Assembly: GCF_039655775.1 (NCBI RefSeq)
Contig: NZ_JBBYXJ010000001.1
Span: 496,001-560,000 of the forward strand
Reading direction: 5' to 3'
DNA length: 64,000 nucleotides
Source of the DNA: Iodidimonas sp. SYSU 1G8
GTDB lineage: Bacteria; Pseudomonadota; Alphaproteobacteria; SMXS01
Shown here: positions 1-64,000 of the stretch, one piece after another
Numbering within the stretch: the first letter of the stretch is position 1
Layout: each line of letters begins with the position of its first letter
Notes under the pieces: model-generated
Database searches by the model: none
The model's input: only the letters and a program-made list of their open reading frames with translations
Told to the model about the DNA's origin: nothing
Translations under genes and position numbers: made by a program

Positions 1-146
1 CAACATTGTTCCAGGTCGTGGCGGGCATCGTCACGCTGGTGCTGTTGCCCTACATCCCCGCATGGCTGGCGGTATTCCACCAGGCCGGCGGACTGATCCT
101 GTTCACGGCCGCGCTCTATGCGCTCCACATGGTGCGCCGGCCCTGA
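1..146 (+). CDS. ctaA: Heme A synthase (COX15/CtaA), C-terminal end only
   Basis: Only the last 47 residues lie in the window, ending at the TGA at 144-146; the gene starts upstream of base 1. The fragment reads as two hydrophobic helices joined by a short loop carrying FHQAGG, and it ends in a basic VRRP tail. In COX15/CtaA proteins the last two helices look like this, with the loop histidine acting as a heme ligand. The enzyme converts heme O to heme A in the inner membrane for cytochrome oxidase assembly. Its place just before rplM-rpsI agrees with gene order in several alphaproteobacteria. The fragment is short, so the call rests on the HQAG loop and context. Confidence 0.68.
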   Translation, partial: TLFQVVAGIVTLVLLPYIPAWLAVFHQAGGLILFTAALYALHMVRRP

Positions 147-230
147 GCCGGTTCATCTCGGTCTGCGTCACGGTGGCGTCCGCGGGCGGGAAATGCCGCT
201 TACCTCGTGGGGATCGGTACCGAAGCGGGG

Positions 231-320
231 AGTGATCGTGAAAAATCGGTCAAACAGTGTGGTATATAAATACCGTATTTTTAAGCCATTGTTTTATATA
301 GGGTATTTTTAACGTCCTCC
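231..320. other. AT-rich island with nested palindromes upstream of rplM
   Basis: This stretch is far richer in A and T than the surrounding DNA. It contains the 13-base palindrome AAATACCGTATTT at 268-280 and an overlapping GGTAT/ATACC inverted repeat at 261-274, followed by TATATA at 295-300. No coding sequence is supported here. It lies directly upstream of the likely rplM promoter, so it could be an UP-like element, a nucleoid-protein site or an operator. That role is inference. Confidence 0.5.
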
Positions 321-322
321 TG

Positions 323-350
323 TTGACTTGCATTTGGAAATCGCCATACT
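323..350 (+). promoter_or_regulatory. Putative sigma70-type promoter of rplM-rpsI
   Basis: TTGACT at 323-328 is followed after 16 bases by CATACT at 345-350. Transcription would start near 357 and leave a leader of about 45 bases before the rplM start codon. The match to the -35 consensus is good and the -10 is fair. It is the only well-spaced promoter-like pair I see in the gap. Confidence 0.55.
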
Positions 351-402
351 CCGCCGCCGAAGCTCCAGAGGCGCGTCGTGCCTCGCATTCAGGAACCGAC
401 CG

Positions 403-867
403 ATGAAAACCTATTCCGCCAAACCCTCCGAGGTTGAGGCAAAGTGGCTGGTGATCGACGCTGAAGGCGTCGTTCTCGGCCGTCTGGCCTCCGAAGTCGC
501 GAAGATCATTAGAGGCAAGCACAAGCCGACCTACACCCCGCACATCGATTGCGGCGACCATGTCGTCATCATCAATGCCGACAAGGTGGCCCTGACCGGC
601 CGCAAGCGCGAGCAGAAGGTGTACTACTGGCACACCGGTCATCCGGGCGGCATCAAGGGCCGTACCGCGGCCAAGATCCTGGACGGCGCCCATCCGGAGC
701 GCGTCATCGAAAAGGCCGTCGAGCGCATGGTGCCCCGCGGTCCGCTCGGCCGCGACCAGATGCGCAAGCTGCGCGTCTATGCCGGCCCCGAGCATCCGCA
801 CGAGGCGCAGCAGCCGGCGGTCTTCGATTTCGCCAGCCGTAACCCGAAGAACAAGAGGGACGCGTAA
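403..867 (+). CDS. rplM: 50S ribosomal protein L13
   Basis: L13 is an early-assembly protein of the large ribosomal subunit. The 154-residue product opens with MKTYSAKP and contains the family block [12 protein letters not shown] followed by a lysine/arginine-rich stretch and GMLPRG-like segment MVPRGPLGR. An upstream in-frame start at 328 would add 25 residues that do not resemble L13, so I use the ATG at 403. The usual length is about 142-155 residues. The stop is two bases before the rpsI start, giving the conserved rplM-rpsI operon. Confidence 0.97.
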
Positions 868-869
868 TC

Positions 870-1343
870 ATGTCCGAGACCATCACCGACCTGAAGGGTC
901 TGGGCGCCGCGACCTCGCAGGACACCGCGCCCAAGTATGAGCCCGAAATCGACGCGCAGGGCCGTTCCTACGCCACCGGCAAGCGCAAGAACGCCATCGC
1001 CCGCGTCTGGATCAAGCCGGGTTCCGGCAAGGTCATCGTCAATGGCCGCGACCAGGACGAGTATTTCGCCCGTCCGGTGCTGCGCATGATCCTGCGCCAG
1101 CCGTTCGAAGTCGCCAACCGCAAGAACCAGTACGACGTGGTCGCCACGGTCGTCGGCGGCGGTCTGTCCGGCCAGGCCGGCGCGGTGCGGCACGGCATCT
1201 CCAAGGCGCTGACGCTCTATGAGCCCTCGCTGCGCAAGCCGCTGAAGGAAGTGGGCTTCCTGACCCGCGATCCGCGCGTCGTCGAGCGCAAGAAGTACGG
1301 CAAGGCCAAGGCCCGCCGCAGCTTCCAGTTCTCGAAGCGCTAA
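870..1343 (+). CDS. rpsI: 30S ribosomal protein S9
   Basis: S9 sits in the head of the small subunit, and its C-terminal tail reaches toward the P-site tRNA. The 157-residue protein has the family blocks [27 protein letters not shown] and the terminal FQFSKR, whose last arginine contacts tRNA. About 35 residues precede the conserved domain, an N-terminal extension common in alphaproteobacterial S9. It follows rplM by two bases and ends just before a strong terminator, so the operon appears to consist of these two genes. Confidence 0.97.
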
Positions 1344-1369
1344 GCGCAAGGCCAGACTGTTTGGATTGG

Positions 1370-1401
1370 GGGCCTTCCGCGCTGGCGGGAGGCCCTTTTT
1401 C
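1370..1401 (+). terminator. Rho-independent terminator after rpsI
   Basis: An 11-base-pair stem (GGGCCTTCCGC with GCGGGAGGCCC, one G-T wobble) closes a four-base loop at 1381-1384 and is followed directly by TTTTTC. This is a textbook intrinsic terminator placed about 25 bases after the rpsI stop codon. Confidence 0.9.
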
Positions 1402-1421
1402 TTTGTGTCACGGCGTTGCGC

Positions 1422-1450
1422 TTGATTACCCGGGCCGACGCTCCTAGGTT
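1422..1450 (+). promoter_or_regulatory. Possible promoter of argC
   Basis: TTGATT at 1422-1427 and TAGGTT at 1445-1450 are 17 bases apart, just after the rpsI terminator and about 28 bases before the argC start. The -10 element is a weak match, so this is a tentative call supported mainly by position. Confidence 0.35.
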
Positions 1451-1477
1451 TCGCGCAACCCTAAACAGGATAATTCC

Positions 1478-2602
1478 ATGACCACGCAGACCATCAGGGC
1501 GGCCATCCTCGGCGCGAGCGGCTATACGGGCGCGGAACTCGTCCGCCTGCTGAGCCGCCATCCCAATGTGGAGATCGTCGTTCTGACCGCCGACCGGCGC
1601 GCCGGCGAACGGCTTGAAACCGTGTTTCCCCAGTTCGGCGCGCTGGACCTGCCGGTGCTGATGAGCATCGAGGAAGTCGAGTGGGCGGGCGTCGAGGTTG
1701 ACGTGGTCTTCTGCTGCCTGCCGCATGGCACCACCCAGGACATCATCCGCGGGCTGATGCACAAGAGCGGCCACACCCTGATCGACGAACTGATCGTCGA
1801 GCAGCGCGAGGATTACGTCGCCGAAATCTCCAAGCCCGTGAAGATCATCGACCTGTCCGCCGATTTCCGGCTGGAAGACGTCGGCACCTACGCCGAATGG
1901 TACGGGCACGATCATCTGGCGCCGGCGCTGCAGGAGGTCGCGGTCTATGGCCTGACCGAGCTGGCGCGCGACGCCATCCGCCAGGCCGATCTGGTGGCAT
2001 GCCCCGGTTGCTATCCGACCAGCGCGATCCTGCCGCTGGCGCCGCTGCTGCGCGCCGGCCTGATCGATCCCGATGAAATCGTCATCGACTCCAAGTCGGG
2101 GGTGACCGGCGCGGGCCGGGCGGCCAAGGAAGCCAATCTGTTCACCGAGGTCTCGACCGGTCTTCACGCCTATGGCGTCGGCAGCCACCGGCACAGCCCG
2201 GAGATCGAACAGGAACTGGGCAAGGCCGCCGGCCGGCCGCTGACCGTGTCGTTCACGCCGCATCTCATTCCGATCAACCGCGGCATTCTGTCGACCATCT
2301 ATGTCAAGCTGACCGGCGACGCGAGCGCCGAAACCCTGCACGATGCCCTGGTGTCGGCCTATGGCGGCGAGCCCTTCGTGCGCGTTCTGCCGTTCGGTCA
2401 GGTTCCGGCGTCACGCCATGTCCTCGGCTCCAATCACGCGCTGATCGGCGTCGCGGCGGACCGGCGCAGCGGCCGCGCCATCATCGTGTCCACGATCGAC
2501 AACATCGTGAAGGGCGCCTCGGGACAGGCGGTGCAGAACATGAACCTGGTGTTCGGCCTGCCGGAGACGACGGGTCTCGACCAGCAGCCCATGTTCCCCT
2601 GA
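1478..2602 (+). CDS. argC: N-acetyl-gamma-glutamyl-phosphate reductase
   Basis: ArgC catalyses the NADPH-dependent reduction of N-acetylglutamyl phosphate to the semialdehyde, the third step of arginine biosynthesis in the cytosol. The 374-residue protein has the nucleotide-binding motif GASGYTGAE at residues 12-20 and the catalytic cysteine at about residue 178 in ACPGCYPTS. The C-terminal half carries SGVTGAGR and a histidine-rich HRHSPEIEQ segment expected in the family. It is somewhat longer than the shorter ArgC type. The stop shares one base with the following start (TGATG), so the carbonic anhydrase-like gene is probably translationally coupled. Confidence 0.95.
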   Translation: MTTQTIRAAILGASGYTGAELVRLLSRHPNVEIVVLTADRRAGERLETVFPQFGALDLPVLMSIEEVEWAGVEVDVVFCCLPHGTTQDIIRGLMHKSGHTLIDELIVEQREDYVAEISKPVKIIDLSADFRLEDVGTYAEWYGHDHLAPALQEVAVYGLTELARDAIRQADLVACPGCYPTSAILPLAPLLRAGLIDPDEIVIDSKSGVTGAGRAAKEANLFTEVSTGLHAYGVGSHRHSPEIEQELGKAAGRPLTVSFTPHLIPINRGILSTIYVKLTGDASAETLHDALVSAYGGEPFVRVLPFGQVPASRHVLGSNHALIGVAADRRSGRAIIVSTIDNIVKGASGQAVQNMNLVFGLPETTGLDQQPMFP

Positions 2603-3120
2603 TGGCCGGCCAGCTCATTCCGTACAAGGGCATCATGCCCAGAGTGGACGCATCGGCCTACATCGCCGACGGCGCCCGCATCGTCGGCGACATCGAGATC
2701 GGCGCCGATTGCAGCATCTGGTTCAACTGCGTCATGCGCGCCGACGTCAATTTCATCCGCATGGGTCACTCGTCCAACCTGCAGGACGGATCGGTGGTGC
2801 ACGTGACCGATGGCAAGTATCCGACCATCATCGGCAATTACGTGCTGATCGGCCACATGGTGCTGCTGCACGGCTGCACCATCGAGGATGGCGTGCTGAT
2901 CGGCATGGGCAGCACCATCATGGACAACGCCGTGGTGGAAGAGGGCGCCATGGTCGGCGGCGGCTCGCTGGTGACGCCGGGCAAGCGGATTCCCGCGGGC
3001 CAGCTCTGGGCCGGACGCCCCGCCGTCTACAAGCGCGATCTGTCGGCGGACGAAATCGCCCACCACCGCAAGCTGACCCTCGGCTACGTGCAGCGCGGCA
3101 AAGAATACATGGGCGGCTGA
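2602..3120 (+). CDS. Gamma-class carbonic anhydrase family protein
   Basis: The 172-residue protein is a left-handed beta-helix made of hexapeptide repeats (for example ARIVGDIEIGADCSIW). Three histidines at about 67, 85 and 90 (VHVTD and GHMVLLH) match the zinc ligands of gamma carbonic anhydrases such as the YrdA/PaaY/CaiE group. Many members of this group have weak or unknown activity, so hydration of CO2 is possible but not shown. It overlaps argC by one base and lies seven bases before murI, suggesting one transcript. Whether it supplies bicarbonate for arginine precursor synthesis is only inference. Confidence 0.85.
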   Translation: MAGQLIPYKGIMPRVDASAYIADGARIVGDIEIGADCSIWFNCVMRADVNFIRMGHSSNLQDGSVVHVTDGKYPTIIGNYVLIGHMVLLHGCTIEDGVLIGMGSTIMDNAVVEEGAMVGGGSLVTPGKRIPAGQLWAGRPAVYKRDLSADEIAHHRKLTLGYVQRGKEYMGG

Positions 3121-3126
3121 CCCGGC

Positions 3127-3975
3127 ATGATCGGTGTCTTTGATTCCGGATCGGGCGGCCTGACCGTGCTGAACGCGCTGGTCGAGGCGCTGCCGGAGGA
3201 ATCATTCCTCTATCTGGGCGATCACGCGCGGGCGCCGTATGGCGACCTCGACAACCGCCACATCCTGTCGCACACCACCGAGGCGGTCGATTTCCTGATG
3301 CGCTCGGGCTGCCGCCTCGTGGTGATCGCCTGCAACACGGCCGCGTCGGTGGCGCTGCGCACCATCCAGCAGGACTGGCTGCCAAGACACTATCCGCACA
3401 ACCGGGTTCTTGGCGTGCTCGTGCCCATGGTCGAGGCGCTGGCCGGCGTGCCCTGGCACCGCGATCATCCGCACGAGGACGATATCCTGCGCTATCGCCG
3501 GGTCGTCCTGTTCGCCACCAGCAAGACCGTCGAAAGCCGCGCCTATCTGGAAGAGGTCAACAAGCGGGCGCCCGGCTGCAGCATCATCCAGCAGGCCTGC
3601 CCGGGTCTCGCGGGCATGATCGAGGAGGGTGCCTCTGAATCGGCGTTGCAGGAGGCCATAGCGGGTTGGACCGCCCAGGCGCTTGGCGGGCACGCGGGTG
3701 AGGTTCCCGACGCGGCCGTGCTGGGCTGTACGCACTATCCCCTGGTCCGGCACCTGTTCGGCGCGGCGCTGCATCCGGAGACGCAAATCCTGTCACAGCC
3801 GGATCTGGTGGCCGAGGCTCTTCGCGACTATCTCCGCCGGCGACCGGATTTCTCCGGTGCGGGGCAGGGCGCCCGGTCGATCCGATACCTGACGACGGGC
3901 GAGCCGGGCCGGCTGCATGGCCTCGCGCGGTTCATGCAGCATCTGCCCGGACAGTTCAGCAGGACATCGCTCTAG
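3127..3975 (+). CDS. murI: Glutamate racemase
   Basis: MurI makes D-glutamate from L-glutamate for peptidoglycan precursors. The 282-residue protein has the opening motif DSGSGGL at residues 6-12, the first catalytic cysteine at about 69 (IACNTAAS) and the second at about 201 (LGCTHYPL). The PYGD segment of the active site is present near residue 37. The reading frame is complete. Its stop codon TAG overlaps the stop of the convergent phaC gene through a shared CTAG at 3972-3975, so no separate terminator fits between them. Confidence 0.95.
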   Translation: MIGVFDSGSGGLTVLNALVEALPEESFLYLGDHARAPYGDLDNRHILSHTTEAVDFLMRSGCRLVVIACNTAASVALRTIQQDWLPRHYPHNRVLGVLVPMVEALAGVPWHRDHPHEDDILRYRRVVLFATSKTVESRAYLEEVNKRAPGCSIIQQACPGLAGMIEEGASESALQEAIAGWTAQALGGHAGEVPDAAVLGCTHYPLVRHLFGAALHPETQILSQPDLVAEALRDYLRRRPDFSGAGQGARSIRYLTTGEPGRLHGLARFMQHLPGQFSRTSL

Positions 3976-5774
3976 GCCGAGGGCTTCGAGCTGGTCACAT
4001 AGCTGCCCGGCGCATCCTCGATCACTTTCAGGCCAGCATCGCCGGGAATGCGGGCAGGGACCTTCTTGCCGGATTTCTTCGACAGCCAGGCATGCCAGTC
4101 CGGCCACCACGAACCCTGATGCTCGACCGCGCCTTCCATCCACTTGTCCAGCGTCTTGGGATTCTTGTCGTTGACCCAGTAATTGTACTTGTTCGCCGCC
4201 GGAGGATTGATGACGCCGGCGATGTGGCCGGACCCGGCGAGCATGAACTTGGTGGGCCCGGAGAAATGGTTGACGCCCTTGAACACCGATTTGTAGGGCG
4301 CGATGTGATCTTCCTTGCCGGCCTGCATGTAGATTGGCGTCTTGATCTTGCGCAGGTCGATGGGCTCGCCGCCGAGGACGATCCCGCCCGGCTCGACCAG
4401 CTTGTTCTCGTGATACATCTTGTGCAGGTAGTAGCTGTGCAGCGCCTGCGGCATGCGGGTGGAATCCGAATTCCAGTACAGCAGGTCGAAGGGCATCGGG
4501 TCCTTGCCCATCAGGTAGTTGTTCACCACGAACGACCAGATCAGATCGTTCGAGCGCAGCATGTTGAACGTCGTGGCCATGGAACTGGCATCCAGATAGC
4601 CCTTTTCGGCCATCTGCTTGTCCAGGATTTCCAGCTGGTCGTCATCGATGAAGACCGTCAGGTCGCCGGCCTCGGTGAAATCAACCTGCGCGGTGAAGAA
4701 CGTCGCCGAATTGATCCGGTCATCGCCCTTGGCCGCCATGTAGGCCAGGGTGCAGGCCAGCAGGGTGCCGCCGATGCAGTAGCCGATCGTGTTGACCGAT
4801 TTCTGCCCCGTGGCCAGCTCGATCGCGTCGAGCGCGGCCAGCGGACCCTCGAACATGTAGTCCTCGAAGGTTTTCTTGGCGAGGTGCTCGTCCGGGTTGA
4901 CCCAGGAAATGACGAAGACCGTGTAGCCCTGCTCGAGCGCCCAGCGGATGAACGAGTTCTTGGGCTGCAAGTCGAGGATGTAGAACTTGTTGATCCAGGG
5001 CGGCATGATCAGCAGCGGCTTGGCGTACACGGTCTCGGTGGTCGGCGTGTACTGGATCAGCTGGATGACGTCGTTCTGGAAGACCACCTTGCCGGGCGTC
5101 GCCGCCACGTTGCGGCCAACCTCGAATGCGTCGAAATCGGTCATGGAGATGGCGAGCTGGCCCTTGCCCCGATCAAGGTCCTTCAGGACGTTCTTCAGGC
5201 CGCGGATCAGATTCTCGCCGCCCGTCTCGAACGTCTCGTGCAGCACTTCCGGATTGGTAAGCACGAAATTTGTCGGCGACATGGCATCGACGAACTGCTT
5301 GGAAAAGAACTCCAGCTTTTTCTGGGTCTTCTCGTCCAGCCCTTCGGTGTTCTTGATCGTGTTCGTGAACCAGCGCGAGGTGACCAGATAGGACTGCTTG
5401 ATGAAGTCGAAGATCTGGTTCTGCGTCCAGTCGTCGCCGGCGAAGCGCCGGTCGCCCGGGGCGGGCGCGGCGACCGGTTCGGGGTTCTGGCCGATCGCCC
5501 GCAGGGCCATGTTCTGCCAGAGCACCATGAGGTCGCGCCACAGCTCGAGCTGCGCCTCGATGACCTTCGACGGATTGTTCATCCAGCTGGACGCCAACTC
5601 GACCCAGGCGTCGGTCATCTTGCTGGGGTCGAACCCCGGAACGTCCTGCGCCGTCTGGGGCTTCTGCAGGAACTCGGTCAGGAGCTTTTGATACTCCATC
5701 GCGATATGGCCCAGATTCTCCGCCAGTTCGGGGCTGTAGCCCAGGTGAGCGGATCCGTCGTCGCGCGATGTCAT
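3972..5774 (-). CDS. phaC: Class I poly(3-hydroxyalkanoate) synthase
   Basis: PhaC polymerises 3-hydroxyacyl-CoA into storage polyester granules. The 600-residue protein has the N-terminal PhaC domain followed by an alpha/beta hydrolase core with lipase-like box GYCIGG, nucleophile cysteine at about 333, aspartate at about 489 (GKEDH) and histidine at about 517 (GSGHIAG). Length and a single subunit fit class I. I chose the ATG at 5774 because AGGAGG lies seven bases upstream; a longer frame to 5963 runs into the divergent promoter region. No phaA, phaB, phaR or phasin gene is adjacent. Confidence 0.95.
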   Translation of the reverse strand: MTSRDDGSAHLGYSPELAENLGHIAMEYQKLLTEFLQKPQTAQDVPGFDPSKMTDAWVELASSWMNNPSKVIEAQLELWRDLMVLWQNMALRAIGQNPEPVAAPAPGDRRFAGDDWTQNQIFDFIKQSYLVTSRWFTNTIKNTEGLDEKTQKKLEFFSKQFVDAMSPTNFVLTNPEVLHETFETGGENLIRGLKNVLKDLDRGKGQLAISMTDFDAFEVGRNVAATPGKVVFQNDVIQLIQYTPTTETVYAKPLLIMPPWINKFYILDLQPKNSFIRWALEQGYTVFVISWVNPDEHLAKKTFEDYMFEGPLAALDAIELATGQKSVNTIGYCIGGTLLACTLAYMAAKGDDRINSATFFTAQVDFTEAGDLTVFIDDDQLEILDKQMAEKGYLDASSMATTFNMLRSNDLIWSFVVNNYLMGKDPMPFDLLYWNSDSTRMPQALHSYYLHKMYHENKLVEPGGIVLGGEPIDLRKIKTPIYMQAGKEDHIAPYKSVFKGVNHFSGPTKFMLAGSGHIAGVINPPAANKYNYWVNDKNPKTLDKWMEGAVEHQGSWWPDWHAWLSKKSGKKVPARIPGDAGLKVIEDAPGSYVTSSKPSA

Positions 5775-5875
5775 CAAAATCCTCCTGTCGATGGCCTCAT
5801 AGCTTATAGAAAGGCCGACCGTGTGAAAAGTAACGGCGAAATCATGGCGCGCACCCGCTTTTCCGGCGCATCTGT

Positions 5876-5890
5876 CATGCCTTTGGCATG
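5876..5890. repeat. 15-base inverted repeat between phaC and the aminotransferase gene
   Basis: CATGCC and GGCATG flank a TTT centre as a perfect palindrome. It lies 16 bases upstream of the -35 box of the aminotransferase promoter and about 100 bases upstream of phaC, so it could be an operator for either gene. No known regulator is matched with confidence. Confidence 0.4.
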
Positions 5891-5905
5891 GCGTCATGAT
5901 GCGCT

Positions 5906-5933
5906 TTGACTTGCCCGGAACCCCTGCTATTAG
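5906..5933 (+). promoter_or_regulatory. Putative promoter of the aminotransferase-hom-glpX-recJ operon
   Basis: TTGACT at 5906-5911 and TATTAG at 5928-5933 are separated by 16 bases. A start near 5940 would leave a leader of about 22 bases before the ATG at 5962, with AAAGGAA as a ribosome binding site. This is one of the better promoter matches in the window. Confidence 0.6.
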
Positions 5934-5961
5934 AGTGCATCCCAAAGGAAAGAACGGAACC

Positions 5962-7175
<1,214 letters not shown>

Positions 7176-7179
<4 letters not shown>

Positions 7180-8468
7180 GCCAGCCTCTTCGCATCGGAG
7201 TCGCGGGCCTGGGAACGGTCGGCGCCGGCGTCCTTCAGATTCTGGATCGTCACGCCGCGCTCATTGCCCATCGCTGTGGCCGCCCCATTCAGGTCACCGC
7301 CGTGTCGGCGCGGCATGCGTCGCGTGACAGGGGCGTGTCGCTCGACGGCATGAAATGGTACGACGATCCGGTCGGCCTGGCCTCGGACCCTAATGTCGAC
7401 GTGGTTGCGGAACTCATCGGTGGCTCCGACGGTCCCGCGGCGGACCTGGTGAAGGCCGCCCTCGCGGCCGGCAAGTCCGTGGTCACCGCCAACAAGGCGC
7501 TGATCGCCCGTCAAGGCCCTGGTCTCGCGGAAATGGCCGCCGCCAACGGCGCGGCGCTGCGTTTCGAGGCGGCGGTGGCCGGCGGCATTCCGATCATCAA
7601 GTCGCTGAGCGAGGGCCTTGCGGGCAACCGGCTGTCGCGCATCTACGGCATTCTCAACGGCACCTGTAACTACATCCTCACCGAGATGGAGGAGACAGGC
7701 CGCGCCTTCGAGGACGTGCTCGCGGAAGCCCAGCAGCTCGGCTACGCGGAGGCGGACCCCAGCTTCGATGTGGACGGCATCGACGCCGCGCACAAGCTGG
7801 CGATCCTGACCAGCGTCGCGTTCGGTACCGAACTGGATTTCGCCTCGGTCTTCGTCGAGGGCATTCGCCGGATCACGCCGCACGACATCGAGTTCGCCGC
7901 GGAACTGGGATACCGCATCAAGCTGATCGGCATCGCGACCTGCACCGACACGGGCGTGCTCCAGCGCGTGCATCCGTGCCTCGTCAGCCTGGACACCGCG
8001 ATCGCCCATGTGAACGGTGTCTTCAACGCCGTCGTGGCCGAGGGCGATTTCGTCGGGCAGACCGTGTATCAGGGCAGGGGCGCCGGCGCCGGTCCCACCG
8101 CGTCGGCCGTCGTCGCCGACCTGGTCGATATCGCGCGCGGCAATACCCATCCCGTGCTGTCACCGCCGGTCGCCGCCATGCGCGATACGCGGCGTCTGGA
8201 CATGGACAGCAATGAAGGCCGCTTCTATGTGCGCCTCACCGTGCTGGACCGGCCCGGCGTCATCGCCGAAGTCGCGTCGGCGCTGCGCGACGAGTCCGTC
8301 TCCATGGAAGAGCTGCTGCAGCGTCCGAAGGGTTCGGGTCAGCCCGTGAGCGTCGTCATGACGACTCACGAAGTCGCCGAGGACAAGATGATGCGCGCGC
8401 TGGCGCGGATCGCCAAACTGCCCTTCACGGCGGAAAAGCCGGAAGCCATCCGGATCGAAACCTTCTAA
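7176..8468 (+). CDS. hom: Homoserine dehydrogenase
   Basis: This enzyme reduces aspartate semialdehyde to homoserine, the branch point toward threonine and methionine. The 430-residue protein has an N-terminal NAD(P)-binding motif GVAGLGTVGAG, the catalytic domain with NGTCNYIL and GYAEADPSFDVDG, and a C-terminal ACT domain (about 350-430) expected to sense an amino acid effector such as threonine. Translation starts at a GTG overlapping the upstream stop codon (GTGA at 7176-7179), so it is coupled to the aminotransferase. Confidence 0.95.
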
Positions 8469-8514
8469 GCGCCCTCAGTCGGCGCGGTTCAACAGGACCT
8501 GAGTGGAGAAAGCC

Positions 8515-9474
8515 ATGGGTATCAAATCAGCGCTGGACCGGATGCTGGTTCTCGAGGTGGTGCGGGTCACCGAAGCAGCCGCGATCTCCGCCGCGCGTCT
8601 GGTCGGCCGGGGCGACGAGAAGCAGGCCGACCAGGCCGCCGTCGACGCCATGCGCACCCAGCTGAACAACCTCGACATCGACGGTGTCATCGTCATCGGC
8701 GAAGGCGAGCGGGACGAGGCGCCCATGCTCTACATCGGCGAAAAGGTCGGCCGCGGCGGCCCCAAGGTCGACATCGCGCTCGATCCGCTGGAAGGCACCA
8801 CCATCGCCGCCAAGGCCATGCAGAATTCACTGGCCGTGATCGCCATCGGCGACGACGGCACCATGCTGCGCGCGCCGGACGTCTACATGGACAAGATCGC
8901 CATCGGCGGCGGCTATGAAGCTGGCCTCGTGGATCTGGACCGCAAGCCGGCCGAGAATCTCAAGGCGCTGGCCAAGGCCAAGGGCGTCCCCGTCGAGGAA
9001 CTGACCGCCTGCATCCTCGACCGGCCGCGTCACGCCGAGTTGATCCGCGAGGTCCGCGAGGCGGGTGCGCGCATTCATCTGATCGGCGACGGCGATATCG
9101 CCGGCGTGATCGCGACCACCGATCCGAACACCGGCATCGACATCTACATGGGCTCGGGCGGCGCGCCGGAGGGCGTGCTCGCGGCCGCCGCCCTGCGCAG
9201 CATCGGCGGGCAGATCCAGGGACGCCTGCTGTTCAAGAGCGACGACGAAAAGGCCCGCGCCGCCAAGTGGGGCGTGACCGATCTGAACCGCAAGTACAAT
9301 CTGGAAGACATGGTCTCGGGCGACGTCATCTTCGCGGCGACCGGCGTGACGGATGGCTCCATGCTCGAGGGCGTCCGCCTGGTTCCGGGCGGCTGCACCA
9401 CCGAGACCATCGTGATGCGCTCGTGGTCACAGACCATCCGCACCATCAAGACGCATCATCGCGGCAAACGATAG
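8515..9474 (+). CDS. glpX: Class II fructose-1,6-bisphosphatase
   Basis: GlpX hydrolyses fructose 1,6-bisphosphate to fructose 6-phosphate for gluconeogenesis. The 319-residue protein carries the metal-binding GEGERDEAPML and DPLEGTT motifs and the GSGGAPEGVLAAAAL segment typical of this lithium-sensitive family. I use the ATG at 8515, preceded by GGAGAAAG; the GTG at 8503 would add only four residues and overlaps that ribosome binding site. It is the third gene of the operon, 46 bases after hom and seven bases before recJ. Confidence 0.94.
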   Translation: MGIKSALDRMLVLEVVRVTEAAAISAARLVGRGDEKQADQAAVDAMRTQLNNLDIDGVIVIGEGERDEAPMLYIGEKVGRGGPKVDIALDPLEGTTIAAKAMQNSLAVIAIGDDGTMLRAPDVYMDKIAIGGGYEAGLVDLDRKPAENLKALAKAKGVPVEELTACILDRPRHAELIREVREAGARIHLIGDGDIAGVIATTDPNTGIDIYMGSGGAPEGVLAAAALRSIGGQIQGRLLFKSDDEKARAAKWGVTDLNRKYNLEDMVSGDVIFAATGVTDGSMLEGVRLVPGGCTTETIVMRSWSQTIRTIKTHHRGKR

Positions 9475-9481
9475 GACGGGC

Positions 9482-11281
9482 ATGGCGGCGACGGATAACG
9501 ACCAGCCGCCGCTTCTTGGGGTCGCGCAGTCGCTGAGCGGCCAGTCCTGGCACATTGCCGATACCGACGACCGCGTCGTCCAGGCCATGGCCCAGCGTCA
9601 CGGCCTGCCGGATATCGTCGCGCGGGTCCTGACGGGCCGGGGCGTCGGTATCGACGACGCGCCGGCGTTTCTCAGTCCCACCATCCGCGACATGCTGCCC
9701 AGCCTGCCGGCGCTCCGGGACATGGATGTCGCCTGCGACCGGCTTGTCCGCGCGATCATGTCCCGCGAGAAGATCGCGGTCTTCGGCGACTACGATGTGG
9801 ACGGCGCGACCTCGACGGCGTTGCTGCTCCGCTTCTTCCGCGCCGTCGGCGGCGAGGCGATCTATTACATCCCGGACCGTATCCGCGAGGGCTATGGACC
9901 CAACGAGGCGGCCATGCGGGCGCTGCACGGCGAGAATGTCCGCGTCGTCGTCACCGTCGATTGCGGCACCACGGCGAACGCGCCGCTGGCCGCCGCCAGG
10001 CTGCTGGGCCTCGACGTGATCGTCGTCGATCATCACCAGGCCGATGCCGTGCTTCCCGCCTGTATCGCGCTGGTCAACCCCAACCGTCAGGACGAGGATG
10101 ACGTCCTGCGGGCGCAATATGGCCAGTTGGCGGCTGTCGGCGTGGCGTTCCTGCTGGTGGCCGGCGTCAATGCGGCCTTGGCGGCCGCCGGCTGGTTCGC
10201 CGGCCGTCAGCGGCCCAATCCGCTCGACTGGCTGGATCTCGTCGCGCTCGGCACGGTGTGCGACGTGGTGCCGCTGCGAGGCCTCAATCGCGCCTTCGTC
10301 GCCCAGGGTTTGAAGGTCATGCGCAAACGCGGCAATGCGGGCATCGCCGCCCTCGCGGACGTCGGCGGCATGAGCGAGCCGCCGGGCACCTATCACGCCG
10401 GCTTCGTGCTCGGGCCCCGGGTCAATGCGGGCGGGCGCGTCGGCCGGGCCGATCTCGGCACGCGGCTGTTGAGCACCGAGGATCCGGTCGAAGCCGCTCG
10501 CATCGCCGCCGAACTGGATGGCTTCAACGAGGAACGCAAGGCCATCGAACAGGCCGTGCAGACGGATGCCCTGGCCTGTGTGGGCGAGGGTTGCGAGGAC
10601 CGGATCGTCGTCGCCGCCGCGGCGGGCTGGCATCCGGGCGTGATCGGCATCGTCGCCGGGCGCCTCAAGGACCGCTACCGCCGCCCGACGTTCGTCATCG
10701 CCGTCCATGATGGCATCGGCAAGGGCTCCGGCCGCTCGGTCCCGGGCATCGATCTCGGCGCCGCCGTGCGCGCGGCCGCCGCCGCTGGCCTGCTCGAGAA
10801 TGGCGGCGGCCACAGCATGGCGGCGGGCCTCACCGTTCGGGAGGAACGCATCCCGGATCTGAAGGCGTTCTTCAACGCGCATTTCTCCTCCCGCGTCGAT
10901 GCCGACGTCGAATCCAGGGGTCTGCGAATCGACGCCCTGCTGAGCGTCACGGGCGCCACGCCCGAGCTCATCGACATGCTCGAGCGGGCAGGGCCCTTCG
11001 GCTCGGGTCACCGCGAGCCCCGCTTCGTGCTGCCCCGGGCGAAGCTGGTGAAGGCCGACGTGGTCGGCGAGGATCATGTGCGATGCATCCTGTCGAGCAA
11101 TGATGGTGGACGCCTCAAGGCCATCGCATTCCGCGCGATGCAGGGGCCTTTGGGGCCAGGACTTCTGGACGCGGCCCACAAGGGTCAGCCTCTGCACATC
11201 GCCGGGCACCTCCGCGTCGACCGCTGGATGGGGCGTCTCGAGGCGCAGTTGATGATCGATGACGCCGCCGCGATTTTCTGA
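9482..11281 (+). CDS. recJ: Single-stranded-DNA-specific exonuclease RecJ
   Basis: RecJ is a 5'-to-3' single-strand exonuclease for recombination and mismatch repair. The 599-residue protein has the DHH-family motifs FGDYDVDGATS (101-111), VTVDCGT and VVDHHQ (about 184), which hold the catalytic metals. The DHHA1 region follows with GRVGRADLGTRLL and GGGHSMAAGL, and the C-terminal OB-like region ends in the usual GHLRVDRWMG..EAQLMIDDA pattern. It is the last gene of the operon; the tRNA-Glu promoter comes about 20 bases after its stop. Confidence 0.95.
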   Translation: MAATDNDQPPLLGVAQSLSGQSWHIADTDDRVVQAMAQRHGLPDIVARVLTGRGVGIDDAPAFLSPTIRDMLPSLPALRDMDVACDRLVRAIMSREKIAVFGDYDVDGATSTALLLRFFRAVGGEAIYYIPDRIREGYGPNEAAMRALHGENVRVVVTVDCGTTANAPLAAARLLGLDVIVVDHHQADAVLPACIALVNPNRQDEDDVLRAQYGQLAAVGVAFLLVAGVNAALAAAGWFAGRQRPNPLDWLDLVALGTVCDVVPLRGLNRAFVAQGLKVMRKRGNAGIAALADVGGMSEPPGTYHAGFVLGPRVNAGGRVGRADLGTRLLSTEDPVEAARIAAELDGFNEERKAIEQAVQTDALACVGEGCEDRIVVAAAAGWHPGVIGIVAGRLKDRYRRPTFVIAVHDGIGKGSGRSVPGIDLGAAVRAAAAAGLLENGGGHSMAAGLTVREERIPDLKAFFNAHFSSRVDADVESRGLRIDALLSVTGATPELIDMLERAGPFGSGHREPRFVLPRAKLVKADVVGEDHVRCILSSNDGGRLKAIAFRAMQGPLGPGLLDAAHKGQPLHIAGHLRVDRWMGRLEAQLMIDDAAAIF

Positions 11282-11303
11282 TGCCTGAACATGCCTAAAA
11301 CCC

Positions 11304-11330
11304 TTGACCGGCAAAACCCCGTTCTGTAGA
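11304..11330 (+). promoter_or_regulatory. Putative promoter of tRNA-Glu
   Basis: TTGACC at 11304-11309 and TGTAGA at 11325-11330 are 15 bases apart, immediately after recJ. Transcription would begin about ten bases before the mature tRNA 5' end. The spacing is a little short and the -10 is a fair match. Confidence 0.42.
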
Positions 11331-11346
11331 AACCGGGCTCCGCGAT

Positions 11347-11421
11347 GATCCCTTCGTCTAGCGGTTAGGACGACGCCCTTTCACGGCGTAAACACGGGTT
11401 CGATTCCCGTAGGGATCGCCA
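11347..11421 (+). tRNA. tRNA-Glu (anticodon TTC)
   Basis: The 75-base sequence folds as a cloverleaf. Acceptor GATCCCT pairs with AGGGATC at 11411-11417, the anticodon stem ACGCC/GGCGT encloses loop CTTTCAC with TTC at 11380-11382, and the T loop contains GGTTCGATTCC. The discriminator G is at 11418 and CCA at 11419-11421 is encoded. It stands between recJ and the secreted nuclease gene with no other RNA nearby. Confidence 0.97.
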
Positions 11422-11469
11422 CTTTCCCCATATTACAAAGAGTTAGCCCTGCCAGTCGGCGGGCTCTCC

Positions 11470-12054
11470 TTGTTTGGGGCCGGGCGACTTTTCCCAGAAA
11501 CAATAGGCCAAGGTGCTTTGCCGGCGCCCACACTCCTGTCGTCATCGCGCTTCGGCGCCGCCATGCTGGTCGTGCTTCTCTTGTCGCTGCTGTCGGGCGG
11601 GAGCGATGCCTTGGCCCAGGCGGTCAAGGGCAGGCCCAAGGTCACCGACGGCGACACGCTGCAATTCTCGTTTCGCCTCCATGGCATCGACGCGCCCGAG
11701 AGAACCCAGTACTGCTCCGATGGCGCCGGCCAGTGCTTCCCGTGCGGCGAACGGGCGATGTCGTTCATGAAAGGCCTGCTGTCGAAGCGGACCGTGGTCT
11801 GTACCACCAGCGGCGACATGACTTATGGGCGGCCGGTCGCGCGTTGCCGAGTGGGAGAACAGGACGTGGCCGAGGCCATGCTGCGCGCCGGCTGGGCCGT
11901 GCCCTATCGCAAGTTCCTCACCGAACCCGCGCAGCGCTCGGCCTATATCGCCGCCGGGAACGAGGCCCGCAAGGCGCGGCGCGGCATGTTCGCCGGCGCT
12001 TGGGTGGAACCCGCCGAATGGCGCAAGGGCACGCGGCTCGACTGTCGCCGGTAG
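11470..12054 (+). CDS. Exported staphylococcal-nuclease-like (SNase) protein
   Basis: The mature region carries the SNase (thermonuclease) pattern: VTDGDTLQF, LHGIDAPERTQ with the catalytic-loop residues, a cysteine-rich CSDGAGQCFPCGE insert, then GYR-like GRPVARC and MLRAGWA. Family members are calcium-dependent nucleases or nuclease-fold proteins. A hydrophobic stretch ending SGGSDALAQA at the N-terminus looks like a signal peptide, so the product should be periplasmic or secreted. The start is uncertain: TTG at 11470, TTG at 11518 (after CAAGG) or ATG at 11563. The two CxxC-like cysteine pairs may form disulfides after export. Confidence 0.82.
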   Translation: MFGAGRLFPETIGQGALPAPTLLSSSRFGAAMLVVLLLSLLSGGSDALAQAVKGRPKVTDGDTLQFSFRLHGIDAPERTQYCSDGAGQCFPCGERAMSFMKGLLSKRTVVCTTSGDMTYGRPVARCRVGEQDVAEAMLRAGWAVPYRKFLTEPAQRSAYIAAGNEARKARRGMFAGAWVEPAEWRKGTRLDCRR

Positions 12055-12170
12055 CGCTGTGTTCCGTTGGCGGTCCAAGCTTGAAGATCGTGCTCATGTT
12101 CAGACGGCGTTGGTTGTTGCTGGATCACGACCCCCGCCGTGCCCGGATGTTCCGGCGCGCCTTGATGCCG

Positions 12171-12830
12171 TTACACGATCCCGGCGATAAACGGCCTGAC
12201 CTCGTTGAAGCCGCGGTAGATCATCTCCAGCGCCACGTAGAGGATGACCAGAAGACCGATATAGGCGATCCAGCGATGCTTCTGGAGAATGCGGGCGATA
12301 AAGGACGCGGCAATGCCCATCAGCGCGATCGACAGCGCCAGACCGAAGACGAGCACCCAGGGATGCTCACGCGAGGCGCCGGCCACGGCCAGGACGTTGT
12401 CCAGCGACATGGATACGTCGGCGATCACGATCTGCCAGGCTGCCTGAGCGAACGTCTTGCGCGGCGCGCCCTTGGCCACGGCCCCGTCATGGTTCAGGTC
12501 CTCATCGGCCAGCGCTTCCGCCGCGTCCTGCTCTTCCTTGGCGGACATGCGCAACTCGCGCCACATCTTCCAAGACACCCATAGCAGGAGCACGCCGCCG
12601 GCGAGGAGCAGGCCGATGATCTGCAGCAACTGCGTCGTCAGCAGGGCGAAGATGATGCGCAGCACCGTCGCCGCGATGATGCCGATCAGGATGGCCTTGG
12701 TGCGCTGGTCCTTCGGAAGGCCGGCCGCCGCCAGACCGATGACGATGGCATTGTCACCGGCGAGCACCAGGTCGATCATGATCACCTGGAGCAGGGCGGT
12801 CAGCACTTCGGGAGCAAGAAAATCAGGCAA
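12171..12830 (-). CDS. TerC family integral membrane protein (YjbE type)
   Basis: The 219-residue protein has about seven hydrophobic segments and the duplicated TerC pattern: VIMIDLVLAGDNAIVIGLAA near residue 16 and IADVSMSLDNVLAVAG near 136, each with the conserved acidic-asparagine pair in the membrane. A charged cytoplasmic loop (about 95-120) separates the two halves. Relatives include tellurite-resistance TerC and manganese exporters such as Alx and MeeF/MeeY, so metal efflux or metalation of exported proteins is likely but unproven here. It stands alone, converging on the SNase gene across a 116-base gap in which I see no clear signal. Confidence 0.9.
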   Translation of the reverse strand: MPDFLAPEVLTALLQVIMIDLVLAGDNAIVIGLAAAGLPKDQRTKAILIGIIAATVLRIIFALLTTQLLQIIGLLLAGGVLLLWVSWKMWRELRMSAKEEQDAAEALADEDLNHDGAVAKGAPRKTFAQAAWQIVIADVSMSLDNVLAVAGASREHPWVLVFGLALSIALMGIAASFIARILQKHRWIAYIGLLVILYVALEMIYRGFNEVRPFIAGIV

Positions 12831-12975
12831 GATCAGCCTCCTGGCGGGGGCGAGTTGATCGTCCAGGCCATCGACGACGGCATGCGCGGACCACTCGTTG
12901 CGGGTTCCGGTCCGACGCTGCAGCGACGCGCTGCCAGAGAGGCCCGTTATTGAGAGGGCACGTTATCTAACGCTT

Positions 12976-12988
12976 TTGAAAGTTTCAA
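12976..12988. promoter_or_regulatory. Palindrome TTGAAAGTTTCAA upstream of terC
   Basis: A perfect 13-base palindrome lies between mscL and the TerC gene, about 145 bases upstream of the TerC start. On the minus strand its TTGAAA could serve as a -35 element, with TTAGAT or TAACGT about 15-17 bases on. It may be a promoter, an operator or chance; no regulator is recognised. Confidence 0.35.
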
Positions 12989-13067
12989 GCGCGCTGCACC
13001 GCAGCGCAGCAAACGGTCGCCGGGCTTCCGGGCACCGGTGACGGCGCCCGGAAGCAATGCCATTGCC

Positions 13068-13505
13068 TTACTGATTCCTGGTGGCGAGTAGGTCGCGAAT
13101 TTCCGTCAGCAGCACTTCTTCCTTGGTCGGCGGCGGCGGTGCGGCCGGCGCCGCGGGCGCGGCTTCTTCCTTGCGGCGCATCCGGTTGATGCCCTTGACC
13201 AGCAGGAAGATCGCCCATGCGACGATCAGGAAGTTGACGACGGCGTTCCCGAAGGTGCCGATGTTGATGGTGGCGGCGCCGGCTTCGGTCGCCGCGGCCA
13301 GCGACTCATACTCGCCGCCGGACAGATTGATATAGTATTCGGAAAAATCGATGCCGCCGGTAAGGTACCCGATCGGCGGCATGATGATGTCTTTGACCAG
13401 CGAGTTCACGATCTGGCTGAACGCGGCCCCGACCACCACGCCGACGGCGAGATCGATCGCGTTCCCCTTGACCGCGAACTCGCGGAATTCCTGGATCATT
13501 CCCAT
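13068..13505 (-). CDS. mscL: Large-conductance mechanosensitive channel
   Basis: MscL opens under membrane tension to release solutes during osmotic downshock. The 145-residue protein has the amphipathic start [26 protein letters not shown], the first pore helix with its small residues, a periplasmic loop, a second helix ([13 protein letters not shown]) and a proline/alanine linker leading to the C-terminal bundle helix [14 protein letters not shown]. The ATG at 13505 follows AGGGAGAG at good distance. It is a single gene with its own promoter region; its neighbours are unrelated in function. Confidence 0.96.
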
Positions 13506-13661
13506 GCGGCTCTCCCTTGGCTTCGAGCGTCTCCGCGCTTCTCACGCGGTTGGCGGAGTGTTGCCTATTCGCGCGCTGGCTGCAATGGAGGTTTCGTCAT
13601 CCTCACCGCATCCCATTGATACGACGAGCATTTTCTACCGAGACCGCGTCTCTTGCCGACC

Positions 13662-14225
13662 TCACGGAGACGTCGGAAGCGCCTTGGCCAGCGCCTCGCG
13701 CAGATCCGGCGACTCCGGCGTGACGTCGGAGCGGAAAGTCTGGACGAAGTTGCCCTTGGCGTCGATCAGCACCTTGTTGAAGTTCCAGCTCGGTACCGCG
13801 TCCCGTCCGCCGCGCTCTTTCACCCACTGATAGAAGGGATGGGCCTTGCCGCCCTTCACATTGTTGCTCTCGGTGAGCGGGAAGGTGATGTTGTACTTGG
13901 TGTCGCAGAACTTCTTGATCTTGGCGTTGTCGGAATATTCCTGGTTGAAGCTGTCGGACGGCACGCCGACCACCACCAGGCCCTTGTCCTTGTAGGCGAG
14001 CCAGGTCGCCTCGAGGCTCTTGTACTGCGGCGTGTAGCCGCAGAACGACGCGGTGTTGACCACCAGCAGCGCCTTGCCCTCATAGGCCTTCAGCGGCATG
14101 GGATCACCTTCGATCGAGACGAAATTGAAGTCGTAGGCGGTCATGGCGCGGGCTCCGGATGAGACGGCGACGGCGAAGATCGCCACGGTCAGGATCGCGA
14201 GAACGGCGCGTAGCGAATTACCCAT
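13662..14225 (-). CDS. Exported glutathione peroxidase-family protein (cysteine type)
   Basis: The protein shows the GPx pattern NTASFCGYTPQY with peroxidatic cysteine at about residue 62 in place of selenocysteine, and the downstream WNFNK segment that completes the active-site tetrad. Family members reduce hydroperoxides, in bacteria usually with thioredoxin. Unusually, about 27 residues form a signal peptide (hydrophobic core then SSGARA), so it should act in the periplasm, where the electron donor is unclear. The ATG at 14225 is preceded by GAGGAGGA. Total length is 187 residues. Confidence 0.9.
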   Translation of the reverse strand: MGNSLRAVLAILTVAIFAVAVSSGARAMTAYDFNFVSIEGDPMPLKAYEGKALLVVNTASFCGYTPQYKSLEATWLAYKDKGLVVVGVPSDSFNQEYSDNAKIKKFCDTKYNITFPLTESNNVKGGKAHPFYQWVKERGGRDAVPSWNFNKVLIDAKGNFVQTFRSDVTPESPDLREALAKALPTSP

Positions 14226-14346
14226 GGAACATCCTCCTCAAGGGTTGGCTTCAGCTTATTCCCTTTCGCGGCGGATTTGGATGTTTTCGTCTGTCGTACA
14301 GTCACGCGAGATTGTAGGCTCGGCGGCCTGTGAAAAGGGGAGAGCC

Positions 14347-15357
14347 ATGACCGATACCGTACCGACGACCATGTCCGCCGTCACCGCCGAGGGATCTGGC
14401 GGACCGGACGTGCTGAAGATCACATCGCATCCGACGCCGGAACCGGGCGAGGGCGAAGTGCTGATCAAGGTCGAGGCGGCCGCGCTCAACTGGGGTGATA
14501 TTCTGGAGCGTCGCGGCGACTATCCCGGCTGGGCGCCGCGTCCCAGTTCCATCATGGGTCTCGAGGTCGCCGGCACGGTGGCGAAGGTCGGGCCCGGCAC
14601 GCAGCGCTACGCCGTGGGCGATCGCGTCTGCGCGCTGCTCGCGGGCGGTGGTTATGCCCAATACGTGGTCGCGCCGTCGCCGCAGGTCCTGCCGCTGCCG
14701 CGCGGTCTCTCCATGGCCGAGGGCGCGGCGGTGCCGGAAGCCTTCTGCACCGTCTGGACCAACATGATCGAGCGCGGCAAGCTGCGCCCCAGCGACAGCG
14801 TGCTGATCCACGGCGGCGCGTCCGGAATCGGCACCACGGCGATCATCGTCGCCAAGGGCCTCGGCTCGAAAGTCTTCGTCACCGCCGGCAGCGACGAGAA
14901 GTGTGCCCGCTGCGAGGCGATCGGCGCGGACAAGGCGATCAATTACAAGACCCATGATTTCGTCGACGAAATCCGCGCCCTGACCGGCGGCGAAGGCGTC
15001 GACGTGGTGCTCGACATGGTCGGTGGCGACTATATCCGGCGCGATCTGGATCTGTTGAAGATGGATGGCCGTCTCATCAGTGTCGGCATGCTCGGCGGCA
15101 ACGAGGTGACGTTCAACCTGTCGAGCGTGCTGCTCAAGCGCCTCACCATCGCCGGTTCGACACTGCGCTCGCGCAGCGTCGCCGAGAAGGGCGCGCTGAT
15201 GGCCGAACTGAAACGTTGTGTCTGGCCGATGTTCGAATATGGCGGCGTGCGCCCGGTTGTCGATTCCACCTTTCCTTACGAGAACGCTGCCGCAGCGCAC
15301 GCTCGCATGGAATCGAAGGAGCACACCGGCAAGATCATTCTGACCATGTCGCATTAA
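14347..15357 (+). CDS. Zinc-independent quinone oxidoreductase / MDR-type reductase
   Basis: The 336-residue protein belongs to the medium-chain dehydrogenase/reductase family, zeta-crystallin branch. It has the N-terminal GroES-like part (LNWGDILERRGDYP), the NADPH-binding HGGASGIGTTAI loop near residue 155 and a C-terminal AAAAHARMESKEHTGKI segment common to quinone oxidoreductases. Catalytic zinc cysteines of alcohol dehydrogenases are not present. Expected activity is NADPH-dependent reduction of quinones or enones in the cytosol. The ATG at 14347 follows GGGGAGAG. It diverges from the peroxidase gene, which may link both to oxidative stress, but that is inference. Confidence 0.88.
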   Translation: MTDTVPTTMSAVTAEGSGGPDVLKITSHPTPEPGEGEVLIKVEAAALNWGDILERRGDYPGWAPRPSSIMGLEVAGTVAKVGPGTQRYAVGDRVCALLAGGGYAQYVVAPSPQVLPLPRGLSMAEGAAVPEAFCTVWTNMIERGKLRPSDSVLIHGGASGIGTTAIIVAKGLGSKVFVTAGSDEKCARCEAIGADKAINYKTHDFVDEIRALTGGEGVDVVLDMVGGDYIRRDLDLLKMDGRLISVGMLGGNEVTFNLSSVLLKRLTIAGSTLRSRSVAEKGALMAELKRCVWPMFEYGGVRPVVDSTFPYENAAAAHARMESKEHTGKIILTMSH

Positions 15358-15503
15358 ACTACCGCCTGGTAACACCATCGTTGCTGGCTCCCCGCGAAAC
15401 GGCTTACGCTGTCGCGGGGAGGCGGCGGACGGCGCGGGATGGCAATCGCCCGGTATCCGGTCCTTCGTCCGCCAACCGAACAGGTGTCAGACAGGAGTGA
15501 GCG

Positions 15504-16469
15504 ATGAGCGACTTTCCCTCGGCCCGCATGATCAGGACCAATGGCATAGAGGTCGCGGTCCACGAAGCCGGACCGGATGACGGTGTGCCCATCGTCCTGT
15601 GCCACGGCTTTCCCGAACTGGCCTATTCCTGGCGCCACCAGATCCCGGCGCTCGCGGCGGCCGGCTTCAGGGTTATCGCGCCGGATCAGCGCGGTTACGG
15701 CGACAGCGGCAAGCCCGAGGGCGTCGTTGAATACGACATCCACAACCTGACCGCCGATCTCATCGGAATTCTCGATGCTCTCGGCATCGATAAAGCCATC
15801 TTCTGCGGCCACGACTGGGGCGGGCTCGTCGTCTGGCAGGTGCCGCTGCTGCACCCGTCGCGCGTCCTGGGCATCATCGGCGTCGGCGTGCCCTTTCTCC
15901 CGAGGACACCGGTCGACCCCATCGTGATGTTCCGGAAGATGTGGGGCGACCGGATGTACATCGTCAATTTCCAGGACTCCCGCGAGGCCGACGAGGTCTT
16001 CGACGCCGAACCCTACCGGGTGTTCGACGTGCTGATGCGCAAGTCACCCATTTCCCTCGCCGACTACCAGAAGCTGCCGCGGGAGGAACGGGTCGCCGAT
16101 CTGGTGAAACGGGTGAGGATGGGGCCGCCGCCCGGTGACCGCATCGTGTCTGAGGAAGAGCTGCGGGTCTTTGCTGACACGTTCGGCCGGAGCGGCTTCA
16201 CCGGCCCGATCAACTGGTACCGCAACTGGAGCCGGAACTGGGCGACCACGGTGCACTGCCCGCAGCGGATCGACGTGCCGGCCCTGTTCGTGCGGGCCGG
16301 AAACGATCTGGCGACAGCCGCCATACCGGATCTGGAAAAGGGCATGGCCGCCTGCGTGGCCGATCTGGAATGCCACGAGATCAGGGACAGCGGCCACTGG
16401 ATCCAGCAGGAATATCCCGATGACCTCAATGCCATCCTGCTCGACTGGCTCAAGCGCCGGTTCGGCTAG
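15504..16469 (+). CDS. Alpha/beta hydrolase, epoxide hydrolase-like
   Basis: The 321-residue protein has the oxyanion motif HGFPE near residue 33, the nucleophile elbow GHDWGG near 105 with aspartate as nucleophile, and a C-terminal histidine in SGHWIQQE. Asp nucleophile plus HGFPE is the pattern of soluble epoxide hydrolases, though haloacetate dehalogenases share it. Two cap-domain tyrosines that activate the epoxide cannot be assigned safely by eye. The ATG at 15504 follows AGGAGTGAG. Its stop overlaps that of the convergent DUF502 gene in a shared CTAG. Confidence 0.87.
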   Translation: MSDFPSARMIRTNGIEVAVHEAGPDDGVPIVLCHGFPELAYSWRHQIPALAAAGFRVIAPDQRGYGDSGKPEGVVEYDIHNLTADLIGILDALGIDKAIFCGHDWGGLVVWQVPLLHPSRVLGIIGVGVPFLPRTPVDPIVMFRKMWGDRMYIVNFQDSREADEVFDAEPYRVFDVLMRKSPISLADYQKLPREERVADLVKRVRMGPPPGDRIVSEEELRVFADTFGRSGFTGPINWYRNWSRNWATTVHCPQRIDVPALFVRAGNDLATAAIPDLEKGMAACVADLECHEIRDSGHWIQQEYPDDLNAILLDWLKRRFG

Positions 16470-17194
16470 GGCTTGTCACCCGGAAGTCCGGTATCCGCCA
16501 GCGCGTCGTCCAGCGTCACCTTCGGTCCGCGCGACCGGCGGAAATTGATCGTGTCGCGGGAGACCGCGCCGCCCGAAATGATGAAGCTCATGGCCTCGTC
16601 CATGGTCCAGTCGGTCGAGATCACCTGATCGAGCGGGACGAGTTCCAGATAGCCCGAGGTGGGATTGGGCGTCGTCGGCACATAGACGGCCGCGATGGTC
16701 TCGCCCGTGTCGCTGTCCACCAAAGTCCGCGTGACGACGCCGACGGCCTTCATGTTCTCGTGCGGAAACGAGACCAGTACCACGCGCTGCACGCCGTCCG
16801 GCTTCTGTTGCATGGCGGCGAGAAGCTTCTTGGTCGCGCCGTAGATTTTTTCGACCAGCGGAATCCGCTGGATGATCATGTCGAACAGCGAGATCAGCCG
16901 CCGGCCGATGAACTGGGTCGTCGCCCATCCGATCAGCAGGATCACCGAGACCGTCAGCACCACGGCGAGCACGGTCTGGATGGCGTCGCTGGCCAGCAAA
17001 CCGGCGTAGGGTCCAGCCAGTTCGGCGACCTTGCGCGCCGCCGGCATGCCCAGGGCGGACAGCTGTTCCAGCACGAATTTGAAGATGATCCACGTGATCC
17101 AGAGTGGGATCAATGTCAGCACGCCGGTCAGGAACCAGCCCTGCAGCCGCGCGCCGACGGATTTGAACGGATTGTATTTGAGCATGCCGCGCAT
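16466..17194 (-). CDS. DUF502 family membrane protein
   Basis: The 242-residue protein has two hydrophobic helices (GWFLTGVLTLIPLWITWIIF near residue 17 and a second near 75-100) followed by a cytosolic or periplasmic domain with IPLVEKIYGATKKL and VVLVSFPHENMKAVGVVT, the signature of DUF502. The molecular function of this family is not established. I begin at the ATG at 17194; the ATG at 17185 is an alternative. The stop is shared as CTAG with the epoxide hydrolase-like gene. It diverges from the flavin-protein gene, leaving about 100 bases for promoters. Confidence 0.88.
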   Translation of the reverse strand: MRGMLKYNPFKSVGARLQGWFLTGVLTLIPLWITWIIFKFVLEQLSALGMPAARKVAELAGPYAGLLASDAIQTVLAVVLTVSVILLIGWATTQFIGRRLISLFDMIIQRIPLVEKIYGATKKLLAAMQQKPDGVQRVVLVSFPHENMKAVGVVTRTLVDSDTGETIAAVYVPTTPNPTSGYLELVPLDQVISTDWTMDEAMSFIISGGAVSRDTINFRRSRGPKVTLDDALADTGLPGDKP

Positions 17195-17298
17195 TTGGAT
17201 TTTTCCGGAAACTCCCCAGCACCCTATATAGTCGTCGCGGCGCCGCAAATCGAACGTGTTGCGGCGGTGTTTCACCCGGCAGTTCGAGGAGTGTGTCC

Positions 17299-17844
17299 GT
17301 GGCGCAGTTTTATCCCGCACTTGACGAGGCGCTGAAGAAGTTCATCGCCGCCCAGGACATGTTCTTCGTCGCCACCGCCCCGGGCGAGGGCCGAGTCAAT
17401 CTTTCGCCCAAGGGAATGGACACGTTCCGGGTAATCGACGACAGCACCGTCGCGTATCTCGACCTGACCGGAAGCGGCAATGAAACGGCGGCGCATCTCA
17501 GGGACAATGGACGCATCACCATCATGTGGTGCAGCTTCACCGGAACCGCGAAGATCGTGCGCATATTCGGCACCGGCAGGAGTGTCCGGCCGGGCGCGGC
17601 CGAGTTCGACGGGCTGCTGGCATTGTTCCCCGACATCCCTGGCACCCGGCAGATCATGCTGATCGACGTGGACCAGGCCCAGACCTCCTGCGGCTATTCG
17701 GTGCCGCAGTATGAACTGGTTCGTGAACGTCCCACCCTGGTGAAGTGGGCGGAGACCAAGACCGAGGAGGAACTTCGCGCATACTGGGCACGCAAGAACA
17801 CGCGCAGCATCGACGGACTGCCAACGGGAATTTTCGATGAGTGA
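17299..17844 (+). CDS. Pyridoxamine 5'-phosphate oxidase-related FMN-binding protein
   Basis: The 181-residue protein has the split-barrel flavin reductase pattern: VNLSPKGMDTFRV, YLDLTGSGNETAAHLRDNGR and IMWCSFTGTAKIVRIFGTG. This subgroup binds FMN or F420-like cofactors in a dimer, and its substrate is not known. The GTG at 17299 lies seven bases after GAGGAG, so I prefer it to the GTG at 17293. Its last eight bases overlap the DUF938 gene, suggesting that the two are co-translated. Confidence 0.85.
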   Translation: MAQFYPALDEALKKFIAAQDMFFVATAPGEGRVNLSPKGMDTFRVIDDSTVAYLDLTGSGNETAAHLRDNGRITIMWCSFTGTAKIVRIFGTGRSVRPGAAEFDGLLALFPDIPGTRQIMLIDVDQAQTSCGYSVPQYELVRERPTLVKWAETKTEEELRAYWARKNTRSIDGLPTGIFDE

Positions 17845-18457
17845 CGCCCGCCAGCACGCGCCGGCGACCGAGCGCAACCGCGAACCGATCCTGGACGTGC
17901 TCCGCCGCGTCCTCCCGCCTGACGGCACGGTGCTGGAAGTTTCCAGCGGTACCGGACAGCACGCTGTGTTCTTCGCGCCCGCGTTGGCGCCGCGTCTCTG
18001 GCAGCCGAGCGAACCTGATGCGGGCTCGCGCGAGAGTATCGCCGCGTGGTCGGCGGCGTTCCCCGCGGCAAATCTGCTGGCGCCGCTCGCGCTCGATGTC
18101 CGCGACGCGCCATGGCCGGACGTTCCGGGGACGCTGTCCGCCATCGTCAACATCAACATGATCCACATCGCGCCCTGGGCGGCCTGCGAGGCGCTGATAC
18201 GCGGCGCCGGCGACCGGCTGCCTCCGGGCGGTGTGCTGTTCCTCTATGGTCCCTATCGCGAGAACGGCGCGTGGCGCAGCCCGAACGACCCGGCGTTCGA
18301 CGAATGGCTGAAGGCCCGCGATCCGTCCTTCGGGGTAAGGGATGTGGAAGCGGTGGTGGCCGAGGCGGACCGGGCCGGCTTCGATCTCGCCCACCGCATC
18401 GACATGCCGGCGGGCAACCTGTCGCTCGTTTTCCGCAAGCGCGGCGTGGCCGATTGA
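17837..18457 (+). CDS. DUF938 family SAM-dependent methyltransferase-like protein
   Basis: The 206-residue protein starts with the DUF938 signature APATERNREPIL, has a glycine-rich SAM site (VLEVSSGTGQHAVFFA, near 33), an acidic PSEPD, and the family block INMIHIAPWAACEAL followed by FLYGPYRENG. The fold is a class I methyltransferase, but its substrate is unknown. It overlaps the flavin protein by eight bases. The ATG at 17837 is preceded by GGGAA. Co-occurrence with a flavin protein suggests a small operon of uncertain purpose. Confidence 0.88.
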   Translation: MSDARQHAPATERNREPILDVLRRVLPPDGTVLEVSSGTGQHAVFFAPALAPRLWQPSEPDAGSRESIAAWSAAFPAANLLAPLALDVRDAPWPDVPGTLSAIVNINMIHIAPWAACEALIRGAGDRLPPGGVLFLYGPYRENGAWRSPNDPAFDEWLKARDPSFGVRDVEAVVAEADRAGFDLAHRIDMPAGNLSLVFRKRGVAD

Positions 18458-18511
18458 CTTGTCGGCCCACGCCTTTAGAAATGAGGCGGGGACCGCATCA
18501 GGGAGGAAGAG

Positions 18512-18733
18512 ATGGCCGTCATCCGAGTCGAATCCGAGATTCCGGGCAAGGTCGTGTCTATCGAGGCCAATCCGGGCGACACTGTCGCCGAGGACGACGC
18601 GATCCTCATTCTGGAGTCCATGAAGATGGAAATCCCCGTATCCAGTCCCGCCGGCGGCACGATCGTCGAGATCCTGGTGCAGGTCGGAGATACGATTTCC
18701 GAAGGTGACGAGGTCGCCGTCATCGACGGTTGA
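18512..18733 (+). CDS. Free-standing biotin/lipoyl carrier domain (BCCP-like)
   Basis: The entire 73-residue product is one biotinyl/lipoyl domain, with the modification site ESMKME near residues 35-40 and the second half of the barrel SSPAGGTIVEILVQVGD. The MKM context indicates a biotin carrier for an acyl-CoA or pyruvate-type carboxylase. Normally such a domain is fused to, or adjacent to, carboxylase subunits, but none is nearby. GGGAGGAAGAG precedes the ATG. It may serve a carboxylase encoded elsewhere. Confidence 0.88.
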   Translation: MAVIRVESEIPGKVVSIEANPGDTVAEDDAILILESMKMEIPVSSPAGGTIVEILVQVGDTISEGDEVAVIDG

Positions 18734-18739
18734 GGTCTC

Positions 18740-19885
18740 TCAGAAACCCGGCTCATCCAGGTCTCGGGCGACCCGGAAGCCCTGATCGGCGCGTCTTTCG
18801 CCCGCGTCAGCGCGCAGGCGCCGCGTCGTGCGCAGATTGACCGGCGGATCGAACCAGCCGCCCCCTCGGCTGACCGCCGCCCCGCAATCACCGGTCATGC
18901 GCGCCGCGCCATCCTGCGCGACATCCCGGTACCCATTGTTCCAGCAGTCGGCGGTGAGCTCCCGCACATTGCCATACATGTCGTAAAGGCCGAAGGCGTT
19001 GACCTTGTACTGGGCCACGGGCGAGGTCTCGGCATGCCGCGCGTCGCAGGCGAAGATCATCGAGGTGGGCCGCCCCTTGTATCGCGACATGAAGGTGCTC
19101 CCGGCCACATTGGCGTGGGTGCACGCGGCCGTCATGTCATTTCCCCAGACATAGGCGCCCGTCACGCGCGCCCGCGCGGCATATTCCCATTCGCTTTCCG
19201 AGGGGAGTCTGTAGGCCACGCCAGCCTTCTCCGACAGCCAGTCGACATAGGCTTGCGCGTCCGTGCGGCTGACGCAAACCACCGGATGGTCTTCGTCCTG
19301 ATAGAAGCCGGGATCGCGCCAGCTCTTGCCCAGGTCGAAGACCCAGTCCGTGCCATTGAAGACGGTGCAGCCGGCAGCCTGGTGGCCACTGTCCTTGACG
19401 AAGGCCTCGAACTGACGCCGGGTGACTTCCGTCTGCTGAAGAGCGAACGGCTTCTGGAATGTAACGCCGTGGGCCGGTGATTCCGACGCGATCATGGAGG
19501 GCGAGACGCCGCTGCCGCCGGCCTCGTCAGCGCGGACGCCCATCGAGAAGCTGCCGGCGGGAACGACCACCAGAGGCGGACAATCGGCGCAGTCGCGCCG
19601 CATGGCCGGACCGCCTCCCGGTGGTGGAGGCTCCAGGCGCTCGACTGGCGCCTCAGGTAGCGCGAGGACCGGTGGCGCGTCTTGGGGCAACTCGGCGGGA
19701 GGCGCGCTGACGACAGGCACATCCTCGGGCTGTGCGCCGAAGAAAAAGGCTAGTGCGAACGCGGCGATCAGACCGACGACGACAGCCACGGCGACCATGG
19801 CCGCGATCTTGACGTTGGCCTCGAGACGTTTCTCGGGCGTTCGCATCCGGTAGTAGTAGACGCGACCCTTTTTCTTTTCGGCCAT
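18740..19885 (-). CDS. Membrane-anchored SUMF1/FGE-fold protein, copy 2
   Basis: The 381-residue protein has a basic cytoplasmic start, one membrane helix (about residues 27-50), a proline-rich linker and a SUMF1 (formylglycine-generating enzyme fold) domain: PPLVVVPAGSFSMG, QTEVTRRQFEAFV, HPVVCVS, YRLPSESEWEYAARA, and GGGWFDPP to the final GFRVAR. True FGE has two copper-binding cysteines in an SYCxRYRC-like segment before the final GFR; here the aligned segment VNLRTTRRLR has none. It is thus probably not an FGE. It starts two bases after the end of its paralogue, in the same operon. Confidence 0.88.
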   Translation of the reverse strand: MAEKKKGRVYYYRMRTPEKRLEANVKIAAMVAVAVVVGLIAAFALAFFFGAQPEDVPVVSAPPAELPQDAPPVLALPEAPVERLEPPPPGGGPAMRRDCADCPPLVVVPAGSFSMGVRADEAGGSGVSPSMIASESPAHGVTFQKPFALQQTEVTRRQFEAFVKDSGHQAAGCTVFNGTDWVFDLGKSWRDPGFYQDEDHPVVCVSRTDAQAYVDWLSEKAGVAYRLPSESEWEYAARARVTGAYVWGNDMTAACTHANVAGSTFMSRYKGRPTSMIFACDARHAETSPVAQYKVNAFGLYDMYGNVRELTADCWNNGYRDVAQDGAARMTGDCGAAVSRGGGWFDPPVNLRTTRRLRADAGERRADQGFRVARDLDEPGF

Positions 19886-19887
19886 GA

Positions 19888-20985
19888 TTACTGGCCAGTG
19901 CCGGCCAGCGGCACATCCCTGGCGATCCGAAAGCCCTGATCGGCGCGGCGTTGTCCCAGGTCCTCCCTGAACCGGCGCGCGGGACGTACGTTCGGCGGCG
20001 CGTCGAACCAGCCGCCGCCCCGAGCGACCATGGTCTCGCAGGCGTCCACCGTGCGTGCCGCCGACCCCAGCTCCTTGCCCCAGTAGCTGGGAGTCCAGCA
20101 ATCGGCCACGATCTCCCGGACATTGCCGTAAAGGTCGAATACGCCCATCGGGTTGGCCTGATAATGGGCGACCGGCGCGGTGTAGACGTATCCCGTCTGG
20201 CAAGGAAAGAACATGAGGGCAGTCTTGCTGGAGAAGCGGGCGGCATGGCTGCGGTCGGCGACGTTGCCGTGCGCGCAGGCGAGGGCGGGCTTGTCACCCC
20301 AAGGGTGGGCGCCGTCCAGTCCGGCGCGGGCCACGTACTCCCACTCGGTCTCCGAAGGAAGCCTGTAGCGCTTGCCGGTCCGCCGCGACATCCACTCCGC
20401 GAATGCCGTCGCATCGGCGTGGTTGACGCACACCACGGGGTGGTCTTCCTCCTGCTCGAAACCGGGATCCCGCCAGCTCTTCGACCGGTCCGAGACCCAG
20501 GAGTTCCCATCGTGCACCACACAGCCCAGCGCCTGATGTCCGGTCTCGTTGACGAAAGCCTCGAACTGCGCCCGGGTTACCTCGGTCTGTCCGAGGGCGA
20601 AGGCATGCTTGATGGTGACGCCGTGAACGGGGGCCTCGCTCTGCTGCTGCATCAACGGCACGTTGTCGGCGAGAATTTCCTCCTGCCGCAATCCCATGGT
20701 GAAGGCACCGGCGGGAATGGTGACCAGCATGGGACAGTTGGGGCAATCCTTGAAGGCGGTCACCGCTTCGCTGCCAGTGGCCGCATCCGCCGTCGGTTGG
20801 GCGGGGAGCGTCTGGACCTTTTGGGGCTCTGGAGGGGCCTCGGGCGTGTCGCGCGAAAAGATGAACAAGGTGATCAGGACGCCGATCACGACGACGACCG
20901 CTAGCACGCCGCTGATCACGGCGGCCAGCTTGCCTTCTTTTCCGACCGCCTCGTAGCGGCCTCGCGGTGTAATGGGTTCTCTCAC
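19888..20985 (-). CDS. Membrane-anchored SUMF1/FGE-fold protein, copy 1
   Basis: This 365-residue paralogue of the next gene has the same architecture: a single membrane helix at about 22-45, a linker, then a SUMF1 domain opening with FKDCPNCPMLVTIPAGAFTMG and including QTEVTRAQFEAFVNETGHQ, HPVVCVNHADA, YRLPSETEWEYVARAG, LYGNVREIVADCW and GGGWFDAPPN to GFRIARD. As in its partner, the FGE copper cysteines are missing. The domain probably faces the periplasm. The shared DCxxCP motif just before the domain may form a disulfide or bind metal. No sulfatase gene is nearby. Confidence 0.88.
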   Translation of the reverse strand: MREPITPRGRYEAVGKEGKLAAVISGVLAVVVVIGVLITLFIFSRDTPEAPPEPQKVQTLPAQPTADAATGSEAVTAFKDCPNCPMLVTIPAGAFTMGLRQEEILADNVPLMQQQSEAPVHGVTIKHAFALGQTEVTRAQFEAFVNETGHQALGCVVHDGNSWVSDRSKSWRDPGFEQEEDHPVVCVNHADATAFAEWMSRRTGKRYRLPSETEWEYVARAGLDGAHPWGDKPALACAHGNVADRSHAARFSSKTALMFFPCQTGYVYTAPVAHYQANPMGVFDLYGNVREIVADCWTPSYWGKELGSAARTVDACETMVARGGGWFDAPPNVRPARRFREDLGQRRADQGFRIARDVPLAGTGQ

Positions 20986-21032
20986 GGTGCCGAGCTTAGC
21001 TCAAATTGGTCCGAAAGGAACGCGCGCGGGGG

Positions 21033-21440
21033 TCAACGCGCGCGATACAATTTGAAAACGCCGCTCATGGTCGCGACCAGCGCGCCATCCGCCGTGATGG
21101 TGCCATGGGTAAAAGCCAGGCCGCCGCCCATGCGGTCGATGATGCCGGCTCCCTCCAGCCAGGTGCCCAGCTTGGCGGCGCCGATGAAGTCCGTCGTCAG
21201 ACTGACGGTCGAAACGGCCTCCAGTGTCTCGTCCGAGACCACCAGGCCGAAGCTGAGGGCCACATCCGCCATGGTTGAGATGATCCCGCCATGGGCCATG
21301 GCGCGCAGATTCATGTGCTTTTCCTCGAGTGGCAGGCCGATGATCGCACGACCGTCGCGCACGGACTCGTAGAAGGGGCCGACATGGTTCAGATGGGTGC
21401 TGCGGAAACGAAGTGGGGAAAAGCCTGCGGGAATGCTCAT
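21033..21440 (-). CDS. PaaI-like hotdog-fold thioesterase
   Basis: The 135-residue protein is a single hotdog domain with the family catalytic segment MAHGGIISTMADVALSFGL near residues 48-66 and the second-strand block VSLTTDFIGAAKLG. Members hydrolyse acyl-CoA or aryl-CoA thioesters as dimers or tetramers in the cytosol; the acyl substrate cannot be told from sequence. It lies upstream of the two SUMF1 genes on the same strand with a gap of 47 bases, so cotranscription is possible but not proved. Confidence 0.85.
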   Translation of the reverse strand: MSIPAGFSPLRFRSTHLNHVGPFYESVRDGRAIIGLPLEEKHMNLRAMAHGGIISTMADVALSFGLVVSDETLEAVSTVSLTTDFIGAAKLGTWLEGAGIIDRMGGGLAFTHGTITADGALVATMSGVFKLYRAR

Positions 21441-21523
21441 CGGGAACGCTCGACATGGTGGGCGGAAGCCCGTTCATAAAGAGGTTCGCGGCCTCACGAA
21501 ACGGGAATCCGTACACGCGAATC

Positions 21524-21552
21524 GAAACGGCCGGCGGGATCCCGCCGGCCGT
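21524..21552 (-). terminator. Perfect 26-base palindrome, likely terminator of the upstream secreted-protein gene
   Basis: Bases 21527-21552 form an uninterrupted 26-base palindrome (13-base arms beginning ACGGCCGG). On the minus strand it comes about 22 bases after the stop of the 132-residue secreted protein and is followed by TTTCG. The T tract is short, but the position and strength fit a transcription terminator. Confidence 0.6.
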
Positions 21553-21574
21553 GACATACGCCCATGGGACGTGA

Positions 21575-21973
21575 TCAGTAGTCGTAGGCCTCGTCGACCG
21601 GGTGCTGGCTGCCCTGCACGATGTACGCGGTTCCCATGGAGTCGTAGCACATGGTGGCAGCCATCTTCACGGTATAGCCCTCCACGTCCTCAAGCCGGTG
21701 AACCACGTGGCACGGACGGGTGGCATAGTTGGCGGGCTGCGGAGGCGGAGCATAATAGGTGCGGTCGTAACGGTCGCGGCTGTTCGCCGACGACGCGATC
21801 AGCGCCCCTGCGGCCAGACCACCAACCAGGGCGAAGGGAACCCAAGAACCGCCGCCGCGATGATGATAGTGATGATGATGCCCGCGCCACCCGGCCTGAG
21901 CATAGGTGGGAACACTCGCCGCCGTGACGGCTGCAGCAACGGCCAGCAAGGCCAACTTCCGGAACTTCGTCAT
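21575..21973 (-). CDS. Exported protein with histidine cluster and CH...CY module
   Basis: I do not recognise a named family. The 132-residue product has a signal peptide (KFRKLALLAVAAAVTA, cleavage near AQA), then WRGHHHHYHH, a short hydrophobic glycine/alanine segment (VPFALVGGLAAGALIA) and a C-terminal part with CHVVHR, MCYDSMG and YIVQGS. The last 40 residues resemble the end of the adjacent histidine-rich protein, with the same CH-x-V-x-R and CY spacing. The ATG at 21973 sits after GGAGAT. Divalent-metal binding through the histidine cluster is plausible but unproven. Confidence 0.72.
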   Translation of the reverse strand: MTKFRKLALLAVAAAVTAASVPTYAQAGWRGHHHHYHHRGGGSWVPFALVGGLAAGALIASSANSRDRYDRTYYAPPPQPANYATRPCHVVHRLEDVEGYTVKMAATMCYDSMGTAYIVQGSQHPVDEAYDY

Positions 21974-22100
21974 GGCAATCTCCACGCCAATCTCATCAGT
22001 GACCCCAGACTAGGGACAGGTGAATGAACGAATACTGAACACCAGAATTAAACTTTGCCGGGCTCGGGGCAAGTCTCTCGGTGAAAAAGCAGCCCCGCGG

Positions 22101-22130
22101 CAGGATCGCCGGTATCTTTCGGCGATCCTG
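22101..22130 (-). terminator. Stem-loop after the histidine-rich gene
   Basis: A perfect 11-base-pair stem (CAGGATCGCCG with CGGCGATCCTG) encloses an eight-base loop, ten bases after the stop codon at 22141. On the minus strand a TTTTTC run comes about 12 bases later, after a second short GC-rich segment. It is probably a terminator, though the T run is offset. Confidence 0.55.
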
Positions 22131-22140
22131 GTCACGCTGA

Positions 22141-22773
22141 TCAGTAATAGTTCAGCAGGAAGTAGCTGTCCGAGACGACGAAGCCGACGCCGCGCGGATT
22201 GTAGCACTGGACGCCGCCGACCAGCGCGGGCCGGCCGTCCCAGGTCCAGTAGCGCGTCACCGGGTGACAGCCGCGGTCACGCCAATAGGCATGGCGGTAT
22301 CCGCCCCAAACCGGTCCATAGTACGGCCGCCAGCTGCGATAGTGATGCCGGTTGGCGTGATAGTAATGCCGGTCGCGGTAGTGGCGGTGATAGTCGTACC
22401 GGTGTCCGGCATGACGGCCGTGATAGCCCCGATGATGGCTGTACCGATGGCGGTCCCAGTCGCGCCGGTGGTGATTGTAGGCCGACCGGTTGCCATGATA
22501 GCGCCGGTCGTGATCATAGCCGCGATGCGGCGTCGCATAGTGCTTGCGGTCGCCCCTGTAGTCGCGATGGGCGCGGTGGTTCTGACGGTGATGATCGTGA
22601 CGTTCAATGCCGCGGCGATGATACTGGCCGTGGCCCTGATGCCGGCCATTATCCGATCGGTAATGGCGGCCCCGGTCATCCCCGCGGTCGGCGAAGGCCT
22701 CTGTTGAAACCCCGAAAGCAGCGATGACGGCGGAAAACACCGCGATCATCGGAATTTTCGTGAGCCTGGTCAT
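22141..22773 (-). CDS. Exported histidine/arginine/tyrosine-rich protein
   Basis: The 210-residue product has a signal peptide (MTRLTKIPMIAVF to EAFA) and then about 110 residues made almost wholly of His, Arg, Tyr, Asp and Gly, with close to 30 histidines, before a C-terminal part with GCHPVTR, VQCYNPRG and FVVSDS. I know no function. The C-terminal part parallels that of the downstream gene (CH-x-V-x-R then CY). The ATG at 22773 follows GGGAGTAG. Such composition suggests metal buffering or wall binding, but low-complexity sequence alone cannot show it. Confidence 0.72.
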   Translation of the reverse strand: MTRLTKIPMIAVFSAVIAAFGVSTEAFADRGDDRGRHYRSDNGRHQGHGQYHRRGIERHDHHRQNHRAHRDYRGDRKHYATPHRGYDHDRRYHGNRSAYNHHRRDWDRHRYSHHRGYHGRHAGHRYDYHRHYRDRHYYHANRHHYRSWRPYYGPVWGGYRHAYWRDRGCHPVTRYWTWDGRPALVGGVQCYNPRGVGFVVSDSYFLLNYY

Positions 22774-22887
22774 CTGCTCTACTCCCAAGATCCGATTCGA
22801 CAATTTGGCCATCGTCGGGAGCGAATGTGCCGCGCCGATACTGTACGCGAGATGAACAGATTTTGTGTGTAGTATCCTGGTGTGCGC

Positions 22888-23961
22888 CTAACCCTGCCAT
22901 TGCAGGCGGCGCTCGAAGGCGACCGACTTGACCAGGGCGAACACCGTCATCCCGGGCCGCAGGTTCAGCGTCTGCCCGGCATGCCGGGTGATCCGGGCGC
23001 GGATGAGTTGATCCCCCGCGAGAGCGAGCCGGAGGTCCAGGTGGGACTCGCCGCGCGGCTCCAGACTGACGAGGATTGCCTCGAGCACGTTCTGGACGCT
23101 CAGACCTTCCGGGCGGCGCAGCGCGATGGTGACGTCGTAGGCGTCGATGAACAGCCTGACCCGCGTGGCCGGTTGCGAAGGCGGCTGCGGCACGAACAAC
23201 GGGCCGGCGGGCGTGTCGATCCGATTGAGGCCATCGACGGCATGACGCGCCGGCACGCCGTCGATCACCGAGCCTTCCGGCACCAGCGCGGCGACGTCTG
23301 GATCCGTCGAGGTCAGCATCGATTGAAGCGGTCCGCTGGTCGCGACGTGGCCGTTCCGCATGATCACGAGCGTGTCGGCGAGGCGGATGATTTCGGACCA
23401 GTTGTGGGTGACATAGACGATCGGCAGCCTCAGCCGTTCCCGAAGCGTCTCGATGAAGGGCAGGAGTTCGGCCCTGCGGCCCGCGTCCAGGCTGGCGAGG
23501 GGTTCGTCCATCAGCAACATGGATGGCGACGACAGCAGCGCCCTGCCGATCGCGACCCGCTGCCGCTCGCCGCCGGAGAGGCTTGCCGGCCTGCGCTCGA
23601 ACAGGTGGCCGATGCCGAGGATGTCGGCGACCTCCTCGAGCGTCAGCGCGCCGCGGCGGCGCGAATAGGTCAGATTGCGCCGGACGCTGAGGTGGGGAAA
23701 GAGCAGCGGATCCTGCAGGACATAGCCGATCCGCCGCGCCGAGGGTGGCAGGTCGATTCCGGTGGCGGAGTCGAACAGCACGGCGCCATCCACCTCGATC
23801 CTGCCGGAGGTCGGCCTCAGCAGGCCGGCGAGGGCGGAGACGACCGAGGTCTTTCCCGCGCCGGACGGCCCGGCGATGACCGTGATCCCCGACTCCGCGC
23901 GGAAGGCCGCCCCGATGCCGACGTCGCCGCGCCGAAGCTTCACATCGACGACCAGCGCCAT
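22888..23961 (-). CDS. modC: Molybdate ABC transporter ATP-binding protein
   Basis: ModC powers uptake of molybdate. The 357-residue protein has Walker A GPSGAGKTS near residue 32, Q-loop LQDPLLFPHL, signature SLSGGERQRVAIGRAL, Walker B LLMDEP and switch histidine VTHNW. The extra C-terminal 130 residues form a TOBE/Mop-like regulatory domain (SVQNVLEAILVSLE...LDLRLALAGDQLIRARITR), as in ModC. It begins immediately after the modB stop with no spacer. Substrate could also be tungstate. Confidence 0.9.
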   Translation of the reverse strand: MALVVDVKLRRGDVGIGAAFRAESGITVIAGPSGAGKTSVVSALAGLLRPTSGRIEVDGAVLFDSATGIDLPPSARRIGYVLQDPLLFPHLSVRRNLTYSRRRGALTLEEVADILGIGHLFERRPASLSGGERQRVAIGRALLSSPSMLLMDEPLASLDAGRRAELLPFIETLRERLRLPIVYVTHNWSEIIRLADTLVIMRNGHVATSGPLQSMLTSTDPDVAALVPEGSVIDGVPARHAVDGLNRIDTPAGPLFVPQPPSQPATRVRLFIDAYDVTIALRRPEGLSVQNVLEAILVSLEPRGESHLDLRLALAGDQLIRARITRHAGQTLNLRPGMTVFALVKSVAFERRLQWQG

Positions 23962-24657
23962 CTAGACGCCCGTGACGAGCTTGGTGACACGGCGCGCCAT
24001 CAGCTCGGAAATGCCCAGCGCGACGAAGGCGAGGACGATTGAAATGACGACGAGGCGCATGGCGCCGTCCTCGCCGCCCGGCGTATTGATCGCAGTATAG
24101 AGCGCCAGCGGCAAGGTCTGGGTGATGCCCGGAATGTTGGACGCGAAGGTGATCGTCGCGCCGAACTCGCCCAGGCACCGGGCGAAGGCGAGCGCGGCCC
24201 CGGCGACGATGCCCGGCAGGGTCAGCGGCAGCGTGATGGTGAGGAGGACCCGGAGCCACGACGCCCCCAGTGTCCGCGCCACCGACTCCAGTCGGGTGTC
24301 GACCGCCTCGATGGACAGGCGAATGGCCCGCACCATCAGCGGAAAGGCCATCACGGCCGACGCGACGGCGGCCGCCACCCAGGTGAAGGCGATGACGATT
24401 CCCAGTGTTTCGTCGAGCCAGGAGCCGATGACGCCGCGCCGGCCCAGCGTGACCAGCAGCAGGTATCCGATCACCACGGGCGGGACCACCAGCGGCAGGT
24501 GGACGAGGGCGTTGACGACCGACTTGCCCGGAAATTCCTTCCTGGCCAGCAGCCAGGCGAGGGCGATGGCGAAGGGGAGCGAGCAGGAGACGGCGGCTGC
24601 CGCCACCTTCAGCGACAGCAATAGGGCTTCCGTCTCGAACGGGCTCAGCTGGACCAT
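23962..24657 (-). CDS. modB: Molybdate ABC transporter permease
   Basis: The 231-residue protein has five to six membrane helices and the permease EAA loop (SVARTLGASWLRVLLTITLPLTLPGI) that docks with ModC. The segment PPVVIGYLLLVTLGRRGVIGSWL is typical of ModB and related tungstate permeases. It ends exactly where modC begins. The usual third partner, the binding protein ModA, is not in this cluster: the upstream neighbour is hisI, 31 bases away. A solute-binding protein must be encoded elsewhere if the transporter is functional. Confidence 0.88.
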   Translation of the reverse strand: MVQLSPFETEALLLSLKVAAAAVSCSLPFAIALAWLLARKEFPGKSVVNALVHLPLVVPPVVIGYLLLVTLGRRGVIGSWLDETLGIVIAFTWVAAAVASAVMAFPLMVRAIRLSIEAVDTRLESVARTLGASWLRVLLTITLPLTLPGIVAGAALAFARCLGEFGATITFASNIPGITQTLPLALYTAINTPGGEDGAMRLVVISIVLAFVALGISELMARRVTKLVTGV

Positions 24658-24688
24658 GGACCGAACTTATCCGGTCCCGCGCGGCGCG

Positions 24689-25084
24689 TCATCCGCCGTA
24701 GAGCGACTCGGGTGACACGAGCACCGGTTCGGTGACGGTGATCCCGTCCGGACGGACCGCGCGGTAGAAGCAGCTCCGGCGACCGGTATGGCAGGCGACG
24801 CCGGTCTGCTCCACCAGCACGAGGACGGTGTCGCCATCGCAGTCCACACGGAAATCGATCAGACGCTGGATCTGGCCGGACGTGCCGCCCTTGTGCCAGA
24901 GCGAGCGGCGCGAGCGCGACCAGTAATGGACTTCGCCTCGCTCCAGCGTCGCGCGCACCGCGTCGGCGTTCATCCATGCCATCATCAGCACTTCTCCGGT
25001 GTCGTGCTGTTGGGCGATGGCGGGCACCAGGCCATTGTCGTCGAACTTCACCAGGGCGAGCGCATCGGCGGCCAGCGCGGTCAT
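24689..25084 (-). CDS. hisI: Phosphoribosyl-AMP cyclohydrolase
   Basis: HisI opens the purine ring of phosphoribosyl-AMP in histidine synthesis and is a zinc enzyme. The 131-residue protein has the blocks MMAWMN, YWSRSR..LWHKGGTSGQ, DCDGD and ACHTGRRSCFYR. The three cysteines of the zinc site (DC, AC and SC) are all present, so this is the canonical zinc-dependent form. The ATG at 25084 is preceded by AAAGGATC. It diverges from the Zur-like gene and is followed closely by modBC rather than other his genes. Confidence 0.93.
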   Translation of the reverse strand: MTALAADALALVKFDDNGLVPAIAQQHDTGEVLMMAWMNADAVRATLERGEVHYWSRSRRSLWHKGGTSGQIQRLIDFRVDCDGDTVLVLVEQTGVACHTGRRSCFYRAVRPDGITVTEPVLVSPESLYGG

Positions 25085-25142
25085 CGAGGATCCTTTCACG
25101 CCCGTGCGGGCTTCTCTGCGTTGTTCGCGGGATTATCTAGTA

Positions 25143-25157
25143 TGATACTATGTATCA
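25143..25157. promoter_or_regulatory. Palindromic operator candidate between hisI and zur
   Basis: TGATAC and GTATCA form perfect inverted arms around a TAT centre, located 24 bases before the zur ribosome binding region and about 60 bases upstream of hisI. A TATGAT at 25141-25146 overlaps the left arm and could be a -10 box for zur. Fur-family proteins bind AT-rich palindromes, so autoregulation is likely, but the site does not match a Zur box I can recall exactly. Confidence 0.5.
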
Positions 25158-25181
25158 AACCAGAGCGTATCGAGGAGGCCC

Positions 25182-25667
25182 ATGAACGGACCGGTCGCTG
25201 CTCCGCAGGTCACGCATCACAACCATTCCGTCTGCGTCGACGAGGCGCTGGAAACGGCCGAAACGCTGTGCGACGAGCGCGGCGCGCGTCTGACCCCGTT
25301 GCGCCGACGCGTGCTCGAACTGGTGTGGTCCTCGCACCGTCCGATCGGTGCCTATGATATTCTGGGACAGATGGACGACGGCAAACGCAAGGCGGCGCCA
25401 CCGACCGTCTACAGGGCGCTCGATTTCCTTCTGGAACACGGTCTTGTCCACCGGATCGAGAGCATGAACGCCTATCTGGGGTGCAATCATCCGGAGCAGT
25501 CTCATTCCGGCCAGTTCCTGATCTGTCGCGATTGCGGCGACGTGACCGAACTGGACGATGGAGACATCCGCGAGGCGTTGCGGCGGAAAGGCGGAGCGCT
25601 GGGGTTCGATGTGCGCAGCCAGACCGTTGAACTCGTGGGGTACTGTGCTAATTGTAGAGGCAGCTAG
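25182..25667 (+). CDS. zur: Fur family regulator, Zur-like
   Basis: The 161-residue protein has the Fur-family winged helix with LTPLRRRVLELVWSSHRPIGAYDIL and the recognition region PPTVYRALDFLLEHGLVHRIES. Downstream are HSGQFLICRDCG and a terminal CANC, the two CxxC pairs that hold structural zinc, and an N-terminal HHNHSVC. These features favour Zur, the zinc-uptake repressor, over Fur. GAGGAGG precedes the ATG. The palindrome in the upstream gap may be its own operator. No zinc ABC transporter (znuABC) is adjacent in this window. Confidence 0.83.
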   Translation: MNGPVAAPQVTHHNHSVCVDEALETAETLCDERGARLTPLRRRVLELVWSSHRPIGAYDILGQMDDGKRKAAPPTVYRALDFLLEHGLVHRIESMNAYLGCNHPEQSHSGQFLICRDCGDVTELDDGDIREALRRKGGALGFDVRSQTVELVGYCANCRGS

Positions 25668-25676
25668 GAGGCTACC

Positions 25677-26051
25677 ATGTACAAGTTCGCTGTTGCCGCC
25701 GTCCTCGCGTTGCTCCCCCTCGGAGCCGCGCAGGCGTTTCAGGTGATCACGCCCAGCCAGATGCAGGATGCCGGCATGGGGTTCACCCAGAGCCAGGCGT
25801 TCAATCAGCAGGCCAACCCGCAGCCCGAGGGCGGCCTCCAGTTCAGCGCCTCCGGGGGCAACCAGCGTTATGGTGATGACCGGTTGAGCTACAACCGGTT
25901 CGGCCGGATGGACAATGGCGGCCGCTATCTCGGCGACAACATGGACTCCAGGTTCCGTAGCTGCAGCGCCGATTACGCCGACAGCAACATGGGACAGCTC
26001 AATGCGCTGGCGCGTGGGGGCAACTCGTATCCCTGCCAGCGTTTCCGGTAA
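25677..26051 (+). CDS. Exported protein of unknown function
   Basis: I recognise no family. The 124-residue product has a clean signal peptide (YKFAVAAVLALLPLGAAQA) and a mature part rich in Gln, Asn, Gly, Arg and Ser, with two cysteines near the end (RSCSAD and YPCQRF) that could form a disulfide. AGGAGG is placed seven bases before the ATG, so expression is likely. It lies nine bases after zur, so the two may share a transcript, and six bases before another exported-protein gene. Confidence 0.7.
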   Translation: MYKFAVAAVLALLPLGAAQAFQVITPSQMQDAGMGFTQSQAFNQQANPQPEGGLQFSASGGNQRYGDDRLSYNRFGRMDNGGRYLGDNMDSRFRSCSADYADSNMGQLNALARGGNSYPCQRFR

Positions 26052-26057
26052 GCGCCG

Positions 26058-27020
26058 GTGCGTCGCGCCGGTATCCGGCTTGCGTTTTCGTGGCTGGGTG
26101 CCGCCCTTTTTTTCCTGACGGTCGCGGCAACTCCGCATGCCCAGCAGCCCGAGAGCCCCTTGGCGCCGGGCATGGCGTTGCTCGAAGAGGAACAGTTCGA
26201 ACAGGCCGGCAAAGCGTTCGAGGCCGCGCTCGCCGGTGAACTCAGCACCGAACAGCGCGGCGCGGCACTGCTTTATCTGGCGCGAATCCAGTTGATGAGC
26301 GGCAAGACCAAGGAAGCCGCCGACAATGCCGCGGCCGCCTTCGACAACATCCAGAAGAGCGGCGGCCCCTGGCAGGCCCAGATGGCCGCGCTGGCGCTGC
26401 GCTTCGAGGCCGCGACGGTGCTCGGCGACAACGACCAGGCGCAGGAGGTCAACCGACAGATGGGCGCGATGGCCCAGCAGCGGGAACGACTCGCCTGGGC
26501 TCGCGGACTCGCGCCGAACGCCATCGTGCACAAGGCGTCCGGCGCCGTGCTGCCCGGCGCGGTGGCCGGATTGGTCGAATCTCAGTTGCAAAGCTATGAT
26601 GATGACGGCGAGGAAGCGTCGATCACCTATGCGTCGGAAGATGACGACAGCGAAGGCACGGAGCACCAGGCCTCGGCCGTGACGGTCTATTTCACCGTCA
26701 ATCCTGGGCGGACGCTCGAGGATCACTTCGCCTGGGCGCGCCAGCAGATCTCGGACCACCATCCGGACGCTCGCGAGATCACCTCGGCGCCGATCACCGT
26801 GGTGGAGAAGGATCGCCGGCTCGAAGGCCGCATGGGAGTCTTCTCGGTGCGCGAGAATGGCGAGCAGATGTTCACCACCGTGCACGTGTTCCGCCTGTCG
26901 CCGGACACCCATGTGCGGTTCAATGCCAGCTACCCAACCACCAATGCCGAGAGCATGCGCAACAGCGTCGCCGCGCTGATGCAGTCGATGGTATGGCCCG
27001 AAGGTCAGACGATCCAGTAA
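26058..27020 (+). CDS. Exported TPR-like protein of unknown function
   Basis: The 320-residue product has a signal peptide (RLAFSWLGAALFFLTVAATPHAQ), then a helical repeat region (about 35-135) with TPR-like spacing such as LLEEEQFEQAGKAFEAAL and ALLYLARIQLMSGKTKEAADNAAAAF. An acidic linker (SYDDDGEEAS, EDDDSEG) leads to a beta-rich C-terminal region from about 210 that I cannot name. Translation starts at a GTG six bases after the preceding gene, without a strong ribosome binding site, so coupling is likely. Confidence 0.7.
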   Translation: MRRAGIRLAFSWLGAALFFLTVAATPHAQQPESPLAPGMALLEEEQFEQAGKAFEAALAGELSTEQRGAALLYLARIQLMSGKTKEAADNAAAAFDNIQKSGGPWQAQMAALALRFEAATVLGDNDQAQEVNRQMGAMAQQRERLAWARGLAPNAIVHKASGAVLPGAVAGLVESQLQSYDDDGEEASITYASEDDDSEGTEHQASAVTVYFTVNPGRTLEDHFAWARQQISDHHPDAREITSAPITVVEKDRRLEGRMGVFSVRENGEQMFTTVHVFRLSPDTHVRFNASYPTTNAESMRNSVAALMQSMVWPEGQTIQ

Positions 27021-27030
27021 GGCGAGGCGC

Positions 27031-27480
27031 TCAGAGGCGCTTTTCCATGAACAGGCTGATCTCATCCGCCGAATGGTCGCCGAACGGACCACGTGGCTGA
27101 TAGCCGCGCGAGCGGTACAGGCTGACCGCCGCCGCCTGCTTGTGCGCCGTATCGAGACGCAGCACCGCCACCCCCTGAGCTTTCGCATAATCCTCGATCG
27201 TCTCGAGAATGAGCGCGCCGACGTTCTTTCCGCGTGATGACGCGGCCACGTACATCTGCTTGATTTCCGCCCAGTCGCCATGCGACGTCAGCGCGCCGCA
27301 GCCGATCGCCGCGCCGTCCTGCCGTACCACCCAGAAGACCGTGCCCGGCGCCGACAGATCGGCCACGGTCGAGAGCGAACTTGGTTCGTCCGGATACAGT
27401 TCGGCGTACAGCGCCGCCGCCGCATCGAACATCTCGTGAATTTCAGGCTGGTCGGGATCTTCGATGGTGATGGTCTGCAT
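27031..27480 (-). CDS. GNAT family N-acetyltransferase
   Basis: The 149-residue protein has the GNAT core: IGCGALTSHGDWAEIKQMYV, then the acetyl-CoA loop SSRGKNVGALILETIEDYAKAQG and the terminal LYRSRGYQPRGPFGDH. The substrate cannot be predicted. The ATG at 27480 is preceded by GTGAGGA; a GTG at 27489 is an alternative start that would overlap metC. It begins five bases after the metC stop and is the last gene of the sulfur operon. Confidence 0.86.
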   Translation of the reverse strand: MQTITIEDPDQPEIHEMFDAAAALYAELYPDEPSSLSTVADLSAPGTVFWVVRQDGAAIGCGALTSHGDWAEIKQMYVAASSRGKNVGALILETIEDYAKAQGVAVLRLDTAHKQAAAVSLYRSRGYQPRGPFGDHSADEISLFMEKRL

Positions 27481-27485
27481 TGTCC

Positions 27486-28646
27486 TCACGCTGCGTTAAA
27501 TCGCTCGAACCCTTTTTCGAGATCCTCGACCAGATCGGCCGCCGCCTCAAGGCCGGCGTGGAACCGGATCAGCGGTCCGCTCCATGATGTCGCCGTCCGC
27601 ACGCCCGAGGGATTGGACGGCAGGACCAGGCTCTCATATCCACCATAGGAGAAGCCGATGGCGAAATGCTCGTACCCATCAAGCATGGCTGCCATGGCCG
27701 CGTCACTGTCGTTTTTGAGGACGATGCTGAACAGGCTGGTCGATCCGGTGAAATCCCGCTTCCAGATGTCGTGGCCGGGACAATCGGGCAGGGCCGGATG
27801 CAGTACCCGGTCCACTTCCTCCCGCTGCTTGAACCAGTGCGCCAGCGTCAGCGCTGTCTCGGCCTGACGCTCCAGCCGCGTCGCCAGCGTGCGAAGGCCC
27901 CGCAAGGCAAGATAGGCATCGTCGGGCGACACGGAGTGACCATAAAGATAACCGGCGCGGCGCAGGCGCTCCAGGGTCGCTTCGTTGGCGATGGCGGCGC
28001 CCATCATCGCGTCGGAATGGCCGACCACATACTTCGTCAGCGAATAGATGACTACATCCGCGCCGTGATCCAGCGGCCGGTAGGTGAGGGGCGAGGCGCA
28101 GGTGTTGTCGTTCAGCACCAGGGCCCCGCGCGCATGCGCCGCCGCCGCGATGGCGGGCAAGTCCTGTATCTCGAAGGTCAGCGACCCGGGCGATTCCGTG
28201 AACACCAGCCGGGTGTTCGCGCGCAGCAGGTCGGCGATCCCGGCGCCTGCCATGGGATCGTAATAGGTCGTCTCGACACCGAGCCTGCGCAGCACCATGT
28301 CGCAGAACGACCGCGTCGGTTCGTACACGCTGTCCGGCATCAGGATATGGTCGCCGGTCTCGATGAAGGCGAGGATCGCGCCGGTGATGGCGGAGAGGCC
28401 GGAATCGTAAAGCACCGTCCCCGCGCCGCCTTCCAGTTCGGTGAGCGCGTCTGCCAGCGACCACTGGGTCGGCGTGCCGCGACGGCCATAATACAACACC
28501 TGCTCGTTCCGCTTGGCGACGGCCTGGCGGAATTCGGCGACCGTGTCGAAGACGATGGTCGAGGCGTGGTAGACCGGGACGTTGATCATGCCGGGGGCAT
28601 GCTTGCCGCCCCGGCCGCTATGGACGATCCGAGTGTCCCGCTTCAT
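27486..28646 (-). CDS. metC: Cystathionine beta-lyase
   Basis: MetC cleaves cystathionine to homocysteine, pyruvate and ammonia, and can release sulfide from cysteine. The 386-residue protein is a Cys/Met-metabolism PLP enzyme: the PLP lysine is in YSLTKYVVGHSD, the cofactor loop is YYGRRGTPTQW, and FTESPGSLTFEIQDLP is typical of the beta-lyase branch. The C-terminal SYGGYESL..P also fits. Its start directly abuts the stop of sseA, showing tight coupling in the cysK-sseA-metC-GNAT operon. Confidence 0.92.
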   Translation of the reverse strand: MKRDTRIVHSGRGGKHAPGMINVPVYHASTIVFDTVAEFRQAVAKRNEQVLYYGRRGTPTQWSLADALTELEGGAGTVLYDSGLSAITGAILAFIETGDHILMPDSVYEPTRSFCDMVLRRLGVETTYYDPMAGAGIADLLRANTRLVFTESPGSLTFEIQDLPAIAAAAHARGALVLNDNTCASPLTYRPLDHGADVVIYSLTKYVVGHSDAMMGAAIANEATLERLRRAGYLYGHSVSPDDAYLALRGLRTLATRLERQAETALTLAHWFKQREEVDRVLHPALPDCPGHDIWKRDFTGSTSLFSIVLKNDSDAAMAAMLDGYEHFAIGFSYGGYESLVLPSNPSGVRTATSWSGPLIRFHAGLEAAADLVEDLEKGFERFNAA

Positions 28647-29492
28647 TCAGGCGTCGACGGGCAGGTCGGCGCGGCTGCCCCATTCCGCCCAGGAGCCGTC
28701 ATAGACCGACACCTGGCGATGTCCGAGAACATGAAGGCCGAGCGCCAGGATCGCCGCCGTGATGCCCGAGCCGCACGAGGTGACGACCGGCTTGTTCAGG
28801 TCGACACCAGCGGCGAGGAACGTCTGGCGCAGGGCGTCTGGCGAAAGCAGCGTGCCATCCTCGTTCAGCAGCGTCCGGTAATGCACGTTCCTGCTGCCCG
28901 GAATATGCCCGCCGCGCACGCCTGGACGCGGCTCCGGCTCCTGCGCGTTGAAGCGCGAGGGACTGCGGGCATCCAGAATCTGCTCTTTGCCGTTACCGAG
29001 ATGGGCGCGGATCTGGTCCGCTTCACGGATCAGCGTGCCGTTGACGCGGGCGGTGAAGTGGCGCTCACGGGACATTTCCGGCAGATCGGCCAGCGGCTTG
29101 CCCTCGGCTTTCCATTTCGGCAGGCCGCCATCCAGCACGGACACGTCCTCATGGCCGAAGACGCGGAACATCCACCAGACACGGGCGGCGCTGAACAGGC
29201 CCGAGCCGTCATAGATGACGATCCGGTTGCCGTCGCCCAGACCCAGCTTGCGCATGCGGCTGGCGAATTTCTCCGGCGGCGGCAGCATGTGCGGCAGCGG
29301 ATTGTCGAGATCGCACACTTCGTCGATGTCGAAGAAGACGGCGCCCGGAATGTGCTCGTTGGCATAGTCCGCGCGAGGGTTGCGGCCCTGGTCGGGCATG
29401 TACCAGCTGGCATCGACCACGCGCAGATCGGGCTGTTCGATGTGCTGGAGGAGCCAGTCGGTGGATACGATTGCTTCGCTTTTGTCGATCAT
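28647..29492 (-). CDS. sseA: 3-Mercaptopyruvate sulfurtransferase
   Basis: The 281-residue protein has two rhodanese domains, the first inactive and the second with the loop CGSGITA that carries the catalytic cysteine (about residue 239). CGSG[IV]TA is the loop of mercaptopyruvate sulfurtransferases rather than thiosulfate rhodaneses. It moves sulfur from 3-mercaptopyruvate to acceptors such as thiols or cyanide. I use the ATG at 29492, seven bases after TGGAGG; the TTG at 29510 would overlap the cysteine synthase gene. Neighbours on both sides are sulfur enzymes. Confidence 0.92.
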   Translation of the reverse strand: MIDKSEAIVSTDWLLQHIEQPDLRVVDASWYMPDQGRNPRADYANEHIPGAVFFDIDEVCDLDNPLPHMLPPPEKFASRMRKLGLGDGNRIVIYDGSGLFSAARVWWMFRVFGHEDVSVLDGGLPKWKAEGKPLADLPEMSRERHFTARVNGTLIREADQIRAHLGNGKEQILDARSPSRFNAQEPEPRPGVRGGHIPGSRNVHYRTLLNEDGTLLSPDALRQTFLAAGVDLNKPVVTSCGSGITAAILALGLHVLGHRQVSVYDGSWAEWGSRADLPVDA

Positions 29493-29494
29493 GC

Positions 29495-30499
29495 TTATGC
29501 CTCCAGCCAATGGGGCACCGGAAGGCCCTTTTCATGCAGGAATGTCGGGTTGAACAGTTTGCTTTGATAGCGCGTGCCGTAGTCGCACAGGATGGTCACG
29601 ATGGTGTGCCCAGGCCCAAGTTCGCGCGCCAGGCGGACGGCGCCGGCGACATTGATTCCGCTCGATCCGCCCAGGCAAAGCCCCTCGAACTCGAGCAGAT
29701 CGAAAATGATCGGCAGGGCTTCCTCGTCGGGGATCTGGAACGGGAAATCGACCGGCGCGCCGTCCAGATTGGCGGTGATGCGGCCCTGGCCGATGCCTTC
29801 GGTGATGGAGCTGCCTTCGGCCTTCAGCTCGCCATGAGCGTAGTATTCGAAGAGGGCGGCGCCCATCGGATCGGCGAGGCCGATCTTGATGTCGGCGTTG
29901 CGCTCCTTCAGGAACATGCCGATGCCCGCCAACGTGCCGCCGGTGCCGACGGCGCAGATGAAGCCGTCGACCGTGCCGTCGGTCTGGGCCCAGATTTCCG
30001 GACCGGTGGTTTCATAATGGGCGCGGCGATTGGCCTGGTTGTCGAACTGGTTGGCCCAGATCGCGCCATTGGGATTCTCGGCGGCGATTTCCTCGGCCAG
30101 CCGCCCCGACACCTTCACGTAATTGTTCGGGTCCTTGTAGGGCACCGCCGGGACAAGCCGCAGATCCGCGCCGCACAGGCGCAGCATGTCCATCTTCTCC
30201 TGGCTCTGTGTCTCCGGGATCACGATCACGGACTTGTAGCCGCGCGCGTTGCCGACCAGCGCCAGCCCGATGCCCGTATTGCCCGCGGTGCCCTCGACGA
30301 TGACCCCGCCCGGCCGCAGCAATCCCTTTTCCTCCGCATCCTTGATGATGCCCCAGGCCGCGCGGTCCTTCACCGAGCCGCCCGGATTGAGGAACTCGGC
30401 CTTGCCGAGAATCTCGCAGCCCGTCGCGTCGGAAACGCGGTTCAGGCGGATGAGCGGTGTATTGCCGATGGTTTCGACGAAGTCGCGGCGGACATTCAT
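29495..30499 (-). CDS. cysK: Cysteine synthase family protein
   Basis: The 334-residue protein is a fold-type II PLP enzyme with the lysine in NPGGSVKDRAA, the asparagine loop EGTAGNTGIGLA and the phosphate loop GTGGTLAGIG. It should make cysteine from O-acetylserine and sulfide. It is longer than E. coli CysK (323) and carries a C-terminal extension ending GLPVPHWLEA, as in an alphaproteobacterial subgroup often found beside sseA and metC. The stop is two bases before the sseA start codon, placing it first in the operon. Confidence 0.9.
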   Translation of the reverse strand: MNVRRDFVETIGNTPLIRLNRVSDATGCEILGKAEFLNPGGSVKDRAAWGIIKDAEEKGLLRPGGVIVEGTAGNTGIGLALVGNARGYKSVIVIPETQSQEKMDMLRLCGADLRLVPAVPYKDPNNYVKVSGRLAEEIAAENPNGAIWANQFDNQANRRAHYETTGPEIWAQTDGTVDGFICAVGTGGTLAGIGMFLKERNADIKIGLADPMGAALFEYYAHGELKAEGSSITEGIGQGRITANLDGAPVDFPFQIPDEEALPIIFDLLEFEGLCLGGSSGINVAGAVRLARELGPGHTIVTILCDYGTRYQSKLFNPTFLHEKGLPVPHWLEA

Positions 30500-30557
30500 G
30501 CTTGCGGTCGGTTCAGTTTCCAGGAAACAGACAACTTAGAGACACGCCGATGACCGT

Positions 30558-30992
30558 TCAAGCGTCCGCATGCGCCAGCATGGATTCACCCGCGCCCGGC
30601 CCGAGCGGCTGGTCGAAGCTGAACTCCACCGCATGCCCTTCGGGCGAGCGGACACCGCAATAATAGCCGACCGGATACGCTTCTTCCCGTGTCGGCCAGA
30701 TCAGGATGCCGTCGGCCTCGGCGCGGGCCGCGATCGCATCCACCTGCGCGCGGCTCTCGAGGGCAAACCCCAGATGACTGAAATCGCCGTCCGGCTGCGG
30801 ACGCGTCTTGCCGCCCGAAATCATCACGAGGACGAACACATGCTCCTTGCCGGGTTCGGCCATCCAGACCACGCGGCCATGGCCATCGGCGCGGTCGTGA
30901 CTGATATGCAGGCCGCAATAGTCCCGGTAGAAGGCGATGGACGCGTCCAGGTCTTCGCAATGCAGGGCGATATGGGTTAATGAAGGGCGCAT
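30558..30992 (-). CDS. VOC (glyoxalase/bleomycin resistance) family protein
   Basis: The 144-residue protein has the paired beta-alpha-beta-beta-beta modules of the vicinal oxygen chelate fold: [23 protein letters not shown] at the start, [17 protein letters not shown] in the middle and [11 protein letters not shown] at the end. Histidines and glutamate at these positions are the usual metal ligands. Substrate is unknown. I use the ATG at 30992, preceded by GGGGAGA. It diverges from queF with only 14 bases between start codons, so the two promoters must overlap the coding regions. Confidence 0.86.
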
Positions 30993-31006
30993 CGAAAGGT
31001 CTCCCC

Positions 31007-31471
31007 ATGTCTGAAGAAACATATACGTCGCTCGGCCAGCTTGGCCACCAGTCGGCCCTGCCGGCCTCGCCGGACGAGGCGGTCCTCGAAGTCGTGCCGA
31101 ACCCGCACGCGGGTACCGACTATCTGATCCGTTTCACCGCGCCCGAGTTCACCTCGCTGTGCCCGGTCACGGGCCAGCCGGACTTCGCCCATCTGGTCAT
31201 CGATTACGTGCCGGCCGATACCATCGTCGAATCCAAGTCGCTGAAGCTGTTTCTCGCCAGCTTCCGCAATCACGGCGCGTTCCACGAAGCCTGCACGGTG
31301 TCGATCGCCCGGCGCATCGTCGAGGCGACCGAACCGGTCTGGCTGCGCATCGGCGGCTATTGGTACCCGCGCGGCGGCATCCCCATCGACGTCTTCTACC
31401 AGACCGGCGCGCCGCCCGCCGGCCTCTGGCTGCCCGACCAGGGCGTGCCGACCTATCGCGGGCGCGGCTAG
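31007..31471 (+). CDS. queF: NADPH-dependent 7-cyano-7-deazaguanine reductase (preQ1 synthase)
   Basis: QueF reduces preQ0 to preQ1 for queuosine, a modified base of tRNA wobble positions. The 154-residue protein is the short unimodular type. It has [16 protein letters not shown] with the catalytic cysteine near residue 51, the [22 protein letters not shown] motif split across the NADPH site, and [10 protein letters not shown]. The ATG at 31007 follows AAGG. It converges on queE, with 17 bases between the two stop codons, so queuosine genes lie on both strands here. Confidence 0.95.
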
Positions 31472-31488
31472 GGGACGCTCGCCTTCGT

Positions 31489-32127
31489 TCAGGGAATGCC
31501 GATCAGCTTGTGCGTCTGCAGCGACAGATGCCAGCGCGGATGGCGCAGGCAATAGTCGGTCGCCGCCACGATGTTGGCCGACTGATCCGGCCCGTCCATC
31601 GGCTGCAGGAAGAAGTGCTCGAAATCGAGCCCCTCGAACCGCTCCGGTCTCGCCCTGTCCTGCGGAAAGACCAGCTTCAGTTCCTGGCCTCTCGTCTGGA
31701 CCAGCGGCGCGTCGGCCTTCGGGCTGACGCAGATCCAGTCCAGTCCCGGCGGCGCCGCGATGGTGCCGTTCGTTTCCACCGCGATCTCAAAACCCGCGGC
31801 ATGGAACGCGTCGATCAGCGGCCCGTCCAGCTGCAGTAGCGGCTCACCGCCGGTGCAGACCACCAGCATCCCGCGCGGCGACACGCCCGGCGGCAGCTTG
31901 TCCAGCGCCGCCTCGACCAGCATCTCCGGCGCCGCGAACTTGCCGCCGCCTGGACCGTCGGTGCCCACGAAATCCGTGTCGCAGAAGCTGCAGGTCGCCG
32001 TGCTCCGGTCCTGTTCGCGGCCCGACCAGAGATTGCAGCCGGCGAAGCGGCAGAACACGGCCGGACGGCCCGCGTTCGCGCCTTCACCCTGCAGCGTGTA
32101 GAACAGCTCCTTGACGGCGTAGCTCAC
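31489..32127 (-). CDS. queE: 7-Carboxy-7-deazaguanine synthase
   Basis: QueE is a radical-SAM enzyme that contracts the ring of carboxytetrahydropterin on the way to preQ0. The 212-residue protein starts [14 protein letters not shown] and has the atypical cluster motif C-x14-C-x2-C (AGCNLWSG to TCSFCDTDF) of QueE, then CTGGEPLLQ and VETNGT. It begins at a GTG whose last two bases are the start of the queC stop (GTGA), so the pair is translationally coupled. Confidence 0.94.
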
Positions 32128-32819
32128 GGCGCATACCACGTCGGGTCCGGCACGCCGGCTTCGGCGAAGCCCTTCTTGCGCAGCAGGCAGGAGTCGCAGC
32201 CGCCGCAGGAGGCGCCATCGGGCAGGGGATCGTAGCAGCTGATCGTCAGCCCGTAATCCACCCCCAGCGCCGTGCCGGCGCGGATGATGGCGGCCTTGTT
32301 CATGTCCATCAGCGGCGTGTGGATGCGCAGCGGCCGCGTGCTTTCCACGCCCGCCCGCGTCGCCAGATTGGCCATGTGCTCGAAGGCCGCGATGAAGTCG
32401 GGACGGCAATCCGGATAGCCGCTGTAATCCAGCGCGTTGACGCCGATGAAGATGTCCTTCACGCCGCGCACTTCCGCCAGCGCCAGCGCATAGGACAGGA
32501 AGATGGTGTTGCGCGCCGGGACATAGGTGATGGGAATGCCATGCGCCATGTCGTCGGTGCTGCGGCCCTTGGGCACCTCGATATCGGCCGTCAGCGCCGA
32601 TCCGCCGAACTGGCGCAGATCGATGGTGACGACGGCATGCTCGGCCACTTTCTCCCGCGCGGCGATCCGCGCGGCGGCCTCAAGTTCGACGGCATGGCGC
32701 TGGCCGTACCGGAACGAGATGGCATGGCAGATGAAACCATCCGCCTTCGCCATGGCGAGAACGGTGGCGGAATCCAGTCCGCCGCTCAGCAATATGACTG
32801 CGTGTGGGCTGTCGCTCAT
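32124..32819 (-). CDS. queC: 7-Cyano-7-deazaguanine synthase
   Basis: QueC converts carboxydeazaguanine to preQ0 with ATP and ammonia. The 231-residue protein has the PP-loop [10 protein letters not shown] near residue 11, the substrate region [15 protein letters not shown] and [12 protein letters not shown], and a C-terminal zinc knuckle CGGCDSC. I use the ATG at 32819, where the product begins [13 protein letters not shown]. It is followed by queE in a GTGA overlap. QueD and a GTP cyclohydrolase are not in the window. Confidence 0.95.
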
Positions 32820-32988
32820 GGTCCCTAGATAGCGCCAACCGGCGCGCCGGGACAGTCCCCAAAGATGAACCACACCTAAATATCGGGTTAATGCCGGGTT
32901 CAGTCGCCCGAGCCTATAACCGCGTCATGTTCCCCACGCGATACCCGTCCAAGCAAGGACGCCGACCGTCGGGGATGGGAGACTGAAA

Positions 32989-33342
32989 ATGCAACAGAGG
33001 CCAAGTGTAGCCACCCGTGTCATCGCCGCGGTCATGGCGGTCGCGGTGGTCGCCGGCATCGGCGCCGCCATGAACCAGGTTCACGCTGCGCCGGCCGACA
33101 GCATCAGCTTCGCCAATTTCGGCGCGATCCGCGATTGGAAGGCTGAAGGGTCGGGCGCCATGATCATCGAGACCACGTCCGGTGACAAATACCGCGCCAC
33201 CTTCATGAACCGCTGCTCTTCGCTGCCGTACAGCGAGACCGTCGGTTTCGTGACCTCGCCCAGCGGATCGCTGGACAAGTTCGGCGCCGTGCTGGTGCGC
33301 GACCAGAAATGCCAGATCAGGAGTCTCGAGCGGCTCGGCTAA
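32989..33342 (+). CDS. Exported DUF6491-like small protein
   Basis: The 117-residue product has a signal peptide (RVIAAVMAVAVVAGIGAAM, cleavage near VHAA) and a compact domain: IRDWKAEG, YRATFMNRCSSLPYSETVGF and KCQIRSLERL. The paired cysteines and the DW/Y-A pattern look like DUF6491, a periplasmic family of unknown role. GGGAGA lies ten bases before the ATG. It is a single gene bounded by the queC divergent region and a symmetrical hairpin. Confidence 0.75.
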   Translation: MQQRPSVATRVIAAVMAVAVVAGIGAAMNQVHAAPADSISFANFGAIRDWKAEGSGAMIIETTSGDKYRATFMNRCSSLPYSETVGFVTSPSGSLDKFGAVLVRDQKCQIRSLERLG

Positions 33343-33377
33343 GTTCCCCCCGGCCAACCCGTTCGAGACCTGAGCGA

Positions 33378-33402
33378 GGGCCGCTTCACGGTGAAGCGGC
33401 CC
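33378..33402. terminator. Symmetrical GC-rich hairpin between convergent genes
   Basis: GGGCCGCTTCAC and GTGAAGCGGCCC form 12-base inverted arms around a single G. The hairpin follows the DUF6491 gene by 35 bases and precedes the Rieske gene stop by 14. There are only short T or A runs on either side, so it may be a bidirectional but partly Rho-dependent terminator. Confidence 0.6.
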
Positions 33403-33416
33403 TTCGTGTGCCAGGA

Positions 33417-34799
33417 TCAGGCCAGGCCGAGCTCGGCCATGTACCTGTCGAGTGTCTGGTGAAAATGCCGGATGCGCACTTCCTGATAGGAAGCGAGGGT
33501 GACACCCGGCTTGAACGATGCCTTCAGCCCGTCATGGACGGCGGCCATGTTGGTCGTGTCCTGATCCAGAACGAAACCAAGCCCACCCAGCGCCTCGACG
33601 CTGTCCCACTTGGTGTTGATGTCCAGCATGATCATCGGCATGGGCGCCGGCTTCGGCTGATCCTTCGGGTGGCGCATGATGTAGCCCACCTCCATCAGCG
33701 TTTCCTCATGGCTGTCGTTCCACGGGCGGAACCGGTACCACATGTTCGGGCCATAGCCGCCCCACAGCATGAAGTTCGGGAACACGACGTAATACCAGCC
33801 ATCCACCAGCTCGGCGTCCGACAGCTCCGGCACGGCATAGCCCAGCTGTTGCTCGGTCTGCTGGCGCTTCAGATCGGCGGTCACCTGGCGCGCCGTCTGG
33901 CCGGGCTGCAGCACGATGCGGTCCGCGTCGTCCCATTTGCGGCCCATCCATTCATCGAGCACGTCCTGCTCGTTGACCTGGTCGACCACGTAGGAACTGG
34001 GAACCGCGAACGCCGCCATCATCCGGTTGACGTGCGGCTTGCCTTCCCAGACATCGTATTGGCAACCGAAATCATCGACGCTGCCCAGAATCTGCGGGTG
34101 CGTGTCCAGCGAATGGAAGGCCTCCATGAAGGCCTCCTGGATGATCTTCCAGTTCCCTCTCAGCACCTTGCCCGCGTGGACGCCCAGATAGGACTGGTCC
34201 CAGGCGTAAGGCTGATAGTGGCGCCAGATCGGATCGAGAAACTGCTCCAGCGGCATGGGATCCGGATCGGGATTGATGAACACCCAGCCGGCGAATGTGC
34301 CCACATGCACCTCGGGCAGGTGAAACTCGTCCTTATTGACCTGCGGGAAATCCCACTCGCAGGGCACATGCGCGATCGCGCCGTCCAGATTCCAGGTGAA
34401 CCCATGGAACGGGCAGCGGAACTTCTCCACATGCCCCGATTCGAGGCGCAGCTTGCGGCCCCGGTGCAGGCAGGCGTTCGGATAGGCCTTGATCTCGTTC
34501 TCGGCGACGCGGACGATCAGATAGGAACGGTCGCAGATGTCGTAGACATGGAAGTCGCCGACTTCGGGAATGTGTTCCTCACGGCACGCGACCTGCCAGA
34601 CATGCTCCCAGACCTGCTTTTCCTTCTCGTAGAAGGCGCGATCGATATAGCGCCGCTTGTCCACGTCGGCGGTGCCCAGATCGGCATTGCCCACCTCGCG
34701 CAGGCTGCGCGCGGGCTCGTGCCGGTCCGCATCGAGATATTCCTGATAGGTGGTGTGCGGCAGGGCTTGTGCCGGCACCTTCTGTAGATCGTAACCCAT
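33417..34799 (-). CDS. Rieske non-heme iron oxygenase, alpha subunit-like
   Basis: The 460-residue protein has a Rieske [2Fe-2S] site, CLHRG near residue 109 and CPFHGFTW near 128, followed by a catalytic domain with the mononuclear iron pattern EAFHSLDTH (two histidines four residues apart). The residue that normally bridges the two centres is Asp; here it is Glu, as in the carnitine oxygenase CntA group. Substrate is unknown. I use the ATG at 34799 after GGGGAGAC. No ferredoxin, reductase or beta subunit gene is nearby, so its electron donor is encoded elsewhere. Confidence 0.9.
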   Translation of the reverse strand: MGYDLQKVPAQALPHTTYQEYLDADRHEPARSLREVGNADLGTADVDKRRYIDRAFYEKEKQVWEHVWQVACREEHIPEVGDFHVYDICDRSYLIVRVAENEIKAYPNACLHRGRKLRLESGHVEKFRCPFHGFTWNLDGAIAHVPCEWDFPQVNKDEFHLPEVHVGTFAGWVFINPDPDPMPLEQFLDPIWRHYQPYAWDQSYLGVHAGKVLRGNWKIIQEAFMEAFHSLDTHPQILGSVDDFGCQYDVWEGKPHVNRMMAAFAVPSSYVVDQVNEQDVLDEWMGRKWDDADRIVLQPGQTARQVTADLKRQQTEQQLGYAVPELSDAELVDGWYYVVFPNFMLWGGYGPNMWYRFRPWNDSHEETLMEVGYIMRHPKDQPKPAPMPMIMLDINTKWDSVEALGGLGFVLDQDTTNMAAVHDGLKASFKPGVTLASYQEVRIRHFHQTLDRYMAELGLA

Positions 34800-34895
34800 C
34801 CGCGGTCTCCCCATCGTTCAGACTGCCGACTCTCCGGCGTGAGCGGCGAAAATGCAAGCTGTGGGAAAAGAGAGGCTTTGTCACGCCCCGGAACG

Positions 34896-35966
34896 TCAGC
34901 CCAGCCCGAGATCCAGCTGACGCACGGCATGGGGTGCTTCGACATCCAGGTTGGACAGCGTGACGCCCAGCAGCCTGATTTTCTTGCCGAGCGGAAAGAT
35001 TCCGCCGATGAGATCGAGCGCGACCGGTTCAAGCTGCCGCCGGTTCCGGATCGCGCCGGTGACGGTGCGGCTGCGGGTGATCTGCTGGAAGTCGGCATAT
35101 TTCACCTTCACCGTCACCGTTCGCCCGCTGATGCACGCCTTCTCGCAGTGCGCGGCGACCTCGTCCGCGATGGCCGAGATACTCGCCTCGATGTCGCTGC
35201 GCGCCTCGAGATCGTCGAAGAAGGTGGTTTCCGACCCGATGGATTTCCGTTGCCGGTTCGAGACGACCCGGCGTTCGTCCTCGCCTCTCGCGATGGCGTG
35301 ATACCACCCCCCCGACTTGCCGAAATGCGCGTTGAGGAACGAGGGGGATCGCTCTTTCAGATCGGCCCCTGTGAAGATCCCCAGCCGGTTCATCTTTGCG
35401 GCGGTCGCCGGGCCGACGCCGTGGAACTTGCCGACGGGCAGGGCGGCGATGAACTCCTCTCCCTTTCCCGGCGCGATGACGAACTGACCGTTTGGCTTGT
35501 TCTGGTCCGAGGCGAGTTTGGCGAGGAACTTGTTGTATGAGATCCCGGCCGAGGCGGTCAGGCCCGTCTCCTTGAGGATTCTCGCCCTGATTTCCAGCGC
35601 GATGGTTGTCGCGGAAGGCATCTGCCGGATGTTGTCCGTGACATCGAGATAGGCCTCGTCCAGCGAGAGCGGCTCCACCAGCGGCGTGTAGTCGTGAAAG
35701 ATGGCGCGGATTTGCCGCGACACCTGCTTGTAGACATCGAAACGAGGCTTAACGAAAACCAGTTCGGCGCATTTGCGGGCCGCGGTGACGGACGGCATGG
35801 CGGAATGGATTCCGAATCGCCGTGCCTCGTAACTGGCGGCGGCCACCACGCCGCGGCGGCTCGATCCACCGACAGCGACAGGCTTTCCGCGCAGCGCGGG
35901 GTCGTCGCGCTGTTCCACCGACGCGTAGAAGGCGTCCATGTCGATATGGATGATCTTGCGGGTCAT
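34896..35966 (-). CDS. dinB: DNA polymerase IV
   Basis: DinB is a Y-family translesion polymerase. The 356-residue protein has the palm motifs HIDMDAFYASVEQRD (1-20), LSLDEAYLDVT near 102 with the catalytic Asp-Glu, and the finger segment VAAASYEARRFG. GISYNKFLAKLASD and the GVGPATAAKMNRLGI helix-hairpin-helix follow, with the little-finger domain at the end. No beta-clamp-binding pentapeptide is obvious at the C-terminus. It is a single gene divergent from the siderophore receptor; no LexA box could be recognised upstream. Confidence 0.94.
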   Translation of the reverse strand: MTRKIIHIDMDAFYASVEQRDDPALRGKPVAVGGSSRRGVVAAASYEARRFGIHSAMPSVTAARKCAELVFVKPRFDVYKQVSRQIRAIFHDYTPLVEPLSLDEAYLDVTDNIRQMPSATTIALEIRARILKETGLTASAGISYNKFLAKLASDQNKPNGQFVIAPGKGEEFIAALPVGKFHGVGPATAAKMNRLGIFTGADLKERSPSFLNAHFGKSGGWYHAIARGEDERRVVSNRQRKSIGSETTFFDDLEARSDIEASISAIADEVAAHCEKACISGRTVTVKVKYADFQQITRSRTVTGAIRNRRQLEPVALDLIGGIFPLGKKIRLLGVTLSNLDVEAPHAVRQLDLGLG

Positions 35967-36022
35967 CTATCGCCCAGCCGGTCCACCTTCACAAATCCCC
36001 GAGAGGAACATTTTAGGAACTT

Positions 36023-36037
36023 TTGCCTGTATGGCAA
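36023..36037. promoter_or_regulatory. Inverted repeat TTGCC-N5-GGCAA upstream of the TonB receptor gene
   Basis: Perfect five-base arms flank TGTAT in the gap between dinB and the receptor gene, 123 bases before the receptor start codon. A 10-base palindrome ATATGCATAT follows at 36100-36109. Either could be an iron-regulator site, but neither matches a Fur box clearly enough to name. Confidence 0.35.
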
Positions 36038-36083
36038 GGGGGCCTTCGCGGTGTTCTCGGATCCGCCTGCAACCGCTTCGCAC

Positions 36084-36112
36084 TTGCGCTTTTCTCGGCA
36101 TATGCATATCAA
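36084..36112 (+). promoter_or_regulatory. Possible promoter of the siderophore receptor
   Basis: TTGCGC at 36084-36089 and TATCAA at 36107-36112 are 17 bases apart, and the perfect palindrome ATATGCATAT (36100-36109) overlaps the spacer and the -10 box. A repressor bound there would block transcription. The hexamer matches are moderate. Confidence 0.35.
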
Positions 36113-36159
36113 TCGCAACCGCAAGAAGGCGACCCGGTCAAAAGAAGGAAACTCACCGA

Positions 36160-38379
36160 ATGGAATTGAATCTGCGCAAGAGCATGCTCATGACCGCTGG
36201 GGCGCTTGGCTCGATCTGTCTGCTTGATGGCGTCGAGGCCCGCGCTGAGCAGGAGCCGTCGAGGGAATATGAGCTCGCTTCCGCGGACGATACCGTGTTC
36301 GTGTTCGAGGATTACCAGTCAAAGACCCTCTCATCGCCCAAGTTTGTGCAGCCGCTCGTCGATACGCCCATCTCGGTCACAATCATGCCAGAACTGTTGC
36401 TGGAAGAGCAGGGCGTCAACACCCTGCGTGATGCCCTGCGCAACGTCACGGGCATCAGCATTCAGGCCGGCGAGGGCAATCCGCCCTCGGGTGATGCGCT
36501 CAAGATTCGCGGCTTCACCGCCCGCGACGACATTCTTCGCGACGGCATGCGGGACGTGGGCAACTACTTCCGCGACCAGTTCAACATCGAGACCATCGAA
36601 GTCACGAAAGGTCCGTCGTCGGCCATCTCCGGCCGGGGCAATACCGGTGGCACGATCAACATGATCAGCAAGACACCGAAACTCTCCGACAGGCACTATG
36701 GCGAGATCAGCGCCGGCACCAGCGACCAGTATCGCGGATCGGTGGATTCGAACTTCGTGCTGTCCGAAGAGGGCGGCATCGCGCTCCGGCTGAACGCCGT
36801 CTACCACAACGCCGACGAACCGGGTCGCCGCTATGTGAACAGCGAGCGCTGGGGCTTCGCGCCGTCTCTCGCCTTCGGTCTCGGCACGGATACCCGCGTG
36901 ACCCTGAGCTACCTGCACATGGAGCAGGACGAGCAGCCCGATTACGGCCTGCCGAACGCCCGTAACTTCTCGCTGCTCGGATCGGGTTTTGAAGGCAGGG
37001 TCGCCCCGGTCGATTTCCGCAACTACTACGGCTACTCGACCGACTATCGCGATGTCTCGGTGGATGTGGGCACGATCAAGGTCGAGCATGACTTCAACGA
37101 TGATATCCGCATCCAGAGCCAGCTGCGTTACGGGCGCACCCATAACGATGCCATCCTGTCAGCGCCCCGTTTCGTCGGCAACGTGACCACCCTGGGCCCC
37201 AACACGCAGGTCGTGGGCAACCAGAAGCCGCGCGATCAGGTCGATCAGATCCTGGTCAGCCAGACCGATCTCAAAATGAGCTTCGATACCGGCGCGATCC
37301 GCCACAATTTCGTGGCCGGCGTCGAGCTGTCGACCCAGCAGGCCGAAAACAAGCGCCGGCTGGACGTCAATGGCCCCGCGACCAACCTGTTCAACCCCGT
37401 GTTTCAGGCCGCCCCGCCTATCGCCTACAATGGCACCCGCGCGAAGGTAACGAGCGACGTGGCCTCGGTTTACGTCTTCGACAACATCGAGCTGGCACCC
37501 CAATGGCAGATCAACGGCGGCGTCCGCTGGGACCATGTGAAGACTCGTGCGCAGGGCTTCGACGATAACGGCATCGCGCCCGGCTTCGTCACCGATCTGA
37601 CCGAGAAGGACAACGAGTGGAGCGGTAACGCGTCGCTGGTCTTCAAGCCGGCGGACAACGGCAGCATCTACCTCGGCTGGGGCACCTCGTTCGAAACCTC
37701 CGGACGGTTCGAGATCGTCCAGCTGGCCGGCGGAAACAACAATCCGCCCACCACGCCCGCGACCTTCAACGTCGATCCCGAGCGGAGCCAGAGTTTCGAA
37801 ATCGGCACCAAATGGGATGTGATGGACGGCAAGCTGCAATTGACCGGCGCCATCTTCCGGATCGAGAAGACCAACGCCCGCACGCCGGGCGCCAATCCGG
37901 GCGACCCGCCCGTGGTGCTGGACGGCGAACAGCGCGTCGAGGGCGTCGAACTCGGCGCCGCAGGGTCGCTGACGGCGAACTGGAAAATCTTCGCCGGCTA
38001 CACCTATCTGGACGGCAAGGTCACCAGGTCCAACAATCCGATCGAACAGGGTGCGCGGCTCGATAACACGCCGAAGCATTCCTTCAACGCCTGGAGCACG
38101 GTGCAGGTGACTCCGGAACTCGTGCTGGGCGGCGGCGTCCAGTATGTCGGCTCCCGCCTCAGCGATATCCGCCAGAGCGCGACCGGCAACATCGTGATCG
38201 AGGCTGAAGACTACTGGCTGTTCGACGCGGTCGCGTCCTATCAGCTGACCGAGAATGTCGCACTGCGCCTCAACGTCTACAATATCGGCGACAAGAAGTA
38301 CGTTCAGTCGTTCTCCAGCGCCCAGAGCATTCCCGGCGCGCGGCGTTCGGCGGTTCTGTCGCTCGGCCTTTCGTTGTAG
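36160..38379 (+). CDS. TonB-dependent siderophore receptor (Fiu/FhuA-like)
   Basis: The 739-residue protein has a signal peptide ([24 protein letters not shown]), a likely TonB box DTVFVFED, a plug domain (about 60-175) with [30 protein letters not shown] and the closing [22 protein letters not shown], then a 22-strand barrel ending in SLGLSL. The plug resembles catecholate receptors such as Fiu. It imports ferric siderophore across the outer membrane with TonB-ExbBD energy. I use the ATG at 36160 after AAGAAGGA. The next gene encodes the PiuC/YbiX hydroxylase, a known partner. Confidence 0.93.
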
Positions 38380-38429
38380 GAACTGGTTGTCCGGCGCCTG
38401 GTCCGCTCCGCGCCGGCGGAGGAGGGACG

Positions 38430-39113
38430 ATGCTGCTGGAAATCGAAAAGCTCCTGACCCCGGACGAGGTCGCCCACTGCATGACGGTGCTGGCGGCCGC
38501 GCCCTGGGGCGATGGCCGGGTGACGGCCGGTTATCAGTCGGCCCGCGCCAAGCATAATCTGCAGGTGCCGGAAGACAGCGAGGCAGCGCGCGACCTTGGC
38601 GTGCTGATCCTCGATGCCCTGCGCCGCAACCTGCTGTTCCAGTCGGCGGCGTTGCCCGCCGAGATTTTTCCGCCCCTGTTCAACCGCTACGAACCGGGAC
38701 ACACCTTCGGCACCCATGTGGACAACGCGATTCGCCCCGTGACGGGCACGGGAAGACGAATCCGCACGGACATGTCGGCGACTGTTTTCCTCTCCGATCC
38801 CGACAGCTACGATGGTGGCGAACTGGTGATCGAGGACGCTTATGGCGTCCAGAGCGTGAAGCTGCCCGCCGGGCACATGATTCTTTATCCCGCGACCAGC
38901 CTGCACAGCGTACGTCCTGTCACCAGAGGCGCGCGAATCGCGTCATTCTTCTGGATACAGAGTCTTGTTGCCGATGATGGTGAACGTAGCGTCCTGTTCG
39001 ATATGGACATGAGCATCCAGCGGTTACGAGGCGAGGTGGGCGACGATCATCCCGCGTTGATCGCGCTTACCGGCTGCTACCACAACCTGCTGCGCCGCTG
39101 GGCAATCCTCTGA
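38430..39113 (+). CDS. piuC: PiuC/YbiX family Fe(II)/2-oxoglutarate dioxygenase
   Basis: The 227-residue protein is a PKHD-type hydroxylase. The iron ligands are H and D in THVDNAIR (near residues 95-97) and H in SLHSVRP (near 158), with a downstream arginine for 2-oxoglutarate. [17 protein letters not shown] is characteristic of this family. E. coli ybiX lies next to fiu, and PiuC next to PiuA in Pseudomonas, as here beside the receptor. Its substrate is unknown; a role in siderophore processing is proposed. GGAGGAGGGA precedes the ATG. Confidence 0.92.
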
Positions 39114-39162
39114 ACCGACCGGAGAGGTCTCCGGTGAACGGCCCGCTTATGTCCAGACGGCA

Positions 39163-39543
39163 TCAAGCCGGTTGAGTGGAGTGCGTGGGGCGAAGCGCCT
39201 GTTGCAAGCCGGATCGATCTATCTCGGCCAACAGGTATCGCCCTGCGATGACGCTGATCATGGGTTGGGCGGTTTCTCCGCCATCCAGCAGGCGCTGGAT
39301 ATGTGCGAGTATGTCCGTTGAGACGGCAAAGTCGGCGTCGTCCCATCCCAGGTTTCCGACTTGCGGTATAAGGCAATGGAAACCCCTCTGGGTTTTATCG
39401 GTCGAGGTAGCCAGCACGATGTAGCGCCACGCCATTTCTCCCTGCTGGGGAATGTATGAGACAGCAGTGATATCGAAGAGCTGGCCGTCCGCGCAGCGAT
39501 AGATCCCTAGATCCAGGCGGTCATAGGCTTCTAGAATCGTCAT
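39163..39543 (-). CDS. Hypothetical protein
   Basis: I recognise no family. The 126-residue product has no signal peptide or membrane helix. Its middle (GEMAWRYIVLATSTDKTQRGFHCLIPQVGNLGW) suggests an alternating beta structure, and it ends in a polar tail. The ATG at 39543 lies eight bases after GAGAGG, and codon use resembles the neighbouring genes, so it is probably real. It converges on piuC across 49 bases, and a gene-poor region follows upstream. Confidence 0.55.
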   Translation of the reverse strand: MTILEAYDRLDLGIYRCADGQLFDITAVSYIPQQGEMAWRYIVLATSTDKTQRGFHCLIPQVGNLGWDDADFAVSTDILAHIQRLLDGGETAQPMISVIAGRYLLAEIDRSGLQQALRPTHSTQPA

Positions 39544-39567
39544 GGGATAAGTCCTCTCCGCTGTCAC

Positions 39568-39840
39568 TCCGATTCTGTCATTCGCGCAGCGCGTCGGGTT
39601 TAACCCAGGTTGCTACGCAACGCGTCCCAACGACTTTTTGTGAAAAAAATCGGCACCTGGGCACCATCGCCTCGGCTGCGTTCCATGCCACCATCCCAAC
39701 GCTCGGGATCACCTCTCGGACCAGCATGATTCCGTGTGTGCCGAGTCGCCTGCGGGACGCGTGACCACTGCGACGTCGCCTACGTAATCGTGCGGGACTG
39801 GCAATCTCATGGACCGAATATTCGGAACATTGTTCTTTAA
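39568..39840. other. Gene-poor interval, no supported gene
   Basis: No convincing coding sequence is seen. There are two small palindromes, GGGTTTAACCC at 39596-39606 and GTTGC-TAC-GCAAC at 39609-39621, and an AT-rich end leading into the tRNA-Asn terminator. An open frame crossing 39578-39910 on the minus strand runs through the tRNA and is not believed. I cannot say whether the stretch hides a small RNA. Confidence 0.5.
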
Positions 39841-39876
39841 AACAAAGAAAAAGGGCCAGCCTTGCGGCTGACCCTT
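39841..39876 (-). terminator. Rho-independent terminator of tRNA-Asn
   Basis: On the minus strand an 11-base-pair stem (AAGGGTCAGCC with GGCTGGCCCTT, one wobble) encloses a GCAA tetraloop and is followed by TTTTCTTTGTTTT. It begins eight bases after the tRNA CCA end. Confidence 0.9.
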
Positions 39877-39883
39877 CTCGAAT

Positions 39884-39959
39884 TGGCTCCCCGGGTCGGA
39901 CTCGAACCAACGACCTAGCGATTAACAGTCGCGTGCTCTACCAGCTGAGCTACCGGGGA
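39884..39959 (-). tRNA. tRNA-Asn (anticodon GTT)
   Basis: On the minus strand the 76-base sequence starts TCCCCGG and ends CCGGGGAGCCA, giving a full acceptor stem with encoded CCA. The anticodon loop is CTGTTAA with GTT opposite plus-strand bases 39924-39926, and the T loop has GGTTCGAGTCC. GTT reads asparagine codons and its first base is a queuosine target, which fits the que genes nearby in the window. Confidence 0.97.
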
Positions 39960-39998
39960 CCAGTGTTCCGCTTCAGGATGGTGCCTGAGGCGGCGTGT

Positions 39999-40026
39999 GT
40001 ATTAGCAAAGCCGTTACGCCTTGCAA
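39999..40026 (-). promoter_or_regulatory. Putative promoter of tRNA-Asn
   Basis: On the minus strand TTGCAA (40021-40026) and TAATAC (39999-40004) are 16 bases apart. The start would lie about 33 bases upstream of the tRNA. The pair sits between the two tRNA genes, so tRNA-Asn can be expressed independently of tRNA-Cys. Confidence 0.52.
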
Positions 40027-40072
40027 AGCCCGTTTTCATCTTTCGAGGATTTTTAAATCCCTTGGGATGATT

Positions 40073-40146
40073 TGGAGGCGACGGCCGGAATCGAACCGGC
40101 GTACACGGATTTGCAGTCCGCTGCGTCACCACTCCGCCACGTCGCC
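40073..40146 (-). tRNA. tRNA-Cys (anticodon GCA)
   Basis: On the minus strand the 74-base sequence starts GGCGACG and ends CGTCGCCTCCA with encoded CCA. The anticodon loop is CTGCAAA, with GCA opposite plus-strand bases 40112-40114, and the T loop is GGTTCGATTCC. It stands 113 bases upstream of tRNA-Asn on the same strand. Confidence 0.97.
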
Positions 40147-40163
40147 GCCTGTGGTGCCGGCGC

Positions 40164-40192
40164 GGTATAGCAGAGCAGATCAGACCCGACAA
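40164..40192 (-). promoter_or_regulatory. Putative promoter of tRNA-Cys
   Basis: On the minus strand TTGTCG (40187-40192) and TATACC (40164-40169) are 17 bases apart, placing the start about ten bases before the tRNA. The -35 hexamer lies in the left arm of an inverted repeat shared with the divergent promoter. Confidence 0.58.
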
Positions 40193-40205
40193 TCGTATGA
40201 TTGTC
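40188..40205. repeat. Inverted repeat GACAATC-GTAT-GATTGTC between divergent promoters
   Basis: Seven-base perfect arms surround GTAT. The arms contain the -35 boxes of the leftward tRNA-Cys promoter and the rightward PCMT-like gene promoter, so a protein bound here could affect both. Part of the symmetry is expected because both -35 boxes begin TTGTC. Confidence 0.55.
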
Positions 40206-40229
40206 AGCCTGAGCCACCGAATATATAAA
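40201..40229 (+). promoter_or_regulatory. Putative promoter of the PCMT-like gene and tolC
   Basis: TTGTCA at 40201-40206 and TATAAA at 40224-40229 are 17 bases apart. The start near 40236 would give a leader of about 60 bases before the ATG at 40296. Both hexamers are close to consensus. Confidence 0.62.
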
Positions 40230-40295
40230 TCGCCTCGCAATCCCAGCCTGCGGCGGCTCACGTCTCCGCGGCACGCCTAGAACCAGGATACACCG

Positions 40296-40949
40296 ATGAC
40301 CGACTTCGCAGCCGCGCGTAAGCAGATGGTCGATTCCCAGCTTCTGCCCAACAGGGTCACGGACGCCCGCTTGATCGAGACGATGGGCGCGGTGGCGCGC
40401 GAAACGTTCGTGCCCGCGGCGCTGCGCGGTGTCGCCTATGTGGACGACGATCTGCAGGTGGCGCCCGGCCGCTATGTCATGGAGCCGATGGTGTTTGCCC
40501 GCCTGCTGCAGGAGGCCGGCGTGAAGAAGACCGATGCCGTGCTCGATGTGGGCTGCGCCACCGGCTATTCCGCCGCCATTCTGGCCCGCCTGGCCAATGT
40601 GGTGGTCGCCCTCGAGGAGGACGAAGCGTTGTCCGAACAGGCCAGCGCGACCCTCGCGTCCGCCGACGTGGTCAATGCGGTGGCGGTCACCGGGCGGCTG
40701 AGCGAGGGGTATGCACACCAGGCGCCTTACGACGTCATCGTGTTGGAAGGCGCGGTCGAGCATGTCCCCCAGCGGATTCTCGATCAGCTGGCCGAAGGCG
40801 GCAGGCTCGTCGCCGTGATCGCGGGACGCGGTATCGGCAAGGCGGTGCTGTTCACGCGCAGCGGTGGTGTGATAGGCCGACGCGAGCTGTTCGACGCCAG
40901 CACTCCGATGCTGCCCGGTTTCGCGCTCGAAGCGGGTTTTGTGTTTTAG
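40296..40949 (+). CDS. Protein-L-isoaspartate methyltransferase-like protein
   Basis: The 217-residue protein is a class I methyltransferase of the PCMT family: ARKQMVDSQLLPNRVTDARLI at the start, the SAM site VLDVGCATGYSAAILARL near residue 83 and DVIVLEGAVEHVPQRILDQL. The PCMT substrate segment GQTISQPY is replaced by PGRYVMEPM, so genuine isoaspartate repair is doubtful; a true pcm lies at 63089. In many alphaproteobacteria this gene stands just before tolC, as here, 74 bases upstream. Confidence 0.85.
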   Translation: MTDFAAARKQMVDSQLLPNRVTDARLIETMGAVARETFVPAALRGVAYVDDDLQVAPGRYVMEPMVFARLLQEAGVKKTDAVLDVGCATGYSAAILARLANVVVALEEDEALSEQASATLASADVVNAVAVTGRLSEGYAHQAPYDVIVLEGAVEHVPQRILDQLAEGGRLVAVIAGRGIGKAVLFTRSGGVIGRRELFDASTPMLPGFALEAGFVF

Positions 40950-41023
40950 ACCGCATCAAGGCCTCGTATGGTACCGCCGGAAGCGCGTGTGAACCGGCGC
41001 GAACCCGTGGGGAGTGACTTTTT

Positions 41024-42388
41024 GTGTCCATAGGAAATTTCAGGAAAAGTCTGGTGCTCGGCGCCGCCGTCACGGCACTGGGGATCATGCCGGCATACGG
41101 CGAAACCCTTCAGGAAGCACTGGCCGCGGCCTATCAGAACAATCCGGTGCTCGAGGCGCAGCGCGCCGGTGTCCGCGCCGAGGATGAGAATGTCTCCCAG
41201 GCCCTGTCGGGATATCGCCCGACCGTGTCGGCGAACGCGACCGCCGCCAAGGAACGCACCGACAATTTCTTCGAAGGTGGCGGCAAGCAGACCCTCAATC
41301 CCAAGACCGCCGCCGTCACCATCGAACAGCCGCTGTTCCGCAGCTTCAGGACCTATAACGCCGCCAAGGAGGCCAAGACGCGCGTGCAGGCCGCCCGCAG
41401 CGGCCTCGTCGCGACGGAGCAGGATGTCCTGTTGGCGGCTGTCGCGGCCTATATGGACGTGCTGCGCGATCAGGCGGTGCTCGACCTGCGGCGCAACAAC
41501 GTGCAGGTGCTCGACCGCCAGTTCGGCGCCTCGCGCGACCGCTTCGAAGTGGGCGAGATCACCCGTACCGATGTCGCCCAGTCGGAGGCACGCATGTCGG
41601 GCGCGGTTTCCGCCCGGATCGCCGCCGAAGCCGATCTGGCCGCGAGCAGGGCCGCGTACGAGCGCATAATCGGCAACGCGCCTGGTACCCTCACGGAACC
41701 CGGTCCGCTCGGGGCGATCCCCGAGTCGGAGGACCGCGCGCTGGAGATCGCCCTGGCCGATAATCCGGTGCTGCAGGAAGCCCGTCTCGAGGAAGAGGCG
41801 GCCCGGCGCTCCATCAACACCGCGAAATCGGAACTGGGCCCGGAGTTCAGCCTGGTCGCCGAATACCAGTATGCCGAGGATCAGTTCGTCAGCGGCTTCG
41901 CCAGCGACACCACCAGCATCATGGCGCGGGCGCGCGTCCCGATCTATCAGGCGGGCGTGACGAGTTCGCGGATCAGGCAGGCCAAGCAGGTCAGTGCCCA
42001 GCGACGCATGCAGGCGATCCAGGCTGAACGCGAGACGCGCGAATCCGTCAATGTCGCCTGGGAACAGCTGCGCGCCGCGCAGGCGATCATCGAATCGAGC
42101 GAATCCCAGGTGCGCGCCAACGGCATCGCCCTGGAAGGCGTGCGGCAGGAACTGGAAGTGGGCTCGCGCACCACGCTTGACGTGTTGGATGCCGAGCAGG
42201 AGGCGCTAGACGCACAGGTCCAACTGGTGCGCGCGAACCGCGACGAATATGTCGCGTCGTTCCGGCTGCTGGCCGCCATGGGACGAGGCACGGCGCAGGC
42301 CCTGAACCTCCCGGTGCAGCAGTATGATCCGGAAGCCTATTACGAGCGTGCGACCAACACCTGGTTCGGCTGGGGAACGGAAGACTGA
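41024..42388 (+). CDS. tolC: TolC family outer-membrane efflux protein
   Basis: The 454-residue protein is an outer-membrane channel for type I secretion or drug efflux. It has a signal peptide (RKSLVLGAAVTALGIMPAYG), then two TolC repeats, each with the long coiled-coil helices; ETLQEALAAAYQNNPVLEAQRAGVRAEDE and LADNPVLQEARLEEEAARRSI start the repeats, and GSRTTLDVLDAEQEALDAQ is typical of the second. The GTG at 41024 lies after GGGGAGTGAC. No inner-membrane pump or adaptor gene is adjacent, so the channel probably serves several partners. Confidence 0.93.
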   Translation: MSIGNFRKSLVLGAAVTALGIMPAYGETLQEALAAAYQNNPVLEAQRAGVRAEDENVSQALSGYRPTVSANATAAKERTDNFFEGGGKQTLNPKTAAVTIEQPLFRSFRTYNAAKEAKTRVQAARSGLVATEQDVLLAAVAAYMDVLRDQAVLDLRRNNVQVLDRQFGASRDRFEVGEITRTDVAQSEARMSGAVSARIAAEADLAASRAAYERIIGNAPGTLTEPGPLGAIPESEDRALEIALADNPVLQEARLEEEAARRSINTAKSELGPEFSLVAEYQYAEDQFVSGFASDTTSIMARARVPIYQAGVTSSRIRQAKQVSAQRRMQAIQAERETRESVNVAWEQLRAAQAIIESSESQVRANGIALEGVRQELEVGSRTTLDVLDAEQEALDAQVQLVRANRDEYVASFRLLAAMGRGTAQALNLPVQQYDPEAYYERATNTWFGWGTED

Positions 42389-42465
42389 CAGGCGGTATTC
42401 CGTTCATCGTAATCCTTCGCTTTTGCCGTTAAATGGTCGTAATCGCGGCCGTTTGAATGTTTTTC

Positions 42466-42494
42466 CTGTCAGCAGGGCCTAACCGGCGTATAGT
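42466..42494 (+). promoter_or_regulatory. Putative promoter of popZ
   Basis: CTGTCA at 42466-42471 and TATAGT at 42489-42494 are 17 bases apart, 46 bases before the popZ start codon. The -10 is close to consensus. Confidence 0.5.
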
Positions 42495-42539
42495 GTGCGC
42501 CAGCATCCTGACGCTTGGACCGGGTCCACGAGAGCACCG

Positions 42540-43427
42540 ATGAGCAAACCTGACAGCAAGGCCGGCGAGGAAATGTCCATGGAGGACATTCTGGCGTCGA
42601 TCCGAAAGATGATCGCCCAGGACGAGGACAACGCCGAGAATGCCCGGCCCACGGCGGACGAGGAAACACTCGCGCTGTCGACCGAGGCCGACGCGCTGCC
42701 GCCCAGGACCATCGTGGAGGAGGACGAGGAAGTCCTCGAACTCACCGAGGTTCTGCCCGAGGAGATCGCCGACGGGGCGTCGGACTGGACCGATCCCTAC
42801 GGAGAAAGCGCCCCGCTGCTGCCCGAGGAGGAGCCGCTCGATCTCGAGGCCGAGTTTTCCGCCGACGAGTTCAACGAGGCCGTCACCGTCGAGGACGAGA
42901 TGGAGGACAGGCCCGCGCCGCAGCCGGTGTGGAGCATCGAGCCGTCACCGCCGCCGCTCTATCGCCCCGTCGTCACCGTCGGTCTGACGGACATGATGGA
43001 GCCGCTGCCGCCGCGCATGCCCGAGCAGTACCAGGACACCGCGGCCCAGACGCCGAATATCCCAAGCTATCTGGAGGGTCTTCAGGACCTCGCCGACGAA
43101 GCCGATTCCGTTTACGAGGCGGACGACAGTGTTGCGGCGCCCCTGTCGGGCGACAGCCGCGACTTTGCCCTTGAACCGCAAGAAGAGGTTGTATCGATGG
43201 ACGCCCCGAAGGAACGCATCCTGTCCCCGGAAACCGCCGTCAAGACCAGCTCGGCGTTCGACCAGCTCGCGCAGACCCTGGTGACCGGCTATGCCGGCGA
43301 GGAAAAGACCCTGGAAGGCGTCGTGCGCGCCATGCTGAAGCCGCTGATGAAGGAATGGCTCGACGCCAACCTGCCGCGCATCGTCGAGGACATGATCCAG
43401 GCCGAGATTCGCCGCCTCAGCCGCTAG
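42540..43427 (+). CDS. popZ: PopZ-like polar organising protein (DUF2497)
   Basis: The 295-residue protein has the PopZ layout: an N-terminal helix MSMEDILASIRKMIAQDED, a long acidic proline-rich disordered middle (about 30-210), and a C-terminal helical assembly block LEGVVRAMLKPLMKEWLDANLP..IVEDMIQAEIRR given here in parts. In Caulobacter PopZ forms condensates at the poles that anchor ParB and recruit polarity proteins. The position between tolC and valS is the usual alphaproteobacterial one. The middle is longer than in Caulobacter PopZ (177 residues). Start is the ATG at 42540. Confidence 0.9.
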   Translation: MSKPDSKAGEEMSMEDILASIRKMIAQDEDNAENARPTADEETLALSTEADALPPRTIVEEDEEVLELTEVLPEEIADGASDWTDPYGESAPLLPEEEPLDLEAEFSADEFNEAVTVEDEMEDRPAPQPVWSIEPSPPPLYRPVVTVGLTDMMEPLPPRMPEQYQDTAAQTPNIPSYLEGLQDLADEADSVYEADDSVAAPLSGDSRDFALEPQEEVVSMDAPKERILSPETAVKTSSAFDQLAQTLVTGYAGEEKTLEGVVRAMLKPLMKEWLDANLPRIVEDMIQAEIRRLSR

Positions 43428-43511
43428 GCTTTTCCGGCTTTACTGGTATCGCGCGCCGTTTCCCGGTACAACCCCGGGCCGAATCCGAGTTTACCGAGAA
43501 GCGTGTCCGCG

Positions 43512-46169
43512 ATGCTGGATAAAGTCTTTCGGCCCGCCGAGGTCGAACCCGAAATCTACGCCGAATGGGAAAAAGCCGACGCCTTCGCGTGCGGCAAGCG
43601 TCCCGATGCCGATCCCTACACCATCGTCATTCCGCCGCCGAACGTCACCGGCAGCCTGCACATGGGCCACGCGCTCAACAACACGCTGCAGGACGTGCTG
43701 GTGCGCTTCGAGCGCATGCGCGGCCGCGACGTGCTGTGGCAGCCGGGCACCGACCATGCGGGCATCGCGACTCAGATGGTCGTCGAGCGCCAGTTGGCCG
43801 AACAGGGCAACATCCGCCGCCAGGATCTGGGGCGCGACGAGTTCCTGAAGCGGGTCTGGACCTGGAAGGAAGAATCGGGCGGTACCATCATCAACCAGCT
43901 GCGCCGCCTCGGCGCCAGTTGCGACTGGTCGCGCGAGCGCTTCACCATGGACGAGGGCCTGAGCAAGGCCGTGCTCAAGGTGTTCGTCGAATGGTACCGC
44001 GCCGGCCTGATCTACAAGGACAAGCGGCTGGTCAACTGGGACCCCAAATTCGCCACGGCCATTTCCGACCTGGAAGTGGAGCCGCGCGAGATCAAGGGCC
44101 ATCTCTGGCATTTCCGCTATCCCATCGCCGGCGAGCCCGGCCGCTTCATCGTCGTCGCCACCACGCGGCCCGAGACCATGCTGGGCGACACCGCCGTCGC
44201 CGTGCATCCCGATGACGAGCGTTACCGCGACTTGATCGGCAAGATGGTCGATCTGCCGCTGACCGGGCGCCAGATTCCCATCATCGCCGATCTGTACGCG
44301 GACCCCGAGACCGGCTCCGGCGCGGTGAAGATCACGCCGGCCCACGACTTCAACGATTTCGAGGTCGGCCGCCGCAACAGTCTGCCCATGATCAACATCC
44401 TCGACGCCGCGGCGCACCTGAACGAGAACGTGCCCGAGGCCTATCGCGGCATGGAACGCTTCAAGGCGCGCGCCAAGGTCGTCGAGGACCTGGACGCGCT
44501 GGGCCTGCTGGAGAAGATCGAGGATCACGTCCACATGGTGCCGCATGGCGACCGCAGCGGCGTCGTCATCGAGCCGTGGCTGACCGACCAGTGGTATGTG
44601 GACGCGGCGACGCTCGCCAAGCCGGCGCTCGCCGCCGTCGAGACCGGCCAGACCGTCTTCGTGCCCCGCAACTGGGAAAAAACCTATTTCGAATGGCTGC
44701 GCAACATCCAGCCCTGGTGCATCTCGCGCCAGCTGTGGTGGGGCCACCAGATTCCGGCCTGGTACGGCCCGGACGGCAAGGTCTTCGTCGCCGAAACCGA
44801 AGACGACGCCGCCGCCGAGGCGCGCGCCCATTACGGCACAAACGAGACGCTGACCCGCGACGAGGACGTGCTCGACACCTGGTTCTCGTCCCAGCTCTGG
44901 CCGTTCTCCACCCTGGGCTGGCCAAAGCAGACGCCCGAGGTGAAGCGCCACTACAAGACCGACGTGCTGGTCACCGGCTTCGACATCATCTTCTTCTGGG
45001 TCGCCCGCATGATGATGTCGGGCATCTACTTCATGCAGGACGTGCCGTTCCACACGGTCTACATCCATGCGCTGGTCCGCGACGAGAAGGGCCAGAAGAT
45101 GTCGAAGTCCAAGGGCAACGTCATCGATCCGCTCCAGCTCATCGACGAATACGGCGCCGACGCGCTGCGCTTCACCCTGACCGCCATGGCGGCGCAGGGC
45201 AGGGACATCAAGCTGTCCAAGCAGCGCGTCGAGGGCTATCGCAATTTCGGCACCAAGCTGTGGAACGCCTACCGCTATTGCGGCATGAACGACGCGCTCG
45301 CTGTCGGCGGGTTCGAGCCGTCGGGCGCGACCCAGCCGGTGAATCGCTGGCTCGCCGCCAAGGTCGCCGCGACCACCGCCGCCGTCACCGAAGCCTTGGA
45401 GGCGTACCGCTTCAACGAGGCGGCGGGCGCGCTCTACCAGTTCGTCTGGGGCGATTTCTGCGACTGGTATCTGGAGTTCACCAAGCCGCTGCTGGGCGGC
45501 GCGGACGAGGCGGTGAAGGCCGAGACGCGCGGCATGACCGCGTGGGCCATGGAGCAGATCCTGCGCCTGCTGCATCCGTTCATGCCATTCATCACCGAAT
45601 ATCTGTGGCGTCAGACCCATGACGACCTGCTGATCCTGGCCGACTGGCCGGCGCCGCGCACCGATCTGGTCGATGCTGCCTCGAGCCGCGAGATCGAAGG
45701 CGTGATCGACCTCATCACCCGCGTCCGCGTGGTCCGCACGGAAATGAACGTGCCGCCGGGCGCGCGCATCGCAGTCGCGGTCCAGCAATCGGAAACCGCC
45801 GCCTTCGCGACCCTGCTCGACGAAACCGCCGTCCTCCAGCCGGTCATCGCCCGGCTGGCGCGCATCGAGCGCGTCGATACGGTGGCCGAGTTCCCGCAGG
45901 GCACGGTCCAGATCGCCATCGGCGACTCCACGCTCGGCCTGCTGCTGGCCGGCGTCATCGACGTGGCCGCCGAGAAGGCGCGTCTGCTCAAGGAAATCGA
46001 CAAGGCGAGCAAGGAAGTGGCCAGCCTCGACGGCCGCCTGAACAATCCGGGCTTCGTCGCCAAGGCGCCGGAAGCGGTCGTGATCGAGCAGCGCGAGCGG
46101 CGCGAGGAAATGACCCAGCTCGTCGCCACGCTGAAGGACGCCATCGCCCGTCTGGACGCGCTGGCCTGA
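43512..46169 (+). CDS. valS: Valyl-tRNA synthetase
   Basis: ValS charges tRNA-Val and edits mischarged threonine. The 885-residue class I enzyme has the HIGH-type motif [15 protein letters not shown] near residue 42, the editing (CP1) domain with [17 protein letters not shown], the KMSKS loop near 520, an anticodon domain, and a C-terminal coiled coil ([19 protein letters not shown]). I use the ATG at 43512 because GAGAA lies about 11 bases upstream; the GTG at 43503 is too close to it. A strong terminator follows. Confidence 0.96.
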
Positions 46170-46190
46170 CGCCAATCCATACGCGTTCCA

Positions 46191-46225
46191 AAGGCCATCC
46201 AGCCGGAAGCTGGGTGGCCTTTTCT
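46191..46225 (+). terminator. Rho-independent terminator after valS
   Basis: A 13-base-pair stem (AAGGCCATCCAGC with GCTGGGTGGCCTT, one wobble) encloses about five bases and runs into TTTTCT. It is 21 bases after the valS stop. Confidence 0.88.
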
Positions 46226-46261
46226 CTGTCGGGACACCGCCGCGGCGTGCCGCATCCATGC

Positions 46262-46289
46262 TTGGCCCGCGCGCGCGCCGCGTTTATAA
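46262..46289 (+). promoter_or_regulatory. Putative promoter of ilvD
   Basis: TTGGCC at 46262-46267 and TTATAA at 46284-46289 are 16 bases apart across an all-GC spacer, 28 bases before the ilvD start. The AT-rich -10 stands out in otherwise GC-rich DNA. No leader peptide for branched-chain attenuation is seen. Confidence 0.5.
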
Positions 46290-46317
46290 CCCTGCCCACA
46301 ACTCGGGAGATCAGGCC

Positions 46318-48042
46318 ATGGACGCGCACCGCTTCGACAAATCCAAACTGCCCAGCCGCTATGTGACGGAAGGTCCGTCGCGGGCGCCGCACCGTTCGTA
46401 CTATTACGCCATGGGGCTGAACGACGAACAGATCCACCAGCCGCTCGTCGGCGTGGTCAGCACCTGGAATGAGTCCGCGCCCTGCAACTCGGCGCTGATG
46501 CGCCAGGCCAAGGTCGCCAAGGACGGCGTCTGGGCCGCCGGCGGCACGCCGCGTGAGTTCACCACCATCACCGTCACCGACGGCATCGCCATGGGCCATG
46601 CCGGCATGTACTCCTCGCTCCCCAGCCGCGACCTGATCGCGGATTCGGTGGAACTCTCCATGCGCGGCCATTGCTATGACGCGCTCGTCGGCTTCGCCGG
46701 CTGCGACAAGTCGCTGCCCGGCCTGATGATGGCCATGGTGCGTCTCAACGTGCCGTCCGTGTTCATGTATGGCGGCTCGATCCTGCCCGGCAAGTTCCAC
46801 GGCAAGGACGTCACCGTCGTCGACGTGTTCGAGGCCGTCGGCCAGTTCTCCGCCGGCAATCTGGCCGAGGAAGAGCTGTTCAAGCTGGAATGCGTCGCCT
46901 GTCCGTCGGAAGGCTCCTGTGGCGGCCAGTTCACCGCCAACACCATGGCCTGCGTGTCCGAGGCCATCGGCCTTGCGCTGCCCGGCTCGGCCGGCGCGCC
47001 CGCGCCTTACGAATCCCGCGACCAGTTCGCCTATGACAGCGGCGTCGCCGTGATGGAACTGCTGGCCCGCAACATCCGCCCGCGCGACATCGTCACCCGC
47101 AAGTCGCTGGAGAACGCCGCCGTCGTCGTCGCGGCCACGGGCGGTTCCACCAATGGCGCGCTGCATCTGCCCGCCATCGCCCATGAATGCGGCATCGACT
47201 TCACGCTGCAGGACGTGGCCGAAATCTTCAAGCGCACGCCCTATCTGGCCGACATGAAGCCGGGCGGCAAGTACGTGGCCAAGGACATGTGGGAAGCCGG
47301 CGGCATCCAGATGCTGCTGAAGACCCTGCTGGAAGGCGGCTACATCCACGGCGACTGCATCACCGTGACCGGCAAGACCATCGCCGAGAATCTGAAGGAC
47401 GTGGTCTGGAACACCGATCAGGACGTGATGCGTCCCTATAACGACCCTATCACGCCGACCGGCGGCGTTGTCGGCCTCGAGGGCAATCTCGCCCCCGAAG
47501 GCGCGATCGTGAAGGTCGCCGGCATGAAGAACCTGAAGTTCACCGGCCGCGCCCGCTGCTTCGATGGCGAGGAAGCCTGCTTCGCCGCGGTCGAGAACCG
47601 CCAGTACGGCGAGGGCGACGTGCTGGTCATCCGCTATGAAGGCCCGCAGGGCGGCCCCGGCATGCGCGAGATGCTCGCCACCACGGCCGCCATCGTCGGT
47701 CAGGACATGGGCTCCAAGGTCGCGCTGATCACCGACGGCCGCTTCTCCGGCGGCACGCGCGGCCTGTGCATCGGCCATGTGGGACCGGAAGCGGCGCTGG
47801 GCGGTCCCATCGGCCTCCTGAAGGATGGCGACATCATCCATATCGACGCCGACGCCGGCACCCTGAGCGTCGAGCTCACGGACGAGGAACTGGAGGCGCG
47901 CCGCAAGGAATGGACGCCGCGCAAGAACCAGTACCAGTCCGGCGCGCTGTGGAAATATTCCCAGCTCGTCGGCCCGGCCTACAAGGGCGCCGTCACCCAT
48001 CCGGGCGGCGCGGCCGAGACTCACGTCTACGCCGACATCTGA
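46318..48042 (+). CDS. ilvD: Dihydroxy-acid dehydratase
   Basis: IlvD dehydrates dihydroxy acids to the keto acids of valine, isoleucine and leucine. The 574-residue protein has the iron-sulfur cysteines in [15 protein letters not shown] and [15 protein letters not shown], the [12 protein letters not shown] block and a C-terminal [20 protein letters not shown] region. The three cysteines mark the cluster-containing form. I chose the ATG at 46318 after GGGAGATCAGG; the frame extends upstream to 46258 without family similarity. A terminator follows at 48062. Confidence 0.95.
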
Positions 48043-48061
48043 TCTGATCCGCGAAAAGTCG

Positions 48062-48097
48062 AAAGCCATCGCTCCACGCAGGGGCGGCGGCTTTTTG
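48062..48097 (+). terminator. Terminator-like hairpin after ilvD
   Basis: AAAGCC and GGCTTT form an outer stem, with an inner GCTCC/GGGGC stem, and TTTTT follows. It lies about 20 bases after the ilvD stop and before the convergent permease gene end at 48103. Confidence 0.65.
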
Positions 48098-48102
48098 CTG
48101 TC

Positions 48103-48870
48103 TCAGCGACCCCGCAGCCGCCGCAGGATGGCCTGTTCGCCATAGCGCAGCACGGCGTGCAGCAGCGCCCCCATGATCGCCAGCACGATCACGGCGGCGA
48201 ACGTCCGGGCGGTTTGCAGCCGGTTGCTGGACTCCAGGATGCGCCAGGCCAGCCCCTGCGCCGCGCCCGACCCGGCGACGAACTCGGCCACCACCGCGCC
48301 GATCACCGCGAGCCCGCCCGCCACCTTGTGGCCTTCCAGCACGAACGGCATGGCCGACGGAATACGCAGGCGCCACAGCCGCTGGCGCCGGTTCGCGCCG
48401 TACAGGTCGAACAGCCGCTCAAGGTCTGGATCGGCGGATTTCAACCCGGTGAGGGCGCCCGAGAAGATGGGAAAGAACGCGACGATGGCGGCCAGCGCGA
48501 CGATGGCCCGGTTCGGATGGTCGAGCCCGGCCCAGATCACCACCTGCGGTGCGATGGCCACGACGGGCGTGACCTGAAGCGCCACGGCAAGCGGCTGCAC
48601 CGCCTTTTCGAGGGTGCGGTTCAGCGCCACCAGCAGGGCGACGCCGCAGGCGAGAACGCTGGCGAGCACCAGCGCCTGCAGCGCCATGACCAGAGTGTTC
48701 CAGGCCGAGGCGAGCAGCACCGGCGCGCCGGCCGCTGCTTCCAGCGCGACCTGTGAAGGCGGCGGCAGAAAATAGCTCGGAACGGCCAGGGCGCGGCACG
48801 CGATCTCCCAGACCGCCAGCAATATGGCGATCAGGATGACCGGCGCGGCCATGTCCAGCGCATGCCTCAC
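48103..48870 (-). CDS. ABC transporter permease (SsuC/TauC-like)
   Basis: The 255-residue protein has about six membrane helices and a BPD-type permease pattern: a first helix APVILIAILLAVWEIACRAL, the P-S-Q-V segment PSYFLPPPSQV, and the coupling loop with LYGANRRQRLWRLRIPSAMPFVLEGHKVA. This is the SsuC/TauC/ThiX-like class. The GTG at 48870 overlaps the ATPase stop (GTGA), so translation is coupled. Substrates in this class include sulfonates, nitrate and thiamine precursors; which applies here is unclear. Confidence 0.87.
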   Translation of the reverse strand: MRHALDMAAPVILIAILLAVWEIACRALAVPSYFLPPPSQVALEAAAGAPVLLASAWNTLVMALQALVLASVLACGVALLVALNRTLEKAVQPLAVALQVTPVVAIAPQVVIWAGLDHPNRAIVALAAIVAFFPIFSGALTGLKSADPDLERLFDLYGANRRQRLWRLRIPSAMPFVLEGHKVAGGLAVIGAVVAEFVAGSGAAQGLAWRILESSNRLQTARTFAAVIVLAIMGALLHAVLRYGEQAILRRLRGR

Positions 48871-49613
48871 GCCGCGCGCTCCATGCCCGCCGCCAGATCG
48901 TGGGAAATGCTCTCGGCGGCGGCGCGGAATGCCAGCGTGGTGCGGAAATCGGCCGGGCGCGGGAAGGCGGGGTCGATGGGTGTCTCGCTGAACACGCGGC
49001 CGGGCGCGGCGCTGATCACCACGACCCTGTTGGCCATATAGACCGCTTCCTCCACATTGTGCGTCACGAACACGATGGCCGGATGACTCTGCGACCACAG
49101 CCGGTGCACGTCCTCGGCCAGCGCGCGCCGTGTGATCTCGTCCAGCGCGGCGAAGGGCTCGTCGAGCAGCAGCAACTCGGGCTCGGTCACCAGCGCCCTG
49201 GCCAGCGACACGCGCATGGCCATCCCGCCGGACAATTGCGCCGGCTTGGCCTGGGCCGCCGAGGCCAGCCCGACCCGCTCCAGCGCCGCGAGCGCCTTGG
49301 CCCGCGATCCGGCCTTGTCCTCGCCCGCCAGCTCCAGCGGCAGCGCCACATTGGCCAGCGCCGTCGCCCACGGCATCAGGGTAGGGGACTGGAACACCAC
49401 CGAGGTCTTGCCGCGCCCGGGCGTGCGCTCCACCTGTCCGCGTGTCGGCGCTTCCAGGCCAGCGAGCAGACGCAGCGCCGTGCTCTTGCCGCAGCCGGAC
49501 GGGCCGACCAGCGCCACGATTTCGCCCGGCGCGACGGACAGGTCGAACGGACCGAGGGCCTTGCCTCGGGTCGGATACTCGACCTCGACCGACGAGAGCC
49601 GGGCGATGCTCAT
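48867..49613 (-). CDS. ABC transporter ATP-binding protein (SsuB/TauB-like)
   Basis: The 248-residue protein has Walker A GPSGCGKST near residue 40, Q-loop VFQSPTLMPW, signature QLSGGMAMRVSLARAL, Walker B LLLLDEPFAALDE and switch histidine VTHNVEEAVYMANRV. VFQ..LMPW and EAVYMANR are typical of the nitrate/taurine/sulfonate importers. The start is either ATG at 49613 or GTG at 49616; both overlap the end of the binding-protein gene. It is the second of three coupled genes. Confidence 0.91.
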   Translation of the reverse strand: MSIARLSSVEVEYPTRGKALGPFDLSVAPGEIVALVGPSGCGKSTALRLLAGLEAPTRGQVERTPGRGKTSVVFQSPTLMPWATALANVALPLELAGEDKAGSRAKALAALERVGLASAAQAKPAQLSGGMAMRVSLARALVTEPELLLLDEPFAALDEITRRALAEDVHRLWSQSHPAIVFVTHNVEEAVYMANRVVVISAAPGRVFSETPIDPAFPRPADFRTTLAFRAAAESISHDLAAGMERAA

Positions 49614-50614
49614 CACGGCGCTGCGGGCTTCAGGAAGTCCAGGCTGTAGGCCTTGCGGAAATCCAGGTCCTTCGCGTACACGCCCTGTTGCGACGCCATG
49701 CGAAAGAACTCTTCCCAGCGGGCATCGGTCATGGCGCCGATTTCGGCGCCGCCGGATTCGACGATGCCGTACGCCTTCATCTTCTCGCGCGCCTGGGCGA
49801 GCAGCGCCGGCGTCATTTCCGGATTGTCCTTCAGGATCAGCGCGTCGCCCGGCTCGGGATCGCCGTTCAGATAGGACCGCCAGCCGGCGGCGCTGCCCTC
49901 GACGAAGGCCCGCACCGCGTCGGGATCGGACGCGATCAGGCTGTCCGGCGCGAGCACCATGGCCGCGTAGCCCGGATAACCTTCATCGGCGAGCAGGAAC
50001 ACCTCCGGCTTGAAGCCGCCCTGCTGCTCGATCGTGTACGGCTCGCTGGTCACATAACCCTGCTGGATCGCCTTGGGGTCGGCGAGGAACGGGCCCGGAT
50101 TGAAGGTGTATTTGCGCACCTGATCGTCGGTGAAGCCGTATTTTGCCTTCAGCCAGACCCAGAACGCCGTGATCGACGCGTCACCCAGCAGGATCGGCCG
50201 TCCTTTCATGTCGGCCAGCGAATTAATGCCCTGGCCGGGATGCGCCATCAGCACCTGCGGGTCCTTCTGCATGAAGGCGGCGACCGCCGTCACCGGCACC
50301 TTTTCCGACGCCAGGTTGAGGATGATGAAACTGTTGGAGCCCATGCCCATCTGCACCGCGCCCGAGGCGAGAAGCTGCGGCACGTTGACCGAGGGACCGC
50401 CCTGGAGGATCGTCACATCCAGTCCGCGCTTCGCGTACTCGCCGGTGGCCAGCGCCTGATAGAACCCGCCCTGTTCGGCCTGCGCGCGCCAGTCGGTGGC
50501 GAAGACGATGGGTGTCGGGCGTTTGGAAACCGGCGTCTCCGCGGGCTTTTCCTCCGAACACGCGGCCGCAAGCAGGCCGGCGGCGGCCACCAACAACAGT
50601 CGTAATCCGTTCAA
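49613..50614 (-). CDS. ABC transporter substrate-binding lipoprotein (NMT1/SsuA-like)
   Basis: The 333-residue product begins NGLRLLLVAAAGLLAAACSEE, a lipoprotein signal with lipobox LAAAC, so it should be membrane-anchored in the periplasm. The mature protein has the NMT1/SsuA-like pattern IVFATDWRAQAEQGGFYQALATGEYAKRGLDV (read in parts) and ASGAVQMGMGSNSF. The start is a TTG at 50614, six bases after GAGGGAGA, because earlier frames extend into non-coding DNA. Substrate is unknown; nitrate, sulfonate or thiamine precursor are options. Confidence 0.88.
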   Translation of the reverse strand: MNGLRLLLVAAAGLLAAACSEEKPAETPVSKRPTPIVFATDWRAQAEQGGFYQALATGEYAKRGLDVTILQGGPSVNVPQLLASGAVQMGMGSNSFIILNLASEKVPVTAVAAFMQKDPQVLMAHPGQGINSLADMKGRPILLGDASITAFWVWLKAKYGFTDDQVRKYTFNPGPFLADPKAIQQGYVTSEPYTIEQQGGFKPEVFLLADEGYPGYAAMVLAPDSLIASDPDAVRAFVEGSAAGWRSYLNGDPEPGDALILKDNPEMTPALLAQAREKMKAYGIVESGGAEIGAMTDARWEEFFRMASQQGVYAKDLDFRKAYSLDFLKPAAP

Positions 50615-50695
50615 GTGAAATCTCCCTCTTGCACCGGCCAGAATTGCGTCTGGCGCCTTGGCGCGCAAGGCAGTTTTACCAACAAATCCTCCTCC

Positions 50696-50722
50696 CATTG
50701 CCATCCCGAACTTGTTCCGGGG
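50696..50722 (+). repeat. Left arm of a palindromic interspersed repeat
   Basis: This 27-base segment (CATTGCCATCCCGAACTTGT then TCCGGGG) matches, in inverted form, 50810-50836 with a few mismatches. Similar TGTCATCCCGGACTTG elements occur many times in alphaproteobacterial intergenic DNA. Only this pair was found in the window. Confidence 0.6.
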
Positions 50723-50809
50723 CCTGTCTCTGGCCGGGAACGGATCAGTGGGAAAGCGGCACGAGGGCCATGGCATAAACGGTTGCTTTGGCGCCTTGCT
50801 CGTTCGCGA

Positions 50810-50836
50810 CCCCGGAACAGGTCCGGAGTGACAATG
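50810..50836 (-). repeat. Right arm of the palindromic interspersed repeat
   Basis: The inverse complement of this segment repeats 50696-50722 with four mismatches. The two arms enclose 87 bases. The pair lies in the gap between the ABC importer and xthA and looks like a REP-type doublet. Confidence 0.6.
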
Positions 50837-50870
50837 AAGGGGCAATAATGAGGCGGTGGACCAGGAACAC

Positions 50871-51644
50871 TTAGATCTCCACCTCACACCACACGGGCGT
50901 ATGGTCGGACGGCCTTTCGCGGCCACGCGGGCCGCGGTCGACGCCGGCATCCCTGAGCCGGTCGGCGGCCTGCGGTGACAGCAGCAGATGATCGATCCGC
51001 AGACCGTGATCCTTCTCCCACGCACCGGCCTGATAGTCCCAGTACGAGTAGAGCGGGCCGGTATGATAGGCGCGAATGGCGTCGGTCAGGCCCAGATTGA
51101 GCAATTGCCGGAAGCGGTTGCGGCTTTGCGGCAGGCACAGCGCATCGGTGGCGAACCCGGCCGGGTTCCAGACATCCTCGTCCTGCGGGCAGATGTTGTA
51201 GTCGCCGCCCAGGACAAGAGGTTCCTCCCAGGTCAGCAACTCGCGGGCATGGGCGACCAGGCGGTCCATCCAGGCCAGCTTGTAGTCATATTTGTCGCCG
51301 GGCGCCGGATTGCCGTTGGGCAGATAGATGCACCCGACACGGACGCCGCCCGTAAAGGCCTCAATGTACCGAGCCTGCACGTCCGACCCGTCGCCGCCGG
51401 GCAGGCCCATGCTGATGTCCTCCAGCCGATGTTTCGACAGGATCGCGACGCCATTGTAGGTCTTCTGGCCGTGGGTGGCGATATTGTAGCCAAGATCCTG
51501 GATTTCCATGGCCGGAAACCCATCGTCGACCACCTTGATCTCCTGGAGCAGGGCGACATCGGGACTGGCTTCCTTCAGCCATTCCAGCACGCGGGGCAGG
51601 CGTGCCTTCACCGAGTTCACGTTCCAGGTCGCTATCTTCATCAT
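50871..51644 (-). CDS. xthA: Exodeoxyribonuclease III
   Basis: The 257-residue protein is an AP endonuclease and 3'-to-5' exonuclease for base-excision repair. It carries the catalytic elements TWNVNSVKAR, LLQEIK with the metal-binding glutamate (about 35), YNGVAILSK, GDYNICP (about 149) and the terminal RPSDHTPVW with the catalytic Asp-His. KDHGLRIDHLLLS is also present. It is monocistronic, with erpA about 200 bases upstream on the same strand. Confidence 0.95.
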   Translation of the reverse strand: MMKIATWNVNSVKARLPRVLEWLKEASPDVALLQEIKVVDDGFPAMEIQDLGYNIATHGQKTYNGVAILSKHRLEDISMGLPGGDGSDVQARYIEAFTGGVRVGCIYLPNGNPAPGDKYDYKLAWMDRLVAHARELLTWEEPLVLGGDYNICPQDEDVWNPAGFATDALCLPQSRNRFRQLLNLGLTDAIRAYHTGPLYSYWDYQAGAWEKDHGLRIDHLLLSPQAADRLRDAGVDRGPRGRERPSDHTPVWCEVEI

Positions 51645-51673
51645 GGCCCCAACTGGTCACAGGAAATGCTCAA

Positions 51674-51692
51674 CGCGCGCGGATCGCGCGCG
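51674..51692. repeat. CGCG palindrome with GAT loop
   Basis: Eight-base alternating arms CGCGCGCG surround GAT, giving a perfect 19-base inverted repeat in the xthA-erpA gap. Such alternation favours Z-form DNA or a very stable hairpin. No T run follows, so it is not a standard terminator. Confidence 0.5.
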
Positions 51693-51843
51693 GCGCGCAT
51701 GTTAGCAGATGTGTCCGCGACGGGAACCGCTCTCGGCGCCGTGTCAGCCGGTACGGCGATGACAGAACAGCAGATTCATGAATCCGACGCCGCTCTGTGC
51801 CCTCAGGCGGGACGGAGACGACTTCTATGTCTGTTGTGAAGGG

Positions 51844-52182
51844 TCAGATCGAGAAGGACGTGCCGCAGCCGCAGGAAGACGACGCGTTCGGGTTCTGAAT
51901 CTGGAAGCTGGAGCCGATCACATCCTCGACGAAATCGATCTGGGCCCCGGCAAGATAGAGCTGGGACATGGAATCGATCAGCACTACGGCGCCGTCCTTC
52001 TCGATGACGAGGTCATCGGGCTGGCGCGCGTCGTCGAAGGTGAAATCATAGCGGAAGCCCGAACAGCCGCCGCCATTGACGGCCACGCGAAGCGCGGCGT
52101 CGCCGCCGCCATCCTGCTGCATGAGGAAGGCGATGCGCCGGGCGGCGCTGTCGGTGACGGATACCAGTTGCGACACGGTCAT
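51844..52182 (-). CDS. erpA: Iron-sulfur cluster insertion protein (HesB/IscA/ErpA type)
   Basis: The 112-residue A-type carrier has its three cluster cysteines at 40 (GGGCSGFRY), 104 and 106 (SSCGCG). GCSGF and SCGCGTSF are diagnostic. Such proteins pass [4Fe-4S] or [2Fe-2S] clusters to apo-enzymes. The ErpA name is chosen from the SVTDSAARRIAFLM opening and lack of other isc genes nearby; IscA is an alternative. It diverges from dgt, with a strong promoter at 52218-52245. Confidence 0.9.
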   Translation of the reverse strand: MTVSQLVSVTDSAARRIAFLMQQDGGGDAALRVAVNGGGCSGFRYDFTFDDARQPDDLVIEKDGAVVLIDSMSQLYLAGAQIDFVEDVIGSSFQIQNPNASSSCGCGTSFSI

Positions 52183-52217
52183 GTTATCCCTAGAACGCCT
52201 CTAACTCGCTGACTCGT

Positions 52218-52245
52218 AATGTAGGCGGGTTGCGCGGGTTGTCAA
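52218..52245 (-). promoter_or_regulatory. Putative promoter of erpA
   Basis: On the minus strand TTGACA (52240-52245, full consensus) and TACATT (52218-52223) are 16 bases apart. A start near 52211 gives a leader of about 29 bases before the ATG at 52182. Confidence 0.65.
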
Positions 52246-52260
52246 TCGGAGCCGGACACG

Positions 52261-53448
52261 GTGGATCGGATCGAAAAACCTTACGGCGACGTGGCGCCCT
52301 TCGCTTCGAAACCCGAGGAGTCGCGCGGCCGTCTTTATCCCGAACCGGAAAGCGCGTTCCGCACGCCGTTTCAGCGCGACCGCGACCGCATCATTCATTC
52401 CAAGGCGTTCCGGCGCCTCAAACACAAGACCCAGGTCTTCGTCTACCATGAAGGCGACTATTACCGCACCCGGCTGACCCACAGCCTGGAAGTGTCGCAG
52501 ATCGCCCGGTCGATCACGCGTTTCCTCGGCCTCAACGAGGATCTGGCTGAGGCGCTGTCCCTGGCGCACGATTTCGGCCATCCGCCTTTCGGTCATTCCG
52601 GCGAGGACGGATTGGCGGCGGTGATGGCGCCCTATGGCGGCTTCAACCACAACATCCACTCCCTGCGCCTGCTGACCAGCATCGAGCAGCGCTATGCCGA
52701 GTTCGACGGACTCAACCTGACCTGGGAAACGCTCGAAGGCATCGCCAAGCACAACGGACCGCTGTGCCGCAAGGGCGAGGAAGAGTTTCTCGATCCGCTG
52801 TTGCTCGACTATCTCGCCCGGCAGGATTTGGAGATCCACACCTTCGCGAGCGCCGAAGCACAGGTCGCCGCGCTGTCGGATGATATCGCCTACAACAATC
52901 ATGATATCGACGATGGACTGCGCGCGGGTCTCTTCAGCATGGAGGATCTCGCCGAGCTGCCGCTCGTCGGGCCGGTGCTCGCCGGACTGAAGGCGCGCTA
53001 TCCTTCGCTGGAAGGCTCACGCCTCAAGCACGAAGCCGTCCGCCGCATGATCGACCTGATGGTCAGCGATTTGATCCGCGAATCCTGCCGGCGTCTTGAC
53101 GCGGCTGGCATCCGGTCGGCGCAGGAGGTGAGGGAACTGGACCATCCGGTGATCGCCTTTTCCGAGGAAATGCAGGCGCACGAAAGGGTGTTACGAGACT
53201 TTCTGATGACCCACATGTACCGGCATCCTCACGTTGCCGCCGAAGCGAAACGGGCGAAGCATGTTGTGGGTGACCTGTTTCACCGCTATATGGCGGAACC
53301 CGGCACGTTGCCGGCGGAGCACGAGGCCGCGGTGATGGGGCAGTCCGCGGACGGTGCGGCGCGCACCATCGCCGACTTCATCGCCGGCATGACCGACCGC
53401 TTCGCCCTGATGGAACACGAACGCCTCTTCGGATCGACCCAATCATGA
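52261..53448 (+). CDS. dgt: dGTP triphosphohydrolase-like HD-domain protein
   Basis: The 395-residue protein belongs to the dGTPase family: [22 protein letters not shown], the HD-domain residues in [15 protein letters not shown], and [15 protein letters not shown], which bind metal and dNTP. It should cut dNTPs to nucleosides and triphosphate. Length fits the type 2 family of alphaproteobacteria. Translation starts at a GTG. It overlaps argS by four bases (ATGA), starting the long plus-strand run. Confidence 0.92.
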
Positions 53449-55199
53449 ACATTTTCAATACTTTCCGCGACCGCATTGCCGCACGTCTCGAGACGCTCGC
53501 GGCCGAAGGCAAGCTTCTCGCAGGGCTGGACCTGTCGCGCATCGCCACGGAACCGCCGCGCGAGGCCGCCCATGGCGATATGGCGACGAACGCGGCCATG
53601 GTGCTGGCGCGGGATGCCGGCATGAAGCCGCGCGACTTGGCCGAGATGATCGTCGCGGGTTTCGCCGATGATCCGGATGTGGAGCAGGCCGAGATCGCCG
53701 GACCTGGCTTCATCAATCTGCGCCTCAGGAACGGTGTCTATCACGCAGTCGTCGATCATGTTCTTGCCGCCGGGACCAGCTTTGGCGACAGCACCGCGGG
53801 CGGCGGCGTCGCCGTCAACGTGGAATATGTGTCCGCAAATCCCACCGGCCCCATGCATGTCGGTCATTGCCGGGGCGCCGTGTTCGGCGACGCGTTGTGT
53901 TCTCTTCTCGAAAAAGCCGGTTACGCGGTCACGCGCGAGTACTACGTCAACGATGCCGGCGCGCAGGTCGACGTGCTCGCCCGTTCCGCCTATCTGCGGT
54001 ACTGCGAAGCGCTGGGTCACGACATCGGCGAGATTCCGGAGGGCCTGTACCCGGGCGACTACCTCGTCCCGGTCGGTCAGGCGCTCGCCGCCCAATATGG
54101 CGATCGCTGGCTCACGGCGGACGAGTCCGAGTGGCTGCCGGTGATCCGCGATACCGCCATCGACGCCATGATGGTGATGATCCGCGAGGATCTTCAGGCA
54201 CTTGGAATCAGTTTCGACGTTTTCACTTCAGAACGGTCGCTGGTCGAGAAAGGGCAGGTGGAAAGCGTTCTGGCAGAGCTGACCGGCCGCGACCTGATCT
54301 ATACCGGCGTGCTGGAGCCGCCGAAGGGCAAGCTGCCCGACGACTGGGAAGCCCGTCCGCAAACGCTCTTCCGCTCCACCCGGTTTGGCGACGACGTCGA
54401 TCGGCCGCTGAAGAAATCGGACGGCGGCTTCACCTACTTCGCCAGCGACATCGCCAACCACAAGGACAAGTTCGATCGCGGCTTCGGCCAGATGATCGAC
54501 GTCTGGGGCGCGGATCATGGCGGCTATGTCAAGCGCATGAAGGCGGCGGTGACGGCCATCACCAACGGCAAGGGCGAACTGGACGTCAGGCTTTGCCAGC
54601 TGGTCCGCCTGTTCCGCGAGGGCGAACCGGTCAAGATGTCCAAGCGCTCCGGCAGCTTCGTCACCCTGCGCGAGGTTGTCGACGAGGTGGGCAAGGACGT
54701 GGTCCGCTTCATCATGCTGACGCGCAAGAACGACGCGCCGCTGGATTTCGATTTCGCCAGGGCGGTCGAGCAGTCCCGCGAGAATCCGGTTTTCTACGTG
54801 CAGTACGCCCATGCCCGGATTTCCTCGGTCTTCCGCAACGCCGGCGAGGAAGCGCAAGGCGCCGACCTCTCGGAGGCGGCGCTGCGGAGCGCGGATCTGG
54901 CATTGCTGTCCGACGACTCCGAACTGGCCCTGATGCGAGCGCTGGCCGATTGGCCGCGCGCCGTCGAAGCCGCCGCGCTGGCCCATGAACCGCACCGGAT
55001 CGCGTTTTATCTTTATGACCTTGCCGCTTCCTTCCATAGTTACTGGAACAAGGGCAAGGAGGACACGACCCTGCGCTTCATCCGGGCCGACAATCCCGAA
55101 CTGACCAAAGCCCGCCTTGCACTGTTGCGCGCGGCCGCTTTGACCATTGCCTCGGGTCTCGCCGTTCTGGGAGTCGAACCCGTCGAGGAGATGCGTTAG
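53445..55199 (+). CDS. argS: Arginyl-tRNA synthetase
   Basis: The 584-residue class I enzyme has an N-terminal Add-1 domain, the HIGH-type motif [16 protein letters not shown] near residue 128, YYVNDAGAQ, the KMSKRSG loop and the C-terminal DALR anticodon domain with [22 protein letters not shown] (read in parts). Its start ATG overlaps the dgt stop (ATGA), and its stop shares one base with the SPOR gene. The order dgt-argS-SPOR-nagZ-scpAB-tat is well conserved in this class. Confidence 0.96.
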
Positions 55200-56179
55200 T
55201 GCCTTATCGTCCCGATGGCGACTTCCTTCAGGATGATCAGCTGTCGTCGCGTTGGGACGACGAGCCTGAAGAGCGTGAAAGCAGCGGCTGGTGGAAATGG
55301 GCGGTGGCCGTCGCCAGTCTCGCCATCTTCGGCGGCGTCGTCTGGTATGCCTATTCAACGGGGGCGAGCGGACCGACAGGTCCCGTGAAGACCTTCGAGG
55401 CGGACGCGTCGCCTTACAAGGTGCGCCCCGAAAATCCAGGCGGCGAAGTTATTCCCGACAAGGACAAGCTGGTCTTCAACGAGGCGGTCGGCCGTCCGGA
55501 GGAATCCGAAGACGTGCTCGGCGAGATGCCCGAGACGCCCCAGGCCAAGCCCGAGCCCATCGTCGTGCGCAAGTTCACTCCGTCCGCGCCGCCGAAGCCG
55601 CCCGCACCGCAGGTCGCGGCGGCCGAACCGGCGCCCGCAGAGGCAGTCATACCCGAGACCGCGCCAGCGCAGAGCGGCGAAGCAACGCCGCAACAGCCCG
55701 CGGCGCCCGCTGCTCCCGTTGCCGAGGCTCCGGCCGCCGAGGCGCCTGTGGCGCCAGCGCCGCTCGAGGACCGGCCAGGCCAGGAAAGCGCGCCCGGCGC
55801 GGCGGCACAGCCTGGCGCCCAGAGCGATCTCGCCAACATGACCATCGGCGAGACGCCGCCCTGGAAAGAAGGGGATCCGGTCCCCCCGGCGACCGCGACC
55901 CCGGCACCGCCCAAGCCGGCGTCCGGGGGCAAATCGCCCGTAGTCCAGCTGGGCGCGTACGCCAGCAACGATGCCGCCATGCAGGCCTGGTCCGATGTCA
56001 GCCGGAAATTCGGCGATGCAGTCGGCGGCGCGTCGCCGCAGGTCGTCAAGATCTCGGTCCCCGGCAAGGGCGACCTCTACCGCCTCGTCATCGGTCCCTA
56101 TGGTTCGCGGGACCAGGCGACGCAGGTGTGCGTACAACTGAAATCACGTGGACGGGATTGCATCGTCAATGCGAATTGA
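55199..56179 (+). CDS. SPOR domain protein with one membrane helix
   Basis: The 326-residue protein has a short cytoplasmic tail, one membrane helix (about 33-51, WKWAVAVASLAIFGGVVWYA), a long proline/alanine-rich linker in the periplasm and a C-terminal SPOR domain (about 245-326, VVQLGAYASNDAAMQAW to YGSRDQATQVCVQLKSRGRDC). SPOR domains bind denuded glycan strands at the division septum, so it is likely a septal protein. It starts at a GTG overlapping argS by one base, and overlaps nagZ by 11. Confidence 0.88.
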   Translation: MPYRPDGDFLQDDQLSSRWDDEPEERESSGWWKWAVAVASLAIFGGVVWYAYSTGASGPTGPVKTFEADASPYKVRPENPGGEVIPDKDKLVFNEAVGRPEESEDVLGEMPETPQAKPEPIVVRKFTPSAPPKPPAPQVAAAEPAPAEAVIPETAPAQSGEATPQQPAAPAAPVAEAPAAEAPVAPAPLEDRPGQESAPGAAAQPGAQSDLANMTIGETPPWKEGDPVPPATATPAPPKPASGGKSPVVQLGAYASNDAAMQAWSDVSRKFGDAVGGASPQVVKISVPGKGDLYRLVIGPYGSRDQATQVCVQLKSRGRDCIVNAN

Positions 56180-57200
56180 TCCGGCTCTTTGCCCGGCGAT
56201 CTTCGGCGTCGCGGGACTGACCCTCGCGCCGGAGGAGATCGACTTCTTCCGTGCGGTGAAGCCCTTCGGCTTCATCCTGTTCGCCCGCAACATCGACACC
56301 CCCGATCAGGTGCGGGCGCTCACCGCCGAACTTGAGCCGCTCGCCGCCTGTTCGCCATGTCCGATCCTGATCGATCAGGAAGGCGGGCGCGTTGCCCGGC
56401 TCAGGCCACCCCATTGGCCGGCCTATCCGAAGGGCGAGGCCTTCGGCCGCTTGTACGGTCAGGATCCGGCCCTGGCGAAGCAGGCGATCTACCTGAACTC
56501 CCGCCTGATCGCCGACGATCTCCACCAGCTCGGCATCACGGTCGACTGCCTGCCGGTGCTCGACGTTCCAGCGCGCGGCAGCCACGACATCATCGGCGAC
56601 CGGGCTTATGCACGGCAGGCCGACATCGTCGCCGCTCTGGGAAGCCAGGCGATCGCCGGCCTGATGGATGGCGGCGTGCTGCCGGTCATCAAGCACATTC
56701 CCGGCCACGGCCGCGCCGGCGCCGACAGCCATCTCGAGCTGCCCCACGTCACGACCCGCGCCGCCACCTTGCGGAAAACCGATTTCGTGCCCTTCCGGGC
56801 CATGCGCGACGCGCCCTTCGCCATGACGGCCCATGTGGTCTACGAGGATCTCGACGCCGACAGGCCCGCGACCACCAGCCCCCGGATCATCGAGGACGTG
56901 ATCCGCCGCGACATCGGTTTCGACGGCGTCCTGATGTCCGACGATCTCATTATGCAGGCCCTGACCGGCACGCTGGAAGAGCGCGCGCGGGCCAGCCAGG
57001 CCGCCGGCTGCGATCTGGCCCTGCACTGCAATGGCGTGTTCGACGACATGGTGGCCGTGGCGAAGGGCCTCGATCCTGCATCCCCGGGCACGCTCAAGCG
57101 CCTGACGCGCGCCATGCACTGGCTGACGCCGCCCAAGCCGTTCGATCGCGAGGCCGCGACCTGGGAAAGGGACGGGCTGCTCGCCAAAGCGCCGGAATGA
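56169..57200 (+). CDS. nagZ: Beta-N-acetylhexosaminidase
   Basis: NagZ removes N-acetylglucosamine from cytosolic muropeptides in cell-wall recycling. The 343-residue glycoside hydrolase family 3 protein has LIDQEGGRVARLR, the motif IKHIPGHGRAGADSH with the histidine acid/base loop near 170, and VLMSDDLIM with the nucleophile aspartate near 250. I start at the ATG at 56169 because the upstream frame lies inside the SPOR gene. Its stop overlaps the next start as ATGA. Confidence 0.94.
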   Translation: MRIDPALCPAIFGVAGLTLAPEEIDFFRAVKPFGFILFARNIDTPDQVRALTAELEPLAACSPCPILIDQEGGRVARLRPPHWPAYPKGEAFGRLYGQDPALAKQAIYLNSRLIADDLHQLGITVDCLPVLDVPARGSHDIIGDRAYARQADIVAALGSQAIAGLMDGGVLPVIKHIPGHGRAGADSHLELPHVTTRAATLRKTDFVPFRAMRDAPFAMTAHVVYEDLDADRPATTSPRIIEDVIRRDIGFDGVLMSDDLIMQALTGTLEERARASQAAGCDLALHCNGVFDDMVAVAKGLDPASPGTLKRLTRAMHWLTPPKPFDREAATWERDGLLAKAPE

Positions 57201-57886
57201 TGGACGTTCTCTACCAGATCTCGGTCGCGGCCATTCCGATCCTGCTGGCCATAACGTTTCACGAGGTCGCGCACGGTTTCGTCGCCCGGCAATATGGCGA
57301 TCCCACCGCGGCCGAAGCTGGCCGTCTCTCGCTCAATCCGCTGCGTCACATCGATCCGTTCGGCACGGTCATCCTGCCCGGCATGCTCCTGTTCGCCGGC
57401 TTGCCGCCCTTCGGCTACGCCAAGCCGGTCCCGGTCGATTTCCGGCGGCTCCAGAATCCCAAGCGGGACATGATCTGGGTGGCCGCCGCCGGACCGTCGG
57501 TCAATCTGTTCATGGCGATCGGCGCGGCGCTGCTGCTCAACGCGACCGCCGTGCTGAGCGGCGGCGCGCAGGCCTGGTTCCAGACCATGCTGCAGACGGC
57601 GATCGCGGTGAACATCGTCCTGTTCGTCTTCAACATGATCCCGCTGCCGCCGCTGGATGGCGGTCGCGTCGCGGTCGGCATTCTTCCCCTTGGCCTCGCG
57701 CGGCCGCTCGCCCGGCTCGAGCGCTATGGGATGTTCATCATTTTTGGCGCGTTGCTGATCCCGGCGCTCGTCAACCAGTTCTTCGGCACCAACTTCCATC
57801 CGGTATGGGCGATCATACAACCGGCGGTGAAATTCCTGTATAAGGGCATCACAGGGCTGTTCATCCTCATCCCGGGCATCAGTTGA
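57197..57886 (+). CDS. Site-2 protease family (M50) membrane protein
   Basis: The 229-residue protein has several membrane helices and the zinc-metalloprotease motif HEVAH near residue 24 (AITFHEVAHGFVARQYGD), plus the second metal segment NMIPLPPLDGGRV near 150. This is the short M50B type without PDZ domain, whose substrates are unknown. The start is ATG at 57197 or 57200, overlapping nagZ. Its stop overlaps the TTG start of scpA (TTGA). The same arrangement occurs in many alphaproteobacteria. Confidence 0.9.
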   Translation: MMDVLYQISVAAIPILLAITFHEVAHGFVARQYGDPTAAEAGRLSLNPLRHIDPFGTVILPGMLLFAGLPPFGYAKPVPVDFRRLQNPKRDMIWVAAAGPSVNLFMAIGAALLLNATAVLSGGAQAWFQTMLQTAIAVNIVLFVFNMIPLPPLDGGRVAVGILPLGLARPLARLERYGMFIIFGALLIPALVNQFFGTNFHPVWAIIQPAVKFLYKGITGLFILIPGIS

Positions 57887-58683
57887 GCGATCCGACCTCC
57901 ACGATCCTGTCCTTCGAAGAGCCGGCGCGCCCGGCGGTCGATCAGTTCGTGCTCAACATCGACGGCTGGGAAGGTCCGCTCGACGTGCTGCTGATGCTGG
58001 CGCGGAACCAGAAGGTGGATCTGGCCGCCATCTCCATCCTGCAGCTGGCCGAGCAGTATCTGGAATTCGTCGCCGCCGCCCGCCGTGTCAGGCTCGAGTT
58101 GGCGGCCGATTATCTAGTGATGGCCGCCTGGCTCGCCTACCTCAAATCCCGCCTGCTGCTGCCCGAGGAGAAGAACGAGGACGAGCCGAGCGGCGAGGAA
58201 CTGGCCGCGCACCTGGCGTTCCGGCTCCAGCGGCTCGAAGCCATGCGCGAGCGCGCCGCCGAGCTGATGTCCCGCCACCGCGTCGGCCGCGACATCTTCC
58301 TGCGCGGCATGCCCGAAGGTATCCGGGTCATCCGCAAATCCCAGTACGTCGCCGATCTCTATGGCCTGCTGCGCGCCTACGCCACCCAGCGCGCCCGCAA
58401 CGAGGTCAGCGACTACCGGATCCGTCGGCGCCCCATCTTCACCATGGAGGACGCGCTGCGGCGGCTGGAGATGCTGGTCGGCCACGTGCCGGACTGGACC
58501 AGCCTGCGCCAGTTCCTGCCGCCCGAGCTGGCCGACCGGTCATTGTCCAAATCGGCGCTGGCGGCTACCTTCGCCGCCGCCCTGGAATATACGCGGCAGG
58601 GCAAGCTGGAGCTTCACCAGACCGAAACCTTTGGTCCGCTGATGATCCGGTCCAGGATTCGCGCGGCGGGACAGGACGAATGA
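57883..58683 (+). CDS. scpA: Segregation and condensation protein A
   Basis: ScpA is the kleisin that bridges SMC heads with ScpB in chromosome condensation. The 266-residue protein has the N-terminal block WEGPLDVLLMLARNQKVDLAAISIL, MAAWLAYLKSRLLLP, and a C-terminal winged-helix region (SALAATFAAALEYTRQGKL..QTETFGPL). The start codon is TTG overlapping the M50 stop as TTGA, so it depends on coupling. It overlaps scpB by four bases. Confidence 0.93.
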   Translation: MSDPTSTILSFEEPARPAVDQFVLNIDGWEGPLDVLLMLARNQKVDLAAISILQLAEQYLEFVAAARRVRLELAADYLVMAAWLAYLKSRLLLPEEKNEDEPSGEELAAHLAFRLQRLEAMRERAAELMSRHRVGRDIFLRGMPEGIRVIRKSQYVADLYGLLRAYATQRARNEVSDYRIRRRPIFTMEDALRRLEMLVGHVPDWTSLRQFLPPELADRSLSKSALAATFAAALEYTRQGKLELHQTETFGPLMIRSRIRAAGQDE

Positions 58684-59315
58684 CGGCGGAACGGCTCGAA
58701 CATCTGCGCATGGTGGAAGCACTGCTGTTCGCCGCGTCCGAACCCCTGGACGAGGCGAGCATCGCCCACCGGCTGCCGGGCCATCCCGACGTGGCGCCGC
58801 TGCTGGCCGAACTGGCCGAGGAATATGCGCGCCGCGGCGTCAATCTGGTGCGCCGGGCCGACAAGTGGATGTTCCAGACCGCGCCCGATCTGGCATTCCT
58901 GCTCCAGCAGGAAGTGCAGGAGGAGCGCCGCCTTTCCCGCGCCGGCCAGGAAACGCTGGCCATCATCGCCTATCACCAGCCCGTAACCCGCGCCGAGATC
59001 GAGGAGATTCGCGGCGTCTCGGTCAGCAAGGGCACCATCGACGTGCTGATGGAGATCGGCTGGGTGCGGATCATGGGCCGCCGGCAGACCCCGGGAAAGC
59101 CCGTCACCTATGGCATCACCGAGCAGTTCCTGGTCCAGTTCGGCCTGGAGACCATCAAGGACTTGCCCGGGCTCGACGAGTTGAAGGCGGCGGGCCTCCT
59201 CGATTCCGAACTGCCCGAGCATTTCCGGGCCATTCCGGACGAACTGATCGAGGACGATACCGAGGACGACGCCGAACTTCCGCTCGCTGATCCGCTCCGC
59301 GCGCCGCCGCGCTGA
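58680..59315 (+). CDS. scpB: Segregation and condensation protein B
   Basis: ScpB binds ScpA as a dimer in the SMC complex. The 211-residue protein has two winged helices, with LRMVEALLFAASEPLDEASIA, FQTAPDLAFLL, LSRAGQETLAIIAYHQPVTRAEIEEIRGVSVSKGTID (read in parts) and GRRQTPGKPVTYGITEQFL. An acidic tail ends the protein. The start overlaps scpA by four bases (ATGA). A promoter for tatA follows its stop. Confidence 0.94.
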   Translation: MTAERLEHLRMVEALLFAASEPLDEASIAHRLPGHPDVAPLLAELAEEYARRGVNLVRRADKWMFQTAPDLAFLLQQEVQEERRLSRAGQETLAIIAYHQPVTRAEIEEIRGVSVSKGTIDVLMEIGWVRIMGRRQTPGKPVTYGITEQFLVQFGLETIKDLPGLDELKAAGLLDSELPEHFRAIPDELIEDDTEDDAELPLADPLRAPPR

Positions 59316-59326
59316 GAGGGTTCGTC

Positions 59327-59355
59327 TTGTGCTCGGCAACGTTCGAGCCTATGTG
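59327..59355 (+). promoter_or_regulatory. Putative promoter of tatABC
   Basis: TTGTGC at 59327-59332 and TATGTG at 59350-59355 are 17 bases apart. The leader that follows contains a small GCGCACC/GGTGCGT hairpin at about 59363-59378. The start would be some 50 bases before the tatA GTG. Confidence 0.48.
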
Positions 59356-59414
59356 TGTGGCGTCGGCGCACCCCGGTGCGTCACCCCGCTTCCGAAGCAA
59401 CATGAGGGTATACC

Positions 59415-59657
59415 GTGTTCAATTTGGGCTGGCCGGAAATCCTGATCATCGTGCTGGTGATCGTGCTGCTCTTTGGACGCGGCAAGATTTCGGGCATGAT
59501 GGGCGATGTCGCCAAAGGCATCAAAAGCTTCCGCAAGGGCTTGTCCGAGCCGGATGACGACGTTGCGGACGCCAAACACGAGGACAAGCGGATGATCGAC
59601 CGCGAAACGCCGCTTGCCGACGTCACGCCGCGCAAGGACGACGCGGCGAAGAGCTGA
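59415..59657 (+). CDS. tatA: Sec-independent translocase subunit TatA
   Basis: TatA polymerises to form the translocation site for folded twin-arginine proteins. The 80-residue protein has the membrane helix [17 protein letters not shown] followed by the FGRGK hinge, an amphipathic helix ([18 protein letters not shown]) and an acidic tail. It starts at a GTG after ATGAGGG. It is the first of the tatABC genes. Confidence 0.95.
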
Positions 59658-59682
59658 CGCCTTGCAAAGCGTCCGCTAAGCC

Positions 59683-60135
59683 ATGTTCGACGTCGGTCTT
59701 CCCGAACTGCTGGTCATCGTGCTCGTCGCCCTCGTGGTCGTCGGCCCGAAGGACCTGCCCAAGGTCGTGCGCGGCATCGCGCGCGCCATCGCCAAGATGC
59801 GGCGCATGGCCGACGAGTTCATGGGCACGGTGAACGACTATGTGCGTGAATCCGAACTGCAGGAATTGCGCGAGGCGGTCGAGAAGACCAAGCGGGCCAT
59901 GAACGGGCAGGGCGATTTCGACGACCTGTTGGACCCGACCGGCCCGGCGAAGAAGTCCAGGCCGGACGATCCGGAGAAACTGGCCGATGCCCAGCTGGCG
60001 GGTGAGGGCGCCGTTCCCGCCAACACCATCCATGCGCCGGCCCTGGCCGATCCTGCTCCGCCAACCGAACTCCCGGCAGCCGAGCCCGCGCCGGTCTCCG
60101 TGCCGGCCAAGAGCGATGATCGAGGCACCTCGTGA
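59683..60135 (+). CDS. tatB: Sec-independent translocase subunit TatB
   Basis: TatB forms the receptor complex with TatC. The 150-residue protein opens MFDVGLPELLVIVLVALVVVGPKDLP, with the GP hinge that distinguishes TatB from TatA, then an amphipathic helix VRGIARAIAKMRRMADEFM and a charged, proline-rich tail. Its stop overlaps the tatC start as GTGA. It lies 25 bases after tatA. Confidence 0.94.
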   Translation: MFDVGLPELLVIVLVALVVVGPKDLPKVVRGIARAIAKMRRMADEFMGTVNDYVRESELQELREAVEKTKRAMNGQGDFDDLLDPTGPAKKSRPDDPEKLADAQLAGEGAVPANTIHAPALADPAPPTELPAAEPAPVSVPAKSDDRGTS

Positions 60136-60923
60136 GCGATATCCCCGCCGAGGACGAGCTTGAATCCAGCCGGGCACCACTGATCGAGCACCTGATCGAA
60201 TTGCGGCGCCGTCTGCTCTATTCGGTCGTTGGTTTCGTGATCATGTTCGGCATCTGCCTGTTCTGGGCCGACGAGATCTATGCCTTCCTCGTGCATCCCC
60301 TTGCCGAGGCCATGGCCGGTCATCCGGGCCGGCGCCTGATCTTCACCGGCCTGACCGAGGCCCTGTTCACCCAGATCAAGGTGGCGTTCTTCGCGGCGTC
60401 CATGCTGTCTTTCCCGATCGTGGCCGGACAGCTGTGGCTGTTCGTCGCGCCGGGCCTCTACAAGAACGAGCGGCACGCCTTCCTGCCGTTCCTGGTTGCC
60501 ACGCCGATCCTGTTCATGCTCGGCGCTGCGATGGCCTATTACATTGTTTTTCCAGTTGCTTGGCCATTTTTCCTCGGCTTCGAGATGAATGCCGAACAGA
60601 CCGGTGGCCTGCCGATCCAGTTCGAAGGCAAGGTCAACGAATATCTCGCCATCGTGATGAAGCTGATCTTCGCCTTCGGCCTCAGCTTCCTCGTGCCGGT
60701 CGGGCTGACATTGCTCGGCCGCGTCGGCATCATCAGTTCCGACTGGCTGCGCGACAAACGCAAATACGCGATCGTCTTCATTTTCATCGTCGCCGCGGTG
60801 CTGACCCCGCCCGATCCGATCACCCAGAGCATCCTCGCGATCCCCATTTGCCTGCTCTATGAAGCATCGATCTGGCTGATCCGTATCTGGGAAAAAAAGC
60901 GCGACCGGGATGCGGAGATTTAA
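60132..60923 (+). CDS. tatC: Sec-independent translocase subunit TatC
   Basis: TatC recognises the twin-arginine signal. The 263-residue protein has six membrane helices, the N-terminal motif PLIEHLIELRRRLLYSV near residue 16, with the glutamate that contacts the signal, FVAPGLYKNERHAFLPF in the second loop and LTPPDPITQ..LAIPICLLYE in the last part. It starts at a GTG within GTGA. The C-terminal tail is basic and acidic (KKRDRDAEI). Confidence 0.96.
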   Translation: MSDIPAEDELESSRAPLIEHLIELRRRLLYSVVGFVIMFGICLFWADEIYAFLVHPLAEAMAGHPGRRLIFTGLTEALFTQIKVAFFAASMLSFPIVAGQLWLFVAPGLYKNERHAFLPFLVATPILFMLGAAMAYYIVFPVAWPFFLGFEMNAEQTGGLPIQFEGKVNEYLAIVMKLIFAFGLSFLVPVGLTLLGRVGIISSDWLRDKRKYAIVFIFIVAAVLTPPDPITQSILAIPICLLYEASIWLIRIWEKKRDRDAEI

Positions 60924-60935
60924 CCGGGGCGATGC

Positions 60936-60964
60936 TGGACGGAGACGGATCGCCCGGCTATACA
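60936..60964 (+). promoter_or_regulatory. Putative promoter of serS
   Basis: TGGACG at 60936-60941 and TATACA at 60959-60964 are 17 bases apart, in the 72-base gap between tatC and serS. The -10 is close to consensus, the -35 moderate. Confidence 0.48.
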
Positions 60965-60995
60965 GGCTGACCACCGCCAACCGAAACGCGCCTGC

Positions 60996-62276
60996 ATGCT
61001 CGATATCAAATGGATCCGGGAAAACCCTGAAACCTTCGACAACGGCCTCGCCCGGCGTCGCCGGCAGCCCCTGTCGACAAGGATTCTCGAGCTGGATTCA
61101 TCGCTCCGCGCGCTGAAGACCCGTCTTCAGGAAGCCCAGGCGGAGCGCAATGCCAAGTCCAAGGAAATCGGCATCGCCAAGTCGAAGGGACAGGACGTCC
61201 AGGCGATCATGGATGCCGTCGCGGCGCTGAAAAGCGAGATCCAGAATGGCGAGGAAAGCGAACGCACGCTTCAGGCCGAACTCGACGATTTGATCGCCGG
61301 CCTGCCCAATCATCTGGATGAGTCCGTGCCGGACGGCGCCGACGAGGATGCCAATGTTGAACTGCGCCGGGTCGGCACGCCGCCCGTGTTCGGTTTCGCG
61401 CCCAAGGATCACGTCGCGCTGGGCGAAGGCCTCGGTCTGATGGATTTCGACGCCGCGTCTCGCATGTCCGGCTCGCGCTTCGTCGTGCTGAAGGGCGCGC
61501 TGGCGCGGCTCGACCGGGCGATCAGTTCGCTGATGCTGGATTTGCACACCACGGAAGGCGGCTATACCGAGACCGACACGCCGTTGCTGGTGCGCGACGA
61601 TGCCGTGTTCGGCACCGGCCAGCTACCCAAGGCCGCCGAGGACATGTTCCGGACAACCAATGATTTCTGGCTGATTCCCACGTCCGAAGTCACCATGACC
61701 AATCTGGTGCGCGACCAGATCCTCGACGCGGGTGAGTTGCCCCTGCGCTTCACCGCGCTCTCGCCCTGTTTCCGCTCCGAAGCGGGCGCGGCGGGCAAGG
61801 ACACGCGCGGCATGATCCGCCAGCACCAGTTCAAGAAGGTCGAACTGGTCAGCATCACCCGGCCCGAGGACTCCGAGGCCGAGCACGAGCGTCTGCTGGG
61901 CTGCGCCGAAGAGGTGCTGAAGCGTCTCGGACTGGCGTACCGGGTCGTCATCCTGTGCTCGGGCGATACCGGCGCCACCGCGCGCAAGACCTTCGACATC
62001 GAGGTCTGGCTGCCGGGCCAGGACCGCTACCGCGAAATATCGTCCTGTTCCAACACGGGCGATTTTCAGGCCCGCCGGATGCGGGCCCGCTATCGCGAGG
62101 AGGGTGAAAAGCAGACCCGCTTCGTTCACACCCTGAACGGCTCGGGCCTCGCCGTCGGCCGCACCCTGATCGCGGTGCTGGAAAATTATCAGCAGGAGGA
62201 CGGCAGCATCGTCGTTCCCCAGGCCCTGCGGCCCTATATGGGCGGCCTCGAGATCATCGGAGCGGGACGCGGCTGA
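60996..62276 (+). CDS. serS: Seryl-tRNA synthetase
   Basis: SerS charges tRNA-Ser and tRNA-Sec. The 426-residue class II enzyme has an N-terminal coiled-coil arm (about 25-105, [22 protein letters not shown]), then the class II motifs: motif 2 in [27 protein letters not shown] (read in parts) and motif 3 in [36 protein letters not shown] is also diagnostic. Its stop lies one base before the surE start. Confidence 0.96.
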
Positions 62277-62277
62277 G

Positions 62278-63096
62278 ATGTCTGTTTTTGCGCTGCCCGA
62301 CGTCCCGTTCGACCTGTCCCACCACCGGATTCTGGTCACTAATGACGACGGGTTCGGTGCTGCGGGCATCGAGCGCCTCGAGGCCATCGCCCGCCGCCTG
62401 AGCGATGATGTCTGGGTCGCGGCGCCCGAATATGAACAGAGCGGCACCGGTCACTCGCTGACCCTGACCCAGCCGCTGCGCTTCCGCGAAATGGGCGAAC
62501 GGCGCTTCGCGGTGCGCGGCACCCCCACCGATTGCGTCCTGCTCGCGGTCAACAAGATCATCCCGGGCAAGCGGCCGACGCTGGTGCTCTCTGGTTTCAA
62601 TCGCGGCGCCAACATGGGCGAGGACGTGACCTATTCGGGCACCGTCGCCGCCGCCATGGAAGGCACGCTGCTGGGTATTCCGTCCATCGCGCTCAGCCAG
62701 TCGGTCTATCCCGGCGCGACCGATATCGACTGGGCAGGCGCCGAAGGCGCCGGCGAGCAGGTCATTCGGTGGCTTGCGTCCGCCGGCTGGCCGCCCGAAG
62801 TCCTGATGAACGTTAACTTCCCCGATGCCCGTCGCGGGCCGGTATCCCAGATGGAAATCGTCGTGCAGGGCCAGCGCGATCCGGCGGACATCCAGTTCGA
62901 GCAGCGCATCGACACCCGAGGCGAAACCTATTTCTGGATCGGTTACCGCCGGTCGCGCGAGCATCTGGTCGAGGGCACGGACATCAAGGCCGTGCGCGAG
63001 GGCAGGGTATCGGTCACCCCGCTGCATCTCGACCTGACCCACACGGCGACCATGACCGCCCTTGAACAGGCGGCGAGGGCGGCCGGCAATGACTGA
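62278..63096 (+). CDS. surE: 5'/3'-nucleotidase SurE
   Basis: SurE is a stationary-phase survival nucleotidase and polyphosphatase. The 272-residue protein has the metal site LVTNDDGFGAAGI near residue 20, APEYEQSGTGHSLTL near 55, GTPTDCV, and LSGFNRGANMGEDVTYSGTVAAAMEG (read in parts). Length is close to E. coli SurE plus a small N-terminal extension. It overlaps pcm by eight bases, as surE and pcm do in many bacteria. Confidence 0.95.
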   Translation: MSVFALPDVPFDLSHHRILVTNDDGFGAAGIERLEAIARRLSDDVWVAAPEYEQSGTGHSLTLTQPLRFREMGERRFAVRGTPTDCVLLAVNKIIPGKRPTLVLSGFNRGANMGEDVTYSGTVAAAMEGTLLGIPSIALSQSVYPGATDIDWAGAEGAGEQVIRWLASAGWPPEVLMNVNFPDARRGPVSQMEIVVQGQRDPADIQFEQRIDTRGETYFWIGYRRSREHLVEGTDIKAVREGRVSVTPLHLDLTHTATMTALEQAARAAGND

Positions 63097-63721
63097 CGAG
63101 GCGCGGAAGATCCGCCTGCTGATGGAGCTTCGCCGCGCCGGCATCAACGATACGGACGTGCTGTCGGCCATCGAGCGGGTGCCGCGCGATCTTTTCGTCC
63201 CCGATGCCTTCCGCGACCGCGCCTATGAGGACACGGCGCTGCCGATCGCCTGCGGCCAGACCATTTCACAGCCTTACGTGGTGGCGTTCATGACGGCGGC
63301 GCTGCAACTGACCCGCCGGATGCTGGTGCTCGAGATCGGCACCGGTTCGGGCTACCAGACGGCGGTCCTTTCTCCGCTGGTGCGCCGCGTCTACACCATC
63401 GAGCGGCAACGCGACCTGATGATCGAATCGAGCGCCAAGTTCAAGCAGCTCCGCCTGACCAATGTGGTGACCCGCTTCGGCGATGGCTTCAAGGGCTGGC
63501 CGGAAGTCGCGCCCTTCGACCGGATCATCGTCACGGCCGCGGCCCGAGACATGCCGCAAAATCTGGTCAATCAGCTCTCCGATGGCGGCATGATGATCAT
63601 TCCGGTTGGACCCTCGGGCAATCAGACGATCATGAAAGTGACACGGCGCGGCGACGCCATCGACACCGCGCCCCTGATGCCGACGCGGTTTGTCCCCATG
63701 CTCGGCGGGACCGAGGGGTAG
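63089..63721 (+). CDS. pcm: Protein-L-isoaspartate O-methyltransferase
   Basis: Pcm methylates isoaspartyl residues in damaged proteins as the first step of repair. The 210-residue protein has the substrate motif GQTISQPYVVAFM near residue 56, SAM motif VLEIGTGSGYQTAVL near 80, and DRIIVTAAARDMPQNLVNQL. GGMMIIPVG follows. I use the ATG at 63089, which overlaps surE. This is the genuine PCMT in the window, unlike the 40296 homologue. Confidence 0.95.
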   Translation: MTDEARKIRLLMELRRAGINDTDVLSAIERVPRDLFVPDAFRDRAYEDTALPIACGQTISQPYVVAFMTAALQLTRRMLVLEIGTGSGYQTAVLSPLVRRVYTIERQRDLMIESSAKFKQLRLTNVVTRFGDGFKGWPEVAPFDRIIVTAAARDMPQNLVNQLSDGGMMIIPVGPSGNQTIMKVTRRGDAIDTAPLMPTRFVPMLGGTEG

Positions 63722-63771
63722 CGTTTTCCGCGACGGTTTCATTGAAGCGGCGCGGCAATGTTCTTAGGATC

Positions 63772-64000
63772 ATGGGCATGCAAGTAAACAGCGGCACCTT
63801 CGGCAAACTCGCGGCGGCTCTCGTCATTCTGGTTTTGGCAGCCTGCGAAACCCGCGAACCGCCCACGGCGCGTTATGTGCCGCCGGAGCCTCCGGCACGC
63901 GGTCCCAACTCTCCCTTTCCCGTTCCCGAGCCGGTCGACAAGCCGGAACCGGAATTCCCGATCGTGGCCGCGCCGCTCGGCAAGAAAGCCATCGCCACGG
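63772..64000 (+). CDS. Lipoprotein, probable NlpD-like M23 peptidase (N-terminal part only)
   Basis: The 76 codons in the window start at ATG 63772 or 63778 and give a lipoprotein signal (KLAAALVILVLAACETRE, lipobox LAAC) and a proline-rich linker (YVPPEPPARGPNSPF). The gene runs past the end of the window, so no LysM or peptidase domain can be seen. The surE-pcm-nlpD order of related genomes suggests an NlpD-type murein hydrolase or amidase activator, but that is from context. Confidence 0.6.
   Translation, partial: MGMQVNSGTFGKLAAALVILVLAACETREPPTARYVPPEPPARGPNSPFPVPEPVDKPEPEFPIVAAPLGKKAIAT

Follow-up and report, generated by a model that had tools for sequence, protein, structure and literature searches.

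Judged from their sequences, the two adjacent genes described here encode PvdO-like SUMF1-fold proteins of a known DCxxCP branch, which occur in this organism as a conserved membrane-anchored tandem. We favour a model, held at a probability of about 0.5, in which the pair forms a heteromeric, inner-membrane-anchored PvdO-like unit for binding a ligand or partner in the periplasm. Gene 1 (P0002; GTG start, 365 residues) lies upstream of gene 2 (P0001; ATG start, 381 residues) in the 64,000-nucleotide window, the whole stretch of DNA analysed, and two bases (TC) separate the stop of the former from the start of the latter (Table 1). Both products comprise a basic N-terminal tail, one predicted membrane helix, a variable Pro/Ala-rich linker, a DCxxCP motif (DCPNCP in gene 1 and DCADCP in gene 2) and a complete PF03781 domain that begins at the motif. 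The open reading frames and the PF03781 profile thereby bear out the description in an earlier note of adjacent paralogues 2 bp apart, each with a single helix, linker, motif and full SUMF1 fold. The profile match scores 187.6 and 187.1 bits against a gathering threshold of 23.3 and spans positions 2-255 of 255. The C-terminal hairpins read RGGGWFDAPPNVRPARR...GFRIARD in gene 1 and RGGGWFDPPVNLRTTRR...GFRVARD in gene 2. AlphaFold single-chain models give confident predictions for the domain and for the greater part of the helix. The flanking genes are unrelated housekeeping genes, and a terminator-like stem 3' of the upstream PaaI-like gene, found by pattern match only, suggests that the pair may be transcribed as a separate unit.

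Table 1. Coordinates of the gene pair and its features within the window.
Feature	Position	Strand	Basis
Gene 1: N-in anchor and PvdO-like SUMF1 domain	19888..20985	-	PF03781 E 5.8e-55; best PDB match 5hha (PvdO), E 9.7e-43; AF2 mean pLDDT 88.7
Gene 2: N-in anchor and PvdO-like SUMF1 domain	18740..19885	-	PF03781 E 4.1e-55; best PDB match 5hha (PvdO), E 1e-45; AF2 mean pLDDT 88.4
Gene 1 predicted cytoplasmic N-terminus, conserved (VREPITPRGRYEAVGKEGKL)	20926..20985	-	Identity and codon counts; topology from positive-inside rule
Gene 1 predicted membrane helix, about residues 21-45	20851..20925	-	Hydrophobic stretch; model helix 16-44
Gene 1 DCPNCP motif	20731..20748	-	D80, C81 and C84 invariant in 40 aligned homologues
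Gene 1 SUMF1-fold domain	19918..20736	-	PF03781, residues 84-356; model against PvdO 5hha, Z 35.1, rmsd 2.4 over 258 residues
Gene 1 Asp328, at first FGE copper cysteine position (Glu in PvdO)	20002..20004	-	Alignment; Asp in 6/6 gene-1 proteins
Gene 2 predicted cytoplasmic N-terminus, conserved (GRxYYYRMRTPEKRLE)	19808..19885	-	Identity and codon counts
Gene 2 predicted membrane helix, about residues 27-50	19736..19807	-	Hydrophobic stretch; model helix 18-49
Gene 2 DCADCP motif	19577..19594	-	D98, C99 and C102 invariant in 40 aligned homologues
Gene 2 SUMF1-fold domain	18764..19582	-	PF03781, residues 102-374; model against PvdO 5hha, Z 35.4, rmsd 2.1 over 256 residues
Gene 2 Asp346, at first FGE copper cysteine position (Glu in PvdO)	18848..18850	-	Alignment; Asp in 6/6 gene-2 proteins
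Terminator-like stem at end of upstream PaaI-like gene	21021..21044	-	Pattern match only

The closest solved structure by sequence is PvdO of the pyoverdine pathway, with FGE (SUMF1) reaching an E-value of only about 1e-16, and the ranking is the same when the models are compared structurally. PvdO scores Z 35.4 (gene 2) and 35.1 (gene 1), FGE 30-32, SUMF2 and PorK about 27, and EgtB about 22, so that for both models PvdO exceeds FGE by about 3-4. PvdO shares with the pair the DCxxCP start, the SUMF1 fold, a periplasmic location (predicted for the pair), the lack of FGE cysteines and an acid within a W-x-[DE]-x-P motif, but is encoded by a single gene in the pyoverdine cluster whereas the pair is a tandem with membrane anchors. 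The pair is also distinct from PvdO proper. PvdO is the top NCBIfam match (NF051459), yet at 189.3 and 184.0 bits both proteins score below the equivalog cut-off of 500. A 112-row tree, obtained by a quick search and weakly supported along its backbone, unites the pair with its orthologues (support 100), apart from FGE and outside the clade of seven Pseudomonas PvdO rows (support 100). Within a 51-row set containing one FGE reference, a tree constrained to join the pair with FGE was rejected (p-AU 0.016), while a sister position to PvdO was not (p-AU 0.60) and scored slightly above the free search. PF03781 is the sole domain found in either protein, with no DinB/EgtB iron-binding domain, and neither falls in an FGE or sulfoxide-synthase clade, the placement named in the earlier note as contradicting its inference of non-catalytic or differently catalytic proteins. 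That the two are not FGE enzymes is supported by the rejected grouping and by the absent cysteines.

FGE shares with the pair the PF03781 fold and the RLPxExEWEYAAR, GN-x-x-E and GFR motifs, but differs in its cysteine pair and genomic context. The two copper-binding cysteines, C336 and C341 in human and C272 and C277 in S. coelicolor (numbering partly from PDB titles), had been assigned by the earlier note to an SYCxRYRC stretch; they belong instead to the C-x4-C of CHxSYC. The correction leaves the conclusion unaffected, as neither protein has a cysteine in either column or elsewhere in the hairpin. What does not hold is the suggestion that this lack makes the proteins unusual. Among 129 aligned rows, gathered through their resemblance to the proteins of the pair and so representing relatives of these rather than the whole superfamily, cysteine at either column occurs in the FGE reference alone and in none of the 128 relatives, while DCxxC is present in 89 and in PvdO itself (KDCKDCP). 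Both traits are thus the norm in the PvdO-like branch, to which the two proteins belong by their motif ahead of the domain and their missing FGE cysteines. The tempting inference that absent FGE cysteines mark an oddity is thereby corrected, since all relatives aligned here, PvdO included, are without them. FGE activity is rejected on the missing cysteines together with the tree. Other members of the fold are also thought to act without formylglycine formation, namely human SUMF2, a paralogue of FGE, and GldK/PorK, the latter being lipoproteins that belong to a machinery for gliding and secretion, which is not seen here. The EgtB, OvoA and SenA sulfoxide or selenoxide synthases resemble the pair in their C-terminal SUMF1-like half. 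Separately from the pair, the genome carries genes of an ordinary ergothioneine type, in which EgtB precedes an EgtD-like methyltransferase (L120:5192-7660, contig C1).

The first FGE cysteine position is occupied by Asp in 12/12 pair proteins from six genomes and by Glu in PvdO, where the residue presumably matters; across the family it may be D, S, T, N, E or another residue. The literature searched yielded nothing on Glu-260 of PvdO, and the comparison of Glu with Asp rests on alignment. By analogy with the kept Glu of PvdO, the kept Asp of the pair could serve in catalysis, a point against the binding model favoured here.

Four congeners (G001, G003, G005 and G006) carry orthologues of both genes with order and surroundings preserved, at identities of about 56-66% between orthologues and 45-53% between paralogues. 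These identities to syntenic orthologues, the PF03781 E-values and a dN/dS of 0.14 and 0.15 for the two copies, calculated from the closest pair of genomes and indicative of purifying selection, exclude chance. In another genus of the same family (G007), a tandem at the corresponding locus with identities of 40% and about 36% is likely the counterpart of the pair. Its first gene groups with gene 1 (support 92-94); its second protein, which is divergent and finds no firm position in the tree, has an N-terminus (YLRLRYQERR) resembling that of gene 2. The two copies form separate supported clades that stem from one old duplication: support is 100 over all 11 rows, and 99 and 96 when each copy is taken within the genus. 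In one congener with a complete genome, G002, the PaaI-like and biotinyl-carrier genes are immediate neighbours; both copies are missing there and the flanks are intact. Synteny, purifying selection and joint absence from G002 together indicate a cassette of long standing that is maintained and can be dispensed with as a whole. Retention and loss as a pair fit a joint function, although the joint absence concerns a single genome and one chance deletion could have removed adjacent genes together. Of the recurrent neighbours sought around homologous loci, none matches the locus of the pair, where the conserved neighbours can be put down to simple synteny across the genus and some of the family.

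The N-terminal tails are paralogue-specific and conserved at least as well as the domain. Across five congeners the mean pairwise identity of the gene 1 tail is 0.90, against 0.34 for the linker and 0.71 for the domain; for gene 2 the tail (residues 1-26) stands at 0.78, the linker at 0.24 and the domain at 0.68. Differences in the tail codons are mostly synonymous, with 74 synonymous to 28 non-synonymous in the first 25 codons of gene 1 and 87 to 24 in the gene 2 tail, so the constraint acts on the protein. No second copy of the gene 2 tail was found in the genome. This conservation suggests that the tails may meet a partner at the membrane or inside it, or may serve to pair the two proteins with each other.

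Our preferred model is that this small bicistronic cassette yields two bitopic inner-membrane proteins, each with its N-terminus probably cytoplasmic and its SUMF1-fold domain periplasmic, a predicted topology that agrees with the earlier proposal of periplasmic, membrane-anchored proteins. The two domains would combine into one heteromeric unit and use the pocket equivalent to the FGE substrate pocket to bind a ligand or a partner protein, binding being favoured over catalysis, while the paralogue-specific tails probably hold the pair together or tether it to a third protein in the membrane or the cytoplasm. Lacking the copper cysteines, the pair would not make formylglycine.

DCxxCP relatives elsewhere are often found in tandem (L009, L015, L016, L020, L024, L026, L027 and L028, among others), with three or more members at L016, L026 and L028. 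An independent conserved tandem of the same fold occurs in other proteobacteria at L015:5896-7819, L024:4917-6855 and L027:4922-6855; each member has a clade to itself, and this duplication therefore predates those lineages. Secreted DCxxCP SUMF1-fold proteins adjoin an FAD amine-oxidase-like gene in other proteobacteria at L016:3988-9030, where a Tat-type molybdopterin-binding protein is also adjacent, L026:4012-9392, L028:4057-8391 (minus strand) and L033:5842-10443, possibly as a periplasmic oxidation cluster. Other DCxxCP SUMF1 domains are fused to caspase domains or to Ser/Thr kinases with peptidoglycan-binding domains, as in L031:4198-6777 and L043:3099-5672, where the SUMF1 domain is C-terminal. 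Such fusions are what one would expect if the module had an accessory or sensing role. None of these FAD amine-oxidase-like, molybdopterin-binding, kinase or caspase neighbours is found at the locus of the pair.

An alternative that we regard as possible but rather doubtful is a PvdO-like oxidoreductase, in which at least one of the two domains oxidises a substrate in the periplasm, whether phenolic, dihydroquinoline-like or peptide, via the acid at the first FGE-cysteine position. PvdO, which functions in dihydropyoverdine oxidation and in whose absence dihydropyoverdine builds up, is the nearest characterised relative and a grouping with it is not rejected, the acid is shared as Glu in PvdO and Asp throughout the pair proteins, and the four oxidase-adjoining loci described above would suit such a role. 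However, the window pair has no oxidase beside it, the variability of the position across the family argues against a general catalytic residue, and purified PvdO was itself inactive with no detectable cofactor (PMC6206403). A pyoverdine role for the pair is ruled out, since a profile search of the genome found no NRPS condensation domain (PF00668). The strong conservation of the tails relative to the linkers, and the fusion of related domains to kinases and caspases, would also suit a membrane-spanning receptor whose periplasmic domains sense a ligand and whose tails signal to a cytoplasmic protein. This appears improbable given that a kinase or regulator is absent at the locus and that tails of merely 20-26 residues could be insertion or assembly signals. 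Slightly less probable still is its more specific form, a two-subunit transmembrane receptor of duplicated PvdO-like domains in which the tails, TPRGRYEAVGKEG in one protein and GRxYYYRMRTPEKRLE in the other, connect ligand binding in the periplasm with a putative cytoplasmic partner.

The sulfatases of these genomes raise one further reading, an unusual sulfatase-maturation system in place of FGE. The earlier remark that no sulfatase is nearby stands for the genes examined, at about 13.6-25.7 kb of the window, but the genome does encode a Cys-type (CSPTR) sulfatase on the other contig (contig C2:1286637-1288268; L128, L140). This complete genome has no FGE recognisable by PF03781, whose matches are the pair and EgtB only, and no anaerobic maturase (TIGR03942). 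We nevertheless consider such a system very improbable. Both FGE cysteines are absent, and the sulfatase shows no evident signal sequence, in contrast to the predicted periplasmic location of the pair. With this one sulfatase as query, no match was found in G001 or G005, which carry the pair, whereas G002, which lacks the pair and shows no recognised FGE-like match, does have a CSPTR sulfatase. On this one query the sulfatase and the pair do not travel together, and a link between them is rejected. In G006, a congener with several sulfatases, a canonical FGE gene (CAENYC) lies beside one of them.

The preferred reading remains a heteromeric binding unit anchored in the inner membrane. If the pair does work as a unit, it would represent a compact, deletable two-gene cassette for PvdO-like domain roles outside siderophore synthesis.
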